From Lichina pygmaea (Eukaryota > Ascomycota > Lichinomycetes > Lichinales > Lichinaceae), in the NCBI GenBank assembly GCA_963422465.1, contig OY730175.1:3162001-3226000 (forward strand): DNA of 64,000 nt, given 5' to 3'. Position numbers and translations under genes: made by a program. Shown here in pieces: positions 1-64,000 of this stretch; within the stretch, counting starts at the first letter, position 1, and each line of letters begins with the position of its first letter. The notes under the pieces are model-generated. The model saw only the letters and a list, made by a program, of their open reading frames with translations, was not told where the DNA came from and did no database searches.

Positions 1-2615
1 TGCCACAAATAAGTCTCCAGGACTTGGTTTGCTTGCTCTGTCTGGCTGTCAGTTCGTGGGTGGTAGGCTGTAGACATCTTGGGTTTTGTTCCCATGGCTG
101 CACTGATTGTTTTCCAGTAGTTGGATGTGAAGAGTTTGTCTCTGTCAGTAATGACTGTGATTGGAACTCTGTGGTCCCTGACCAATCTGTCCAGTAGGAG
201 GTGTCCCAACTGCTCTGCTGTGTGGGTTTCCTTGAATGGTACCGCTATTAGGTATTTTGTGAATCTGTCTATAATCACCATAATTGAGTTGTAGGTGATT
301 CCTGTGACTGGGTCTTTGGACTTGGGTAGCTTTGTGATGAAGTCCATTGACACATCTTCCCACAGGCCTCTCGGTATTGTGTTCGGGTGTCCTTCTCCAT
401 ATGGCTTGTGTCTTCCATGCTTGTTTTTCTGGCATAGTAGACATTTGTTGATGTAGCTTGTGATGTGTTGTCAGAGATTGATGACATTGTTCCCTGCCCG
501 TTGGATCAGGTCTGTGGTTTTGGTGATTCCTGGGTGACCATGTGCTGGATTATCGTGGTAGTTCCTTATTAGTTCTTCAGTGTCTTCTGCCGTGAGCTTG
601 TTGATCTGTGGTTGAGGTACCAGGTTTCCTTGCTGGTCCTGCTGTAAGATTGTTCCTTGGTGTTCATCATCTTCCATGTGGTCTTTTCGTCAGCTTAGTG
701 TGTCTGCTCTCCCATTGTCTTGTCCAGGGTTGTACAAGATCTTGAACTTGTGTTGCCCTAGGAGTTCAGCCCATCTGACTTGCCATCTGTTCAGCTTCTT
801 GGTTGTCGTGAACGTTGTCAGATTCTTGTGGTCTGTGAGAATGGTGAGTTCAGAACTGCTTTCCGCGTACACTCTCCAGTGTTCGAGTGCGTTGACGACT
901 GCCAGTAGCTCTTTATCGTGGATATCATAGTTTCGTTCTGCTTGTGACATTTTGCGTGAGTAGTAGGTAACTGGGTGCCACTTGCCGTCTGCCTGTTAGC
1001 ATAGACATGCTCCCACTGCCTGATCTGAAGTGTCTGTCTCGATTCGTGTCGGTTGGCCTGTCTTGAAGTTGAGGAGAACTGGTTCCTTGGCGCAAGCGTC
1101 CTTGAGCTGTTGGAATGCTTTTTGTTGTCTCTCTGTCTACCGGTACTCCACGTCCTTCTTTGTGAGTTCTGTCAGTGGTGTTGCCATCTGTGAGTAGTTC
1201 TTGATGAACTGTTGGTTGAAGTTGGCAAATCCCAGGAAGGCTTGTACTTCCTTAACTGATGTCAGTGTTGGCCATTGCTGAATCACTTTGATTTTCTCAG
1301 AGTCAATCTTGATCCCTTCAATCCCTATGATGTATCCGAGGAATTCAACTTCCGGTTTGTTGAACTCGCATTTCTTTGGGTTGAGCTTGAGCCCTGCCTC
1401 TTGTAGGCATTGTAGAACATCCTTCACATGTTTGGTATGTTCCTGTTGCGTGTTCGAGTAGACAAGAATGTCGTCCAGGTAGGTGATAGCTGTTTGGTCC
1501 AGGTGTGCTCTGATGATGTTGTTGATCAATGCTTGACATGTTGCTGGTGTGTTTGTGAGTCCGAATGGCATAACCAGATACTTGTAGTATCTGTATCAGG
1601 TTCTGAAGGCTGTCTTCTATTCTTCTCCTTTTTTCATGCGTATCAGGTTGTATGCTCCTTTCAAGTCCAGCTTGGTGAAGATTGTAGCTTGGCTGATCCT
1701 GTCTCGCAATTCGTTCGCATTTGGCAACAGATATCAGTTCTTGATGGTAATGTCGTTGAGTTTCCTGTAATCCACACAAAGTCGAAGACTTCCATCTTTC
1801 TTTGGTGCAAATAGTATCAGGTATCCTGCTGGCAATTGAGATTCTTGAATAAAACCCTTTTTCAGGTTTTCCTCCAGGTACTCGCGAAGTACTTGGAGCT
1901 CTTTCTCTGATAACTGGTAAATTGGTCCAAATCCTGGCTCCGTCCCTGGTTGCAACTTGATCTCATGATCCCAAGGTTGGTGCTTAGGCAACACTGCTGT
2001 TGTTGTCTCTTCCTGAAAGAGGTTATCATACCCAGGTCAGTACTCTTCAGGGATCTCCAGAGGGTTAACAACTTCCTCTCTCTTCATCTCTGACTGTTTG
2101 GCCACCTGGTTCCGGGGTGTGCCTGTCGAGGTGGACCTCTTCTCTTGAGAGTCGTCCTTTCTGTCAGTGAGGTTCCACTGAGGACTCCTTCCCTCATCTG
2201 TCCACGCCTTCTGCGGCTGGTAACAGGTCCGAGCTGTGTTGTTAGTGCAGTTCCTAAACGTGAGTACTCCTGTCTTCCAGTTAACAACTGGGTTGTGCTT
2301 CTTTAGCCAAGGCATCCCCAAGTAGATATCCTGAGTGGCCAACTCGACAATATCAAGGTGGATCCTTTCAGCATGGTGTCCGGTAACCATTTCCATTGGC
2401 TGCGTCTCATGGCAGACTAGCTCTGTCTGTCCATTTGCCATCGCAAGCTGATAGGGCTGCTGCTTGCGTCTCCTTCCAGTGCTGAGGGTATCGTAAAGTT
2501 GTCTTGAAATGTAGTTCCCACTGGCTCCAGAGTCAACAAGTGCGTATGTCTGTATCAGCGTGTTGGCGTGTAGTGACACAGGCAATCGCAGGTGCTTTGC
2601 GTTGCTAGGGGTCAT
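1..2615 (-). pseudogene. pol region of Ty3 copy 1a (protease, RT, RNase H, integrase)
   Basis: Domain order on the minus strand: aspartic protease with an ALVDSGASGN active site (about 2.5 kb); reverse transcriptase with VDYRKLND and the YLDD catalytic box (about 2.0-1.1 kb); RNase H with the DHKNL motif (about 0.95-0.7 kb); then integrase with a zinc-binding HPG motif (about 0.55 kb) and the start of the catalytic core to the window edge. The chromodomain expected from copies 1b and 1c lies off the window. It is a broken fossil, not a functional gene. Confidence 0.85.
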
Positions 2616-2653
2616 GTTGTTGAGCTCCCGATGTCACCCCTTGACAAGGGAGT

Positions 2654-3220
2654 TCAGTCTTTTCCTGATCGAAGTGTCTTACCACTGACTGGGCAATGGG
2701 TCCAGCTATTCCCATCAGTTCTGAGGAATCCGTTCATGAATTTGTCTTGCTGATGCTTGTCACATCCAGGCTTGAGGCAGTACTGCCAATTGTTGACGTA
2801 GCAGTTGTAGTTGTTGCCTTGCTGTAGGAACATGAGGTGTTCATGCCAATCATGTGTGTGCCCGGGGAATGCGGTGTGTTGGCGTTTGTCCCAAAGGTGG
2901 ATCTCACACGCATCCTTCTCGCAATTGACCCAATGCTTGTGGCAGGTGGCGTGGTAGGGTGAATGTCCTCTGTACCTTCGTAGTTGTTCGTGGTAGGTGT
3001 AGTAGTGCCTTGTGCAAAACCTCCACTGTAGTTCACCGTGCCGTAGATTTCGTGGGTCCATGCTGTAAGCATAGCTTCCTTGTGGTATTTCTTCTTTGAT
3101 AGACGCGGGTTTGTCTCGGTCCCCATCAGAGGTGGTTAAGGGCTCCTGTCCCTTGTCCTGACCTGTTAGTTCTGGTAGGTCCTTGCCTCCTGATGTTGCC
3201 AGTTGGTGGGCTGCTTCCAA
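2654..3220 (-). other. Cys/Trp/His-rich tandem module between gag and protease of copy 1a
   Basis: A reading frame of about 188 codons encodes two similar Cys/His units. The first reads C-x3-W-x2-C-x4-C-x2-H and the second C-x4-W-x2-C-x4-C-x2-H; a His-rich linker (HTHDWHEH) separates them. It is not the gag zinc knuckle (C-x2-C-x4-H-x4-C), which lies separately at about 3.35 kb. The same two-unit module occurs in the unrelated family 3 (14660-15031), which argues for a real metal-binding domain. In both families it follows gag in the same frame as gag. Its function is unknown; a nucleic-acid or zinc-binding role is inferred only from the residues. Confidence 0.6.
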
Positions 3221-3325
3221 TATCTGATCGTAGTCGTCCTATTGTTCGAGGGATAGCTGAGCCTCTCCTGGTGGGTCCTCTGGCTTGATGACATTCCAGT
3301 CTCCGTCAAGCGTATTAAGTTGCTG

Positions 3326-4153
3326 TCAGTGCACCTTGTTCTTTGAACGACAGTCTTTTGCCATGTGGCCTAGCTTGCCACAGGCATAGCACTTCAGTGC
3401 TTTCCCCTTTTTGTTGTTCCTTCCCTTCGTGAACCTTCCCTTGTGGTGGACTGCATCCAGTTCCATGGGTGCATAGCCATATGGGTCATGTGGTGGTGCC
3501 TTGTTAGGCGGCTTGTAGTGGTTGCTCACATGCCATGCGGGGTGGCTGTATCCTCTGTCGTGGCGTTTCTCCATTGCTCGCTTGAATAGTTTGTCATCGA
3601 TGTTGATTGCTTGTGCGATGAGCTTGTCCAGTGTGTCGACCGCTCGTCCGTCGAAGGTAATTTCATCCTTCACGTTTTCCTTGAGTCCACGTCGGTACAT
3701 GACCATCAGGGTGTCGTCATCCCAATCAGTCAGTACTGAGTATTGTTTGAACTGTGTGGTGTACTCTGCAGCTGAGCGTTGTTGTTTGATGTGCTGGATC
3801 ATTCGTATAGCCACTTTATCTTTGTTAGATGGTCCAAGGATCCTTTTGATCTCATCCTTGAATTACGTCCATTTTGTCATCCATTCTGTTGTGCTGTCGT
3901 GGTCTCCGTTCCCTGAGAGGTGTTTGTTGACGTAGGGTTTGATCCATCAATAAGCATTGCCTCTCATGTAAGTGGTTGCAAAGAGTGGCCACTTTTCTTT
4001 AGGCAGCTTCGTCTCTGGTTGGAATTGAAAGTAGACTTGGAGTTGCATGAGCCAGTCGTCGACCTTGTTTCTTTCGCCGTAGAACAGGTCTGGCTTGGCG
4101 ACGCTAATCTTTCCATCTGGGAAGTTGGGGTTGGTTGCTCCTGAGGTACTCAT
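3326..4153 (-). pseudogene. gag region of Ty3 copy 1a
   Basis: The capsid-like region contains FYGERNKVDDWLMQLQ near its start and a single CCHC zinc knuckle, CYACGKLGHMAKDC, near its end. These are the features of a Ty3 gag polyprotein that packages the element RNA. It begins right after the LTR, as expected. It is a broken fossil. Confidence 0.85.
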
Positions 4154-4171
4154 CCTTGAGGGTCTTCAAAG

Positions 4172-4728
4172 TGTTGCAGTCCGTACTGTACTGTCCTATC
4201 CGAGTATAGGATTAGGGCGAGAGGTGGAAGGCGGGTTGGTTCTCGCAGGAGAGGAGTGTCAAGGAGCGCGAAGGGGTTTGGTGGAATGTGGTGGTGGTGA
4301 CACATGATCAATGGCTTTGTACAAAGGATTGTATTGAAGTAGATCTAGTTGTCTGGATCACAACATGAGTTGAAGACGATCGTTCCATAAGGGAACTATC
4401 GCCAGACTATATAGTGCTGGCCTGTCGAGATGATCAAGATTGTCTCGACAGTCTCGACGTCAAGACGGGTGAGATTGTCTTGACAGTCCCACCATGTTAT
4501 GCACCCTGCGTCGAGACAGGTGAGATTGTCTCGATGCTTCATGCATCATGCGTCGAGACTGGTGAGATTGTCTTGATGCTTCATGCATCATGTGTCGAGA
4601 CTCCCGTGTGTGTCTCGACAGTCACGTGACCCCTTGTTGGTTGGTCACTTGACTTCCATGGTGTCCTCTTGCCTGGCCCGCAGCCTGATTGCCTATAAAT
4701 GAGTGGCTCCCATCCCTGGGTCGTAACA
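4172..4728 (-). repeat. LTR of family 1 (5' LTR of copy 1a)
   Basis: The LTR runs from TGTTGCAG to TCGTAACA as read on the plus strand, obeying the TG...CA rule, and is about 557 bp. The same ends bound the solo LTR at 23916-24509. A TATA-like box (TATAAATGAG on the plus strand) lies near 4694. The centre holds a tandem array with a 42-bp period (about 4460-4610), each unit containing TCGAGAC...GTGAGATTGTCT. A GTCACGTGAC palindrome lies near 4620. Confidence 0.88.
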
Positions 4729-4932
4729 CTACACTGTTGCCTGCTTGCTCCACTGTATCCCCTGTGTATAAGAACTTCTCCTGCTCCCCCAGCTTCTTCT
4801 CTTCTTCTTTTCTTTTTTCCTTCCTTGTCTTTTGTCTTGTACATCAATCCAAATCTCAAGTCTCAAGCCAAGTCAGGTCAAAGTTACTGAATCAGTTAGG
4901 CTCAAGTTCTGCTCTGCCATTGCCTTGTCACA
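4729..4932 (-). repeat. Truncated LTR of family 2 (copy 2c)
   Basis: This is the reverse complement of the family-2 LTR seen at 5611-5881, ending in TTGTCACA and cut at its other side by the insertion of copy 1a. The adjacent five bases (TAAAC at 4933-4937) are the reverse complement of GTTTA, the duplication flanking the far end of copy 2a at 17426-17430. It lies in inverted orientation to the left LTR of copy 2a. Confidence 0.8.
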
Positions 4933-5610
4933 TAAACTTCATACCATGTTTTCTTGCCCAGTCCTGATATTGGGAATATGTAGACTTCAACTTGAGAAGG
5001 TTACTTTTCAAGGAAGAAGAGAATGTAAGAAGATTAGTGTCATCTGCAAAACTAAGTGCTAAAACTTCTTTCTCAGGGGTGTGTACAGTATTATGCAGTT
5101 CTAAGATACAGAAAAAAATAGAATAGGAGAGAAAGCTGATCCTTGAGGGACTCCACAGTATATAGGGAACTGGGGGGATTCTGAGTCATCAAACACCAGA
5201 GAGGTAGTACATAAAGTAGTGAAAGAAAAGATCCAGGATACAAACCACTTAGAAGTCTTTCTCTTAATCATAATCTTTCTGAGAACTTCTGGCAAAACTC
5301 TGTCATAGACTCCAGAGATGTCTAGAGAGAGAAGACTAGCAACTATTTCTTTTTTCCAGATTTTTTCTACCTGGGAGGTCAGAAGAAAAAGTGCTGATTC
5401 TGTTGATCTTTCTTTTCTGAATCCTATCTGGATTTCTGGCAAGAGATTTTCTTTCTCAGCTAGTTCACTTAGTCTTGCAGCTGCAATAGCTTCTATTAGC
5501 TTCCCAATTGTATTCAGGAGAGCTATAGGGCACCATACTTTTGCTTGACAGTAGGATCTCTTGCCAGGTTTCCTTAGGTAGATTGTCTTGGCTGACTTGT
5601 ACCTGTCTGG
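4933..5610 (-). mobile_element. LINE A, middle segment (reverse transcriptase), inverted
   Basis: A Tad1-like non-LTR retrotransposon fragment on the minus strand. It covers the start of the reverse transcriptase (motif RKERSTESALFLLTSQVE, then LSLDISG, then GVPQGS) and continues to an FADD catalytic box near 5060. The reading frame carries a few interruptions. It ends at AAGTTTA, exactly where the 3' part of the same LINE resumes at 17426 in the opposite orientation. It is sandwiched between inverted family-2 LTRs. Close relative: LINE D (26572-29526). Confidence 0.82.
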
Positions 5611-5881
5611 TGTGACAAGGCAATGGCAGAGCAGAACTTGAGCCTAACTGATTCAGTAACCTTGACCTGACTTGGCTTAAGACTTGAGACTTGGATTGAT
5701 GTACAAGACGAAAGACAAGGAAGGAAGAAAAAGAGAAAAGAAGAAGAGAAGAAGCTAGGGGAGTAGGAGAAGTTCTTATAGGCAGGGGATACAGTGGAGC
5801 AAACAGGCAACAGTGCAGATGGAACTTCCCAGCAAGGTGTGTGACTTGTGCCAGATATGCAACTGGGCCAGAACTGTGACA
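5611..5881 (-). repeat. LTR of family 2 (3' LTR of copy 2a)
   Basis: It runs from TGTGACAAGG to AACTGTGACA on the plus strand, 271 bp. It pairs with 17159-17425 and matches the LTRs of copy 2b at 37832-38177 and 49208-49521. It contains a purine-rich stretch (about 5710-5760) and, on the minus strand, a TATAAGAAC start-like box. Confidence 0.9.
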
Positions 5882-5889
5882 TTACCCCC

Positions 5890-8800
5890 CTCCTTCACAT
5901 GGTGAACTCCTGTGAGCCTCAGGCCACTTGTGGATGTAGTTCTGTGGCTGTGGTTTTCTTGGGTATTTCTCATGGAAGTTGTAGATAGTGTCTTTGGTGT
6001 TGTCAAGATGCTCAATAGGCTCTTCAGTGGCATCTTCAATTGGCCATCCAGACTATTTGACCAGGTACTTGAACTTCTGTCAAGATGTTGCTGGCTTGGA
6101 GTCAATGATTTCTTCAACCTGGAACTCTTCATCTGTGTCTTGACTAATGACAGGGCCAGGGTGTTCATTTGATTGGCCAGGGATAGGATTAGCAGGTGTC
6201 AGACGTAGAAGGGAAACATGAAAGATAGGGTGCATCTTGAGAGTGTGTGGAAGCTCCAGATAGCAGGCATGGCTTCTGATTGTCTTCAACACCTTGAATG
6301 GTCCAATCCACTTGTTGTCAAGCTTTTTGCATGGGTGGCGTGTCCTGATGTTCTTGGTATTCAGCCAAACAAGATCTCCAGTTTGATAGGACAGTGACAG
6401 GACTTGATGCAAATTGGTGGTGTGAGCTTGAGCTTCCTGGGATAGTCGGAGTTCAGCTTGCAACTGTTCCAGAATCTGGGTCATTTCTCCAGAGATTTCC
6501 ATAGCATCTTGGTTGCAGGTTTCACTTGTGGGTGTGATGCTGAGCTGTGGATGGAACTCTTTGTTGGCAAAGAACAGTGACATGCCAGAGGAATCAGACT
6601 GGGAGTTGTTCTGCGTGAACTCTGCCAGAGGAAGCTATTGGACCCAGTCATCTTGGAGATAGTTGACATAGGATCTCAGGTAGTGTTCAAGCTCCTGATT
6701 CTCTTGTTCTGTCTGACCATCTGTCTCTGGGTGGTGTCCTGAGGATAGTCGTAGCATGACATCAAGATAGGCACAGAGTACTTTCCAGAATAAGCTGACA
6801 AACTGACCTTCTCTGTCTGAGACAATACTCCTGGGCAAGCCATAGGTACAGACAACAAACTGGATGAACATCCAGACAAGATGTGAGGTTGTTATCTCAG
6901 TACATGGCACAAAGTAGTGTTCTTTGGTGAGACAGTCAGTGATAACCTAGATGTGCTTGGCACCAGGGAAGCAGGCATCTCTTGACTTGGGCAAGTCAGT
7001 AATGAAATCTATAGCCAGATCATGCCAACATTGCTGAGGCACAGGAAGAGACAGCAGCTCTCCTTGGTGATCACAGGTAGGCTTTGCTCAAGAGCAGACA
7101 TGACAATTCCTGATGTACTGCTGTATGATGTTCACTATCTTTGGCCAATAGTACCAACAAGACAGGAGATTGTGGGTCTTGGCAATCCCAGTGTGGCCAG
7201 CCATTGCTTGGTCATAGGCTTCTTGGAACAGGTGTAGGCGTAGCTCATTGTTCTCAGAGATCCAGAGTTGGTTCTTGTAGAAGAGACAGTCATTTTCCAA
7301 ACTGCAGTCTGAGAGAGATACTTCTTGACTGTGCCTGACACTATCCCTTAGCATCTGTGACACTGTTACCACTGGATCACCTTCAGCAAGGTTGTTATAG
7401 GCAGCTTGGATGATGTCTGAAAGAGGTGCAGTATCAGGTTCAGTGTCAACTGGTGCAGCTTCTGAACATCTCAGGATCTAGATAGACTTGACTTAAACCT
7501 CTGAATGTGCAAGATTCTTGGGCTTGAGGATGACTTGCTCCATGAAGTCTTGACAGGGATCACTGTCTGACAGGAGGTCTTGGGAATATTGAGTGAGGGT
7601 GTCAGACTTGCACTGACTGCCTGGACAGTAGCTGATCTTGAAATTGAAGTGTGACAAGAACTTGCTCCAACAGGCTTAACAGCGGGAAAGATGCTTTGAC
7701 AACATGAAGTACTCCAAGTTCTTATGATCAGAGATCATCTTGACAGGTTCTGGAGATTCTTCAAGCTCTGCTCACTATTCTTCAAAGGCACAGACAATTG
7801 CCAGCAACTCTTTATTGTAGATCTTGTAGTTGCATTCTGCCAGCAGGTGGTGGTGTGACAAGAAGGCAACAGGGTGTAGAACTTCTTCATGGTCTGGCTG
7901 TGACAGGACAGCACCAGAGACATAGTCAGAAGTATCAGTCTCAACAACACACTCCTTCTCCAGATCAAAGTGCTGCAGGATGGGTGCAGTGCTGAACACC
8001 TTCTTGATCCTTTCAAACAAGTGCTGCTCTGGGGTTTCCCACTTGAAGGCAATATTCTTCTTGGTCAGAGCTGTGAGTGGGGATGCAAGCTTGGCAAAGT
8101 CTTTGATAAACTGGTAGTAGAAGTTTGCAAAGGCAATAAAGCTCTGCACTTCCTTGAGACTGACAGGAGGATTCTACTCCTTGATGGTGTCAGTCTTGGC
8201 TGGGTCCATGCTCACAGATCTGGGTCAGCCATCTTCAGTGGCAGACTGAATGATAAGGCCAAGGTACTTGACTTGATGTACTTCAAAGTCACACTTGGAG
8301 ATGTCAACTTGCAGGCTTGCGTCTTGTAGTCGACTGAGAACAAGCTTGACGTGCTTCTGGTGTTCCTTGAGTGTCTGACTGTAGACAAGGATGTCATCCA
8401 CATAGGCAGTGCCAAAGACATCAAGGATGTCAGGTCCCAAAACATTATTGATGTAGTTCTGGAACATGCTTGGAGTATTGGCAAGACCAAAAGGCATGAC
8501 AAGGTATTCGTAGAGGCCTGAGTGTGTGCGGAACGCAGTCTTCCATTCTTCACCTTCCTTCATCTGGATACAGTTGAAGGCACCAACAATGTCAAGCTTG
8601 GTGTACCACACAGCTTTGCAAAGCTGGTCCAACATCTCCCGGATCAGTGGCAGAGGGTAACAGTTCTTGATGGTGATGGTGTTGAGTGCTCTGTAGTCTA
8701 CACAGAAACATAATCCACCTTCTGGCTTCTTGACAAAGAGGACTGGTGCAGCAGCAGGTGATGAAGATGCTTGAATGAAGCCCTTGTTCAGGTTCTCTGT

Positions 8801-9670
8801 CAGGTACTTCTTGAGAACTTCGAGTTCTTCTCTGCTCATGCTGTACAGAGGTCCAGAGGGTGCCTGGGTTCCTGGTTCCATCTTGATCTTGTGGTCAAGT
8901 CCTGGGCGTAGAGGAGGAAGCTTGTCAGCACCATCCTTGCTGAAGATGTCCTGGAACTTGTGGTACTGAGCAGGGAGAAGTGTGGCAGGATCCACATGCT
9001 TCTTTGGCTTCAACACCTGCTCAATGTCTCTCAGAGAAACACTGAACACCTGGTGATCTGGCTTGGCAGCAAGGAGAGAAAATGCAGCAGCATTGATAGG
9101 GATTGGTGTGGCAGAAAGGGGCTTGGGATCCTGAGACTTTCCAGCAGATGTCTTGGCTTCAAGATCTAAAGAGATTGGATAGCCATTGTTTGACTTGAGG
9201 CATGCGGATCAGCAGTGATCTGACTTGAACATGATTGAGGTGTTTGTCTAATCAATGTGTGGCCTGTGCTTCTGGAGCCATGGCATCCCCAGAATCACAT
9301 CATAGTGAAGACCAGGTGACACAAAGAGAGAGACTTCCTCCTGGTGCATGCCATGTGCTGTGGTTATGATTGTCTTGGCAAGATGTGTGGTTTGTGACAT
9401 CTTGCCATCAAACAATCACAATGTGCGTGGGTAGGGGAGAGGTTCTTGGTGAAGAGATTGCGCAAAGGAAGCACCAATGCAGCCAAATGCTGAACAGCCA
9501 GAGTCAATAAGAGCATTGCACTTGAATTTCCCATCTAGGATACAAGGAAGAAACAAGCACTTGCTGTCCAATTGCTGGTCTGGAGACAGATAGCCAATTT
9601 GGAGATCTTTTTCATGTCCTTGGGCATGACGATAACCAAGGACTACTTGTTTTCTGACTCTGGAGTAGTC
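5890..9670 (-). pseudogene. pol region of Ty3 copy 2a
   Basis: On the minus strand, in order: protease region (about 9.6-9.1 kb, with GMPWL downstream of the active site); RT (about 9.0-8.2 kb, with FCVDYRALN and AYVDDILVYSQ); RNase H (about 8.1-7.7 kb); integrase with HTGIAKT, the CHVCS zinc motif and the core [14 protein letters not shown] (about 7.4-6.6 kb); and a chromodomain-like end with YLVKWSGWP near 6.05 kb. The chromodomain suggests that integration was directed to marked chromatin. It is a broken fossil. Unlike families 1 and 3, there is no room for an antisense ORF between pol and the LTR. Confidence 0.85.
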
Positions 9671-9679
9671 TCAACAGTG

Positions 9680-10185
9680 GTAGACTTGGTGGTGGTTGTG
9701 GTGGTGGCAACAACAGGCATGCTTTTCACTGGACAGAAGGTTGAGACATGACCTTGGTTCCCACAGTAGAAGCAGAGGCCTTTGCTTCAGCGATGTTCTT
9801 GCTCTTCTGGTGTCAGCTTAGAGTGGCTGAGATCTATAGTAGGACTTGGTGGCTGTGGTGTGAAGACTGGCTTGATGAACCCTGGACGCAGAACTGAAGC
9901 TCCTGACTGTGGAACTGAGGCTTGGGTGGGAGGTGCTTGACGTGGACAGTGAGAGTTGGCAGAAGTGGTACACAACTGGTTGTCCTGTAGCTGGCATTCC
10001 TCAACAAGCTTCTGATAGCTGATGTCCTTGAGGTTGATGCTGACAAGCTGCTTGGCAAGCTCTTCAGAGACAGTGCATCGAAGATGGTACTTCAAGGCCT
10101 TGTTGTTGAAGCCTGTGCATGGAGTATACTGATTGAACTCTGTGAAGAACTCAGCAAAGGAACAGTTAGCCTGACGCAAGACGAT
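9680..10185 (-). pseudogene. gag of copy 2a, C-terminal part (left of the 3a insertion)
   Basis: It contains the end of the capsid region (SFAEFFTEFNQYTP, then KYHLRCTVSEELAKQLVSIN) and a zinc knuckle near 9.75 kb of the form CFYCGNQGHVSTFC. The N-terminal part lies at 16687-17158, separated from it by copy 3a. It is a broken fossil. Confidence 0.75.
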
Positions 10186-10659
10186 TGTTAAGGGCCAGTC
10201 CACGTTCACACAGAATGTGGGTGGTCCTGTCTTCGACCGAGGAGGGCAGGGACTCAATAGATGAATAGCAAGTGGGGTAACTCTCTTGCTATTGTCGCTC
10301 GTAATGTGCGTTCAGCCTGGAGAGCTAATCCCTCCGGGCTCTTTGGGGGTCTTTATACAGATGCCCCAAGGGGGGGGGTCTCCTCGAGGGGTATCATCCT
10401 TTTGCGTGGACGAGCTCCTCGCTTAGCTCCTGCTTGTCCACCGGACGAGCTCCTCGCTTAGCTCCTGCTCGTCCACCGGACGAGCTCCTCGCTTAGCTCC
10501 TGCTCGTCCACCGGACGAGCTCCTCGCTTAGCTCCTGCTCGTCCACCGGACAAGCTCCTCGCTTAGCTCTTGCTCGTCCACCAGATCGGTCGGATGTTGT
10601 TCCGCATGACTCACACCTCTCCCTCGCTTACCTGGGCTGTTCCGGCCTAGGCCTTAACA
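10186..10659 (-). repeat. LTR of family 3 (3' LTR of copy 3a)
   Basis: 474 bp, from TGTTAAGGGC to GGCCTTAACA on the plus strand. It holds five tandem 35-bp units at about 10405-10585, each containing GAGCTCCTCGCTTAGCTCCT followed by a GTCCACCGGA-type spacer. On the minus strand a TATAAAGACC box sits near 10355 in the direction of gag-pol transcription, the likely core promoter. Confidence 0.93.
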
Positions 10660-10783
10660 CTATCCCCTCCCTCCAAGGGTTCTGTCCCCAGATCCTTTTT
10701 GTTCCTGCTCCTCTTTTGCCATGAACCAAAGCCAGACAACTTGAACTTGTCGTCGCAGTTTTCTCTCTTGTCGTGTTGGCAAA

Positions 10784-11293
10784 ATGGGCAAGGAATCAAA
10801 GATCGCATGCGGTGCTTGTCATCGCGACCACGCCAAGTGTGTTGTGAGTTCTGCATCGTCTTTTTGTCGTCGGTGCATCGAGAAGGGTCGTCGCTGCGAC
10901 CTTCATCTCTCGGAATCGGAATGGAAGAAGATGGAGCTTGAGCGTGAGCAGCTCGAGGCTCAGCTGCGGGAGACTGATGACCAACTGTCAAAACTGCTTC
11001 CCCGGCAGATCCGCCTCCGCCGGCAGCTGGGTCGTCTCTCACAGAAGGAGGCTGATGCCATCCGTCGTGAGCTGTCAGCCATCGAGGATCAAGAGTCCCT
11101 CGATGCTCAGGAACAAGAGGCCCTCCGCATTATCCGCGAACGGGAGGCCCGTCAAGCTGCTGCTCCACCGTCCTTTGAGGACGTCTTCTCTTCGGAGGCT
11201 TTGGCTTCTCTCGAGCTGTTATCTCCGTCAGACCTGGTCGCTGCGGATTTGCTCGGTGGTAATCCACCAGTTTCCGGTTCATCGCAGAGCTGA
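10784..11293 (+). CDS. Antisense Zn2Cys6/coiled-coil protein encoded by Ty3 copy 3a
   Basis: A 169-residue open frame runs opposite to gag-pol, starting about 125 bp inside the 3' LTR and overlapping the last roughly 160 bp of pol. Cys 9, 12, 19, 28, 31 and 38 give C-x2-C-x6-C-x8-C-x2-C-x6-C, the spacing of a fungal Zn2Cys6 binuclear cluster. Residues about 45-130 are rich in Glu, Arg, Gln and Leu with heptad-like periodicity (ELEREQLEAQLRETDDQL), so a coiled coil is likely. The tail is acidic and Ser-rich and ends GSSQS. The same ORF is found in copy 3b (about 43086-43595) and, decayed, in 3c. Family knowledge: Zn2Cys6 proteins bind DNA, often as coiled-coil dimers. A role in regulating or silencing the element is only inferred. 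From memory, small fungal proteins of this type are often annotated as hypothetical. Confidence 0.8.
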   Translation: MGKESKIACGACHRDHAKCVVSSASSFCRRCIEKGRRCDLHLSESEWKKMELEREQLEAQLRETDDQLSKLLPRQIRLRRQLGRLSQKEADAIRRELSAIEDQESLDAQEQEALRIIREREARQAAAPPSFEDVFSSEALASLELLSPSDLVAADLLGGNPPVSGSSQS

Positions 11294-14200
11294 AGTTCTC
11301 GGTTGGTTCCCACGAATTCTCCTCTTCGTCAAATCCTAACCACTTCACCAGGTACTCGATTTTCCGTCCGCTTCTCCGACTGTCTAGGATCCTTTCGACA
11401 TCGTACTCTTCTTCATCGTCCTCGAAGTGCCATTCTGTTTCGATTGCTGCGTCGCTGGGTGCTGGCTCGAGCAGCGAGACATGGAATACTCGGTGTATCC
11501 GTGCCTTTTTTGGCAGTCTCAGTCGGTAGTTGACTTCTCCAGTGCGCTTCTCAATCTCAAACAGTCCGATTCGTACATGATCCAGCTTTTTGCTCGGTCG
11601 CTTCGAGCGCAGGTTTTTTGTTGACAAATAGACCTTATCCCCCCTCTCCAGGGTTGGTCCCTTCAACCTTTTGCTGTTTAGGCGGTGGCTTGTTGTCTTT
11701 TGTGCGGATTCAATTGCAGTCTTCATTTCCTCATGCATAGCAGTGAGTTTTTCGATGTTCGTTGAAGTGCCACTTCCAGCCGCCATCGCTTCCCAGCGGG
11801 GGTTTCTGCCGTAGTTCGCAAAGAACGGCGTCATGCCCGTCACGCTGTGTTGCTGATCGTTGTACGCAAACTGAGCCATTGGTAGCAGTTCTACCCAATC
11901 GTCCTGTCAGTGGTTGACGTAGTGGCGTAGGTACTGTTCCATCGTCTGGTTTGTTCTCTCAGTTTGTCCGTCTGTTTGTGGATGGTAGGCAGTAGACATC
12001 CTCGTGTCTATCCCTAGCTGTCTTGTCCACGTGTTCCAGAATTTCGAGGTGAAGAGTTTGTCTCGATCCGAGATAATCTTCGTGGGTAGCCCTCGCTGGC
12101 TAACCAATTCTTTGAGCAGGACATTGGCGAGTTCGCTCGCTGTTCCTGTCTCTCGCCACGGGATCAGGTGAGCGTATTTGGTGAGTTTGTCAACAACCAC
12201 CAAGATACTGTCATATTTCACCTTTGTTACCAGGTCCTCTGACCTCGGCAGCTTCACCACAAAATCCATTGTGATAGTATCCCAAGCCACTTCTGGGAGG
12301 TCCATTTGTTGACTCTCTCCATAGGGTTTGTGGCGTGACGGTTTGTTTTTCGCACACTCTTCGCAGTTGCGAATAAATTCCGTCACTTTCCGCTTCATTC
12401 CGTTGAAGTGGTAACGTCTCCAGATCTTTTCCAGGGTCTTGTCTCGCCCAGGATGTCCGTGTAGAGGTCCATCGTGATGTTGTCGAATCACGTCCTCTTG
12501 TGCGCTCTCTGGCACTTCTTCCTTGTTCGTGGCCGCAACGTTGTGGCCTAGGGTCAGGAGTGCACCCATTTCTTCAGTTCTCGCTAACTGAGGTTGAGCA
12601 TAGACCAGAGTTTGTCCTTTTGTCACTAGGATTGGGCGCTCTTCTGTCGTGTCGTCTGTCGTCATATCAGGCCGTCTGCTAAGCGCGTCCGCTCGTGCGT
12701 TTTCTGATCCTTTTCGATAGAAGATCTGGAAGTCGTATGAAGCTAAAAGCTCCGCCCATCGGACTTGTCGTCTGTTTAGCTTCTTCGTCGTCGTGAAGTA
12801 AGCCAAATTCTTGTGGTCTGAGTACACGTCCACTGTGTACTTTGCTCCTTCCAGGTAAGGTCTCCACTCCTGGAATGCGTCGACAATCGCTAACAACTTC
12901 TTGTCATGAACATCGTACCTGAGTTCTGGGCCAGAGAACTTTCTCAATCGGTATGCGACAGGGTGTAGGCGGTTTTCGGCGTCTGGTTGACACAAGCAAG
13001 ATCCAAGTGCTTGGTCCGAGGCATCTGTCTCCATGATGATCCGCCGTCCGGGATCAAATGATGCCAGTATGGGTGCGGAGGTGAACTTCTCTTTCAGCTC
13101 CTGGAACGCTCTCTCTTGGCTGTTCCCCCATGTGAAGGTTTCTTCCTTCTTTGTTAGTTCAGTCAAGGGTGCTGCTGTCCTCGAGTACTCCTTGATGAAT
13201 CGTCGGTAGAAGTTCGCAAATCCCAGGAAGGATTGGACTTCTTTGAGGTTTTTGGGTGTTGGCCAGTCTCGTACTGCCGTGATCTTTGTATCGTCCATAC
13301 GGATTCCTTCCGTCGTCAGGATCGATCCCAAATATTCCACTTCTTTCACGTGGAAGACGCTCTTATCAAGGCGTAACCTCATTCCTGCTTCTTGGAGCGC
13401 ATGTAGGATCTTCTTGACATGCTGTTTGTGCTCCTCCAGGGTTCCATTGGTGTAAACCAAGACATCGTCGATATAAGCGGTAACAAATATATCCAGGTAT
13501 TGTCGGAGGATGGCGTTAATGAGCGATTGGAACATCGCCGGTGCATTCGTAAGGCCGAATGGCATAACGGTATACTCGTAATGCCCGTACCTCGTACGAA
13601 AGGCTGTCTTCCATTCTTCGCCATCTTTCATCCTAACCAGGTTGAAAGCGCCTCGGATGTCGAATTTGGTAAACCACTTGGCTCCTTGGATTCAGTCCTG
13701 GATTTCCGATATTAACGGTAGCGGGTAGCGATTCTTAATCGTGATCGCATTGAGCTGCCGGTAGTCGACACACAGTCGTAATTTGCCGTCTTTCTTTGGC
13801 ACAAACAATATCGGGTATCCGGCCGGTGATGTTGAAGGTCTTATGAACCCTTTCGCTAGGTTCTCGTCCAGGTAATCTCTTAAGGCCTCAAGCTCCTTTG
13901 CTGATAGAGCGTAAATAGGGCCATGTGTGGGTTTCTTTCTGTCTTCCAGCGGAATTTCGTGATCCCACTCTTGGTGTTCTGGTAGCGTCGCGACCACTTC
14001 CTCACCAAACATCTCCTGGTAGTCTTTATACTCACTTGGCAGCTGCGGTGCCTGAGTCTCGCCCACGGCGTCATGCGTGGTGCAAAGTTGATGGTTTCGG
14101 GGCTTCATCCAAGCCACATAGGCTCGCCCTCGCCGGTGGTGCTTCTTCCACCCTGCATATGAGATCTCTTTGATTCTCACTTTCTCTGGCTCTGCTCGAG

Positions 14201-14717
14201 TTGCCAGACTCCTCTTCGGAAAGACTAGGTGCCTTCTTTTCCAGTCGATCCTTGGGTTTTGACTTTCCAACCACGGAAGACCCAATATAACTTCATGTGG
14301 TATCTGGACCAAGTCGAATTCTTCTGATCCGATTGTCGTACCGTCGACACACAGTCGTAGGTTCTTGGTCTCCTTCGTCACTCGTCCTTGGTCGTTGGAG
14401 AGTGGTGTCCCGTCCACTACCGTTAGTTGGTATGGATTCCTCTTTTCCTGAGTCGGGATCTTGTGCTTCCTGGCAAAACTTTCTGACATGAAGTTGCCAG
14501 TAGCTCCAGAGTCGATCATGGCGTTTGTCAGATGCCCGTTGACTCTCATCTTGATGCGAAAATGCGGACTGCAGGCTGTCGTGTCGAGGCTCTGCTCGAC
14601 CCCTTCTCTCCGGAGTGTTGTCTTGCCTGCTCTTCCGACTCCGGATTTGAAGAGCACTGCTAGTTTTTTGAACAACCAAGACCCTGAGCCTGGCGTTCTG
14701 CCGCGTGTCTTTCGCAT
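11130..14717 (-). pseudogene. pol region of Ty3 copy 3a (PR, RT, RNase H, integrase, chromodomain)
   Basis: On the minus strand, in order: protease with [11 protein letters not shown] (about 14.5 kb); RT with [11 protein letters not shown] (about 13.75 kb) and AYIDDVLVYTNG (about 13.45 kb); RNase H with DASDQALGS and YSDHKNLAYF (about 13.0-12.8 kb); integrase with an HHCC zinc domain (HGHPGRD to CEECAKNK, about 12.4 kb) and a core ending HPQTDGQTERTN (about 11.95 kb); and a C-terminal chromodomain (EYDVERILDSR to EYLVKWLGF, about 11.4 kb). The chromodomain class integrates at marked chromatin. The region has only a few interruptions. Confidence 0.9.
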
Positions 14718-15031
14718 TTTTCAGTGAAGCATAGCTCCCATGCGTCTTCTCCGCAATCATCGCGTTCTTTCCCTTGCTGGCTTAGCTGGTGCTTGATGCT
14801 CCAGGCTTTCTTGTGGTATTCTGGGCCAGGGAAGTGGTGCCTTCTCCTTTTCTCTAGGAGATGTTCCTTGCAGTGGTGGTCCTCACATCCTTTCCAATAA
14901 GGACGTCTGCAGGCTGGTGTCGTAGCCTGGTGATAGTCCACTTGCGCTGCGATGTCTCGGGGCTGTGAGATGCTGATGGTGTCGTCCACCCATCGCGTCA
15001 CTCTTGCTTCGCCGTCCTCCGACAAGGTCAC
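14660..15031 (-). other. Cys/Trp/His tandem module downstream of gag in copy 3a
   Basis: Two units with identical spacing, CRRPYWKGCEDHHCKEH and [17 protein letters not shown], both read C-x4-W-x2-C-x4-C-x2-H. They lie about 50 residues apart, joined by a His/Lys-rich linker. The frame is that of gag and begins just past the end of gag, overlapping the start of pol. This matches the module of family 1 (2654-3220) although the gag sequences of the two families are otherwise very different. Expression by read-through of the gag terminator would fit the layout but is inferred. It may be a zinc-binding domain. Confidence 0.6.
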
Positions 15032-15037
15032 ATCCTG

Positions 15038-16204
15038 TCATCGGAGTAGTGGTGTCTCGGGAACTGGTGGCATGCCGGTTATGTCAATCTCGTAGTCTGT
15101 TGTGTCGAATTCGGAGATCAGGTCATCCTCCCAATGAACCTTATCGATCTGGTCTTGGATTGTGTGCAGGTCCTCCAGTGACCTCTGCAGATCGTTCTCC
15201 AGTCTTTCGATATGCTGTCTGAGATTGTCCTCCTGTCCGAGGAGTGTTGCTTCTGACCGGTTCATGGGTAGCGTGCCTCTGGGAGCCCTCGGTGGCTCCT
15301 GAATGCCCTTGCCTTTCCAGGCACCGGTGGCATTCAACTGCTTACCCTTGCCTTCTTTCTTCTTCTTGCTTTGGCAGTTGGCTGCGAGGTGTCCTACCTT
15401 CTGGCAATTGTAACACTTCCGTGTTTCTTTCTTCTTTGTTGCCTGTGGTGTTGTTGCATCGATCTCTATGGGTGTCAAGCCGTACTTGTCTTGTGCTGGC
15501 GCTGTCTTTTTGCCCCATGGCCTTGCATGCTTGCCTCGCTTCTCGAGTTCTTGTTCAAACTGTCGGTCGTCGATGCGTACCGCTGTGTCGATCATATCCT
15601 CGAGGTCGGTGGGTCGGTCTCCTCGTGCGATGTCATCCTTGACTTGTTCCTTGAGAGCTTGGTAGAATAGTGCCGTCAAGGCACTGTCTCCCCATTGCGT
15701 CCTCACTGACAACTGTTGGAACTTCGCCGCAAAGTCTGATGCTGACCCTGTCTGCCGTAGTGCTTGGAGCTTTCGTTCCGCATCTTGTTCTTCATCAACA
15801 ACCCCAAAGGTCTTCTTCATCTGGGTCTTGAAGGTAGAGAATCTCCCAATGATCTGCCGTGTCGTGGTCTCCATACTAGAGGGATCTTCCTTGTTGTCGA
15901 GGAAGTCTCGTAGGTAGACATTAAACCAGGCAAATGTCGGTCCGTCCAGGTAGGAAGCTGCGAACAGCACCTTCTCCTGTTCCGTAGGGAATTGTGCGGC
16001 GTTGAATCCGTAGTAAAGCTCAAGCTGAGAGAAGAATAATTCCAATCCCCCTCGTGATCCATCGTACCTCTTCGGCGTACCTACCTTCAACGGCTTTGGA
16101 GGTAAGGTGAGGGTGGTAGGGACAGGTGGTTCCTGGGCTTGCGCCTGAGGCGCAGCCCGAGGTTGGCCTGCCTGCGAAGGGGTAGGGCTGCGTGGATCTG
16201 CCAT
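15038..16204 (-). CDS. gag polyprotein of Ty3 copy 3a
   Basis: A 388-residue open frame. The N-terminus is Pro/Ala/Gln-rich; the capsid-like region contains KRYDGSRGGLELFFSQLELY and then FAASYLDGPTFAWFNVYL; one CCHC zinc knuckle, CYNCQKVGHLAANC, lies near residue 265; the C-terminus is acidic. It starts shortly inside the 5' LTR. It looks whole, in keeping with the young age of the element. Confidence 0.85.
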   Translation of the reverse strand: MADPRSPTPSQAGQPRAAPQAQAQEPPVPTTLTLPPKPLKVGTPKRYDGSRGGLELFFSQLELYYGFNAAQFPTEQEKVLFAASYLDGPTFAWFNVYLRDFLDNKEDPSSMETTTRQIIGRFSTFKTQMKKTFGVVDEEQDAERKLQALRQTGSASDFAAKFQQLSVRTQWGDSALTALFYQALKEQVKDDIARGDRPTDLEDMIDTAVRIDDRQFEQELEKRGKHARPWGKKTAPAQDKYGLTPIEIDATTPQATKKKETRKCYNCQKVGHLAANCQSKKKKEGKGKQLNATGAWKGKGIQEPPRAPRGTLPMNRSEATLLGQEDNLRQHIERLENDLQRSLEDLHTIQDQIDKVHWEDDLISEFDTTDYEIDITGMPPVPETPLLR

Positions 16205-16242
16205 CGTATTGAGCTGGTGTCCTATGTGTTAGAGGCTGAAAC

Positions 16243-16681
16243 TGTTAAGGGCCAGTCCACGTTCACACAGAATGTGGGTGGTCCTGTCTTCGACCGAGGA
16301 GGGCAGGGACTCAATAGATGAATAGCAAGTGGGGTAACTCTCTTGCTATTGTCGCTCGTAATGTGCGTTCAGCCTGGAGAGCTAATCCCTCCGGGCTCTT
16401 TGGGGGTCTTTATACAGATGCCCCAAGGGGGGGGGTCTCCTCGAGGGGTATCATCCTTTTGCGTGGACGAGCTCCTCGCTTAGCTCCTGCTCGTCCACCG
16501 GACGAGCTCCTCGCTTAGCTCCTGCTTGTCCACCGGACGAGCTCCTCGCTTAGCTCCTGCTTGTCCACCGGACGAGCTCCTCGCTTAGCTCTTGCTCGTC
16601 CACCGGATCGGTCGGATGTTGTTCCGCATGACTCACACCTCTCCCTCGCTTACCTGGGCTGTTCCGGCCTAGGCCTTAACA
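16243..16681 (-). repeat. LTR of family 3 (5' LTR of copy 3a)
   Basis: 439 bp, essentially identical to 10186-10659 apart from carrying four rather than five 35-bp units. It is followed directly by the ACGAT target duplication (16682-16686) and then by the gag of copy 2a. Confidence 0.93.
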
Positions 16682-16686
16682 ACGAT

Positions 16687-17158
16687 AAGCTTCCTCTGAG
16701 CTAGGAACTCTGGGTCTGGGTCAGAGAAGGTGTTCCGGAGATCTTGGACAATGTTGTGCCAGTCAATGTACTGGCCAGCTGTGATCTTAGCTGAGATTTA
16801 GGACTGCGCAGTGCCAGTCATGCGTGAAAAGACATACGCAATCTGCGATGTTTCTGTGGGGTACCAGTCAGTGTTGAGTGTCATCTTGAGTGACAGTGAC
16901 ATGATGAAGCTCTCAAGCTTCTTATGCGTGATTTCTGTGTTTCCACCATCACCACTGAAGATCTCTGGGTCAGCAGTACATTCAGACTTGGACTTGGGAG
17001 TGGTGTTGGTAGCTTGAATTCACATGAACTCTGCAAACATGTTGCGAAGAAACTTGTTATTTCCAGCAACTGGCATAGCTTAGTCTGGTTGTTGAGACAT
17101 GACAAGGACGTGAACATGGCTTGGTGAAGTGTGTTATGGTTGGGTAGGTCTTTTGTAG
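16687..17158 (-). pseudogene. gag of copy 2a, N-terminal part (right of the 3a insertion)
   Basis: The minus-strand reading starts just inside the 5' LTR. It encodes a region that is almost the same as 48754-49200 in copy 2b, with the recognisable stretch ITAGQYIDWHNIVQDLR. It is the first part of the family-2 capsid protein. It is a broken fossil. Confidence 0.75.
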
Positions 17159-17425
17159 TGTGACAAGGCAATAGCAGAGCAGAACTCAAGTCTAACTGAT
17201 TCAGTAACCTTGACCTGACTTGGCTTGAGACTTGAGACTTGGATTGATGTACAAAACAAAAGACAAGGAAGGAAAAGAGAAAAGAAGAAGAGAAGAAGCT
17301 GGGGGAGCAGGAGAAGTTCTTATAGGCAGAGGATACAGTAGAGCAAGCAGGCAACAGTGCAGATGGAACTTCCCGGCAAGGTGTGTGACTTGTGCCAGAT
17401 ATGCAACTGGGCCAGAACTGTGACA
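17159..17425 (-). repeat. LTR of family 2 (5' LTR of copy 2a)
   Basis: 267 bp, from TGTGACAAGG to AACTGTGACA on the plus strand. It is followed by GTTTA (17426-17430), which with the TAAAC at 4933-4937 makes a target-site duplication once the inversion of 4933-5610 is allowed for. Confidence 0.9.
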
Positions 17426-18733
17426 GTTTACACCTGAAAAGTATAAACTTTTCTATTTTTCTAGAAAAAAAGAGATAATCTTCAGCTTAGTCTAAGACTT
17501 GGAGAAGTGGTACTTCAACCAAAAAAAAAGTGCACATCTTGGAACTTTACTTTGACTCAAAACTTATCTGGAAAAAACACTAAAAAATCATGTCACAGAA
17601 AGTTTCCAAATATTTCTTAGTTTTATCCAGAATAACCTACTCTACTTGGGGACTACCAGTCCTAACAGCATGTCATGTCTACACTGCTATACTAAGATCT
17701 CTTCTTAGCTATGTAGTAGGAGTCTGGTTCAATCTCTAAAAAAAACTCTCTAATATTATTTCATTATCTACTTTCCAAAATAAATATATAAGAACTATAG
17801 GAGGTGTCTTTAAAGCTACTCCTATTTTCCTACTTAAATCAGAACTATTTCTACCCTCTCTAGACTTATACTTCAAGCTAAGAACAGTATGTTTTCTTTC
17901 ATCTTTCTATTCAAACACACTACCCAACTCTTGTTCTACACTTCTCCACAAACTACACAGTTAAATTTCTCTCTATGTTCCTTCTCTCAGAACTACAGTA
18001 AAGTCTCTGACAACTATTTCTTTAAACTGGAGAACAGTCTGGCTGGAACAACTAACTACCAACCAAGACTTCTCAAAGAAAAGTCTACAGAAGGTTTTCC
18101 ACAAAGAATAGGAAGCCAGATAGCAGGTAAGCAGAGGAAATTGTTCTGCTATTTGGGAAATGTTCACCAGAAGGTCACAGAAGAAAAACCTCAATATCTT
18201 CAAAGATTTGAGAAAAGCTGAGTCTAGTCTATTTCTTTAAATTCTGTCAGCAAGAATAGGACTGGCCAGTTTTCTTTTCAGAGCAAATGTTCCAGACTTT
18301 AACTCCTCTCTATACATCTGTGGTTTTGGAGAAGAAACAGCCCAACACATCACTTTTTTCTGTAACAAATTTTCAAACCAAAGACAACAAGTCCAATTCC
18401 CTCTACAAGATTTTCCATCTATCTTACTCTCCTCCAAGCTACTTCCTAAACTTCTTTTCTGGTTTATGTTTTTGAAAAGACTTGACCAGTTCAACCTAGC
18501 CTACCAACTCTCTTTCTAAGCTCTACCAAGTCAACTATTTGTTTTAACAAATAGCTACATGTACAAATTTCCTTAGCTACTGCATATTTCTCAAGATTTT
18601 CTCTAGTCTCTCCCAAGCTCTAGTTTTTATTCCTCCAAAGGTTTTCTGGAGAAACAAACATGTACCTAGAAGTTCTGCATGGCTCTACAGCTAAATCAGT
18701 GTAAGAATAAAATAAAATAAAATAAAACAAAAT
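17426..18733 (+). mobile_element. LINE A, 3' segment
   Basis: It resumes LINE A exactly where 4933 breaks off. It matches the C-terminal half of ORF2 in LINE D (from about 28225), including the KYKLLYFSR-like start, the ARIGLASFLFR stretch and the Cys-Gly-x-His end. The copy is decayed, with many in-frame stops. The 3' UTR contains GCATGGCT...CAGTGTAAGAATAAAAT and ends in a TAAAA-type tail at about 18706-18733, as expected for target-primed reverse transcription. Confidence 0.8.
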
Positions 18734-19005
18734 AAACAGAAGTTTCTGTACTGGTTTATGTTTTTGAAAAGACTAAACCAGTTTAACCTGGCTTTCAAAC
18801 TCCACTATTCCCAATCTAATACCTAGATCTTTTTTCTTTTACCAGACACTTCAAGATTTCTTTTGTTACATCTTCTAGTCACACTCTGCCTTCAGTTTTT
18901 ATTTCTTTAAAGGTTTTCTGAAGGAGTTCACTACTAGCTAGAAGATCTGCATGGCTGTAAAGCTACTATCAGTGTAAGAATCAAATAAAAATTAAAAAAA
19001 ATAGT
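18734..19005 (+). mobile_element. 5'-truncated LINE 3' end (LINE C type)
   Basis: About 270 bp matching the 3' end of LINE C (26190-26465): the codons for FWFMFLKRLNQFNLAF-like residues, then a 3' UTR and a tail with TCAAATAAAAATTAAAAAAAA. It directly follows the tail of LINE A. It carries no complete domain. Confidence 0.75.
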
Positions 19006-20398
19006 TTGCTGATCTGTATTTGAAGCACAGGTTTCCTTGCTTTCTATGTTCTTGCTCTTGAGGCAGCAACAGCTTGCACACTCTGTGAACTCTGGGACTG
19101 CAGTCTTGCCTATTCAGTCAGTTATCCAGCCACAACCCTCTATCAGTTGGGTGTGAGTACATGTTGGCAGGTCCTTGATTTCTGTTGTATAGGCACAAAC
19201 TCCTGGAGTATAGCTTTTGTGCCAATCCCCCTGCCCACAGCTTTGACTCACTGTTGTACTGACAATACCCAGAGGTTGGTGGAGGCCTGTAGCTTCCTGA
19301 GAATAGTCTTGGGTCAGTCCAACAGTTACTTCTCTTCTGGTTGTTGGTGTATAACTCCAGGTGTAGTGCTTGGCTTGTCACTTTCTTGAGAGTCTGTGGC
19401 ATGTCATGATCTTGAGTTATCTTGTGTTGGAGGTCTGGTAGTAGTTTGATCAGGAGTTCCTTAGCATGTTCCATATCTGACTTTAGCTCCAGGTCTTTGC
19501 TGAACCTGTCCAGATAGTTGACAAAGTCTTGCACTGACTGCCCAGGTTGTTGATAGATGGTGTTATACTTTTGCAGTGCTGTAAGCTCTCTGTTTGTTGG
19601 ATACTCAAATTGATTCTTGAGAAGACTTTTGTACTAGTCCTAAGTTATCATCTCTATTTCATCTTTCTTGTAACAGATCTGCATCACACTCTCAATAGCT
19701 CTATCAAGATACTGCCTTACTTTGAGAACTATCTTCTTATTGTCTATGATCTCTGAGATCTCAAAACCCAGCTCACATTGATACAGGTATTTCTGCAGTT
19801 CTTGCACACTTCTCCCAGAGTACTTTGTGATACCCCTAAGTTTGAAATCCCCCCTGTACATCTGGGTAGTTGATATCCCTGCCCAGGATAGTCTTATAAC
19901 TACATCACTGTAGGCCAGCTTATTTACAGCCAGTGCTACATATCTGCTGTCTTCCAGCTCTATGGCTTCAGTCATGACCTGGTGACTAAGTGTCTGTAGT
20001 TCAACCCACCTTGCTATAAGGTTTGACTGCTTGTCAAGTATCTTCTTCCTGTGCTTGAGCTTCTTGAGTTTCTCTGTTGGCAACAAGAGAGTTCCATCAC
20101 TATACCTGAGAGTGCTGTGTTTATCTGTGACAATCTCCTCTGACACACACTTCTGTCCCACATCTCCACTGTTGTGTGGTGGTGATACTACCTCTCTGGT
20201 GAGAGATTGTCCCCTCTCTGCTGGAGGGAGTCCCCCTTCCAGGTGGCCAGAAGGTGCTGGCCTTTGGTCAGCCAGATCTATCATTTTGTTGTCTTGTTGC
20301 AACAATTTGCCAGAAGTCCTCTTGCCACAAAGAGCTCTGCCTGAGCCAGTCATCATGAACAGACTGCTTTTTTTTGGTGAGAGAAGAGTGAACAAAAC
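19006..20398 (-). pseudogene. Old retrotransposon gag remnant (element 4)
   Basis: The minus-strand reading holds a capsid-like region with YLYQCELGFEI and KIVLKVRQYLDRAIES (about 19.75 kb), then FVNYLDRFSKDLE and KELLIKLLPDLQHKI (about 19.4 kb). This resembles the Retrotrans_gag type of Ty3-like elements and belongs to none of families 1 to 3. There is no pol beside it; a LINE scrap cuts it at the left. It is a broken fossil with several interruptions. Confidence 0.6.
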
Positions 20399-20738
20399 TG
20401 TGAGAATATTACCAGCAGTGTGCTCAGGATAACTGCTCAGTGGAAAGGATTGAGTGGTTTCTAGAATTGTTCACTAGTCTCCAAGGAGAACAGTGAGAGC
20501 AGCTCTATATGCTATAGAGCTGAGAACAGAGTATCTAGCTAAGTGACCCTAACTAATCTCTGAGCCACTGCACAGCTGTCTCAAGTAGCTGGCTAGTCAC
20601 AGCTGGTTGTGGCTGGCTTGTGTTGGCTATGCAGGTCAGAGCTGTATTCCTCTGTTGGTCATGTGAGTAGAGCCACATCACATGATTGACAGATGTGGGG
20701 CTGCCAGATGTGGGCTATTGTAAGTAGTTGTTGTGACA
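20399..20738 (-). repeat. Putative LTR of element 4
   Basis: The stretch lies directly upstream of the element-4 gag and is bounded by TGTGAGAATA and GTTGTGACA, giving TG...CA ends. No second copy is in the window and no target duplication can be tested, so the call rests on position and ends only. Confidence 0.35.
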
Positions 20739-21099
20739 GGACCTTACATAGCAATCTATCCACAACCAGAGAGAGAGAGTCTGAGGATAAGAGGAATAGT
20801 TGGAGTCTGAGTGACTCTAGAGCTAGCAGAGTTCTCAACTCAAGGAAAGTCTAGATAGGGAGTCTGGTCTCTAGTCTAGAAGATTACTTCTAGCTTTACC
20901 CAGAGCTTAGTTAGAACAAGCTGCCCAGGAAAGTCTAGTCTTAGAGTCTGGTCCCAGGACTAGATTATTACTGCTGGGAAACCAGGTGACTCCTCTCTCT
21001 GGCACCACTCCACAGACTGGAAACAGTTGACCTGTGCCAAGCAAGCTCTAGGATAATATTAAAAAAGAAAAAACCCAGTTCTTCAGAAACTAATCTTAG

Positions 21100-22250
21100 A
21101 GCACCACCAGCTACACCAGCTCCCAGTCTCTCCAATACCCAAACCAGTCTTCCCACCACTTAAAGTAATATGTAGAAAGACTGGGAACTTCTTAACTTCT
21201 GGCTGAAAACACAAACAGTTCCAGAACCAGTCAGAAAAAGCTGGGAGAATCTTAAGCAAAAACTCTCTGCAGAGATACAGACTAGCACAGCCTAACCTCT
21301 ATTCTCTGAAATTACTAACAAGATTATCCAGAAGCTTGAAAACCTCAACAAACATCTAAACAGACAAGAGGCAAAACTATCTTATGTACAGGCAGCTGCA
21401 AAAACTTTCTCTACTCAAATTCCACTAGCCTCCAGAATTCTCAAAAAGGTTCTGGTACACCCTGAGCACCAGACTCCAGATATAGCTAACAGAACCTATG
21501 TCCAGCTCTTCCAAGCTCTCCAAGACAGACTCCCAAGCTCTTATAACAAACAGATTAGGGTAGTGAGAAAACTCCTATCAGGGGATATTCTTATTCACAC
21601 AGAAAGCCAGAAAACCAAGCTTTTTCTGGAGAAGGATTCCTTCTGGACTGCAGCTATCTTCAACACAAAAGCAACAGTCCAGCCCAAGAGATTCCCAGTT
21701 CTAGTTCATGGAGTCAGAACAGCAGATATCCAGCCAGAGAATCTAGAGAACACCTGCAAAAAAAATCCAGACTAGCAACTCTTCTCTTGGCAAACAGATC
21801 ACTATTCTGAGAGTATATTAGTCTAAGAAATCTATAGCTCAAAAAAAAACAGGTCACCTCTCTTCACCTGGATCTCTCTATTCCCCAACAGACCAATCTT
21901 CTTATTGAGAATAGACTAGTGCTGGGACACAGACTACATGAAGTGGAGTTCTTTCTGGCAAACACAGTTATTGCACAATACTTCAAGTGCTTTGGCTATA
22001 GCCACCAAGCTTATACCTGCAGAAACAGAACTGCCTGTAGAGTATGTGGTGGACAACATAAGAGAAAAGTATATCCAATTCCTGAAAACTTGCTAAAGCC
22101 AAAATACTACAATTGCCAGAGATCTCACCCAGTCTGGGCTAGCACATGCCCAGTACACCAGGAAGTAGCCAAAAAAGCTAGGGACGCTTGGATCTCACAC
22201 TCAGGGAAGTATAAGATCCTAATCTCCACATCTCTGACTCTAGTATTCTA
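21100..22250 (+). pseudogene. LINE C ORF1 (nucleic-acid-binding, zinc-knuckle protein)
   Basis: The central part has PVLVHGVRTADIQPENLENT, typical of Tad1-type ORF1 proteins. The end has clustered knuckles: CFGYSHQAYTC, CRVCGGQHK, YYNCQRSHPVWASTC. ORF1 proteins coat LINE RNA. Several in-frame stops split the frame; the longest open pieces are at 21563-21775 and 21919-22251. It is broken. Confidence 0.75.
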
Positions 22251-22445
22251 ATCTCCAGCTACACTTTTCTCTTTTTCCCAGCCACTACCAGAAGAGAAAA
22301 GACACAAAACAGCTGAGCCAACCAGAAGCTCAGAGAGAATCAGGGGAAACTGTCCAGAAAGTCAAATTCTTGCTGCAAGATCAACAGACAATAAGAGAAA
22401 AACACCAGCTAACTTTTTCAAGATCTTTGAAGATAAGATGTCTAC

Positions 22446-25400
22446 ATGAAGAACTCTAAGCTTACTCTTCTCCAGTATAATGTGCAAAAAGCCAAGCAGT
22501 CCAAGAGCTACTTCTAGCAACCTCAGCTCTTCAAGAGGTGGACATTATTGCACTTCAAGAACTCTGGAAAAATCTCCACCTAGAAACAAGTATCTCTACT
22601 GTTTTTTCTTTCTTTCTTTCTTTTTACTTTTCAGAGATTGGCAGAACACTTTTTCTAATTAACAAGATTCTGAAACTTTCTTCTCTTCACCCTACTTTCT
22701 GGAGTAAAGATTTTATTTCTCTTGAAATCTACTTGGAGAACTCCACCACCTTTTTTTGAGTACATAATCTTTACTTCACTTTATCAAGTCAAGAAAATTA
22801 CACAGAAGTATCAGAAGCTTTTCTCTGTTTACTCCAAAATACTCTACAAGAGCAAGAACAATATATTCTTCTAACAGATTCAAACCTTCATTATCCAGAC
22901 TAGTCAAAGAAAAAAAAACTATACTCTGAGACTGCAAACAAGTTCTAAAGTCTAATAAAAGATTCAAATCTGGATTTAGCTATTGCACTTTTTACTTCTA
23001 CCAGAGCAAGATCTCTTTCTGAAAAACTATATTCTGCTATTGATCTGTTTTTTATTTCTTCTTTTCTTTCTAACTCTCTGATTTTCTCTAAAGTGGCTCT
23101 CCAGTTCTTTCATAAGTCTGACTATAGACCTGTACTAACTAGCCTGGACCTGGATCCTCCAAGGAAATCCTGGAAGCCAGAAAGAAACTGGACAACACTG
23201 GACTTAAACTTTGCAAGAGCAGAGTGTGAGAAGCTACAGCTACCTTTCCACTTTCAAGATAAAGATAAAGTGGATAAGTACTTGGAGTATCTGGACAACT
23301 TTCTCCAAGGAGTAGTAAGCAAATACACACAGCTCCAGAAATAATCTGGCCACTCAGTTCTCTGGTGGAACCAAGAGATCCAGAACAAAGTTAGAGAGGA
23401 AAGAAGAGTAAGAAGATAAGTTCTCAGAAAACAGGTATCCCAAGAAAATCTAGAGCAAGTAACTAAGAACAAGAAAAAAGTAGTCAGAGAGGGAAAGTAG
23501 AACACCTTCAGGCAACAAGTCCATGAGCTAGCCAGTTCTTCAAAATTCTGGAAGCTTGCAAAGTGGGGAAAGACAAAAGCCAACAGGACTCCTGATCTTC
23601 CTCTGGTCCCAGATCTGGAAACTCAAGAAAGACTAGCTAAAACCTTTAAGAAAAAAACAAAAGTATTCTCAGCCTAGTTCTTTTCCAAAGCACTCACTCC
23701 AGAACCAAGTACAGAGAGATCCCAGAGTACTCCAGAGATCCAGCTCTCCCAGAAAATTACTGCTGAAGAAGTGGAGCAAATCCTAAACAAGAAGAAACTT
23801 TTTACAGCAGGGGGAAAAGATAAGCTGCCAAATAGATTTCTGAAAGCTCTGGGTCTCAAGTTCTGCCAAGCTATAGCTGTTCTCACATCAACATGCTGGA
23901 GACTGGAATACTTTCTGTTGCGGTCTGTACCGTACTGTCCTATCCGAGTATAGGATTAGGGCAAGAGGTGGAAGGTGGGTTGGTTCTCGCAGGAGAGGAG
24001 TGTCAAGGAGTGCGAAGGGGTTTGGTGGAACGTGGTGGTGGTGACACCTGATCAACAGCTTCATACAAAAGGATTGTATTGAAGTAGATCTAGTTGTCTG
24101 GATCACAACATGAGTTGAAGATAATTGTTCCATAGGGGAACTATCGCCGGACTATATAGTGCCCAGTTTGTGAGCAGAGTGAGCTCTGCTCACTTTGCTC
24201 ACTTTTCATGCATGCTGCAGTGAGCTGGGTGAGCTCTGCTCACTTTGCTCACTTTTCATGCACGCTGCGGTGAGCTGGGTGAGCTCTGCTCACTTTGCTC
24301 ACTTTTCATGCACGCTGCGGCAAGCTGGGTGAGCTTTGCTCACTTTGCTCACTTGTTCGTGCATATGCATGCTGCGGCGAGCACCCCCTGGTTTGTCTCG
24401 CCAGTCACGTGACCGGTTCCCGTGTCACGCTGTCTGGTACTTCCGTCCAGTATCCTGTCTGCTGCTTTCTGTGAGTATATAAAGACTGTGTTCCTCCTGG
24501 GTCGTAACACTTTCCTGAAAGGTTTAAGAACACAAAAACAGTCTGTCTAAGAAAACCTGGCAAAAGAGGATATAACCAAGCCAAAGTCTGGTGCCCTATA
24601 GCTTTGCTCAACATAACTGGCAAGCTGATAGAAGCTATTACAGTAGCCAGGCTAAGCAAGGTAGTAGAAGAAGCTAGACTTTTGCCAGAAATCCAGATAG
24701 ACTTCAGAAAAGAAAGATCAACTGAATCAGCACTTTTCCTACTGACCTCCCAAGTGGAAAAAGTCTGGAAGAAAAGTATAGTTATATCTCTACTCTCTCT
24801 GGATATCTCAGAAGCCTATAATAGAGTTCTACCTAAGATTCTCCAACAAATCCTAGAGAGAAAAGGAATTCCTCTCTGGCTATCTTTCTGGATTTTCTTT
24901 TTCTGCATCAGTCACTCTACCACTCTTGTGTTTGATGACTCTAAGTCTTCCTCTATTCCTATTCACTGTGGAGTTTGCCAAGATTCCTCTTTATCTTCTA
25001 TTCTTTTTCTATTTCATATTTCTGAACTACATGAAACTGTACATTCTTCTTCCACTAGTGTTTCTACTCTGGGATTTGCAGATAATACAAATCTGCTGGT
25101 ATTTAGGCACTCTCTAAAAAGCAACCTTCTGAAGTTGAAGAACACACACCTCAAATATCTATCATAGACTGCAAGACATAGAATAGTTTTCTCTCCTGAG
25201 AAATATAAAATACTTTATTTTTCCAGAAGAAGATCAAACAATCTTCAGCTTAAGCTCAGACTGGGGAATGTGATTCTAAGACTAAAAGAAAAAGTGCAGG
25301 TATTAGAAGTGTACCTAGATGCAAAACTCCACTGGCATAAGTACCAGAGAATTATTCTTCAAAAGACTCAGAAAGCACTCTCTTCTCTCTAGAACTTCAT

Positions 25401-26250
25401 ATTCTACTTGCGGTTTCCCAGTCCTCACATCATGTCTTGTGTATACTACAATACTCAGATCCTTACTGAGCTATGCAGTGGGGATCTGGTTCAATTCTCT
25501 AAGAAAATCTTCTAATATTTTCTTTTTTATCATATTCCAGAACAAATATCTGAGACTTATTGGAGGTGCCTTCAAAGCCACTCCATCTTTCTCATTAGAG
25601 AGTGAGCTTTTTCTTTTACCTCTAGATCTCTATTTCAAATTTCACACAGTCTGTTTCCTCTCTTCTATTCAAACCTTCTCTCTGAAATCACTTCTAGACA
25701 ATATTTTTTCTAATATCTCCCACTATGTCTCTTCCCTAAAGAAACTTTTAAAGAAATCTCCAACTATCTCTCTCTACTGGAAGTTCACTTGGTTAAACTA
25801 AATAACTACTAACCAGACTATTTCAAAGAAAAAACTACAGAAGCTCTTTGTTAAAGAGTAGAAAGACTAATAGAAGAAGAAGAAAAGAAGAAGCTACTCT
25901 GGGTGGCAGGTGTTTTACCAAAAGCCTCACCACAATAATCTGAAGCTCTACAAAGAGTTACAGAAAGCTGAGGTAAGTCTGCTACTACAAACCAGAACTG
26001 GGAGAATTGGCCTGGCAAGTTTTCTATTCAGAACTGGAGTTCCAGATTTTCCTACTTCTTTATACATTTATAGTCAAGCAGAAAAGACAGTGAAACACAT
26101 CACTTCTTCATACTCTTTTTACTTAAGTTAAAGACAGCAAGTCTTTTTTAATTCTCAAGATTTCACTTCTATTATCTCAAACCCAGAGTTTCTACAGAAG
26201 TTTCTATACTGGTTTATGTCTTTGAAAAGACTAAACTAGTTTAATCTGGC
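22446..26250 (+). pseudogene. LINE C ORF2 (endonuclease and reverse transcriptase)
   Basis: The start KNSKLTLLQYNVQKAK is the usual beginning of an apurinic-like endonuclease; the endonuclease end SDYRPVLTSLDL lies near 23.12 kb. The RT runs from EEVEQILNKKKLFTAG (23.77 kb) through FRKERSTESALFLLTS (24.70 kb) to LGFADNTNLLV near 25.08 kb. In that box FADN replaces the usual FADD, so a catalytic Asp is lost. The C-terminal ARTGRIGLASFLFRTGVPDF lies near 26.0 kb. The solo LTR at 23916-24509 interrupts the RT fingers. It is broken. Confidence 0.78.
23916..24509 (-). repeat. Solo LTR of family 1
   Basis: 594 bp, from TGTTGCGGTC to GGTCGTAACA, flanked by a perfect 5-bp duplication CTTTC (23911-23915 and 24510-24514). 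It is therefore the result of LTR-LTR recombination after a full insertion in LINE C. It carries four 50-bp tandem units (starting near 24181, 24231, 24281 and 24331), each with GAGCTCTGCTCACTTTGCTC. The units differ from the 42-bp units of copy 1a. Confidence 0.93.
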
Positions 26251-26571
26251 TTTCAAACTCCACTATTCACACTCTAATATCTAGAAGCGTTCTTTCTACC
26301 AGTCACTACAAGATTTTCTTTTACTACATTCCCTAGTCACTCCCAGTCTTCAGTTTTTATTCCTTCAAAAGTTTTCTGAAGAGACTCACTCTTAGCTAGA
26401 AGATCTGCATGGCTGAAAAGCTACTATCAGTGTAAGAATCAAATAAAAACAAAAAATAAAAAAAAATCTTCAACTTATGTTGTGATCCAGACAACTAGAT
26501 CTACTTCAATATAAACTACAGTCTTGTACAAAACTACTGATCAGGTGTTATCACCACCATGTTCCACCAAA

Positions 26572-29294
26572 ACCAAGTTCAAAGAACTCACAGATGATCA
26601 AGGACTAGAGCTGGCAATAGCACTCTTCACACCCACAAGAGCAAGAACACTGGCAGAGTCCCTCTTCTCTGCTATTGACCTGTCTTTTATTTCTATTTCA
26701 CTTCTTAATTCTTTTATTTCTTCCCAGATTAACCTGGACTTCCATACAGGTTCAGACCACAGACCAGTACAGACAATACTGAGTCTGGAGACACTGAAGA
26801 AGTCTAGAGTCTGCCAGAGAAATTGGAGAACACTGAACTCAAGCCAAGCTAGAGAGGAAGCTAACACTCTACCTGCAGTACTATCCCTACTTAGCAGAGA
26901 GGAAGTAGACAACTACCTGGAGAATCTGGATAAAGCTCTGCAAGACTTGGCAGACAAGACAACACAACCTCTGAGAGACTCAAAGTACACTGTTCCCTGG
27001 TGGAACCAGAAGATCAAAGACAAGATCAAAAAGAAGAGAAAGCTAAGAAGAAAAGTTCTCCAGAACCAAGAGTCTGCAGAAACTTGAAAAGGTAATAAAA
27101 GAAAAGAAGTCTCTGATCAAGAATACTAAAAGGAAAACTTTCAGAACACAGCTCCAGAATATAGCAGAGACCCAGAAGTACTGGAAGATTGCCAGATAGG
27201 GAAAAGAAAAAGCTGGCAAGCCACCAGAACTTCCTATTGTTCCAGAGCTCACAAAGTATAATAGAGGAATTACTACAACTTTTGCTGAGAAAGTAGAAGT
27301 CTTCAAGACCCAGTTCTTCCCTCTTTCTCTGCAACCAGAACCAGAACCTCAAGAACAGTCAGCCAACTACCAACAACACCAGCTATCCCAGGAAATCTCC
27401 AAAGAAGAAGTTCAAGAAATTCTGAAAAGAAAGAAACTTTACACAGTCCCTGGAAAAAACACACTACCTAATAGGTTTCTGAAGGTACTTAGAGACTTCT
27501 TTAATAACAAGATAGCTAAAGTGCTGGAGGCCTGCTGGAAGCTGGGTTATTTCCCAACAAGATACAAAGCTGCCAGAACTGTCTGTCTAAGAAAGCCCAA
27601 CAAAGGATCTTACTGCCAAGCCAAAGTATAGAGGCTAATAGCTTTTCTTAACATAATTGGAAAGCTGATGGAAGCTATTGCAGCTACCAGACTGAGTGAG
27701 CTGGCTGAGAAAGAAAATCTCTTACCAGATATTCAGATAGACTTCAGAAAAGAAAGATCAACTGAGGCAGCACTGTTCCTACTAACTTCCCAAGTTAAAA
27801 AAGTCTGGAAAGAAGGAATAGTTGCCAGTCTTCTCTCTCTGGATATCTCAGGAGCTTATGACAGTCTTGCCAGAGGTTCTCAGGAAAATTCTAGAAAGAA
27901 AAGAAGTTGCTGACTGGTTTGTTACCTGGATCTTTTCTTTCACCACACAGCACACAACTTCTCTTGTTTTTGATAACTCAGAGTCTTCACAATTCTCTAT
28001 CCACTGTGGAGTCTCTCAAGGTTCACCTCTCTTTCCTATTTTATTTCTTTTTTATATTTCAGACCTTCACTATATTGTTCATACTCCAGAGAAAGATGTA
28101 TCAGCTCTGAGCTTTGCAGATGATATAAACCTTCTGGCATTTGCCTCTTCTCTTAAAAGTAATCTTCTGAAACTAAAGTCTACTCACTCCAAGTGTTTAG
28201 ACTGGGCAAGAAAACATAGTATGAAGTTTGCACCTGAAAAGTATAAACTTCTCTATTTTTCTAGAAGAAGAACAGACAATCTTCAGCTCAGTCTAAGACT
28301 TGGAGAAGTGGTACTACAGCCAAAAGAAGAAGTGTGCATCCTGGGATTATACTATGATTCCAAGCTTCTCTGGAGAAAACACTAGAAAATCATGTTACAG
28401 AAAGCTTCCAAGTTTTTCTCAGCACTTTCCAGAACTACTTTTTCCACATAGGGGCTACCTGTTCTTTCTGCCAGACTTATCTACACTGCAATACTAAGAT
28501 CACTTCTCAGCTATGCAGTAGGAGTCTGGTTCAACCCTTACAAGAAACTCTCTAATATTTCTTCTCTAAGTCTTTTCCAGACCAAGTGCCTCAAGACTAT
28601 AGGGGGTGTCTTCAAAGCTACCCCTACATTTCTTATTGAAGGAGAACTATTCTTGCCACCTCTTGATCTCTATTTCAAATACAGAACAGCAACTTTCCTA
28701 CAATCTTTCTATTACTCTAATACTTCTTCTTATTCTCCCTCTTCACTTCTTCTCAAGCTTTTCTTCCAGATTACTTACTTTGTCTTCTTTCTAAGAATCC
28801 TCCCAAAGTCTCTGTCTACTGTCACACCTAACTGGAAAGCAAGGTGGCTAGAACAACTAACAGCTAACCAAGACTACTCTAAGAAACAACTTCAAGAAGT
28901 GTTCCAGAAAGAGTGGGAAGCTAGATGGCAGGCAAACAGACAGAAGTGTTCTATAGTCTGGGAGCTTTTTTGCAGACCTCCCCAAAAAGAAAACCTCAAA
29001 GTCTTTAAAAACTTGAGAAAAGCTGAGACTAGTCTCTACTTGCAGATTCTATCAGCAAGAATAGGACTAGCCAGCTTTCTTTTCAGAGTAAATATTCCAG
29101 ACTTTCAATCTTCTCTATACTCTTGTGGTTTTGGAGAAGAGACTGCACAATATATTACTTTCTTTTGTAATAAGTTTCTTGAGCAAAGACAGCAAACCAC
29201 TTTTCTTTTCTATAATTTCTCTACTTTTCTCCAAGAACCTAAAGTTCTCAAACAATTCCTTTTCTGGTTTATGTCTTTGAAAAGACTAGACTAG
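26572..29294 (+). pseudogene. LINE D ORF2 (partial endonuclease, RT, C-terminal Cys/His domain)
   Basis: Long open pieces lie at 26524-27087, 27668-27913, 27822-28385 and 28653-29294, in shifting frames, so the gene is broken. The last piece (213 residues) spans the C-terminal domain that follows the RT in fungal Tad1-like LINEs and ends at a clear stop before the 3' UTR. It is the best preserved LINE reading in the window and the reference used here for LINE A. Confidence 0.75.
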
Positions 29295-29526
29295 TTCAAC
29301 TTAGCACACCAACTTTTATCAGCAACCACAACATCTCTCTGATTCTTAATTTTCTCTAGACACTACATATTCCTTATAATATTCCCCTAGTCTTACCCAA
29401 GTCTCAGTTTTTATTCCTTCAAAGGTTTTCTGAGAAAACAAACATGTATCCAGAAGTTCTGCATAGTTCACCAGCCAAATCAGAGTAAGAATAAAATAAA
29501 ATAATAAAATAAATAATAAAATAAAA
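26572..29526 (+). mobile_element. LINE D, 5'-truncated Tad1-like non-LTR retrotransposon
   Basis: 2955 bp between two copies of ATGTTCCACCAAA (26559-26571 and 29527-29539), a 13-bp target duplication inside the 5' LTR of copy 1b. The element starts within the endonuclease (GSDHRPVQTIL near 26.75 kb), so ORF1 and the endonuclease N-terminus were never copied. RT: FRKERSTEAALFLLTSQVK (27.74 kb), GVSQGSPL, then LSFADDINLLAF (28.11 kb) with both Asp of the box kept. The end has ARIGLASFLFRVNIPDF and CGFGEETAQYI...C. The tail has AATAAAATAATAAAAT. A handful of stops and frame breaks. Confidence 0.88.
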
Positions 29527-29644
29527 ATGTTCCACCAAATCTCTTCACACTTCTTGACACTCCTCTTCTGCAAGAACCAACCCACCTTCCACATCTTACT
29601 CTAATCCTACTCTCAGGTAGGATAGTACAGTACAGACTACAACA

Positions 29645-32600
29645 CTTTGAAGACTCTCAAGAATAAGTACCTCAGGAGTAACCAACCCTATATTCCCAGA
29701 TGGAAAGATTGGTATCACCAAGCTAGACCTGTTCTACAGTAAAAGAAATAAGGTTGATGACTGGCTTATACAACTCCAAGTCTACTTTTAATTCTAACCA
29801 GAGATAAAGCTGCTAAAAGAAAAGTGACCCCTCTTCACAACCACTTACATAAGAGGTAACACTTATTGATAGATTAAGCTCTACATCAAGAAACACCTGT
29901 CAGGAAACAGAGGTAATAACAGCACAGACAAATAAATAACTACATGGAGACTATTCAAGGAAAAAGTCAAGAAGATCCTTGGACTATCTAACAAAAACAA
30001 AGTGGCTATACAAATAATCTAGTATATCAAGTAATAACACTCAGCTGCAGAGTACACTACACAATTCAAGCAATACTCAGTACTGACTGACTGGGACAAC
30101 AATACTCTAATAGTCATGTACTGATGTGGACTCAAGGAAAACATAAAGAACAAACTTACTTTTGATGGACAAGCAGTCAAGACACTGGATAAACTTATCA
30201 TATAAGCAATCAACATCAACAACAAACTCTTCAAGTGAGTGATGGAGAAACACTATCACAGAGGATACAGCCACCCCACATAGTATGTGAGCAACCACTA
30301 CAGATCACCTAACAAGACACCACCACATGATCTATATAGCTATGTACCTATGGAACTGGATGCAGTCCACCACAAGGGAAGATTCACAAAAGAAAGAAAC
30401 AACCACAAAAAGAAAGTACTGAAGTGTTATATCTGTGGCAAGCTAAGCCACATAGTGAAAGACTGTTATTCAAAGAACAAGGTGTACTGACAGCAACTTA
30501 GTATACTTGATGGAGACTGGAATATCATCAAGTCAGAGAACCCACCAGAAGAAGCTTAGCTATCTCTTGAATAATAGGATAAATACAATCAGCTATTGGG
30601 AGTAGTCCACCAACTAGTAACATCAGGAGGTAAGAATCTACCAGAGCAGACAGGTCAGGATAAGAGATAGAAGCTTTTAACTATCTCTGATAGAGACTGA
30701 GACAAACCTATGTCTATCAAAAAAGAAATACCATAAGGAAGCTATACTTACAGTATGGACTCACAAAATCTACAGTATAGCACACTACAGTGGAGGTTCT
30801 GCACAAACTATTACTGCACCCACCACAAACAGTTATAAAGGTACAGAGAACATTCACTCTACCACACCACCTGCTATAAACATTAGGTCAATTACAAGAA
30901 GAATGTGTGTGAAACCTATCTTTGGGATAAACGCCAGCACACTATATTCCCTGGGCATACACATGACTGGCACAAACACCTTATGTTCTTACAGCAAGGC
31001 AACAACAACAACTGCTATGTTAATAATTGGCAGTACTGCCTGAAGCCTGGATATAACAAGTATCAGCAAGACAAATTTATAAACAGATTTCTCAGGACAG
31101 ACAGGAATAGGTGGATCTATTGCCTGGTCAGTGGAAAAACACTTCCATCAGGAAAAGACTGAACTCTCATGTCAAGGGGTAACACCAGAAGCTCAACAAC
31201 ATGACCTCTAGTAATGCAAAGCACCTGTGATTGCCTGTGTCACTACACACCAACATGCCAGTACAGATGCACATGCTTGTTGATTCAGAAGCCAATAGAA
31301 ACTACATTTCAAGACAATTCCACAGTACTCTCAGCACTGAGAAAAGATGTAAGTCATGACTATACCAGCTCACAATAGTAAATAGACAGACAGAGCTAGT
31401 CTGCTATAAGACACAGCCAATGGAAATAGTTACCAGACACTATACTGAAAAGATCCACTTTAATATTGTCAAGTTAGCCACTTAGAATATCTGCTTAGGG
31501 ATACCTTACCTAAAGAAGTATAACCCAGTTGTCAACTGGAGAACAGGAGTACTCACATTTAGGAACTGCACTAACAACACAGCTCAGACCTATTACTAGC
31601 TGCAGAAAGTATAGACAGATAAGAGAAAAAGTTCTTAGTGGAACCTCACCACCAGAAAGAATAACTCTTAAAAGAAGAAGTCTACCTTGACAGATACACC
31701 CCAGAACCAGGTGGCCAAACAGTCAGAGATGAAGAGAGAGGAAGTTGTTACCCCTCTGGAGATCTCTGAAGAGTACTGACCTGAGTATGATAATTTTTTT
31801 CAGGAAGAGACAACAACAGCAGTGTTGCCTAAGCACTAACCTTGGGATTATAAGATCAAGTTGCAACCAGGGACAGAGCCAGAATTTGGACTAATTTACT
31901 AATTATCAGAAAAAAAGCTCTGAGTACTTTGTGAGTACCTGGAGGAAAACCTGAAAAAGAGTTTCATTCAAGAATCTTAATCACCAGCAGAATATCTGAT
32001 ACTATTTACACTAAAGAAAGACAGAAGTTTTTGACTTTGTGTGGACTACAGAAAACTCAATAACATTACTATCAAGAACTGATACCTGTTGCCAAATGTG
32101 AACAAACTGTGAGACAGGATCAGCTAAGCTATAATCTTCACCAAGCTGGACTTGAAAGAAGTATACAACCTGATATACATGAAAGAAGAAGAAGAATGGA
32201 AAACAGTCTTCAGAACTTGATATAGACACTACAAGTATCTGGTTATACTATTTGGACTTATAAACACACCAACAACATGTCAAGCCTTGATCAACAATAT
32301 TATCAGAGCACACCTGGACTAAATAGCTATCACCTACCTGGACAATATTCTTGTCTACTCAAACACACAACAGGAATATACCAAGCATGTGAAGAATATT
32401 CTATGATACCTATAAGAGGTAGAGCTTAAGCTTAACCTGAAGAAGTGTGAGTTTAACAAACTAGAAGTTAAATTTCTCAGATACATCATAGAAATTGAAA
32501 AGATCAAGATCAACTCTGAGAAGATCAAAGTGATTCAGTAATAGCTAACACTGACATCAGTCAAGGAAGTACAAGTCTTCCTAGAATTTGCCAACTTTAA

Positions 32601-33400
32601 CTGATAGTTTATCAAGAACTACTCACAGATAGTAACACCACTGAGAGAACTTACAAAGAAGGATGTGGAGTACTGGTAGACAGAGAGATAACAAAAAGTA
32701 TTCCAACAGCTTAAAAACACTTACACCAAGAAACCAGTTCTCCTCAACTTTAAGATAGACCAACTAACACAAATCAAAACAAACACTTCAGACTAAGTAG
32801 TGGAAGTATGCTTATACCAACAGGCAGACAGCAAATAGTACCCAGTCACCTACTACTCACACAAAATGTCATAAGTGGAAAGAAACTATAATATCCATAA
32901 CAAAGAGCTACTGGCAGTTGTCAACATACTCAAACACTGGAGAGTGTACACAGAAAGTAGTTCTGAACTCACTATTCTCACAGACTACAAGAATCTGACA
33001 ATATTCACAACAACCAAGAAACTGAACTGACAACAAGTCAGACAGACTGAACTTCTAGGGTAATATAAGTTCAAGATCTTGTACACCGCCAGACAAGATA
33101 ATAGAAGAGCAGACACACTAAGCCAACAAAAAAACTATATAGAAGATGATGAACACCAAGGAACAATCTTATAGCAGGACCAGCAAGAAAACCTGGTACC
33201 ACAACCACAGATAAACAAGCTCACAGCAAAAGATACTGAGAAACTAATAAGAAACTACTATGATAACCCAGCACATAGTCACCCAGGAATCACCAAAACC
33301 ACAGATCTTATCTAACAGGTAGAGAACAATGTTATCAATCTCTGATAACAAGTTATAGACTACATCAGCAAATGTCTACTATACCAGAAAAACAAATATA
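29645..33400 (+). pseudogene. gag and pol remnants of Ty3 copy 1b (left of the LINE scrap)
   Basis: Recognisable by similarity to copy 1a: gag start near 29.66 kb; the zinc knuckle region near 30.42 kb (CYICGKLSHIVKDC); the Cys/Trp/His module near 30.8-31.13 kb (CYVNNWQYC); protease near 31.3 kb; RT near 31.9-32.5 kb; RNase H near 32.75-33.1 kb; and the integrase zinc domain near 33.3 kb. It is a badly broken fossil; no gene product is expected. Confidence 0.75.
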
Positions 33401-33415
33401 GAAGATATAAGCTAT

Positions 33416-33773
33416 TATTTTTATTTATTTTATTTGATTCTTACACTGGTAGTAGCTTTACAGCCATGCAGATCTTCTAGCTAATAGTGAACTCCTTCAG
33501 AAAACCTTTGAAGGGATAAAAACTGAAGGCAGGGTGTGACTAGGGAATGTAACAAAAGAAATCTTGAAGTTTCTGGTAAGAGAAGAGAATCTAGGTATTG
33601 GATTGGGAATAGTGGAGTTTGAAAGCTAGATTAAACTGGTTTAGTCTTTTCAAAGACATAAACCAGTACAAGAACTTCTATAGTAGCTCTGGGTTTGAAA
33701 TAATAGTGGTGAAGTCTTGGGGATTAAAAGAGACTTGTTGTCTTTGTCTTGAATAAAGAGAGCATGAAGAGGT
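33416..33773 (-). mobile_element. 5'-truncated LINE 3' end inserted in Ty3 copy 1b
   Basis: 358 bp in reverse orientation, with its A-rich tail (read as TTTTTATTTATTTTATTTG) at the left. It is flanked by a 15-bp duplication GAAGATATAAGCTAT at 33401-33415 and 33774-33788. It matches the 3' end of LINE C type elements (26100-26465). Only the C-terminal codons and 3' UTR are present. Confidence 0.9.
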
Positions 33774-33788
33774 GAAGATATAAGCTAT

Positions 33789-34855
33789 ATAGAGAAGAAC
33801 ACCCAAACATGATACCAGAAAACCTGTGGCAAGACATGTCAATAGACTTTATCACAAAACTACCCAAGTCCAAAAACTCAGTCACAGGAATCACCTACAA
33901 CATAATCATGGTGATAGTGGACAGATTCACAAAATACCTAATAGTAGTACTATTCAAAGAAACCCACACAGCAGAACAGTTGGGACACCTCTTACTGGAC
34001 AGATTAGTCAGAGACCACAGAGTTCTAATCATGATTATTACAGACAGATAAACTCTTCACATCCAACTACTGGAAAACAATCAGTGTAGCTATAGGAACA
34101 AAACCCAAAATATCTACAGTCTACCACCCACAAACAGACAGCCAGACAGAGTGAGCAAGCTAAGTTCTGGAGACTTACTTGCAGTATTACATCAATCAGA
34201 CTCACAGTAATTAGGTACAACTATTACCAGTGGCACAGGTGGTAATTAACTAGCACAGATCAGATTCAACAAAGAAATCACTATTCTTTGCCAACTTTGG
34301 ATAACATGTGAATATCAGAATGCTAAGCAAAGCTTCACCAAGTGTGGAGAAAGTACTCCAATATAACAAGCTATTACAGTAAACACACATGATGAGAAAA
34401 CACTACCTTCAAGAAACCTTGAAGAAAATACAGTGCTAAAAAGACAAAAAATCAAAAATAGTATCTCAGCTGAAGAAGGAGGATAAAGTCTACCTTCTCA
34501 CAAAAATTGGAAAACAAAGAAACTAAAGATAAAGAAACTTGACAATATCAAGGTCAGACTATTTTTGGTTGAAAAGAAAACAGGACCAGTCAACATCAAG
34601 ATACAACTACCAAGAGATGCCAGAGTCTATCCAAACTTTCATATCTTAATAATTAAACCAGCCAACCAGAGCACACCCTTGCAGAAGATATTCTATTACC
34701 AGTCTGAAGAGAAACAAGAATTCAAAGTCAAACAAATTCTGGCTAAGAAAAGTCAGTGATACCTTATCAAGTGGAAAGAATACCCAGACTTGGAAAATAC
34801 CTGGGAACCACTTAAGAACCTCAAGAACTGCCAGCTTTTTCTGTGACAGTTCCAG
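33789..34855 (+). pseudogene. Integrase core and chromodomain remnant of Ty3 copy 1b
   Basis: It contains a core-like stretch MSIDFITKLPKSKNSVTG (33.84 kb), DRFTKYLIVVLFKETH (33.93 kb), and a C-terminal region with GPVNIKIQLPRDARVYPNFH (34.6 kb). This leads to a chromodomain-like end with YLIKWKEYPDLENTWEP near 34.78 kb. It is a broken fossil. Confidence 0.75.
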
Positions 34856-34859
34856 CAGG

Positions 34860-35355
34860 GGTAGGACTGAAAAGCTTGGCCTGCAGAAAAGATGTATTGA
34901 TAACTCTCACAGTCAAATTCTTACTATCCAACTCCATCTTCTTCACAAGACACTAAAGCTTCTGCTTTGCATAAACCTCAGTCTTTTCCAACATCTTCCA
35001 CTTCTGAGAAAGACAGGCTTGCACCACAGAGAGTTGTTTGGAGAGTACATCTCATATTGCTTTTTCAGCAGCTATATCCTCACAAAAGTTATCCTGGGCT
35101 ATATTCAGGGACTCCCAGAACACAGAGACACAAGACTTCCCACAACAAGTGTACTCAGCACACTTCAATTTGCTGTCTTCTCCCAGTATCTGAAAGTACA
35201 GTTGATCACAGAGAACACAAAAGTTGCAGGGAGTGGACAATACAGAATCCTGATCACAGATCTGAGTAGCAAGCTACCTTCAGCTAATAGTTGCACATGA
35301 TTTCAGAAGTATGACCAAGTTTTATCAAGATGATGAAAGATAGAGAGAAGGATAG
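34860..35355 (-). other. Remnant of an antisense Cys-rich/coiled-coil ORF in copy 1b
   Basis: Between the pol end and the 3' LTR the minus strand keeps a coding-like stretch: Cys-rich (LKCAEYTCCGKSC near 35.15 kb), then Glu/Lys/Gln-rich sequence, ending towards 34.86 kb. It occupies the same place and strand as the Zn2Cys6 ORF of family 3. Copy 1c keeps a better C-terminal part (50837-51019). It is a fossil and cannot be functional here. Confidence 0.5.
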
Positions 35356-35700
35356 TGTTACAACCCAGAAGGAACACAGTTCTTATATACTCACAAGAGA
35401 GCAACAGACAGGATACTGAGTGGAAGTACCAAGCAGTATAACATAGGACAAAGTCACATGACTGTCAAGACTGACCAGAGGTTGCTTGACACAGTGTGTA
35501 TATACATCAAGTATAGTAAGCTTAACTTAACCAGCTCAACACAGTGTGTATATACATCAAGACTTGCAAGCACAACTTGACAAGCTTGACACAGCATGTA
35601 TATACATTGAGTTTTTCAAGCACAGCTTGACAGGCTTGATAGTGAGCAAAGTGAGCATAGCTCACTGAGCTTGAAAACTGAGCACTATATAGTCAGGTGA
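35356..35700 (+). repeat. 3' LTR of copy 1b (5' part)
   Basis: It starts TGTTACAACCCAG and runs to ATATAGTCAGGTGA, where LINE E begins. A TATATAC-containing tandem array with a 50-bp period (units near 35491, 35541 and 35591) occupies the place where the solo LTR has its own, different 50-bp units. The rest of the LTR is not found at the far side of LINE E in the window. Confidence 0.82.
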
Positions 35701-37831
35701 TTTTTATTTATTTTATTTTATTTGATTCTTACACTGATTGTAGCTTTACAGTCATGCAGATCTTCCAGCTAATAGTGAACTTCTTCAGAAAATCTTTAAA
35801 GAAATAAAAACTGAAGACAGAGGTGACCAGAGAGTGTAGCAAAAGGAAATCTTGTAGTATCTGGTAGAAAAAGCTTCTAGATGTTGGGGTGTGAATAGTG
35901 AAGTTTGAAAACCAGATTAAATTAGTTTAGTTTTTTCAAAAACATGAACCAGTACAGAAACTTCTGTAGAAGCTCTGGGTTTGAAATAACAGTAGTGAAA
36001 TCTTGGGGGTTGAAAAGAGCATGTTGTCTTTGACTTGAGTAGAGAGAGCATGAAGAAGTAATATATTTTACTATCTTTTCTACTTGACCACACATGTATA
36101 GAGGGGTAGGAAAGTCAGGGACTCCAGCTCTGAAAAGAAAACTTGCTAGACTAATTCTCCCAGTTCTGGTTTGTAGTAGTAGACTTACCTCAGCTTTCTG
36201 TAGCTTTTTGTAGAGCTTCAGATTATTGTAGTGAGATTTTTGGCAAAACACCTGCTATCCAGTATAGCTTCTTCTTTTCTTCTTCTTCTATTAGTTTTCC
36301 CACTCTTTAGTAAAGAGTATTTGTAGTTCTTTCTTTGAACTAGCCTGGTTAGTAGTTATTTGATTTAACCAAGTGAACTTCTAATTAGAAAAGATAGTTG
36401 AGAATTTCTTTCAAGGTTTCCTCAGTGAAGAAGTATAGGAAGAAATAGTAGAAAAGGTACTGTCAAGAAAGTCTTTCAGAGAGAAGGTTTGGATAGAAGA
36501 AAGAAAACAGACTGTGTGAAATTTAAAATAGAGATCTAGAGGTAAAAGAAAAAGCTCACTCTCTAATAGAAAAGAAGGAGTGGCTTTGAAAGCACCCCTA
36601 ATAAGTCTCAGACATTTGTTTTGGAATATGATACGAGAGGAAATATTAAAGGATTTTCTGAGTGGGTTGAACCAAATTCCCACTGCATAGCTCAGTACAG
36701 ATCTGAGTATTGCAGTGTACACAAGGTGTGCTGTGAGAACTGGAAAGCCCCAGGTGGAGTAAGAGGTTCTAGAAAGAGAAGATAGTGCTTTTTGTGCTTT
36801 TTGAAGAATAATTCTCTGGTGTTTGTGCCAGTGGAATTTGGCATCCAGGTACACTCCCAATACTCACATATCTTCTTTTGGTTTTAGAATCACATTCCCA
36901 AGTCTAAGCTTGAGCTGCAGATTGTCTGATCTTCTTCTGGAAAAATGAAGTATTTCATATTTCTCAGGAGAGAAGACTATTCCATGTCTTGCAGCCCAAG
37001 ATAGGTATTTAAGATGTGTATTCTTCAACTTCAGAAGGTTGCTTTTAAGAGAGTATCCAAATACAAGCAGATTTGTATCATCTGCAAATCCCAGAGCAGA
37101 AACACCAGTAGTAGAAGAATGTACAGTCTTATGAAGTTCAGAAATATAGAATAGAAAAAGAATAGAAGACAGACAAATCTTAGAAGACTCCACAGTGAAT
37201 AGGGATAGAAAAGAACTCAGAGTTATCAAAAACTAGAGTGGTGGTATATCTGGTACAGAAAGAGAAGATCTAAGAAGTTAGCCAGAGACGAATTCCTTTT
37301 CTCTCCAGAATCATTTGAAGAATCTCTGGAAGAACTCTGTTATATACTTCTGAGATGTCCAGAGAAAGTAGAGATACAACCATGCCTTCTTTCCAGACTT
37401 TTTCCACTTGGGAAGTTACAAGAAAAAATGCTGATTCAGTTGATCTGTCTTTCCTGAACTCTATCTGGATTTCTGGTAAGAGTTTGGCTTCTTCTACTAC
37501 CTTGCTTAGCCTGGCTGCTGTAATAGCTTCTATCAGCTTACCAGTTATGTTTAGCAGAGCTATAGAGTACCAGGCTTTAGCTTGGTTGTAGATTTCTTTG
37601 CCAGGTTTTCTTAGACAGACTGTTTTTACATTCTTGAATCTTTCCAGAAAGTATTCCAGTCTCCAGTATGTTGATGTGAGAACAGCTATAACTTGGTAGA
37701 ACTTGGGACTCAGAGCTTTCAGAAATCTATTTGGCAGCTTGTTTTTCCTCCTGCTGTAAAAGGTTTCTTCTTGTTCAGAATTTGCTCCACTTCTTCAGTA
37801 GTAACCTTCTGGGAGAGCTGGATCTCTGGGG
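35701..37831 (-). mobile_element. LINE E, Tad1-like non-LTR retrotransposon, 3' half
   Basis: Reverse orientation, with the 3' tail at 35701 (read as TTTTTATTTATTTTATTTTA) in the LTR of copy 1b. It covers the RT, from EVEQILNKKKPFTAGG near 37.75 kb through FRKDRSTESAFFLVTSQ (37.42 kb) to ALGFADDTNLLVFGYS (37.07 kb), and the C-terminal domain (ARTGRISLASFLFRAGVPDF, 36.1 kb). It has few stops. The 5' side is cut at 37831 by the LTR of copy 2b, and its continuation is not on the far side of 2b, so the junction is rearranged. It is closely related to LINE C. Confidence 0.85.
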
Positions 37832-38177
37832 TGTGACAAGCCAATAGCAGAACAGAACTCAAGCCTAACTGATCCAGTAACCTTGACCTGACTTGGCTTG
37901 AGACTTGAGACTTGGATTGATGTACAAGACGAAAGACAAGGAAGGAAAAAAGAAAAGAAGAAGAGAAGAAGCTGGGGGAGCAGGAGAAGTTCTTATAGGC
38001 AGGGGATACAGTGGAGCAAACAGGCAACAGTGCAGATGGAACTTCCCGGCAAGGTGTGTGACTTGTGCCAGATATGCAACAAGGCAATAGCAGAGCAAAC
38101 AGGCAACAGTGCAGATGGAACTTCCCGGCAAGGTGTGTGACTTGTGCCAGATATGCAACTGGGCCAGAACTGTGACA
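37832..38177 (-). repeat. LTR of family 2 (3' LTR of copy 2b), with internal duplication
   Basis: 346 bp, longer than the 271 bp of copy 2a because a segment of about 75 bp (CAGGCAACAGTGCAGATGG... to ...GATATGCAAC) is present twice in tandem (about 38020-38160). It ends in AACTGTGACA. Confidence 0.88.
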
Positions 38178-38179
38178 TT

Positions 38180-41100
38180 ACCCCCCTCCTTCACATGGCA
38201 AACTTCTGTGAGCCTCAGGCCACTTGTGAGCGTAGTTCTGTGGCTGTGGTTTCCTTGGGTATTTCTTGTGGAAGTTGTAGATGGTGTCTTTGGTGTTGTC
38301 AAGATGCTCAATAGGCTTTTCAGTGGCATCTTCAATTGGCCATCCAGACTATTTGACCAGGTACTTGAACTTCTGTCAAGACATTGCTGGCTTGGAGTCA
38401 ATGATTTCTTCAACCTGGAACTCTTCATCTGTGTCTTGACTAATGACAGGGCCAGAGTGTTCATTTGATTGGCCAGGGATAGGATTAGCAGGTGTCAGAT
38501 GTAGAAGGGAAACATGAAAGACAGGGTGGATCTTGAGAGTATGTGGAAGCTCCAGATAGCAGGCACAGCTTCCGAGTATCTTCAACACCTTGAATAGTCC
38601 AACGCACTTGTCATCAAGCTTTTTGCATGGGTGGCATGTCCTGATGTTCTTGGTATTCAGCCAAACAAGATCTCCAGTTTGATAGGACAGTGACAGGACT
38701 TGATGCAAATTGGTGGTGTGAGCTTGAGCTTCCTGGGATAGTCGGAGTTCAGCTTGCAACTGTTCCAGAATCTGGGTCATTTCTCCAGAGATTTCCATAG
38801 CATCTTGGTTGCAGGTTTCACTTGTGGGTGTGATGCTGAGCTGTGGATGGAACTCTTTGTTGGCAAAGAACAGTGACATGCCAGAGGAATCAGACTGGGA
38901 GTTGTTCTGCGTGAACTCTGCCAGAGGAAGCTATTGGACCCAGTTATCTTGGAGATAGTTGACATAGGATCTCAGGTAGTGTTCAAGCTCCTGATTCTCT
39001 TGTTCTGTCTGACCATCTGTTTCTGGGTGGTGTCCTGAGGATAGTTGTAGCATGATGTCAAGATAGACACAGAGTGCTTTCCAGAATAAGCTGACAAACT
39101 GACCTTCTCTGTCTGAGACAATACTCCTGGGTAGGCCATGGGTACAGACAACAAACTAGATGAACATCCAGATAAGATGCGAGTTTGTTATCTCAGCACA
39201 TGGCACAAAGTGGTGTTCTTTGGTGAGACAGTCAGTGATAACCTAGATGTGCTTGGCACCAGGGAAGCAGGCATCTCTTGACTTGGGCAAGTCAGTAATG
39301 AAATCTATAGCCAGATCCTGCCAATGTTGCTGAGGCAGAGGAAGAGACAGCAGCTCTCCTTGGCAATCACAGGCAGACTTTGCTTGAGAGCAGACATGAC
39401 AATTCCTGATGTACTGCTGTATGATGTTCACCATCTTTGGCCAATAGTACTAACAAGACAGAAGATTGTGGGTCTTGGCAATCCCAGTGTGGCCAGCCAT
39501 TGCTTGGTCATAGGCTTCTTGGAACAGGTGTAGACGTAGCTCATTGTTCTCAGGGATCCAGAGTCAGTTCTTGTAGAAGAGACAGTCATTTTCCAAGCTG
39601 CAGTCTGAGAGAGACACTTCTTGACTGTGCCTGACACTATCTCTTAGCATCTGTGACACTGTTGCCACTGGATCACCTTCAGCAAGGTTGTTATAGGCAG
39701 CTTGGATGATGTCTGAAAGAGGTGTAGCATCAGGTTCAGTGTTAACTGGTGTAGCTTCTGAACATCTCAGGATCTGGATGGGCTTGACTTAAACCTCTGA
39801 ATGTGCAAGATTCTTGGGCTTGAGGACAACTTGCTCCATGAAGTCTTGACAGAGATCACTGTCTGACAGGAGGTCTTGGGAACATTGTGTGAGGGTGTCA
39901 GCCTTGCACTGACTGCCTGGATGGTAGCTGATCTTGAAATTGAAGTATGACAAGAACTCACTCCAACAGGCTTGACAGCAGGAAAGGCACTTTGACAACA
40001 TGAAGTACTCCAAGTTCTTGTGATCAGAGATCACTTTGACAGATTCTGGAGATTCTTCAAGCTCTGCTCGCTATTCTTCAAAGGCACAGACAATTGCCAG
40101 CAACTCTTTGTTGTAGATCTTGTAGTTGCATTCTGCTGGCAGGTGGCGGTGTGACAAGAAGGCAACAGGGTGTAGAACTCCTTCATGGTCTGGCTGTGAC
40201 AGGACAGCACCAGAGATGTAGTCAGAAGTGTCAGTCTCAACAACACACTCCTTCTCTGGATCAAAGTGCTGCAAGATGGGTGCAGTGCTGAACACTTTCT
40301 TGATACTTTCAAACAAGTGCTGCTCTGGGGTTTCCCACTTGAAGGCAACATTCTTCTTGGTCAGAGCTGTGAGCGGAGATGCAAGCTTGGCAAAGTCTTT
40401 GATAAACCAGCAGTAGAAGTTTGCAAAGGCAATGAAGCTCTGCACTTCCTTGAGACTGGCAGGAGGCTTCCACTCCTTGATGGTGTCAGTCTTGGCTGGG
40501 TCCATACTCACAGATCTGGGTCAGCAGTCTTCAGTGGTAGACTGAATAATGAGGCCAAGGTACTTGACTTGATGGACTTCAAAGTTGCACTTGGAGATGT
40601 CAACTTGCAGGCTTGCATCTTGTAGTCAACTAAGAACAAGCTTGACATGCTTCTGGTGTTCCTTGAGTGTCTGACTGTAGACAAGAATATTATCCACATA
40701 GGCAGTGCCAAAGACGTCAAGGATGTCAGGTCCCAAAACATTATTGATGTAGTTCTGGAATATGCTTAGAGTATTGGCAAGACTAAAGAGTATGACAAGG
40801 TATTTGTAGAGGCCTGAGTATGTACAGAACACAGTCTTCCATTCTTCACCTTCCTTCATCTGGATACAGTTGAAGGTACCAACAATGTCAAGCTTAGTGT
40901 ACCACACAGCTTTGCAAAGCTGGTCCAATATCTCCCAGATCAGTGGCAGGGGGTAACAGTTCTTGATGGTGATGGTGTTGAGTGCTCTGTAGTCTACACA
41001 GAAACACAATCCACCTTCTGGCTTCTTGACAAAAAGGACTGGTGCAGTAGCAGGTGATGAAGATGCTTGAATGAAGCTCTTGTTCAGGTTCTCTGTCAGG

Positions 41101-42030
41101 TACTTCTTGAGAACTTCAAGTTCTTCTCTGCTTATACTGTACAGAGGTCCAGAGGGTGCCTGGGTTCCTGGTTCCATCTTGATCTTGTAGTCAAGTCCTG
41201 GGTGTAGAGAAGGAAGCTTGTCAGTGCTATCCTTGCTGAAGACATCCAGGAACTTGTGGTACTGAGTAGAGAGAAGTGTGGCAGGATCCACACACTTCTT
41301 TGGCTTCAACACCTGCTCAATGTCTCTCAGAGAAACACTGAACACCTGGTGATCTGGCTTGGCAGCAAGGAGAGAAAATGTGGCAGTATTGATGGGGATT
41401 GGCGTGGCAGAAAGGGGCTTGGGATCCTGAGACTTTCCAGCAGACATCTTGGCTTCAAGATCCAAAGAGATTGGATAGCTATTGTTTGACTTGAGGCATG
41501 TGGATCAGCAGTGATCTGACTTGAACATGATTAAGATGTTTGTCTAATCAATATGTGGCCTTTGCTTCTGGAGCTATGGCATCCCCAGAATCACATCATA
41601 GTGAAGACCAGGAGACACAAAGAGAGAGACTTCCTCCTGGTGCATGCCATGTGCTGTGGTCATGACTGTCTTGGTGAGATGTGTGGTTTGTGACATCTTG
41701 CTATCAAATGATCACAATGTGCGTGGGTAGGGGAGAGGTTCTTGGTGAAGAGATTGCGCAAAGGAAGCACCAATACAGCTAAATGCTGAACAGCCAGAGT
41801 CAATAAGAGTATTGCACTTGAATTTCCCATCTAGGATACAAGGAAGAAATAAGCACTTGCTGTCCAATTGCTGGTCTGGAGACAGATAGCCAACATGGAG
41901 ATCTTTTTCATGTCCTTGGGTGTGATGATAACCAAGGACTACTTGTTTTCTGACTCTGGAGTAGTCTCAACAGTGGTAGACTTGGTGGTGGTTGTGGTGG
42001 TGGCAACAACAGGTATACTTTTCACTAGAC
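38180..42030 (-). pseudogene. pol region of Ty3 copy 2b
   Basis: The same domain series as copy 2a. Chromodomain-like end near 38.35 kb; integrase C-terminal part with FKVLKILGSCACYLELPHT (38.6 kb) and zinc motif CHVCSQAKSACDC (39.4 kb); RNase H (about 40.0-40.4 kb); RT with FCVDYRALNTI (41.0 kb) and a box read as AYVDNILVYSQ (40.68 kb); protease region to about 41.9 kb. It is a broken fossil. Confidence 0.83.
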
Positions 42031-42499
42031 AGAAGGTTGAGATGTGACCTTGGTTCCCACAGTAGAAGCAGAGGCCTTTGCTTTGGTGATGTTCTTGCTT
42101 ATCTGGTGTCAGCTTAGAGTGGCTGAGATCTATGGTAGGACTTGGTGGCTGTGGCGTGAAGACTGGCTTGATGAACCCTGGACACAGAACTGAAGCTCCT
42201 GACTGTGGAACTGAGGCTTGGGTGGAAGGTGCTTGATGTAGACAGTGAGAGTTGGCAGAAGTGGCACGCAACTGGTTGTCCTGCAGCTGGCATTCCTCAA
42301 CAAGCTTCTGATAGCTGATGTCCTTGAGGTTGATGCTGACAAGCTGCTTGGTAAGCTCTTCAGAGACAGCACATCAAAGATAGCACTTCAAGACCTTGTT
42401 GTTGAAGTCTGTGCGTGGAGCATACTGATTGAACTCTGTGAAGAACTCAGCAAAGGAACAGTTGGCCTGACCCAAGGTGATGAGCTTTCTCTGAGCTAG
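42031..42499 (-). pseudogene. gag of copy 2b, C-terminal part
   Basis: It contains the zinc knuckle CFYCGNQGHISTFC near 42.06 kb and Pro/Gln-rich sequence between knuckle and capsid. Its N-terminal half lies at 48754-49200, beyond copy 3b. It is a broken fossil. Confidence 0.75.
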
Positions 42500-42961
42500 T
42501 GTTACAGGCTGGGCCGGGTTCACACAGAAGGCGGCTCAGTCTGTTACTTTGTAGGGCAGATTCTAGACAGGGACTTGGTAGAGGAATAGACAGGTGGGGT
42601 AACTCTCCTGTGCTATTGTCTCAGTACGATGGGTTTGTATTGTTTGTTCAGCCTGGAGAGCTAATCCCTCCGGGCCCTTTGGGGGGTCTTTATACAGATG
42701 CCCCAAGGGGGGGGGTCTCCTCAAGGGGTATCATCCTTTTGTGTGGACAAGCTCCTCGCTTAGCTCTTGCTTGTCCACCGGACGAGCTCCTCGCTTAGCT
42801 CCTGCTTGTCCACCAGACAAGCTCCTTGCTTAGCTCCTGCTTGTCCACCAGACAAGCTCCTCGCTTAGCTCCTGCTTGTCCACCAGATCAGTCAGATGTT
42901 GTTCTGCATGACTAACACTCCTCCCTTGCTTACCTGGGCTGTTCCAGCCTAGGCCTTAACA
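42500..42961 (-). repeat. LTR of family 3 (3' LTR of copy 3b)
   Basis: 462 bp, from TGTTACAGGC to GGCCTTAACA, with four 35-bp units. Its outer 120 bp differ clearly from the LTR of copy 3a (GGTTCACACAGAAGG and GACAGGGACTTGGTAGAGG are 3b-specific), so 3a and 3b belong to distinct subfamilies. Confidence 0.9.
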
Positions 42962-43085
42962 CTATCCCCTCTCTCCAAGAGTTCTGTCCCCAGATCCTTT
43001 TTGTTCCTGCTCCTCTTTTGTCATGAACCAAAGCCAGACAACTTGAACTTGTCGTCGCAGTTTTCTCTCTTGTTGTATTGGCAAA

Positions 43086-43595
43086 ATAGGCAAGGAATCA
43101 AAAATTGCATGTGGTGCTTGTTATCACGACCACGCCAAGTGTGTCGTGAGCTCCGCATCATCTTTTTGTTGTCGGTGTGTTGAGAAGGGTTGTCACTGCA
43201 ACCTTCATCTCTCAGAATCAGAATGGAAGAAGATGGAACTTGAGTGCAAGCAGCTCAAGGCTCAGCTGTGGGAGACTGATGACCAATTGTCAAAGTTGCT
43301 TCCCCGGCAGATCTGCCTCCACCAGCAGCTGGGTTGTCTCTCACAGAAGGAGGCTGATGCTATCTGTTGTGAGCTGTCTGCCATCAAGGATCAGGAATCC
43401 CTTGATACTCAGGAACAGGAGGCTCTCCGTGTTATCCGCGAACAGGAGGCCAGTCAGGCTGCTGCTCCACTGTCCTTTGAGGACATCTTCTCTTCAGAGG
43501 CTTTGGCTTCTCTTGAGCTGTTGTCTCTGTCAGACCTGGTCACTGCGGGTTTGCTTGGTGGTAATCCACCAGCTTCTGGTTCATCGCAGGGCTGA
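43086..43595 (+). pseudogene. Antisense Zn2Cys6/coiled-coil ORF of copy 3b
   Basis: Homologous to the 169-residue ORF of copy 3a at the same place and strand. All six Cys of the cluster are kept, as are the coiled-coil stretch (KKMELECKQLKAQLWETDDQ) and the GSSQG end. The frame is open over the last 149 codons (43146-43595). Most replacements against 3a are Arg to Cys, Gln, His or Trp, the signature of CpG decay in CGN codons. It is a fossil relative to 3a but shows that the ORF is a stable part of the family. Confidence 0.7.
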
Positions 43596-43599
43596 AGTT

Positions 43600-46500
43600 C
43601 TTGGTTGGTTCCCACAAATTTTCCTCTTCGTCAAATTCTAACCACTTCACCAGGTACTCAGTCTTCTGTCTGTTTCTTCGACTATCCAGAATCCTTTCGA
43701 CATTGTACTCTTCTTTGTCATGCTTGAAGTTCCATTCTGTCTCAATCTCTGCGTTGCTGGGTGCTGGTTCAAGCAGTGAGACGTGGAATACTCAGTGTAT
43801 CCTTGCTTTTTGTGGTAGTCTCAGTTGATAGTTGACCTTCCCAGTGTGCTTCTTGATTTTGAATAGTCTGATTCGTACATGATCCAGCTTTTTGCTCAGT
43901 CACTTTGAGCGCAGGTTTTTTGTTGATAGGTAGACCTTATCCCCCTTTTCCAGGGTTGGTCCCTTCAACCTTTTGTTGTGTAATCAGCGGGCGGTGGCGT
44001 TCTGGGCACAGTTGATTATTGTTTTCATCATCTCGTGCATAGCAGCAAGTTTGCTAACATCAACAATATTGCCTCCTGCTGTTGCCTGCCATTGGGGGTT
44101 TCTTCTGTAGTTCGCAAAGAATGGTGTTGTCCCTGTCACACTATGTTGCTGGTTGTTGTACACAAACTGGGCTATTGGTAGCAGTTCCACCCAGTTATCC
44201 TGCTGGTGGTTGATGTAGTGTCGTAGATACTGCTCCATTGTCTGGTTTGTCCGCTCAGTTTGTCTGTCAGTTTGTGGGTGGTAGGCTGTTGACATCCTTG
44301 TATCAATGCCAAGTTGCCTTGTCCACGTGTTCCAGAATTTCAAGGTGAAGAGTTTGTCTTGATCTGAGATGATTGTCTTTGGTAGTCCTCAGTGGCTTAC
44401 CAGCTCTCTGAGTAGGACACTCACAAGTTTGTTCACAGTTCCTGACTCTTTCCACAGGACCAGGTGGGCATATTTGGTGAGCTTGTCAACAACCACCAAA
44501 ATGCTATTGTATACCACCTTTGTTGCTGGGTCTGTTGACTTTGGCAACTTGACCACAAAATCCATCATGATAGTTTCCCATGGTGCCTCGGGTAGATCTA
44601 TTTGCTGTGCCTGCCCATAGAGCTTATGTCTTGATGGCTTGTTCTTCGCACACTGTTCACAGTTGCGAATGAACTCTGTCACCTTGCACTTCATTCTGTT
44701 GAAGTGGTAATTCCTTTGGATTTTCTCCAAGGTTTTATCTCGCCTGGGGTGTCTGTGCAAAGACCTGTCATGGTGCCTCTGGATCACCTCCTCTTGTGCT
44801 CTTTCTGGCACAATTTTCTTTTTGTTTGCCATCTTGTGGCCAAGGGTAAGGAGTGGACCCTTTGTTTCTGTTGTTGCCAGTTGGGGTTGGGCATAGACCA
44901 GGGTTTGTCCTTTTGTCACTAGGATTGGGTGTTCCTCTGTTGTTTTCTCATCCATCAGGTCTGGTTGCCTGCTGAGAGTGTCCGCTCAAGCATTTTCAGT
45001 GCCCTTCCAGTAGAGGATTTGGAAGTTGTATGATGCTAACAACTCTGCCCATCGAACTTGTTGTTGGTTTAGCTTCTTTGTTGTTGTGAAGTAAGCTAAG
45101 TTCTTGTGGTCTGAGTACACGTCTACTGTGTATTTTGCCCCTTCCAAGTAAGGCCTCCATTCTTGGAATGTGTTGACGATTGCTAGCAACTCTTTGTTGT
45201 GAACATCATACCTCAGTTCTGGGCCAGAGAACTTTCTCAATCGATACACGACAGGGTGTAAGCAGTTGTCGGTGTCTGGTTGACACAAGCAGGATCCCAA
45301 TGCTTGGTCCGAGGCATCAGTTTCCAGAATGATCCTCTTCTCAGGATCAAATGATGCCAAAATAGGTGTGGAGATGAATTTATCTTTCAACTCCTGGAAG
45401 GCCACTTGTTGGCTCTCCCCCCACCTGAAAGATTTGTTCTTTCTGGTTAACTCTGTCAAGGCTGCTACTGTTCTTGAGTAGTCCTTGATGAATTGTCAGT
45501 AGAAGTTTGCAAATCCTAGGAAGGATTGTACTTCTTTGAGGTTTTTGGGTGTTGGCCAGTCTTGTACTGCTGCTGTCTTTGTGTTGTCTATTCAGATTCC
45601 TTCTGTTGTCAGGATCAACCTCAAATATTCCACTTCCTTTGTGTGGAAAACACTTTTATCAAGGTGTAACCTCATGCCTGCTTTCTGGAGTGCATGTAGG
45701 ATTGTTTTGACATGCTGTTTATGCTCCTCCAAGGTTCCATTGGTGTATACCAAGACATCGTTGATATAAGCAGTGACAAATATGTCCAGGTATTGTCAGA
45801 GGACAGTGTTAATAAGTGATTGGAATATCGCCGGTGTATTTGTAAGGCTGAATGGCATCACAGTATACTTGTAGTGCCTGTACCTCGTACGAAAGGCTGT
45901 CTTCCATTCCTCACTGTCTTTCATCCTAACCAGGTTGAAAGCACCTTGAATGTCAAACTTGGTGAACTATTTGGCTCCTTGGATCCAGTCTTGGATTTCT
46001 GATATCAGTGGCAGCGGGTAACAGTTCTTCACTGTAATCATATTTAGCCACTGGTAATCAACACACAGTTGAAGTTTGCCATCTTTCTTTGGCACAAACA
46101 ATATCAGGTATCCAGCCGGTGATGTTGAAGGTCTTATGAACCCTTTCGCTAGGTTCTTGTCCAGGTAGTCTCTCAGAGCCTCAAGCTCTTTTGCTGACAG
46201 AGTGTAGATAGGGCTGTGTGTGGGTTTTTTTCTGTCTTCTAGTGGAATCTTGTGGTCCCACTCCTGATGTTCTGGTAGTGTTGTGATCACTGTTTCTTCG
46301 AACATCTCCTGGTATCTTTTATACTCACTTGGCAACTGCGGTGCCTGAGTCTCGCCCATGGCGTCTTGCGTGGTGTAAAGTTGTTGTGTTTGGGGTTTCA
46401 TCCAGGCCACACAGGCCTGCCCGTGCTGATGGTATTTCTTCCAGCGTGTCAGTGAGATTTCTTTAATCATCACCCCTGGTTCTGACGTGACCAGTGTCTT

Positions 46501-47019
46501 ATCTGGAAAGACTAGTTGCCTTCTTCTCCAGTCAATCCTTGGGTTTTGTTTTTCCAACCACAGAAGTCCCAATATAACTTCATGTGGTATCCGGACCAAG
46601 TTGAATTCCTCTGTTCTGATTGTCATGCCATGGACACTCAGTCTCAGACTCTTGGTCTCCTTTGTCACTTGTCCCTTGTCTTTGGAGAGTGGTGTTCTGT
46701 CCACTACCGTCAACTGGTAGAGGTCTTTCTTGCCTTGGACTGGAACCTTGTTTCTTCTGGCAAAGCTTTCTGACATGAAGTTGCCAGTCGCACCAGAGTC
46801 AATCATGGCCTTAGCCAACCACCCATTAACTCTGATCTTGATGCTAAAGTGTGGGCTGCAGGCTGTTACGTCAAGGCTCAGCTTGACTCCTTCCTCCCGG
46901 GGTGTTGTCTTGCCTGCTCTTCCGACCCCGGTTTTGAAGAGTGCTGCTAGTTTTTTGAGCTGCCTAGGCCCTGGGCCTGACGCTCTACCACGTGTTGTTT
47001 GCATCGTGTGGTGGTGCAT
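43600..47019 (-). pseudogene. pol region of Ty3 copy 3b
   Basis: Protease with [11 protein letters not shown] (46.8 kb), RT with LQLCVDYQW near 46.05 kb, RNase H with DASDQALGSCLCQ (45.3 kb) and YSDHKNLAYF (45.1 kb), integrase with CEQCAKNKPSRHK (44.65 kb) and HPQTDRQTERTNQ (44.25 kb), and a C-terminal region to about 43.6 kb. Collinear with copy 3a. It is a broken fossil. Confidence 0.83.
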
Positions 47020-47233
47020 TGTTCCCCCAGGTCTTGGTTACAATCATCAGCAATGTCTCTGACCTGTGTGATGCTGAGGGTATTGTCAACCTATTGTGGC
47101 ACTTGCACCTCCTCTATTTCTGATAGAGTTGTGTCCTGTTGTTGAAGGACAGTTTTGTCAGGGACTGGTGGTGGCTGGGGTTCTTCGTCGTCAACCTGTT
47201 CCTCTATATAGCTGGTTGTGTCAAACTCGGAGA

Positions 47234-48320
47234 TCAGGTTGTTCTCCCAGTGGATTCTATCAACCTTCCTTCAGACCTTGTCAAGGCAGTCCAAGGTTTC
47301 TTGGAGCATGTTCTCAAGTTTTTCAGCGTGTTGTCAGAGGTCGTCCTCCTCTCTGAGGAGTGCCACCTCAGGGTGATTGTGGGGTAGTGTGCCTTGGGGG
47401 GCTCTCTGGGGCTCCTCCATCTCCCTGCCTTTCCAGGCACTCATGACGTTCAACTGCTTTCCTTTACCCTTCTTGTTCTTCTTCTTGCTCCTGCAGTTTG
47501 CTGCAAGGTGGCCCACTTTCTGACAGTTGTAACACTTCTGTGTCTCCTTCTTTTGTGGTTCCACTGCATTGATTTCCATAGGTACCAAGCTGTAGTTATC
47601 TTTGGCAGGTGTTAGCTTTTTCTTCACCCATAGTTTTGTCTGCTTGCCTCACTTCTCAAGCTCTCTCTTGAACTGTCAGTTGTTGATGTGAGCTGCAGTC
47701 TTGATTATTTCGTAGAGCTCAGTTGGTCAGTCTCCTCGCGCAATGTCATCCTTGACTTGTTCCTTGAGGCCTTGGTAGAATAGTGCTGTTAGTGCACTGT
47801 CCCCCCACTGAGTCCTCACTGCTAGTTGTTGGAACTTCACCGCAAATTCTGATGCTGATCCAGTTTGCCGCAGTGCTTGGAGCTTTCGTTCCACATCTCT
47901 TTCCTTGTCAAGGATCCCAAACATCTTCCTCATAGCTGTCTTAAAGGTTTTCAAGCTTCCCATGACCTGTCAGGTATTATCTTCTTGCTCCTTGGGGTCT
48001 GCCTGATTGTCTAGGTAATCCCTTAAGTAGACATTGAACCAAGCGAAGACTGGTCCTTCCAGGTAGGAGGCTGCAAACAGCACCTTCTCCTGGTCTGTCA
48101 GGAACTGGGCTGTGTTGAACCCATAGTAGAGCTCCAGCTGTGAGAAGAACAACTCCAGTCCTCCCCTGGATCCATCGTACCTCTTCAGGGCACCTACCTT
48201 CAAGGGCTTCAGGGGTAGGTTAACAATAGGTGCCACCTGGACAGCCTGGGCCTGAGCTGCCTGAGCAGCTTGGGCTTGGACTGCCTGAGAAGGGGTAGGG
48301 CTTTGTGGATCCACCATCAT
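47234..48320 (-). pseudogene. gag of Ty3 copy 3b
   Basis: Capsid-like region with KRYDGSRGGLELFFSQLELY near 48.15 kb, FQQLAVRTQWGDSALTALFY near 47.8 kb and the knuckle CYNCQKVGHLAANC near 47.52 kb, all matching copy 3a. It is a broken fossil. Confidence 0.83.
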
Positions 48321-48355
48321 ATCAAGTCAGTGTCCTGTATGTTAGAGGCTGAAAC

Positions 48356-48748
48356 TGTTACAGGCTGGGCTGGGTTCACACAGAAGGTAGCTCAGTCTGT
48401 TACTTTGTAGGGTGGATTCTAGACAGGGACTTGGTAGAGGAATAGACAGGTGGGGTAACTCTCCTGTGCTATTGTCTCAGTACGATGGGTTTGTATTGTT
48501 TGTTCAGCCTGGAGAGCTAATCCCTCCAGGCCCTTTGGGGGGTCTTTATACAGATGCCCCAAGAGGGGGGGGTCTCCTCAAGGGGTATCATCCTTTTGCG
48601 TGGACAAGCTCCTCACTTAGCTCTTGCTCGTCCACCAGACAAGCTCCTCGCTTAGCTCCTGCTTGTCCACCGGATCGGTCGGATGTTGTTCCGCATGACT
48701 AACACTCCTCCCTCGCTTACCTGGGCTGTTCCGGCCTAGGCCTTAACA
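48356..48748 (-). repeat. LTR of family 3 (5' LTR of copy 3b)
   Basis: 393 bp; it has only two of the 35-bp units, which explains the 69-bp difference from its partner. It is followed by GCTAG and then by the gag of copy 2b. Confidence 0.9.
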
Positions 48749-48753
48749 GCTAG

Positions 48754-49207
48754 GAACTCTGGGTCTGGGTCAGAGAAGGTGTTCCAGAGATCTTGGATGA
48801 TGTTGTGCCAGTCAATGTACTGGCCAGCTGTGATCTTAGCTGAGATGTAGGACTGCGCAGTACCAGTCGTGCGTGAAAAGATGTACGTAATCTGCGATGT
48901 TTCTGTGGGGTACTGGTCAGTGTTGAGTGTCATCTTGAGTAACAGTGACATGATGAAGCTCTCAAGCTTCTCATGTGTGATTTCTGTGTTTCCACCATCA
49001 CCACTGAAGATCTCTGGGTCAGCAGTGCATTCGGACTTGGACTTGGGAGTAGTGTTAGTAGCTTGAATTCACATGAACTCTGCAAACATGTTGCGAAGGA
49101 ACTTGTTATTTCCAGTAACTGGCATGGCTTGGTCTGGTTGTTGAGACATGACAAGGACATGAACATGGCTTGGTGAAGTGTGTTATGGTTGGGTAGGTCT
49201 TTCGTAG
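48754..49207 (-). pseudogene. gag of copy 2b, N-terminal part
   Basis: Matches 16687-17158 of copy 2a. It contains MTLNTDQYPTETSQITYIFS and ITAGQYIDWHNIIQDLW. It begins just inside the 5' LTR of 2b. It is a broken fossil. Confidence 0.75.
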
Positions 49208-49521
49208 TGTGATGAGGTAATGGCAGAGCAGAACTCAAGCCTAACTGATTTGGTAACCTTGACCTGACTTGGCTTGAGACTTGAGACTTGAATTGATGTA
49301 CAAGACAAAAGACAAGAAAGGAAGAAAAAAAGAAAAGAAGAAGAGAAGAAGCTGGGGGAGCAGGAGAAGTTCTTATAGGCAGGGGATCAGGCAACAGCAG
49401 AGCAAGCAGGCAACAGTGCAGATGGGACTTCCTGGCAAGGTGTGTGACTTGTGCCAGATATGCAACTGGGCCAGAGGTGTGTGACTTGTGCCAGATATGC
49501 AACTGGGCCAGAACTGTGACA
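49208..49521 (-). repeat. LTR of family 2 (5' LTR of copy 2b)
   Basis: 314 bp, from TGTGATGAGG to AACTGTGACA. It also carries a short tandem duplication near its right end (GTGTGTGACTTGTGCCAGAT occurs twice, about 49440-49500). It abuts remnant 3c. Confidence 0.87.
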
Positions 49522-50479
49522 AAGATAAAGAGAACTTGTGAGAACCCACCAAGAATGTCAGCCCTGTGACAAACCTGAAGCTGCAGGATTTTCATTAAGA
49601 AAACCCACAGAAGCCAGGACTGATGGAGACAAAAGTCTGAGAGAAGCCAAAGTCTCTGAAAAGAAAAGATCACCTAGATTTGGCAGAGAAACTACACACA
49701 GAGTCTTCTGCTCAAGAGTCTCTTAGTTCTTGATTACAGTGAGCTCACACTTGATAGTGTTATTCTTCTTCTTGGACAACAAACCCAGCTGCTTGCAAAG
49801 ACAGATCTTGTGAGGAAGAAGCTGTGACTTCTACTTCTTAATATCCTGCAGCTGAGTCTTGAACTGAGTATACGTAAGCTTTATCTTTTTCTATTCTGAT
49901 TCTGCAAGATGAAGATTGTAACAGTAACTCTTCTTGATATACCAACCACAAGATATAGACTCTGAGCTGACAACACACTTGGTGTAGTTATAATAACATG
50001 TGCTGCATGAAACTTTGGACACCTTGCCTATTTTGCCAACACAAGAACTGAGAGCTCCACAATAGTTACAGTAAAATATCTGGAGTATAGTGAAAAGAAA
50101 GCAAGAGGATCTGGGGACAGAACTTTTGGAGAGAGAGGATAGTGTTAAAGCCCAGACCAGAACAGCTAAGCAAGTGTACAGAAGTACACAGAACAATGTT
50201 CACCTGACCTGGTGGCAGAGGTGGCAGAGAAGAGTGCTTCTTATCCAACTCTGCTATGCAGAAAGCTGATACTTCTGAGAGAGAACTCTCTCTCTCAGGC
50301 TTCTGTATATAAGAGAACCCAGATAGCTGGGGAGAATAGCTCTCCAGACTGAACACACAATACCAGAGACAATAGCAAGAGAGTTACCTATCTTGCTATT
50401 CATCTATTAAGTCTCTGCTCTTCTTACCCAGACATGCAGACCACTCACATTCTGTGTGAACATAGACTGGCCTTTAACA
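49522..50479 (+). mobile_element. Family-3 remnant 3c (antisense ORF region and LTR)
   Basis: The LTR lies at 50143-50479 (TGTTAAAGCC to CCTTTAACA), in the opposite orientation to 3a and 3b. Left of it lies the antisense-ORF region, read here on the minus strand, from the cluster SCSTCYYNYTKC near 49.97 kb back to a diverged GSSQS-like end near 49.57 kb. The rest of the element is missing; LTR 2b cuts it at 49521. It is old and badly broken. It is inserted in copy 1c, whose integrase resumes at 50480. Confidence 0.78.
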
Positions 50480-50836
50480 AAATAGTATCTCAGCTGAAGA
50501 AGAAGAATAAAGTCTACCTTCTCACAAAAAATTAGAAAACAAAAAAGCCAAAAACAAAGAAACTTGACAAAATCAAGGTCAGACTATTTTTAGTCAAAGA
50601 AAGAACAGGACTAGTCAACATCAAGATATAACTATCAAGGGATACCAGAGTCTATCCAAACTTTCATATCTTAATGATTAAACCAGCTGACCAGAGCACA
50701 CCCTTGCAGAAGATATTTTATTACCAGTCTGAAAAAAAATAAGAATTTGAAGTCAAACAAATTCTGGCTAGAAAAAGTCAGTGATACCTTATCAAGTGGA
50801 AAGAATACCTAGACTTGGAAAATACCTGGAAACCAC

Positions 50837-51019
50837 TCAAGAGCTTTGAGAACTGCCAGCTTCTTCTGCAATAGTTCTGGCAGAGGCAGAACTGAAAAGC
50901 TCAGTCTGCAGAAAAGATGTGTTAATAACTGTCATAGTCAAATCCTCACTATCCAACTTCATCTTCTTCACCAGACACTGAAGCTTCTGCTTCACACAAC
51001 TCTCAGTCTCTTCTAACAC
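50837..51019 (-). pseudogene. Antisense ORF, C-terminal part, of family-1 copy 1c
   Basis: A 60-codon open piece beginning MLEETESCVKQKLQCLVKKM and ending GSSQSS. It lies antisense to the element, between the chromodomain and the LTR. Upstream of it the minus strand has a Cys-rich stretch (LKCAKCTCCGKPC near 51.2 kb). Placement, coiled-coil-like sequence, Cys-rich N-terminus and the GSSQS end all recall the Zn2Cys6 ORF of family 3. It is a fossil. Confidence 0.5.
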
Positions 51020-51570
51020 TTTCTACTTTCAAGAAACACAGACCTGTATCACAGCAAGCTGTTTGATAAGTATATTCTGTTTTACCTTATCAGTAGCCAG
51101 GCCTTCACAAAGATTATCCTGGGCTATGTTCAAGAAACTCCAGAATAAAGAAACACAAGGTTTCCCACAACAAGTGCACTTGGCACACTTCAATTTACTG
51201 TCTTCTTCCAGTATTTGGAAACATAGTTAACCACAGAGAACACAAAGATTGCAGGGAACAGGTGACACAAAGTTCTGATCACATATCTGAGTAGTAAGCT
51301 GTCTTCAGCTAACAGTCACACATGAATTCAGAGGTATAACCAAGTTTTATCAAGATAATAAAAGATGGAGAGAAGGATAGTGTTACAACCCAGAAGGAAT
51401 ACAGTCTTTTATACTCACAAAAAGTAGTAGACAGAATACTGATCAGAAGTACCCAACAGTATAACACAGAAGAGAATGACATAACTGTTGAGACTGACCA
51501 GAGGTTGCTTAACACAGTGTGTATATACATCAAGTATGGCAAGTCTAACTTGACCAGCTTGACATAGTGT

Positions 51571-52009
51571 TGTTAAGGCCTAGGCCGGAACAGCCCAGGT
51601 AAGCGAGGGAGAGGTGTTAGTCATGCGGAACAACATCCGACCGATCCGGTGGACGAGCAAGAGCTAAGCGAGAAGCTCGTCCGGTGGACGAGCAGGAGCT
51701 AAGCAAGGAGCTCGTCCGGTGGACGAGCAGGAGCTAAGCGAGGAGCTCGTCCGGTGGACGAGCAGGAGCTAAGCGAGGAGCTCGTCCACGCAAAAGGATG
51801 ATACCCCTCAAGGAGACCCCCCCCCCTGGGGCATCTGTATAAAGACCCCCAAAGAGCCCGGAGGGATTAGCTCTCCAGGCTGAACGCACATTACGAGCGA
51901 CAATAGCAAGAGAGTTACCCCACTTGCTATTCATCTATTGAGTCCCTGCCCTCCTCGGTCGAAGACAGGACCACCCACATTCTGTGTGAACGTGGACTGG
52001 CCCTTAACA
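51571..52009 (+). repeat. Solo LTR of family 3 (young)
   Basis: 439 bp, from TGTTAAGGCC to GCCCTTAACA, nearly identical to the LTRs of copy 3a (reverse complement) with four 35-bp units. Perfect duplication AGTGT (51566-51570 and 52010-52014). It sits inside the tandem array of the old family-1 LTR. Confidence 0.94.
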
Positions 52010-52399
52010 AGTGTGTATATACAGCAAGACTTGTGAGTACAGCTTGACAAGCTTGATATAGTATGTATATACATCAAGTCTTTCAAGCACAGCTTGACAG
52101 ACTTGACAGTAAGTAAAGCAAGCACAGCTCACTAAGCTTGAAAACTAAGCACTATATAGTCAGATGATAGTTCTCTTATAGAACAATCATCTTCAACTTA
52201 TGTTGTGATCCAGATAACTAGATCTACTTTAATACAAACTTCAGTCTTGTACAAAGCCACTGATCAGATATTATCACCACTATGTTCCACTAAACCTCTT
52301 CACACTTCTTGACACTTCTCTCCTGCAAGAACCAACCCACCTTCCACATCTTACCCTAATCCTACACTTGGGTAGGACAGTACAGTACAGACTGCAACA

Positions 52400-52867
52400 C
52401 TTGACTAGCACCACTTTATAGTACCTTGCCTCAGTGTCTGCTGGCAGTCCTCTGTGTGCCTGCTGTGCAGTTTCTGTGTAGGTCCTGGATTCTTGTTTGC
52501 CTGCTGCTAGCTGACCTTTCTCCAGCTTGCCCAGCCAGACCTCAACTCTTCCCAGAACTGTTAATACTTTCTTGCTGATCTTCTGGTTCTGCTGCTGCTG
52601 CTGTGGACTCTGCAGCACTACTGTATTGTTGTCACACCTTCTGTGTGTTGCCTCTGGATACATGTTTATGTTTGTGATTATGTCAGAGATCTTGTCAAGT
52701 GATCCCAGAAACTCCACCACTTTTTTCAAAAGTTCAAAAGTTGATCTGTCTTCTGAATAGAGATCTCCCAAAATGTCTGCTACATCTATATGTGTTTTTG
52801 CATTATAGTATAGCTTCACCAACAGAAAGTCAGTTTTGTCACTTGATATAGTTCTTTTATAGAATTT
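52400..52867 (-). pseudogene. LINE ORF1 N-terminal scrap
   Basis: A minus-strand frame of about 140 codons with LKKVVEFLGSLDKISDIITN, a Gln run, VLTVLGRVEVWLGKLEKGQ, and RTYTETAQQAH then DTEARYYKVVLVK. The order of a coiled-coil region, a 'TYAE(T)A' linker and a TEARR-KxVLV stretch is what I expect at the N-terminal side of Tad1-type ORF1 proteins. The family-1 LTR cuts it after VLVK. It may belong to a different LINE copy from C, D and E. Confidence 0.5.
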
Positions 52868-53539
52868 GAAAAGTAAGTAGCTTATTAGATTCCCCTACTT
52901 CTCTAGTACAATCTCTGAAGCTGTAGAAGTCTACTAAATTTTATAGTATTACTGAGAATCTACTGTACTTGCTAGACTGATAATAGACTCTTGACAGATA
53001 GTATTGCAAACACTTGTAACTTTATAGAACAACAACCAAATAGTAATTATTATTTACTTATCTGATTCTATATCAATTCTTCTATCAGACACCAGCCTGT
53101 CAAGTTGTGCAGAGCTTTGTGGTGTTGATAGATTGTGGTTGTAGTTGTAGCACTTACTATTATAGCTCTGCCTTGTATTACTGAGAGAGAAACATGCTCA
53201 GGCAAAGAAAGCAATAAACACAGAGCAAAGCTATGATGGCAGGTACTACAACTACAACCACAACATCATCATGAAGCTCTAGATAACTCAACAGACTGGT
53301 ATCTGATAGGAGAACTGATCTAGAATCAGATAGGCAAATAATAATCACTATTTGGTTATCATTCTATAAAGTCATAAGTGTTTGAAATACTATCTGTCAA
53401 GAGTCTGTTGTCAGTCTAGCAACTACCAGTATAGTATAGCAGATTCTCAGCAGTGCTATAAAATTTAGTAGACTTCTACAGTGAGCTTCAGAGATTATAC
53501 TAGAGAAGTAGGGGAATCTAATAAGCTACTTACTTTTTA
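52868..53539. mobile_element. Foldback (long inverted repeat) element
   Basis: Two inverted arms of about 310 bp each (about 52868-53176 and 53219-53539) around a loop of about 40 bp. The outer ends read GAAAAGTAAGTAGCTTATTA and the complement of TAATAAGCTACTTACTTTTT. The inner ends share GTTGTAGTTGTAG and TATAGCTCTGCC-like sequence. The arms look roughly 85 to 90 per cent identical by eye. There is no coding sequence. AATTT occurs just outside both ends and may be a target duplication. It is most likely a non-autonomous DNA transposon. Confidence 0.8.
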
Positions 53540-54150
53540 ATTTAGTTGTAGTGTTGTGGAGTTATAGAACTGTAGAATTGATTCTGATGAAAACATTATG
53601 TTGTGGTGGAATGTTGTCAGTGGTGGACTCTCTTACAGAGAAAAGAGTGTCCTGACAAGCTTGTGAAGAAGGGGAGGTACAGCAGTACCTCCTCGGCACG
53701 GGTACCTCCGTCCTGGTACGGAGATACTTCTACTCTGACATGACTCTGCTTACTGTACTTGTACTGTATGTGCGTGGTCTGTAATAAGATACTAAGACAA
53801 TACCCTGTACGTAGTAATTCTGACTGATAAGGGTGGTCTACAAGATGCAGTGACATGACCGCAAGCAGAGAGAGATGTTGTTTTATTTGAGACAGCCATA
53901 GGTGTAGCTAGTCTCCAAGTTACTAAAACATAGATAATTACAGCTAGCCATGTTCTTGTGAGTCATTCCATCAGCCATATGTCACACACTGGGAGACTAC
54001 ATAGAGAATAAGGTAAAGAACAGAACATCCAACAAACCAGAGTCTCATGAAAGTAGAAAGAAGAGTGGAAAAGGCTTTGGGAGCTGGGGAGCAAGATGTT
54101 CTACTGAGTAACAGTGATCTCACGCTCTTGCGCTCTGAGACTAACGTCCT
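53540..54150. other. Gene-free transition zone between repeat block and host block
   Basis: AT-leaning sequence with no recognisable coding domain. It has two local hairpin-like patches (GTACAGCAGTAC near 53688, and CCGTCCTGGTACGG near 53710). Base composition switches to GC-rich at about 54.12-54.2 kb. It may hold old LTR debris, but I could not match it to anything in the window. Confidence 0.5.
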
Positions 54151-54782
54151 AAGTACACTCTATGATGGACTGGCCAGCTCTAATGCTGGACTGGGAAGAT
54201 GCGGACTGGTATCCCAAGCCCTTTGAACATGCCACCGTGCGGCACTACGAGGCATCAATGCAAGGTGGCGGTGACGGATTGTGGCAGCAATCACCGCTGG
54301 CCGGTCTGACGGCGAGGCAGGCATGGTAGGACAGGTCAAGTCGGCGAGTGGGCACTCTCATCGTCACGCCGATGTGGCATCTGGGCAGGACCCACGAAGG
54401 TGGAGCATTTACCCGATCGGGATTCAGCTATGAGTGGTTTCGTCATGGTCACGCGTTGCGAGAGGTGTGATCTGTGTGTTCGACCTTGAACGTGGCGTAT
54501 GGGCACCAGATCTCTGAGCAGAGTCTCCGAGGCAGCCCTGTGACCGGACCCTGAACCGACAAAACCTAGCAGAAGAGCAGGACGGCAGCCAGCAAGCACC
54601 AGGGGCAGCCGACTCGGACCACTCTCTCGAGGGCTAGACTCGACGCAAGGCACATTCCGTGCGCTCTCGAGTCGTTGCCACTGACAAGGTGCGCGGCGAC
54701 GTAGGAAACATGTGTGGCTGTCGTTCGATGTGGAAGGGCGTCGCTCTGTCGTATGCCGCGCGAAGGACGCGGACATGTTTGA
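54151..54782. other. GC-rich intergenic region, 3' of the ceramidase gene
   Basis: About 630 bp with the host base composition but no conserved reading frame that I recognise. It should hold the ceramidase 3' UTR and terminator. Open frames on both strands look like chance products of GC-rich sequence. Confidence 0.6.
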
Positions 54783-57392
54783 TCACGGTACGAGCTCGAA
54801 GCTGCTGCTTCGTCCCTGGAAGGGGGATATACTGCCCGAGATTGGGGCTTTTGAGTCGCCGTTGTAGACGATGCGATACGTTCCCGCTATACCATCCATC
54901 CTCCGTGGTTAGCCTACGACGCATCGGAGCAGTCGACGGGGAAAGGCAAGAGACGCACCGGCTGCGTCGTGCTCCACCTCCCACTGCACCGTGACCTCGC
55001 TCGTCCCGAGCATTCGGCTCTTTCTCTTCCATCGAAAGACGAGAGACCAGTCGCCATCGTCGCGGACGGTGCTCCACGAACCGTCCTCGTTGCGCCGTTC
55101 GACGGCAGCATACGTGCCTTCGAGCCTGAGATTGTTTCGGGGATTTGCGCCGACGAAGGTGACGTTTACCGTCTCCGAAACTCGATGTCTCGGTGAGACG
55201 TCGGCCACGACGTCGCCGAAGGACCGGAACAGAGGACTCAGGTCGTACACGACACCGAGGATGAAGCTAAGCGATGCGTTCACGTTGTTCGGCGGTAGCG
55301 GCCCCGACGGAGGCGGAGGCCCCGTCGAAGCCGGATGGAGATGTCTCAGGTAGGAACGTGTAAGGTTGATGTAGGCGTTGAGCGTGTGCGGTCCGTACAG
55401 GGTCGAGGCGCCCTCGTACCGCTGGATGCCATATTCCTCCTCGGTCGTGATGTAGTGGGTGTAGCTGTTGGCCGGCCCGCCGATGGCGACGGTGACGTCT
55501 ACGTCCGCAAGTCTCAGTTCCTCGGCCTCGGCTTTGATGGCGTCTCGCCACCTGCGTCCGGCCATCGTCGTCAACTCGCCGGGAGAGACGACGACGATGA
55601 ACTGACCGGCGCGGAACATCTGTACGTCGACGATGTTCGGAGCCCAGGCGTAAGGGGTGTCGACGGCACCGACGTCGAGCAGGATCGGTTTCGGCCACTG
55701 ACATCGCCGCTGCTCTTCGGCCGGGGCGTGGAGGAAGCGGCTCACGACCCCCCAGAGAGGGTTGGCGTCGGGGCTGCCCGAGTTGTTCTGCTTGAAGTCG
55801 AACCCACCGGGCCCGTCGGTGGTGCCGGCAGCGAACGAGTAGCCCAGGGCGGCGTAGCACGTCGAGACGGACGTGCCGTTGGGGAGCGTGAAGGTGAAGT
55901 CCGAGTAGTCCACGAAGGTATGCAGGCTCTTGACGGTCGAACCTCGGATGGGGACGCCATCGTCGTTCATCTTGTCCTGCTCGCGGCAAAAGGCCAGGCA
56001 GCGGCACGGCCGGCCGACCGCCGATCGACAGCGTCGACAGCGTCGACAGCGTCGGCAGATGCGGCCGCACGCTCACGCTGTCGACCGGCGGCGACCGGTC
56101 ATCCGTTGCTCTCCGACCCAGGGCGCTTCAGCGGCCAGGTCACCAAGATCGACTTGTCCTCTGAGAGCTCACCAAGATCGATCGGGCGGCCTCGAACTGC
56201 CTCCTGCCGATCTCGAAACAGGACTCGGTTCCGGTGTCGTCGGCCCTGAACCGTGGCCCTCGCCCGTGGCAGGGATGCGCTTTTCCGTCGCAGGTGCTGT
56301 TCTCGAAGTCGCAAGGCTTGCCTGATCCGTCCTCGCACCAGGCACCGAGGACGTTGGGAGACACGTCGCCTTCGTTCGACTGGGAGAAGCCGGCGACGAA
56401 GCCGTCGGCGTAGTCCGCTCGACCCCTGGCGTGGCTTTCGAGGAGACTCGCGGCGACGCCTTTGTTGTCCGCGGTGACGAGCGTGTTGTTCTGGTACATC
56501 GACGTGCCGTGGACCGCGAACCAGTTTAGAACGCCGGTCGTCTTGTGATCGCTCGCCCTCCGAAAGCGCAGCAGCGTCATGTTCCGGTCGACATCGTCCT
56601 CGTACCGTCGGCGTTCCGGCTCTGGATTCGCCAGGTAGGAGTACGGACTTCTGTTGATGCTGGCATCCGGTAGCCTGATGGACGCCTGCACGAGATGCCC
56701 CGGAGACAGCGATTCGTGGGCCCGCACGATGGATCGAACGGTCCCGTCCACAATGGCGCCGTAGCTCTGCTTGTCGAACCCTTGGCTGGTGATCTGCGGC
56801 AGGAGGTAGTTGTCCCAGGCCCCAGGGCCCGAGTGGGAGTGCGTTCCGACGACAGCGACGTTGCTCTGGCCGTACATGGCGTACTCGGGTCCCAGCTTGG
56901 CTAGGCCTTCGAGCACGCCGTAACGGACCGCCGTATCCCCGGACTGGATGTCCAGCACCACGTAGACGAACCGGTCCGAGGGACGGTCGACATCGCCGAC
57001 GATGAAGGTCCTCGAGTAGAGTCTTTGACGTAGTCCGGTGCCTACCTGCGCCGTGTCCGCATATCCCATGAAGTTGAGCTCGACCACGGGGCTGCGTCAG
57101 AGCTTAGCCCTACACCGTGACACCGGGGTCGGATCTGGCGAGCTAGGTGCACAGCTGTCATCGCGTACCCAGTGATGTCGGCCTTCCCCACTCCCAGCAG
57201 ATACAGATCTCCGGTATCTGTCGCGCCGGACGGGATCGTCGCTGGCGCCACCGGAGAGCGGTTCGGCGACGGCCGGACGGGATTCCACCGGCCGTCGTTC
57301 GTTGTAGAAACAGGCGTCATCCGACGCTGGAGTAGAACGAAAACCGATAACGCCAGCGCGAGAGCGAGGACTACAGCCTGTGCGAACCTCAT
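54783..57392 (-). CDS. Neutral ceramidase (ASAH2/CDase family), four exons
   Basis: Hydrolyses ceramide to sphingosine and a fatty acid. Exons, by GT/AG sites and frame: 57392-57169, 57091-56173, 55976-54959, 54886-54783; introns are 77, 196 and 72 bp; 754 residues, a normal fungal length. Residues 1-24 form a signal anchor (AVVLALALALSVFVLL), so a secretory, lumenal or extracellular site is likely. Conserved blocks: YLLGVGKADITG, NFMGYAD, the zinc His in GTHSHSGPGA (about 159-161), NWFAVHGTSM (His 269), the nucleophile Ser about 319 in EGDVSPNVLG, then PGELTTMAGRRWRDA and YTHYITTEEEYGIQRYEGAS. The last exon gives a standard C-terminal beta domain ending in the SPFQGRSS region. The start at 57392 is chosen because the signal anchor begins there. 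All catalytic and metal residues I know are present. Confidence 0.93.
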
Positions 57393-57652
57393 CGTGAATC
57401 CGATCGCCTTGCTCGGCTCCAGGGACCTATGCTGGCGAAGCTGCGACGATGGAGCAAAACTCGAGGGTCGCCCGGCCGCGATGAAATCTGTTGCGGTCGA
57501 AACTTTGACGTGCGGTGCGTCAACGAGACCGAAGCGGCAATCCGGACAACCGACCACCTCGCATTTCGACCGGAAATCTGCCTTTCTGATTTTGCGGCCG
57601 CTGGGCATGCCACAGCGACCGAGGGCTTCCGTATTCGGCCAGCATTCACACC
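57393..57652. promoter_or_regulatory. Shared divergent promoter, ceramidase and SPF27
   Basis: Only 260 bp separate the two start codons, so both genes must be driven from this stretch, including both 5' leaders. No clear TATA box is seen. A NotI-like GCGGCCGC lies near 57594. A bidirectional promoter is inferred from the spacing alone. Confidence 0.5.
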
Positions 57653-58397
57653 ATGTCCATGATCGAAGCTTCACATGATTCGCTCCCTTGTGCGTCGCGC
57701 CGGTGACCGATCGGGGGCTCTGCTTTCACCTCGGAGCCGAAAACATCAGGCTGACCGGGCTCTCTCTCCACCAGATGTCGATGCCGACATCTCGGCAGCC
57801 GAGCGGGCCAGCGCCGTAAGGGCGATCGAGTCGGAGCTGGCGATAGAGCACCGGACGGCGCCACATCCGTCGCTGCCCGAGCTTCGACACGCACGGTTTT
57901 CCGAGATGTTCGAGCGAGAACTGGCACGGAAGGCCGATGGCCTGCCTTGGGAAGGCGGTATCGATACCGCTCGGTACGAGGCCTTGAACCCACCCCAGAC
58001 GCATCCGACCTCGGACGAAGATCGGCCACAGGTCCTGGATGGCTGGCGTGATGTCTTGCGCAAGGCCTACACGTCCTCGTCGCACCTGCAGGCGCGCCTG
58101 GGGAACCTAGCGTTGCTGGAAGAGTTTGGCAAGAACGCCTGGCTCATCGGCAACGCGCAGACGGAGGACATCCTACGACGGTTGGAGATGGAGCTGGCTC
58201 GCGTTCGGGAACAGACGGACGAGGTGAACAAGGCGCGGAAGAGCGCTCAAGAGGGCGCACGCGGCGAACTAGAGGCGCTCGACGAGGGCTGGCGACGGGG
58301 GGTGGGGAGGGTCATCGAGGTCGAGGTCGCGGCCGAGGCTTCACGGAGGGATATCTTGGAGCGTCGAAGAGACCAAGCCGCACAGGAGTCGGCTTGA
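57653..58397 (+). CDS. spf27: Pre-mRNA-splicing factor SPF27 (BCAS2/Cwf7 family), two exons
   Basis: A core component of the Prp19 (NineTeen) complex, needed for spliceosome activation; nuclear. Exons 57653-57689 and 57775-58397, with an 85-bp intron (GTGCGT to CCACCAG). This gives 219 residues beginning MSMIEASHDSLPYVDAD. The short first exon restores the conserved DSLPYVD start of the family; reading straight through from an ATG at 57675 would replace it with unrelated sequence. Later blocks: HPSLPELR, EGGIDTARYE (about 86-95), then LGNLALLEEFGKNAWLIGN and a long helical region rich in Glu, Arg and Lys to the end, predicted coiled coil. Length is normal for fungi. Divergent from the ceramidase gene. 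Confidence 0.9.
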
Positions 58398-59050
58398 TGA
58401 TGGAGCATCGGGGCAGTCGGGCGGGCGTGGCGCACGCCGTGCCGCACGAGACCTCCGCGTTGATCACTTCGAAGTCGTCCTTTTGAGGCTGGACATGCTA
58501 CGCGCAGGCTCTCTTAGGACCATCTGGACGCGCACGAACTTCGCAGGGCGAGCGAGCATGTAGGAACAGTGATAAGAGGCTGGACGCGGCCGATCCTTCC
58601 CTACGAGACGAACCAAAGATGGTCATGCACCGTTGCGCCGGCGTGTGAGAGACTGGCATGAAGAGCAGTCGACTGCCCGAAGGAACGCTGAAAGGAATAG
58701 AAGAACGCCGCGCGCCTCGTGAAAAGCCTAAGCGACCTCCTCCCGTCGCCCTGCTGCCTCTCTCCGAGTCTCTCCGCCTCGTACCGGGGGACGTCCTCGA
58801 CCGGCTGCCCCATACGTGATGCGGATGCAAGGGGGATGGGACCAAAAAAGAAACGGGGTAAAGGATCTGCGCTGGCCGATGCTCCTGGCCCTAGCTCGAC
58901 AGGACGAATGGCGCTGGTAAGGAAAAGAAGGAGGAATTCAGAGAGAGGAAGGAGGAGAGGGACGGAGACGGGGAGAGAAGGAGAGAAAGTCGGGTTGAAG
59001 GGGGGAAGGAGAGGGAATGGGAGGCCCTCGTCGTCTCGCCCGGTCTGGCG
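58398..59050. other. Convergent 3' intergenic region, SPF27 and PKA regulatory subunit
   Basis: About 650 bp lie between two convergent genes. A purine-rich strand (GGAAAAGAAGGAGGAATTC... GAGAGGGAC..., about 58920-59020) lies just past the stop of the PKA subunit gene and reads as pyrimidine-rich in that gene's 3' UTR. No further gene is recognised. Confidence 0.6.
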
Positions 59051-60082
59051 TCAGTGGACGGTCCGATCCTGGCTCAACGGAGCTCGCTTGCTCGGGTCGT
59101 TTCGTCGCATGATGCCTTCGACCGGGCCGAGCAGGCGCTGGAAGCCGTCCTTGCCGAGGGTGGCCACCTTGACGTCCGTCTTGCTGACGACGCTCGCGGC
59201 CCGGGGAGCGTCGTTCAGCAGGGCGAGCTCGCCGAAGTAGTCGCCCTTGGCGTAGGAGGTCACGGGCCGGTCGATGCCGTCCTTGTAGGCCTCGGCCTCG
59301 CCGCTCTCGAGGATGTAGAAGGCCTCGCCGGGATCGCCCTGGCGGATGATGGTCGAGAGGGCCGGGAACCTCTGCGAGTCGAGGGCGTCGGCGATCTTGA
59401 AGCGTTCGTACGAGGTCAGGCTGGCGAGGAGGGGAACCTCCTCGAGGAAGTTCTCGTACATGCGTCGGCGCTGGAAGGTCGAGTCCATGAGGATGCGGCG
59501 GAAGGTGACACGGTCGAGCGCCCAGAGGCACGAGCCGGGCTCGGTCGAGATGACGGTGGCGGCGCGCGGGGCGTTGTACATGAGGGCGAGCTCGCCGAAG
59601 GAGCCACCGGGGCCGGTGGTGCCGACCCTGGCGCCCATGCCGTCCGGGCCCGGCCGGCACGTGCCCGACGGGTTGACGTAGATGTCGAAGCGGCCACGCT
59701 CGACGACGTAGAAGTAGTCGCCGACGTCGCCCTGGGTGATGACCTTGATGTCCTTGGCCGGGATCGGCTTCTCGACGAGGGCACCCAGCACCTGCGACAT
59801 CTGCTCCTCGTCGATGTGGGTGAAGACGAAGTTGCCGGCGACGGCGGACTTGAGCCGCGCGAGCTGCTCGGCCGTCTTCGGGTGAAAAGGCGGCGTCCAG
59901 TTGTCGCTCGACGACGCGGTCGGATTCATCGACTCGGCCGACACGGACGTGCGACGGCCGAGAGCATAGTTGGACGGGAAGCCCTCGCCCGAGCCAACCG
60001 ACTGCCGAAGCGCCGACAGCGGTAGGTTACGGGCCTCGCGAGCGGGGGGGTCGTCGGGCTGGACGGCGGTGGCCGACGACGA

Positions 60083-60121
<39 letters not shown>

Positions 60122-60304
60122 CGGCGCGCGAGGAGCCGACCCATCCACGGCGCCCTCGGCCGCGGTCTTCCGCTGTGTCGGCGGAGCGGTGGGGTCTCCC
60201 TCCTCTTCCTCTAGCACCTTGTGCATGGACGCGCCGGCGCCCCCGGTGGGGCTAAAAGGATTGCTGTTGGCACCAGCCACGCCTGGAAAGGTCGTTTCGG
60301 CCAT
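59051..60304 (-). CDS. pkaR: cAMP-dependent protein kinase regulatory subunit
   Basis: Holds PKA catalytic subunits inactive until cAMP binds; cytoplasm and nucleus. 417 residues, one exon. The pseudosubstrate/inhibitor site RRTSVSAES lies at about 117-125 (Ser at the phosphoacceptor position, so type II-like). Two cyclic-nucleotide-binding domains have intact phosphate-binding cassettes: FGELALMYNAPRAATV (about 236-251) and FGELALLNDAPRAASV (about 357-372). The start MAETTFPG at 60304 is chosen because the following NPF...MHKVLEEEEGD matches Sordariomycete subunits (an ATG 12 bp upstream is also possible). A frame open further upstream to 60637 looks non-coding. No N-terminal dimerisation helix is visible; it may be absent or on an upstream exon. 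A run of 15 Ser (60074-60118), encoded by TCG repeats, lies before the inhibitor site. Confidence 0.93.
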
Positions 60305-61028
60305 GTGAGATGCCATCTGACTCGCACTCGAGGCAAGCTCGAGACCGGGACCTGGCCGAACGGTCCTCCGTCCGTTCGTAAGACTCCCGACAGCACAAAG
60401 GTCGACGGTCAAGGTCGCTCGCGCCACCTCCAGGTTAGCACCCCGGTTCTGGTGGTGCAACCTGTCGTCAGAAGCGCCAGCACTCTTCAAGCCGATCCGG
60501 ACAGTAGGTCTAGCGACGGTCAGGTTGGGGGAGGACGCCGCAGGGACGATCGTGGGGCTGGTCCGAAAGAACGTCAGCAACGGTGTACGAACAGACGAGG
60601 CTGAGGACGATGAGGCCGATGGCAGCACCGGTGGCAACGACGACAGGTAAGTTGTGGCGCACCTCGACAGGCTGAACTTGAGCGAGACAGCAGGTACTCG
60701 AGGGCGAAGACAACAGGACTGCGGCCGGCACGCACGACTATCTCTTCGCCAAACACAATGCCAGCATCGATCCGTGAAGAAATTCTTGTGATCCTTCCGG
60801 ACGTGACGATACCTCGACGCCCTTGCCAGTTCGGTTGCCGAAGGGAAGGGACGGACGAGGCAAGCGAGAGTGACACGCCATCAACCAGCGGCTGGTCTTG
60901 GACGTTGAATCAGCTCCGAGCTACTGTACATACGGAACGTACAGTACACTCGTATACGAGTAATTACCACTCGGGCTAGAAGTCCAGCAAGGTACTGGTG
61001 AGCTGGGGCCTGATGAGTTTAGCGGATT

Positions 61029-61072
61029 GGGGGGGTGTGGGGAGGGGGGGGGGGGGGGGGGGGAGGGAGGAG
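61029..61072 (+). repeat. Poly-G tract (20 uninterrupted G within about 44 bp)
   Basis: An uninterrupted run of 20 G at 61044-61063, flanked by further G-runs (GGGGGGTGTGGGGA to the left, GGGAGGGAGG to the right). It could form a G-quadruplex. It lies about 740 bp upstream of the pkaR start codon. Long homopolymers are also prone to length errors in sequencing. Confidence 0.85.
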
Positions 61073-61315
61073 AAGCGCCGTCTCCCTCGCGACGCCCGAC
61101 CGTAATTTCACAGGTGGACAGAACGGAATCTTTCTAGAAGCCTGTCGGGGCATGGTCTCACCTCTTCGGCGGCGTTCCAGACGCTCGGCAAGGAAAGTTC
61201 CAAACTCCTTCGGTCGAATGCTGACTCATTGTCCCTCGAGTCTCCGACGTCCGACGAAAAAAGGTGTCGACATGTCACATGGAAATCACATGATATACTG
61301 GTGTCTGGTGTACAA

Positions 61316-61480
61316 TACGTATGGGTACGATGATGGCCTTACTTAGTACGTACGTACGGATGTACTCTATACGGGATACATACGTAGATCATAGCTACTG
61401 CTTAGAGAACGGTGAACATGTCATGTGTGATCCATACGTACTATGTACGAGTACTCGTACGTATGTACGTACCACGACCT
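61316..61480. repeat. GTAC-rich palindromic tract
   Basis: Many overlapping CGTACG, GTACGTAC and ACGTATG tracts (for example near 61352-61368 and 61449-61472), self-complementary and low in complexity. Similar patches recur at 61657-61675, 62207-62222 and 62341-62400. Confidence 0.7.
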
Positions 61481-61835
61481 GCACCGTCTTGCTTTTACCA
61501 ACCACCCTTAGCCCCTCTCCCTCCCTCTCCTCTCCTTCCCCCTCACCATCTTTACCGGCCTGTAGATGTAGTTGTATGAGTCGGCCAGCTCTTGACTACA
61601 GTACAAGTTTGATCTTGAAATTGTTGTCTCATAGAGGTTGACTTCTGAGAGGATACGTACGTACGTATGTACGTATCCCAGACCTCATGCTTTATGAGCT
61701 CTACATCTCTTGTGTCAAAAGAGCCCTAATCGGTACTAGCGAGTCTCTCGGCCCGGCCGAACAAATCTCCGGAGGTACCTCATGGAGTACGTACTTTATG
61801 CGGTACGGTGCAGAACAGAGTACTCGTACTCCGTA

Positions 61836-62340
61836 CGGAAGCCCGCGCCAAAAGTATTCAGAGACCCCCCTAAAAAGTTGTGAGACCGCACCCCACTTCC
61901 CAAACCAACCACACCACTTCCCAACCCACTGACTCCATAAGCCAGAAATGTTAGTTTTGCGCAGAAAGGTTGTGTATTTGCTCTTCTTGAAGAAGGCATC
62001 CCTATCAAAAAGATTGTTAGTATCACAGGTCTCTCTGCTAGCAAAATTTATCAAATCTGCCAAGTTGTGTACAAAAAATCCAGTCACAACCCCAGGGTAT
62101 CAGGAATTGATTGACTGAAAGTTCTCAATAAGCAACAAACCAAAGAGCTCCTGGACCTGGTTAGGAAGGACTGTCATGGACAAGAGATGTCTGCTCTATG
62201 TATCATACATACGTACGTACATAGAGGCATCAAGAACAAGGATAGTGATGAGCACTCAGATCGGGAGAAGTGCAGGTTAATCTTATGACTTTTGTTGCAC
62301 ATGTGGAAGGATCTCCGAATACTTTTGGCGCAGGCTTCCG
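61836..62340 (+). mobile_element. Truncated Tc1/mariner-like DNA transposon (505 bp)
   Basis: Terminal inverted repeats of 29 bp with two mismatches (61836-61864, CGGAAGCCCGCGCCAAAAGT...; and 62312-62340), flanked on both sides by TA (61834-61835 and 62341-62342), the family target site. Inside, 61941-62111 encodes a helix-turn-helix (CVFALLEEGIPIKKIVSITG then LSASKIYQI), followed after a TGA (62112-62114) by further sequence, KVLNKQQTKELLDLVRKD, resembling the second helix-turn-helix of the transposase DNA-binding region. The DDE catalytic domain is absent, so it is non-autonomous. Confidence 0.85.
61941..62111 (+). pseudogene. Transposase N-terminal helix-turn-helix fragment
   Basis: 57 codons resembling the first DNA-binding helix-turn-helix of Tc1/mariner-like transposases. 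There is no ATG close by in frame, and a stop ends it. No catalytic DDE/D motif follows, because the element is deleted internally. Confidence 0.7.
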
Positions 62341-62342
62341 TA

Positions 62343-62847
62343 CATACGTACGAGTACGAAAGTAGGTACGGAAGAATGTACTGTACACTGAGTACGGAGT
62401 AATCGTACTTGCACCGGCGACGGTGTTCACCCCAATGTCGGCGACATTGGTTGTTTATCAACGGCCAGCAAAGCAAAGGGAGAACTCCTACGACTCAGGC
62501 TTCGCCAACGTTCCATTCCGTCCCGACGACAAGCACGGTCGATCCTTCTCTCTATTTCGCTCTCCATAGCGACCGCGACGACGGCCTTCATCTCCACGAG
62601 ACTCCGGCCGGAAGATCCAGCGCAGCGGCGAAAAGTAGGGGACAACCTCCGCCACCGACCAAGGTACTAGTGGCGGCGTGGTAGCATCAGTGCGTTGCCA
62701 AGTACTTCTCTGTAGCACTGTTGCCGCTTGGTTGCTCGCGGCCCACCGCCTGGGCCTTAGGTACAGCTCTCGCTGCTACTGCTGCTACTACCGCCCTTAC
62801 CGCCCTACTACATACCGTAACGCTACCGCTGCCGCTACTGCTCCACA
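62343..62847. other. Intergenic region and promoter of the CBM48 protein gene
   Basis: About 500 bp between the DNA transposon and the start codon. The first part is GTAC-rich; the last 100 bp are pyrimidine/CTGC-rich (GCTGCTACTACCGC...). No clear coding frame or TATA box. Confidence 0.5.
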
Positions 62848-64000
62848 ATGGCTTCCTTCCTCTTCCGATGGTAAGACGTCGAGCCCGTCTCGATAGCAGC
62901 TCTCGTCTGCTCCTCCCTTGCCTCTCCTCTCCTCGTCGTCGTCCTCGTCGTCGTCCTCCTTCTCGGCCCCCTTCTTCCATCAGCAGCTTCCCCGTTCCTT
63001 GCTGTTCCTGTCATCCTTAGCCCTTAACCCTCCCCCTATCCTTGGTGGCTGCGGAGGAGTACATCGCCTCCGACTCGCTTCTGTGCCGGCACGACTCTGC
63101 TGACGGCCGCCTCTTTCCATCGGCGCAGGAGTCATCCCGCGACGGAGGTCTTCGTGACGGGCACATTTGACGACTGGGGAAAGACCGTCCGGCTCGAGAA
63201 GAAGGGCGATCGCTTCGAGAGACGAGTGGAGCTGTCGGGCGCCGAGACCCCTGTCATCTACAAGGTACGCCTGAGCCTTCTGTTCGACCCTGCCCCCGCG
63301 ATACGTCCAAGCGAGGGCCTGGCCGGTGGGACGATCGCCCCTTGACGTGAGCCGGGCATCGTCCACCGTCGGCGGCGCGGTCGGTCGCTAGAGCGTTTCG
63401 GTCGTGATGGCCGCAGTTGGCCGGATCGGTCCGACAAGTTCGACCTACCGGCGCCGAAGCTGGCCGCTCCGACGTCATAGCTGTTCCCGGTGCGAACGGC
63501 AGGCCGCCGTTCCCGATGCTCGTCGGGCCCTCGTTTCCCCAACTCGTTCGACCCAGAAGTGTCTGTCCGTCACGGCACATTGCACTGGCTCGTGGTGCTT
63601 GAGGCTCGCGGCTGACGACCTTGGGACGTTCAGTTCGTAGTCGACGGCACGTGGACCACCGATCATACCGCCCCTCAGACCAGCGACGGTCAGAACAACG
63701 TGAACAACATCCTGACGGCAGATGAGATGACCGACCAGGGCGATCAGGGCCCGTCGGCGCTGGCCTTCGGGTCGAGCGCCGCCCCCGCGTCGACAACGGC
63801 CGAGCTCGCGAAGGACGTGCCGTTGGAGCAGGACAGGCTGTCGTCCAGTATGCCCGGAGGGTTCCCAGAGACGCCTGCTCCGGCCGAGCCCGGTAGCGGC
63901 AATCCGCTTGACCAGGACATACGCCCCGGTGGCATCACGGCTCAGATGCCGACGGCCAAGGCGCAGCATTCCGGGGAGCGTGCTCCGGAACCGGCCGCGG
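62848..64000 (+). CDS. AMPK-type CBM48 domain protein, Crp1/Mdg1-like (right end off window)
   Basis: Exons 62848-62870, 63129-63264 and 63634-64000+, with introns of 258 and 369 bp and clean GT/AG ends. Splicing gives MASFLFRWSHPATEV, then FVTGTFDDWGKTVRL and, across the second junction, YKFVVDGTW. This is the AMPK beta-type glycogen-binding fold (about residues 1-75) found in yeast Crp1 and Mdg1, which were reported to bind cruciform DNA and to act in pheromone signalling. The third exon continues with DHTAPQTSDGQNNVNNILTA, typical of the family, and a Pro/Ala-rich disordered stretch containing SMPGGFPETPAP, open to the window end. The C-terminus is not seen. The second intron is long for an ascomycete. 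Function in this fungus is inferred from the domain only. Confidence 0.88.

Follow-up and report, generated by a model that had tools for sequence, protein, structure and literature searches.

What is encoded by the open reading frame that lies opposite to gag-pol at the 3' end of a Ty3 element of Lichina pygmaea, and what might its product do for the element that carries it? The frame lies in a window of 64,000 nucleotides, which is the whole stretch of DNA analysed here. Its host element has paired LTRs, a target-site duplication, gag, the order protease, reverse transcriptase, RNaseH, integrase, and a chromodomain, and is thus a chromovirus of the Ty3/Metaviridae. The parts of the element are:

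10186 to 10659, minus strand: 3' LTR, 474 bp, from sequence comparison
16243 to 16681, minus strand: 5' LTR, 439 bp, lacking one 35-bp unit relative to the 3' LTR, from comparison of the LTR pair
10181 to 10185, no strand: target-site duplication ACGAT, left copy, from the sequence
16682 to 16686, no strand: target-site duplication ACGAT, right copy, from the sequence
10660 to 10680, minus strand: putative polypurine tract adjoining the 3' LTR, assigned from its position in the sequence
15038 to 16204, minus strand: gag with capsid and CCHC zinc knuckle, from the ORF list and a domain search
11130 to 14717, minus strand: pol with protease, RT-RNaseH, integrase and chromodomain, with in-frame stops at 11907-11909 and 13692-13694

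Between the two LTRs there are four transitions and one transversion over 440 aligned bases, and they differ further by one 35-bp repeat unit. The element appears to sit within an older, interrupted LTR element: positions 5612-5886 and 17157-17425 were recognized by eye as the LTRs of a different, older Ty3-like element, the 3' LTR of which (also placed by eye) leaves little space for an antisense gene. Another LTR of the family described here is found at 51571-52009 (minus orientation, 91% identity to 10186-10659); a tblastn search of the window gave no antisense-gene match beside it, and it is either a solo LTR or part of a truncated element. The stretch that follows the 5' LTR (16200-16242) contains GTTTCAGCCT, which nearly complements AGGCTGAAC at about 10310-10320, near the presumed mRNA start, an arrangement which we take to resemble self-priming of the Tf1/sushi type.

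The initial annotation had described a 169-codon frame on the strand opposite to gag-pol, with six cysteines spaced C-x2-C-x6-C-x8-C-x2-C-x6-C, followed by a coiled coil and a Ser-rich tail, and this description holds. The frame runs from ATG to TGA, the Cys spacing is exact, and AF2 predicts a single long helix over residues 44-126 (pLDDT about 95 over most of it), behind which lies an acidic, Ser-rich tail. The placement of the frame between the end of pol and the 3' LTR is correct for its first 346 nt, which are outside pol, but not for its last 164 nt (11130-11293), which overlap the end of pol, so that the pol stop codon (11130-11132) is situated inside the antisense frame. The gene starts just past the 3' LTR and is read in the direction leading away from that LTR.

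10784 to 11293, plus strand: antisense ORF of 169 aa with Zn2Cys6 cluster, long helix and acidic, Ser-rich tail, from the frame, dN/dS and AF2
10808 to 10897, plus strand: predicted Zn2Cys6 cluster from Cys1 to Cys6 (residues 9-38), from the exact Cys spacing, dN/dS between types A and B, and Foldseek, with Pfam Zn_clus below its cut-off
10913 to 11161, plus strand: predicted long helix and putative coiled coil, residues 44-126, from AF2
11171 to 11290, plus strand: C-terminal acidic/hydrophobic, Ser-rich tail, from the sequence, overlapping the end of pol
10721 to 10783, plus strand: in-frame upstream extension, open in other copies, closed in the window copy by TGA at 10742-10744 and probably unconstrained

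The length of the frame is unremarkable and proves nothing by itself, since 40 of 100 Markov-simulated 64-kb windows hold an open frame of at least 182 codons. The six-Cys pattern, in turn, occurred in none of the 100 simulated windows versus two matches in the real one (the ORF and a copy at 43110). The ORF is real beyond chance expectation, and it is the Cys pattern together with selection that carries this case.

Recurrence of the ORF in two more copies had also been claimed. Both were found in the window, and each of them is disabled:

43023 to 43592, plus strand: type A copy of the antisense gene, the second in the window, with ATA at 43086 in place of the ATG ahead of the Zn cluster
49561 to 50103, minus strand: third copy, type C, old, with its own diverged LTR at 50117-50479

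The second copy remains open across the Zn cluster and the coil, and the third has three internal stops and lost cysteines. LTR sequence resembling 5612-5886 and 17157-17425 borders the third copy near 49200-49512. Genome-wide, type A counts at least 150 copies (of 279 candidates 150 were scored, each of them matching at 74-100% identity), 35 of which contain an internal stop by hand count. Type B was found by using the database protein P0054, 61% identical to the window type, as query; at least 61 copies match it at 85-94%, eight of them with stops (hand counts, 150 of 291 candidates scored). Type C is older and decayed, as the six copies fetched are 60-66% identical to P0054 and carry a stop in each case. 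In total, 50 A, 14 B and 6 C loci were fetched and the two other copies of the window added; one C locus without a canonical end (L070) was left out of the codon alignment. All 70 fetched loci, which had been picked by the ORF itself, have it antisense near the 3' LTR. In the extended frame the start codon before the Zn cluster is codon 22, which reads ATG in 38 A copies (of 50) and in 12 B copies (of 14). In the remaining 12 A copies, including the young copy L004, and in 2 B copies it is ATA; L004 and some other ATA copies retain an in-frame ATG upstream. The A copies (L001-L050) decay chiefly by CpG transitions, which often change Arg to Cys, His or Gln; codons 22-136 offer 55 CpG opportunities, at which 363 copy-events were counted.

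For the measurement of selection, 12 young A copies were compared with 11 B copies over a block of 106 codons ahead of an indel and of the pol overlap. The antisense frame has a dN/dS of 0.15 (dS 1.35, dN 0.21), and the five other frames of the same block have ratios of 1.21 and 2.80 on the same strand and of 1.00, 0.40 and 2.22 on the opposite strand. The ratio is 0.10 in the Zn cluster (codons 22-64 of the extended frame), 0.19 in the coil and 0.22 over all 136 codons ahead of the pol overlap. When only transversions are counted, which avoids CpG decay, it is 0.21 for the Zn cluster and 0.25 for the coil. An upstream start, giving 190 aa, was also considered; it is unlikely to be constrained, with a dN/dS of about 1 (0.98 between A and B in the N-terminal extension). 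These values bear on the view that an antisense RNA, or antisense promoter activity, is what matters and that the ORF is a by-product. Such a view would fit the location at the 3' LTR, and RNA-level roles of antisense LTR transcripts are discussed for other elements in the available text of a review (PMC7264820). We regard it as very improbable, because the low ratio of the antisense frame against those of the five others speaks against RNA as the sole function, and the six-Cys pattern is kept between A and B at a dS above 1.

The overlap with pol allows both strands to be compared directly, as had been proposed. There the antisense frame has a dN/dS of 0.46, and the pol tail, taken as the last 55-61 codons of pol in 4 A and 3 B copies, one of 1.03 (a fourth B copy, which yielded no tail, dropped out); hence the constrained reading is the antisense gene and not pol. 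This speaks against the frame being open merely through coding constraint on the pol strand or through codon bias. The latter explanation can point to the overlapping 164 nt, to the frequency of long open frames in simulated windows, and to one opposite-strand frame which is also open in two of three A copies checked. It is contradicted, and hardly tenable, given that 346 nt lie outside pol and that the opposite-strand frame concerned is the one with the ratio of 2.22 and, in the pair of B copies checked, is broken by 2-4 stops.

Constraint is also seen within type A. Non-CpG transitions present in at least 2 of the 50 copies are 29 synonymous to 9 nonsynonymous, against 105 to 174 opportunities (p=1.4e-6), which corresponds to a ratio of about 0.19 for variants common to several copies; singletons are 10 to 12 (p=0.29) and differ from the shared variants at p = 0.024 by Fisher's test. 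The within-A p-values are optimistic, as the copies are related. A pol control of 577 bases gave 51 to 39 shared variants, a ratio of 0.41. No constraint was seen within type B, neither by dN/dS (0.83, 11 copies) nor in shared non-CpG transitions (3 synonymous to 7 nonsynonymous, 14 copies). Between B and C the dN/dS is 0.40, or 1.37 on the few transversions (1.9 synonymous and 12.7 nonsynonymous per pair); these ratios fit decay of C and lend no support to constraint. The antisense frame is under purifying selection, and a ratio near 1, which would have spoken against a functional gene, is found neither between A and B nor among the shared A variants; the constraint does not extend to the comparison within B.

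The lack of selection within B, together with the CpG decay and the stops or lost ATG in many copies, might suggest a host-captured regulator that was once useful to the element and now decays with it in the L. pygmaea genome, and Zn2Cys6 proteins are indeed typical fungal regulators. This history seems improbable to us, as the 12 young A copies used are all open and the variants common among A copies are mostly synonymous.

With regard to the identity of the protein, the PF00172 family is characterized by the spacing range C-x2-C-x6-C-x(5-12)-C-x2-C-x(6-8)-C, within which the cysteines of the window ORF fall. The gathering score of Pfam Zn_clus (PF00172), 21 bits, is not reached by the window ORF (15.3) or by the best relative (P0008, 20.0), and for four of eight further related proteins (P0002, P0004, P0007, P0059) Pfam gave no Zn_clus match at E<=1. 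Foldseek searches with the models of types A and B matched almost only Zn2Cys6 DNA-binding domains, none individually significant (best E 0.11 and 0.28). A sequence search of the PDB gave six matches up to E 10, with RING finger 141 on top (E 0.59) and CYP1/HAP1, the sole Zn2Cys6 protein, last (E 4.2), which are too weak to use. Single-sequence and alignment searches for distant relatives, which require shared 5-residue words, returned 69 and 93 proteins, all from ENA and with no clearly different family among them; identities range from 98% down to 40%, apart from one weak 80-aa match without alignment.

Compared with fungal Zn2Cys6 regulators such as GAL4, PPR1, PUT3, HAP1 and LEU3, the protein is alike in its Cys spacing and in the predicted helix after the cluster, and it may be alike in its fold. 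It differs from them in being short, below the Pfam cut-off and borne by a retrotransposon, and in an atypical DNA-contact loop, which has Asp-His (type A) or Asp-Arg (type B) at what we take to be the position of the Gal4 lysine pair. The likely identity of the antisense protein is that of a Zn2Cys6 DNA-binding protein that would dimerise through its coiled coil, and the composition of its tail suggests an activation-domain-like function. Copy number, selection and predicted fold thus support the earlier naming of a Zn2Cys6/coiled-coil gene antisense in a Ty3 element.

Outside one block, which comprises the pol tail, the antisense gene and U3, the compared parts of A and B elements agree at about 97% of positions. 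The C-terminus of integrase is 97.6-98.5% identical with zero transversions in 330 bp, R-U5 is identical across 120 bp, and in one B element the 5' LTR R-U5, leader and gag start match type A at 93-100% per 60-base window. In the pol tail, in the antisense ORF with its preceding stretch, and in U3, identity falls to 67-75%, with 12-15% transversions. One boundary of the block lies at about 10310-10330, adjoining a TATA-like TATAAAG (minus strand, ending at 10357), and would fall near the expected U3/R border. The other is gradual and lies in the chromodomain around 11300-11480, positions 11300-11450 being about 91% identical. Type C has the integrase segment of A and B, with 0-1 transversions over about 330 bp in L065 and L067 (L069 did not align there), and has its own U3 and ORF, which is nearer to B (2.6-4.2% transversions in the ORF); its R-U5, seen in one copy, differs (81%). 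All 50 A and all 14 B loci are concordant in U3, ORF and tail type, and the six C loci have a C-type ORF with a U3 scored as B (5) or C (1). Since A, B and C diverge in ORF and U3 and share the integrase segment, sequence comparison indicates that they are old versions of one block that ride on a nearly common element backbone.

A boundary near U3/R would be expected from first-strand transfer between two co-packaged RNAs. Minus-strand strong-stop DNA would jump to the 3' end of the second co-packaged RNA, the U3 and antisense gene of which would then be copied before a switch back within pol, and this order of events would explain why gene and U3 move together.

U3 itself contains candidate binding sites for the protein:

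10405 to 10582, no strand: 35-bp tandem repeats in U3 with the palindrome GCTCGTCC-N3-GGACGAGC, candidate binding sites, from the sequence

In U3-A the 35-bp units carry the palindrome GCTCGTCC-ACC-GGACGAGC, and U3-B has a different, longer unit with GGACGAG in direct and inverted orientation. The half-site GTGGACGAG is repeated in both. GGACGAG occurs 8 times in U3-A and 5 times in U3-B versus shuffle means of 0.12 and 0.07, and a 12-mer, CTCGTCCACCGG, is common to U3-A (3 times) and U3-B (2 times). Given the tandem origin of the units and the common ancestry of A and B, the excess of half-sites is no independent evidence of binding; the half-site found in both may reflect shared descent. A marker of the U3 unit was counted between 1 and 7 times next to each of the 50 A copies, and the half-sites become fewer in older A copies. 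The decayed C LTR of the window has no half-site left.

We consider it somewhat better than an even chance that the gene encodes an antisense trans-regulator of its own LTR, probably of the Zn2Cys6 type, on a chromodomain Ty3 element, and that it is exchanged together with U3. The gene would be transcribed from or beside the 3' LTR, its product would dimerise, and the putative dimer would bind the repeated half-sites in U3 and so control transcription of the element that carries the gene, in sense and/or antisense direction, with the acidic/hydrophobic tail suggesting activation. Of the three roles put forward in the initial annotation, regulation of the LTR has most in its favour, since gene and U3 vary in concert and the same half-site is repeated in either U3 type; nothing was found in favour of integration targeting or of counteracting host silencing. 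The protein might nevertheless be real and selected and act elsewhere, on host promoters, on integration beside the chromodomain or against silencing. Neither selection nor a Zn2Cys6-like fold names a target, and the co-inheritance with U3 could reflect mere adjacency. This alternative deserves attention, yet we judge it rather unlikely, as the shared half-site repeats are concentrated in both U3s and the chromodomain presumably already provides targeting.

A more far-reaching form of LTR regulation can be proposed tentatively. Gene and U3 might constitute a swappable cognate regulatory cassette, in which the regulator of each type is matched to its own U3 site array and both are swapped jointly by template switching onto a shared gag-pol, so that A, B and C would be separately controlled circuits in one genome. 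We hold this to be possible rather than probable; U3 and gene adjoin, and their co-inheritance therefore needs no functional link.

Antisense genes in Ty3 elements are already known from Botrytis (brtn) and from plants, including Retand. The brtn antisense gene of Boty-like Ty3 elements was reportedly treated by Zhao et al. in Virology in 2011. In available descriptions, brtn is an extra gene, antisense to gag-pol, in a fungal element that has a chromodomain, the Boty-like element of Botrytis cinerea (PMC4227169, PMC8365987), as in the present case, and one Monilinia transcript has similarity to BRTN and a truncated Pol (PMC5987419). These descriptions mention neither a Zn cluster nor an exchange of U3 (PMC4227169, PMC8365987, PMC5987419). 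In plants, additional antisense ORFs between pol and the 3' LTR are described for Grande (gene23), RIRE2 and Retand (TRP28), with DNA binding predicted for TRP28 and a regulatory role proposed (PMC11963269, PMC7264820). According to the passages available, these share place and orientation with the Lichina gene. TRP28, however, belongs to another protein family, described there as restricted to flowering plants; Retand is of a non-chromovirus lineage, unlike the chromodomain element here, and the plant elements are described with repeats outside the LTR and without an exchange of gene and U3.

HBZ of HTLV-1 is a bZIP factor that acts on LTR transcription. It is presented in the sources available as an antisense retroviral gene whose product localises to the nucleus and takes part in the virus lifecycle (PMC11963269), and the HTLV 3' LTR has an antisense promoter (PMC7264820). 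The likeness to HBZ, as far as these accounts go, is one of layout, an analogy with no claim of homology, HBZ being bZIP and retroviral and the protein described here Zn2Cys6-like and from a Ty3 element. A further comparison is offered by Tnt1, a Ty1/copia element. The subfamilies of the Tnt1 superfamily in Solanaceae are, in the text available, told apart mainly by U3 and ascribed to modular evolution (PMC1838419). As described there, the exchanged module is U3 alone, whereas here it includes the gene of a probable DNA-binding protein.

A literature search covering titles and the beginnings of abstracts yielded no report of a Ty3 element with a Zn2Cys6 gene in antisense. The main text of a Blastomyces LTR paper makes no mention of antisense, zinc or ORF, that of a 2026 Histoplasma genome paper makes none of antisense, and a Histoplasma tiling-array study, in its accessible part, left out MAGGY repeats and therefore gives no view of antisense transcripts here. 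Neither a Zn2Cys6 identity nor measured selection nor a joint exchange with U3 appeared in the literature covered, and the first and the last of these look new, with the proviso that brtn may already encode a similar protein.

What antisense genes do at the 3' ends of LTR retrotransposons is called undetermined in the available parts of a review from 2020 and a survey from 2025 (PMC7264820, PMC11963269). A small, selected, DNA-binding-like protein beside palindromic LTR repeats makes this question directly testable, and a regulator that is exchanged together with its promoter would, if true, give retrotransposons a novel means of altering how they are controlled.
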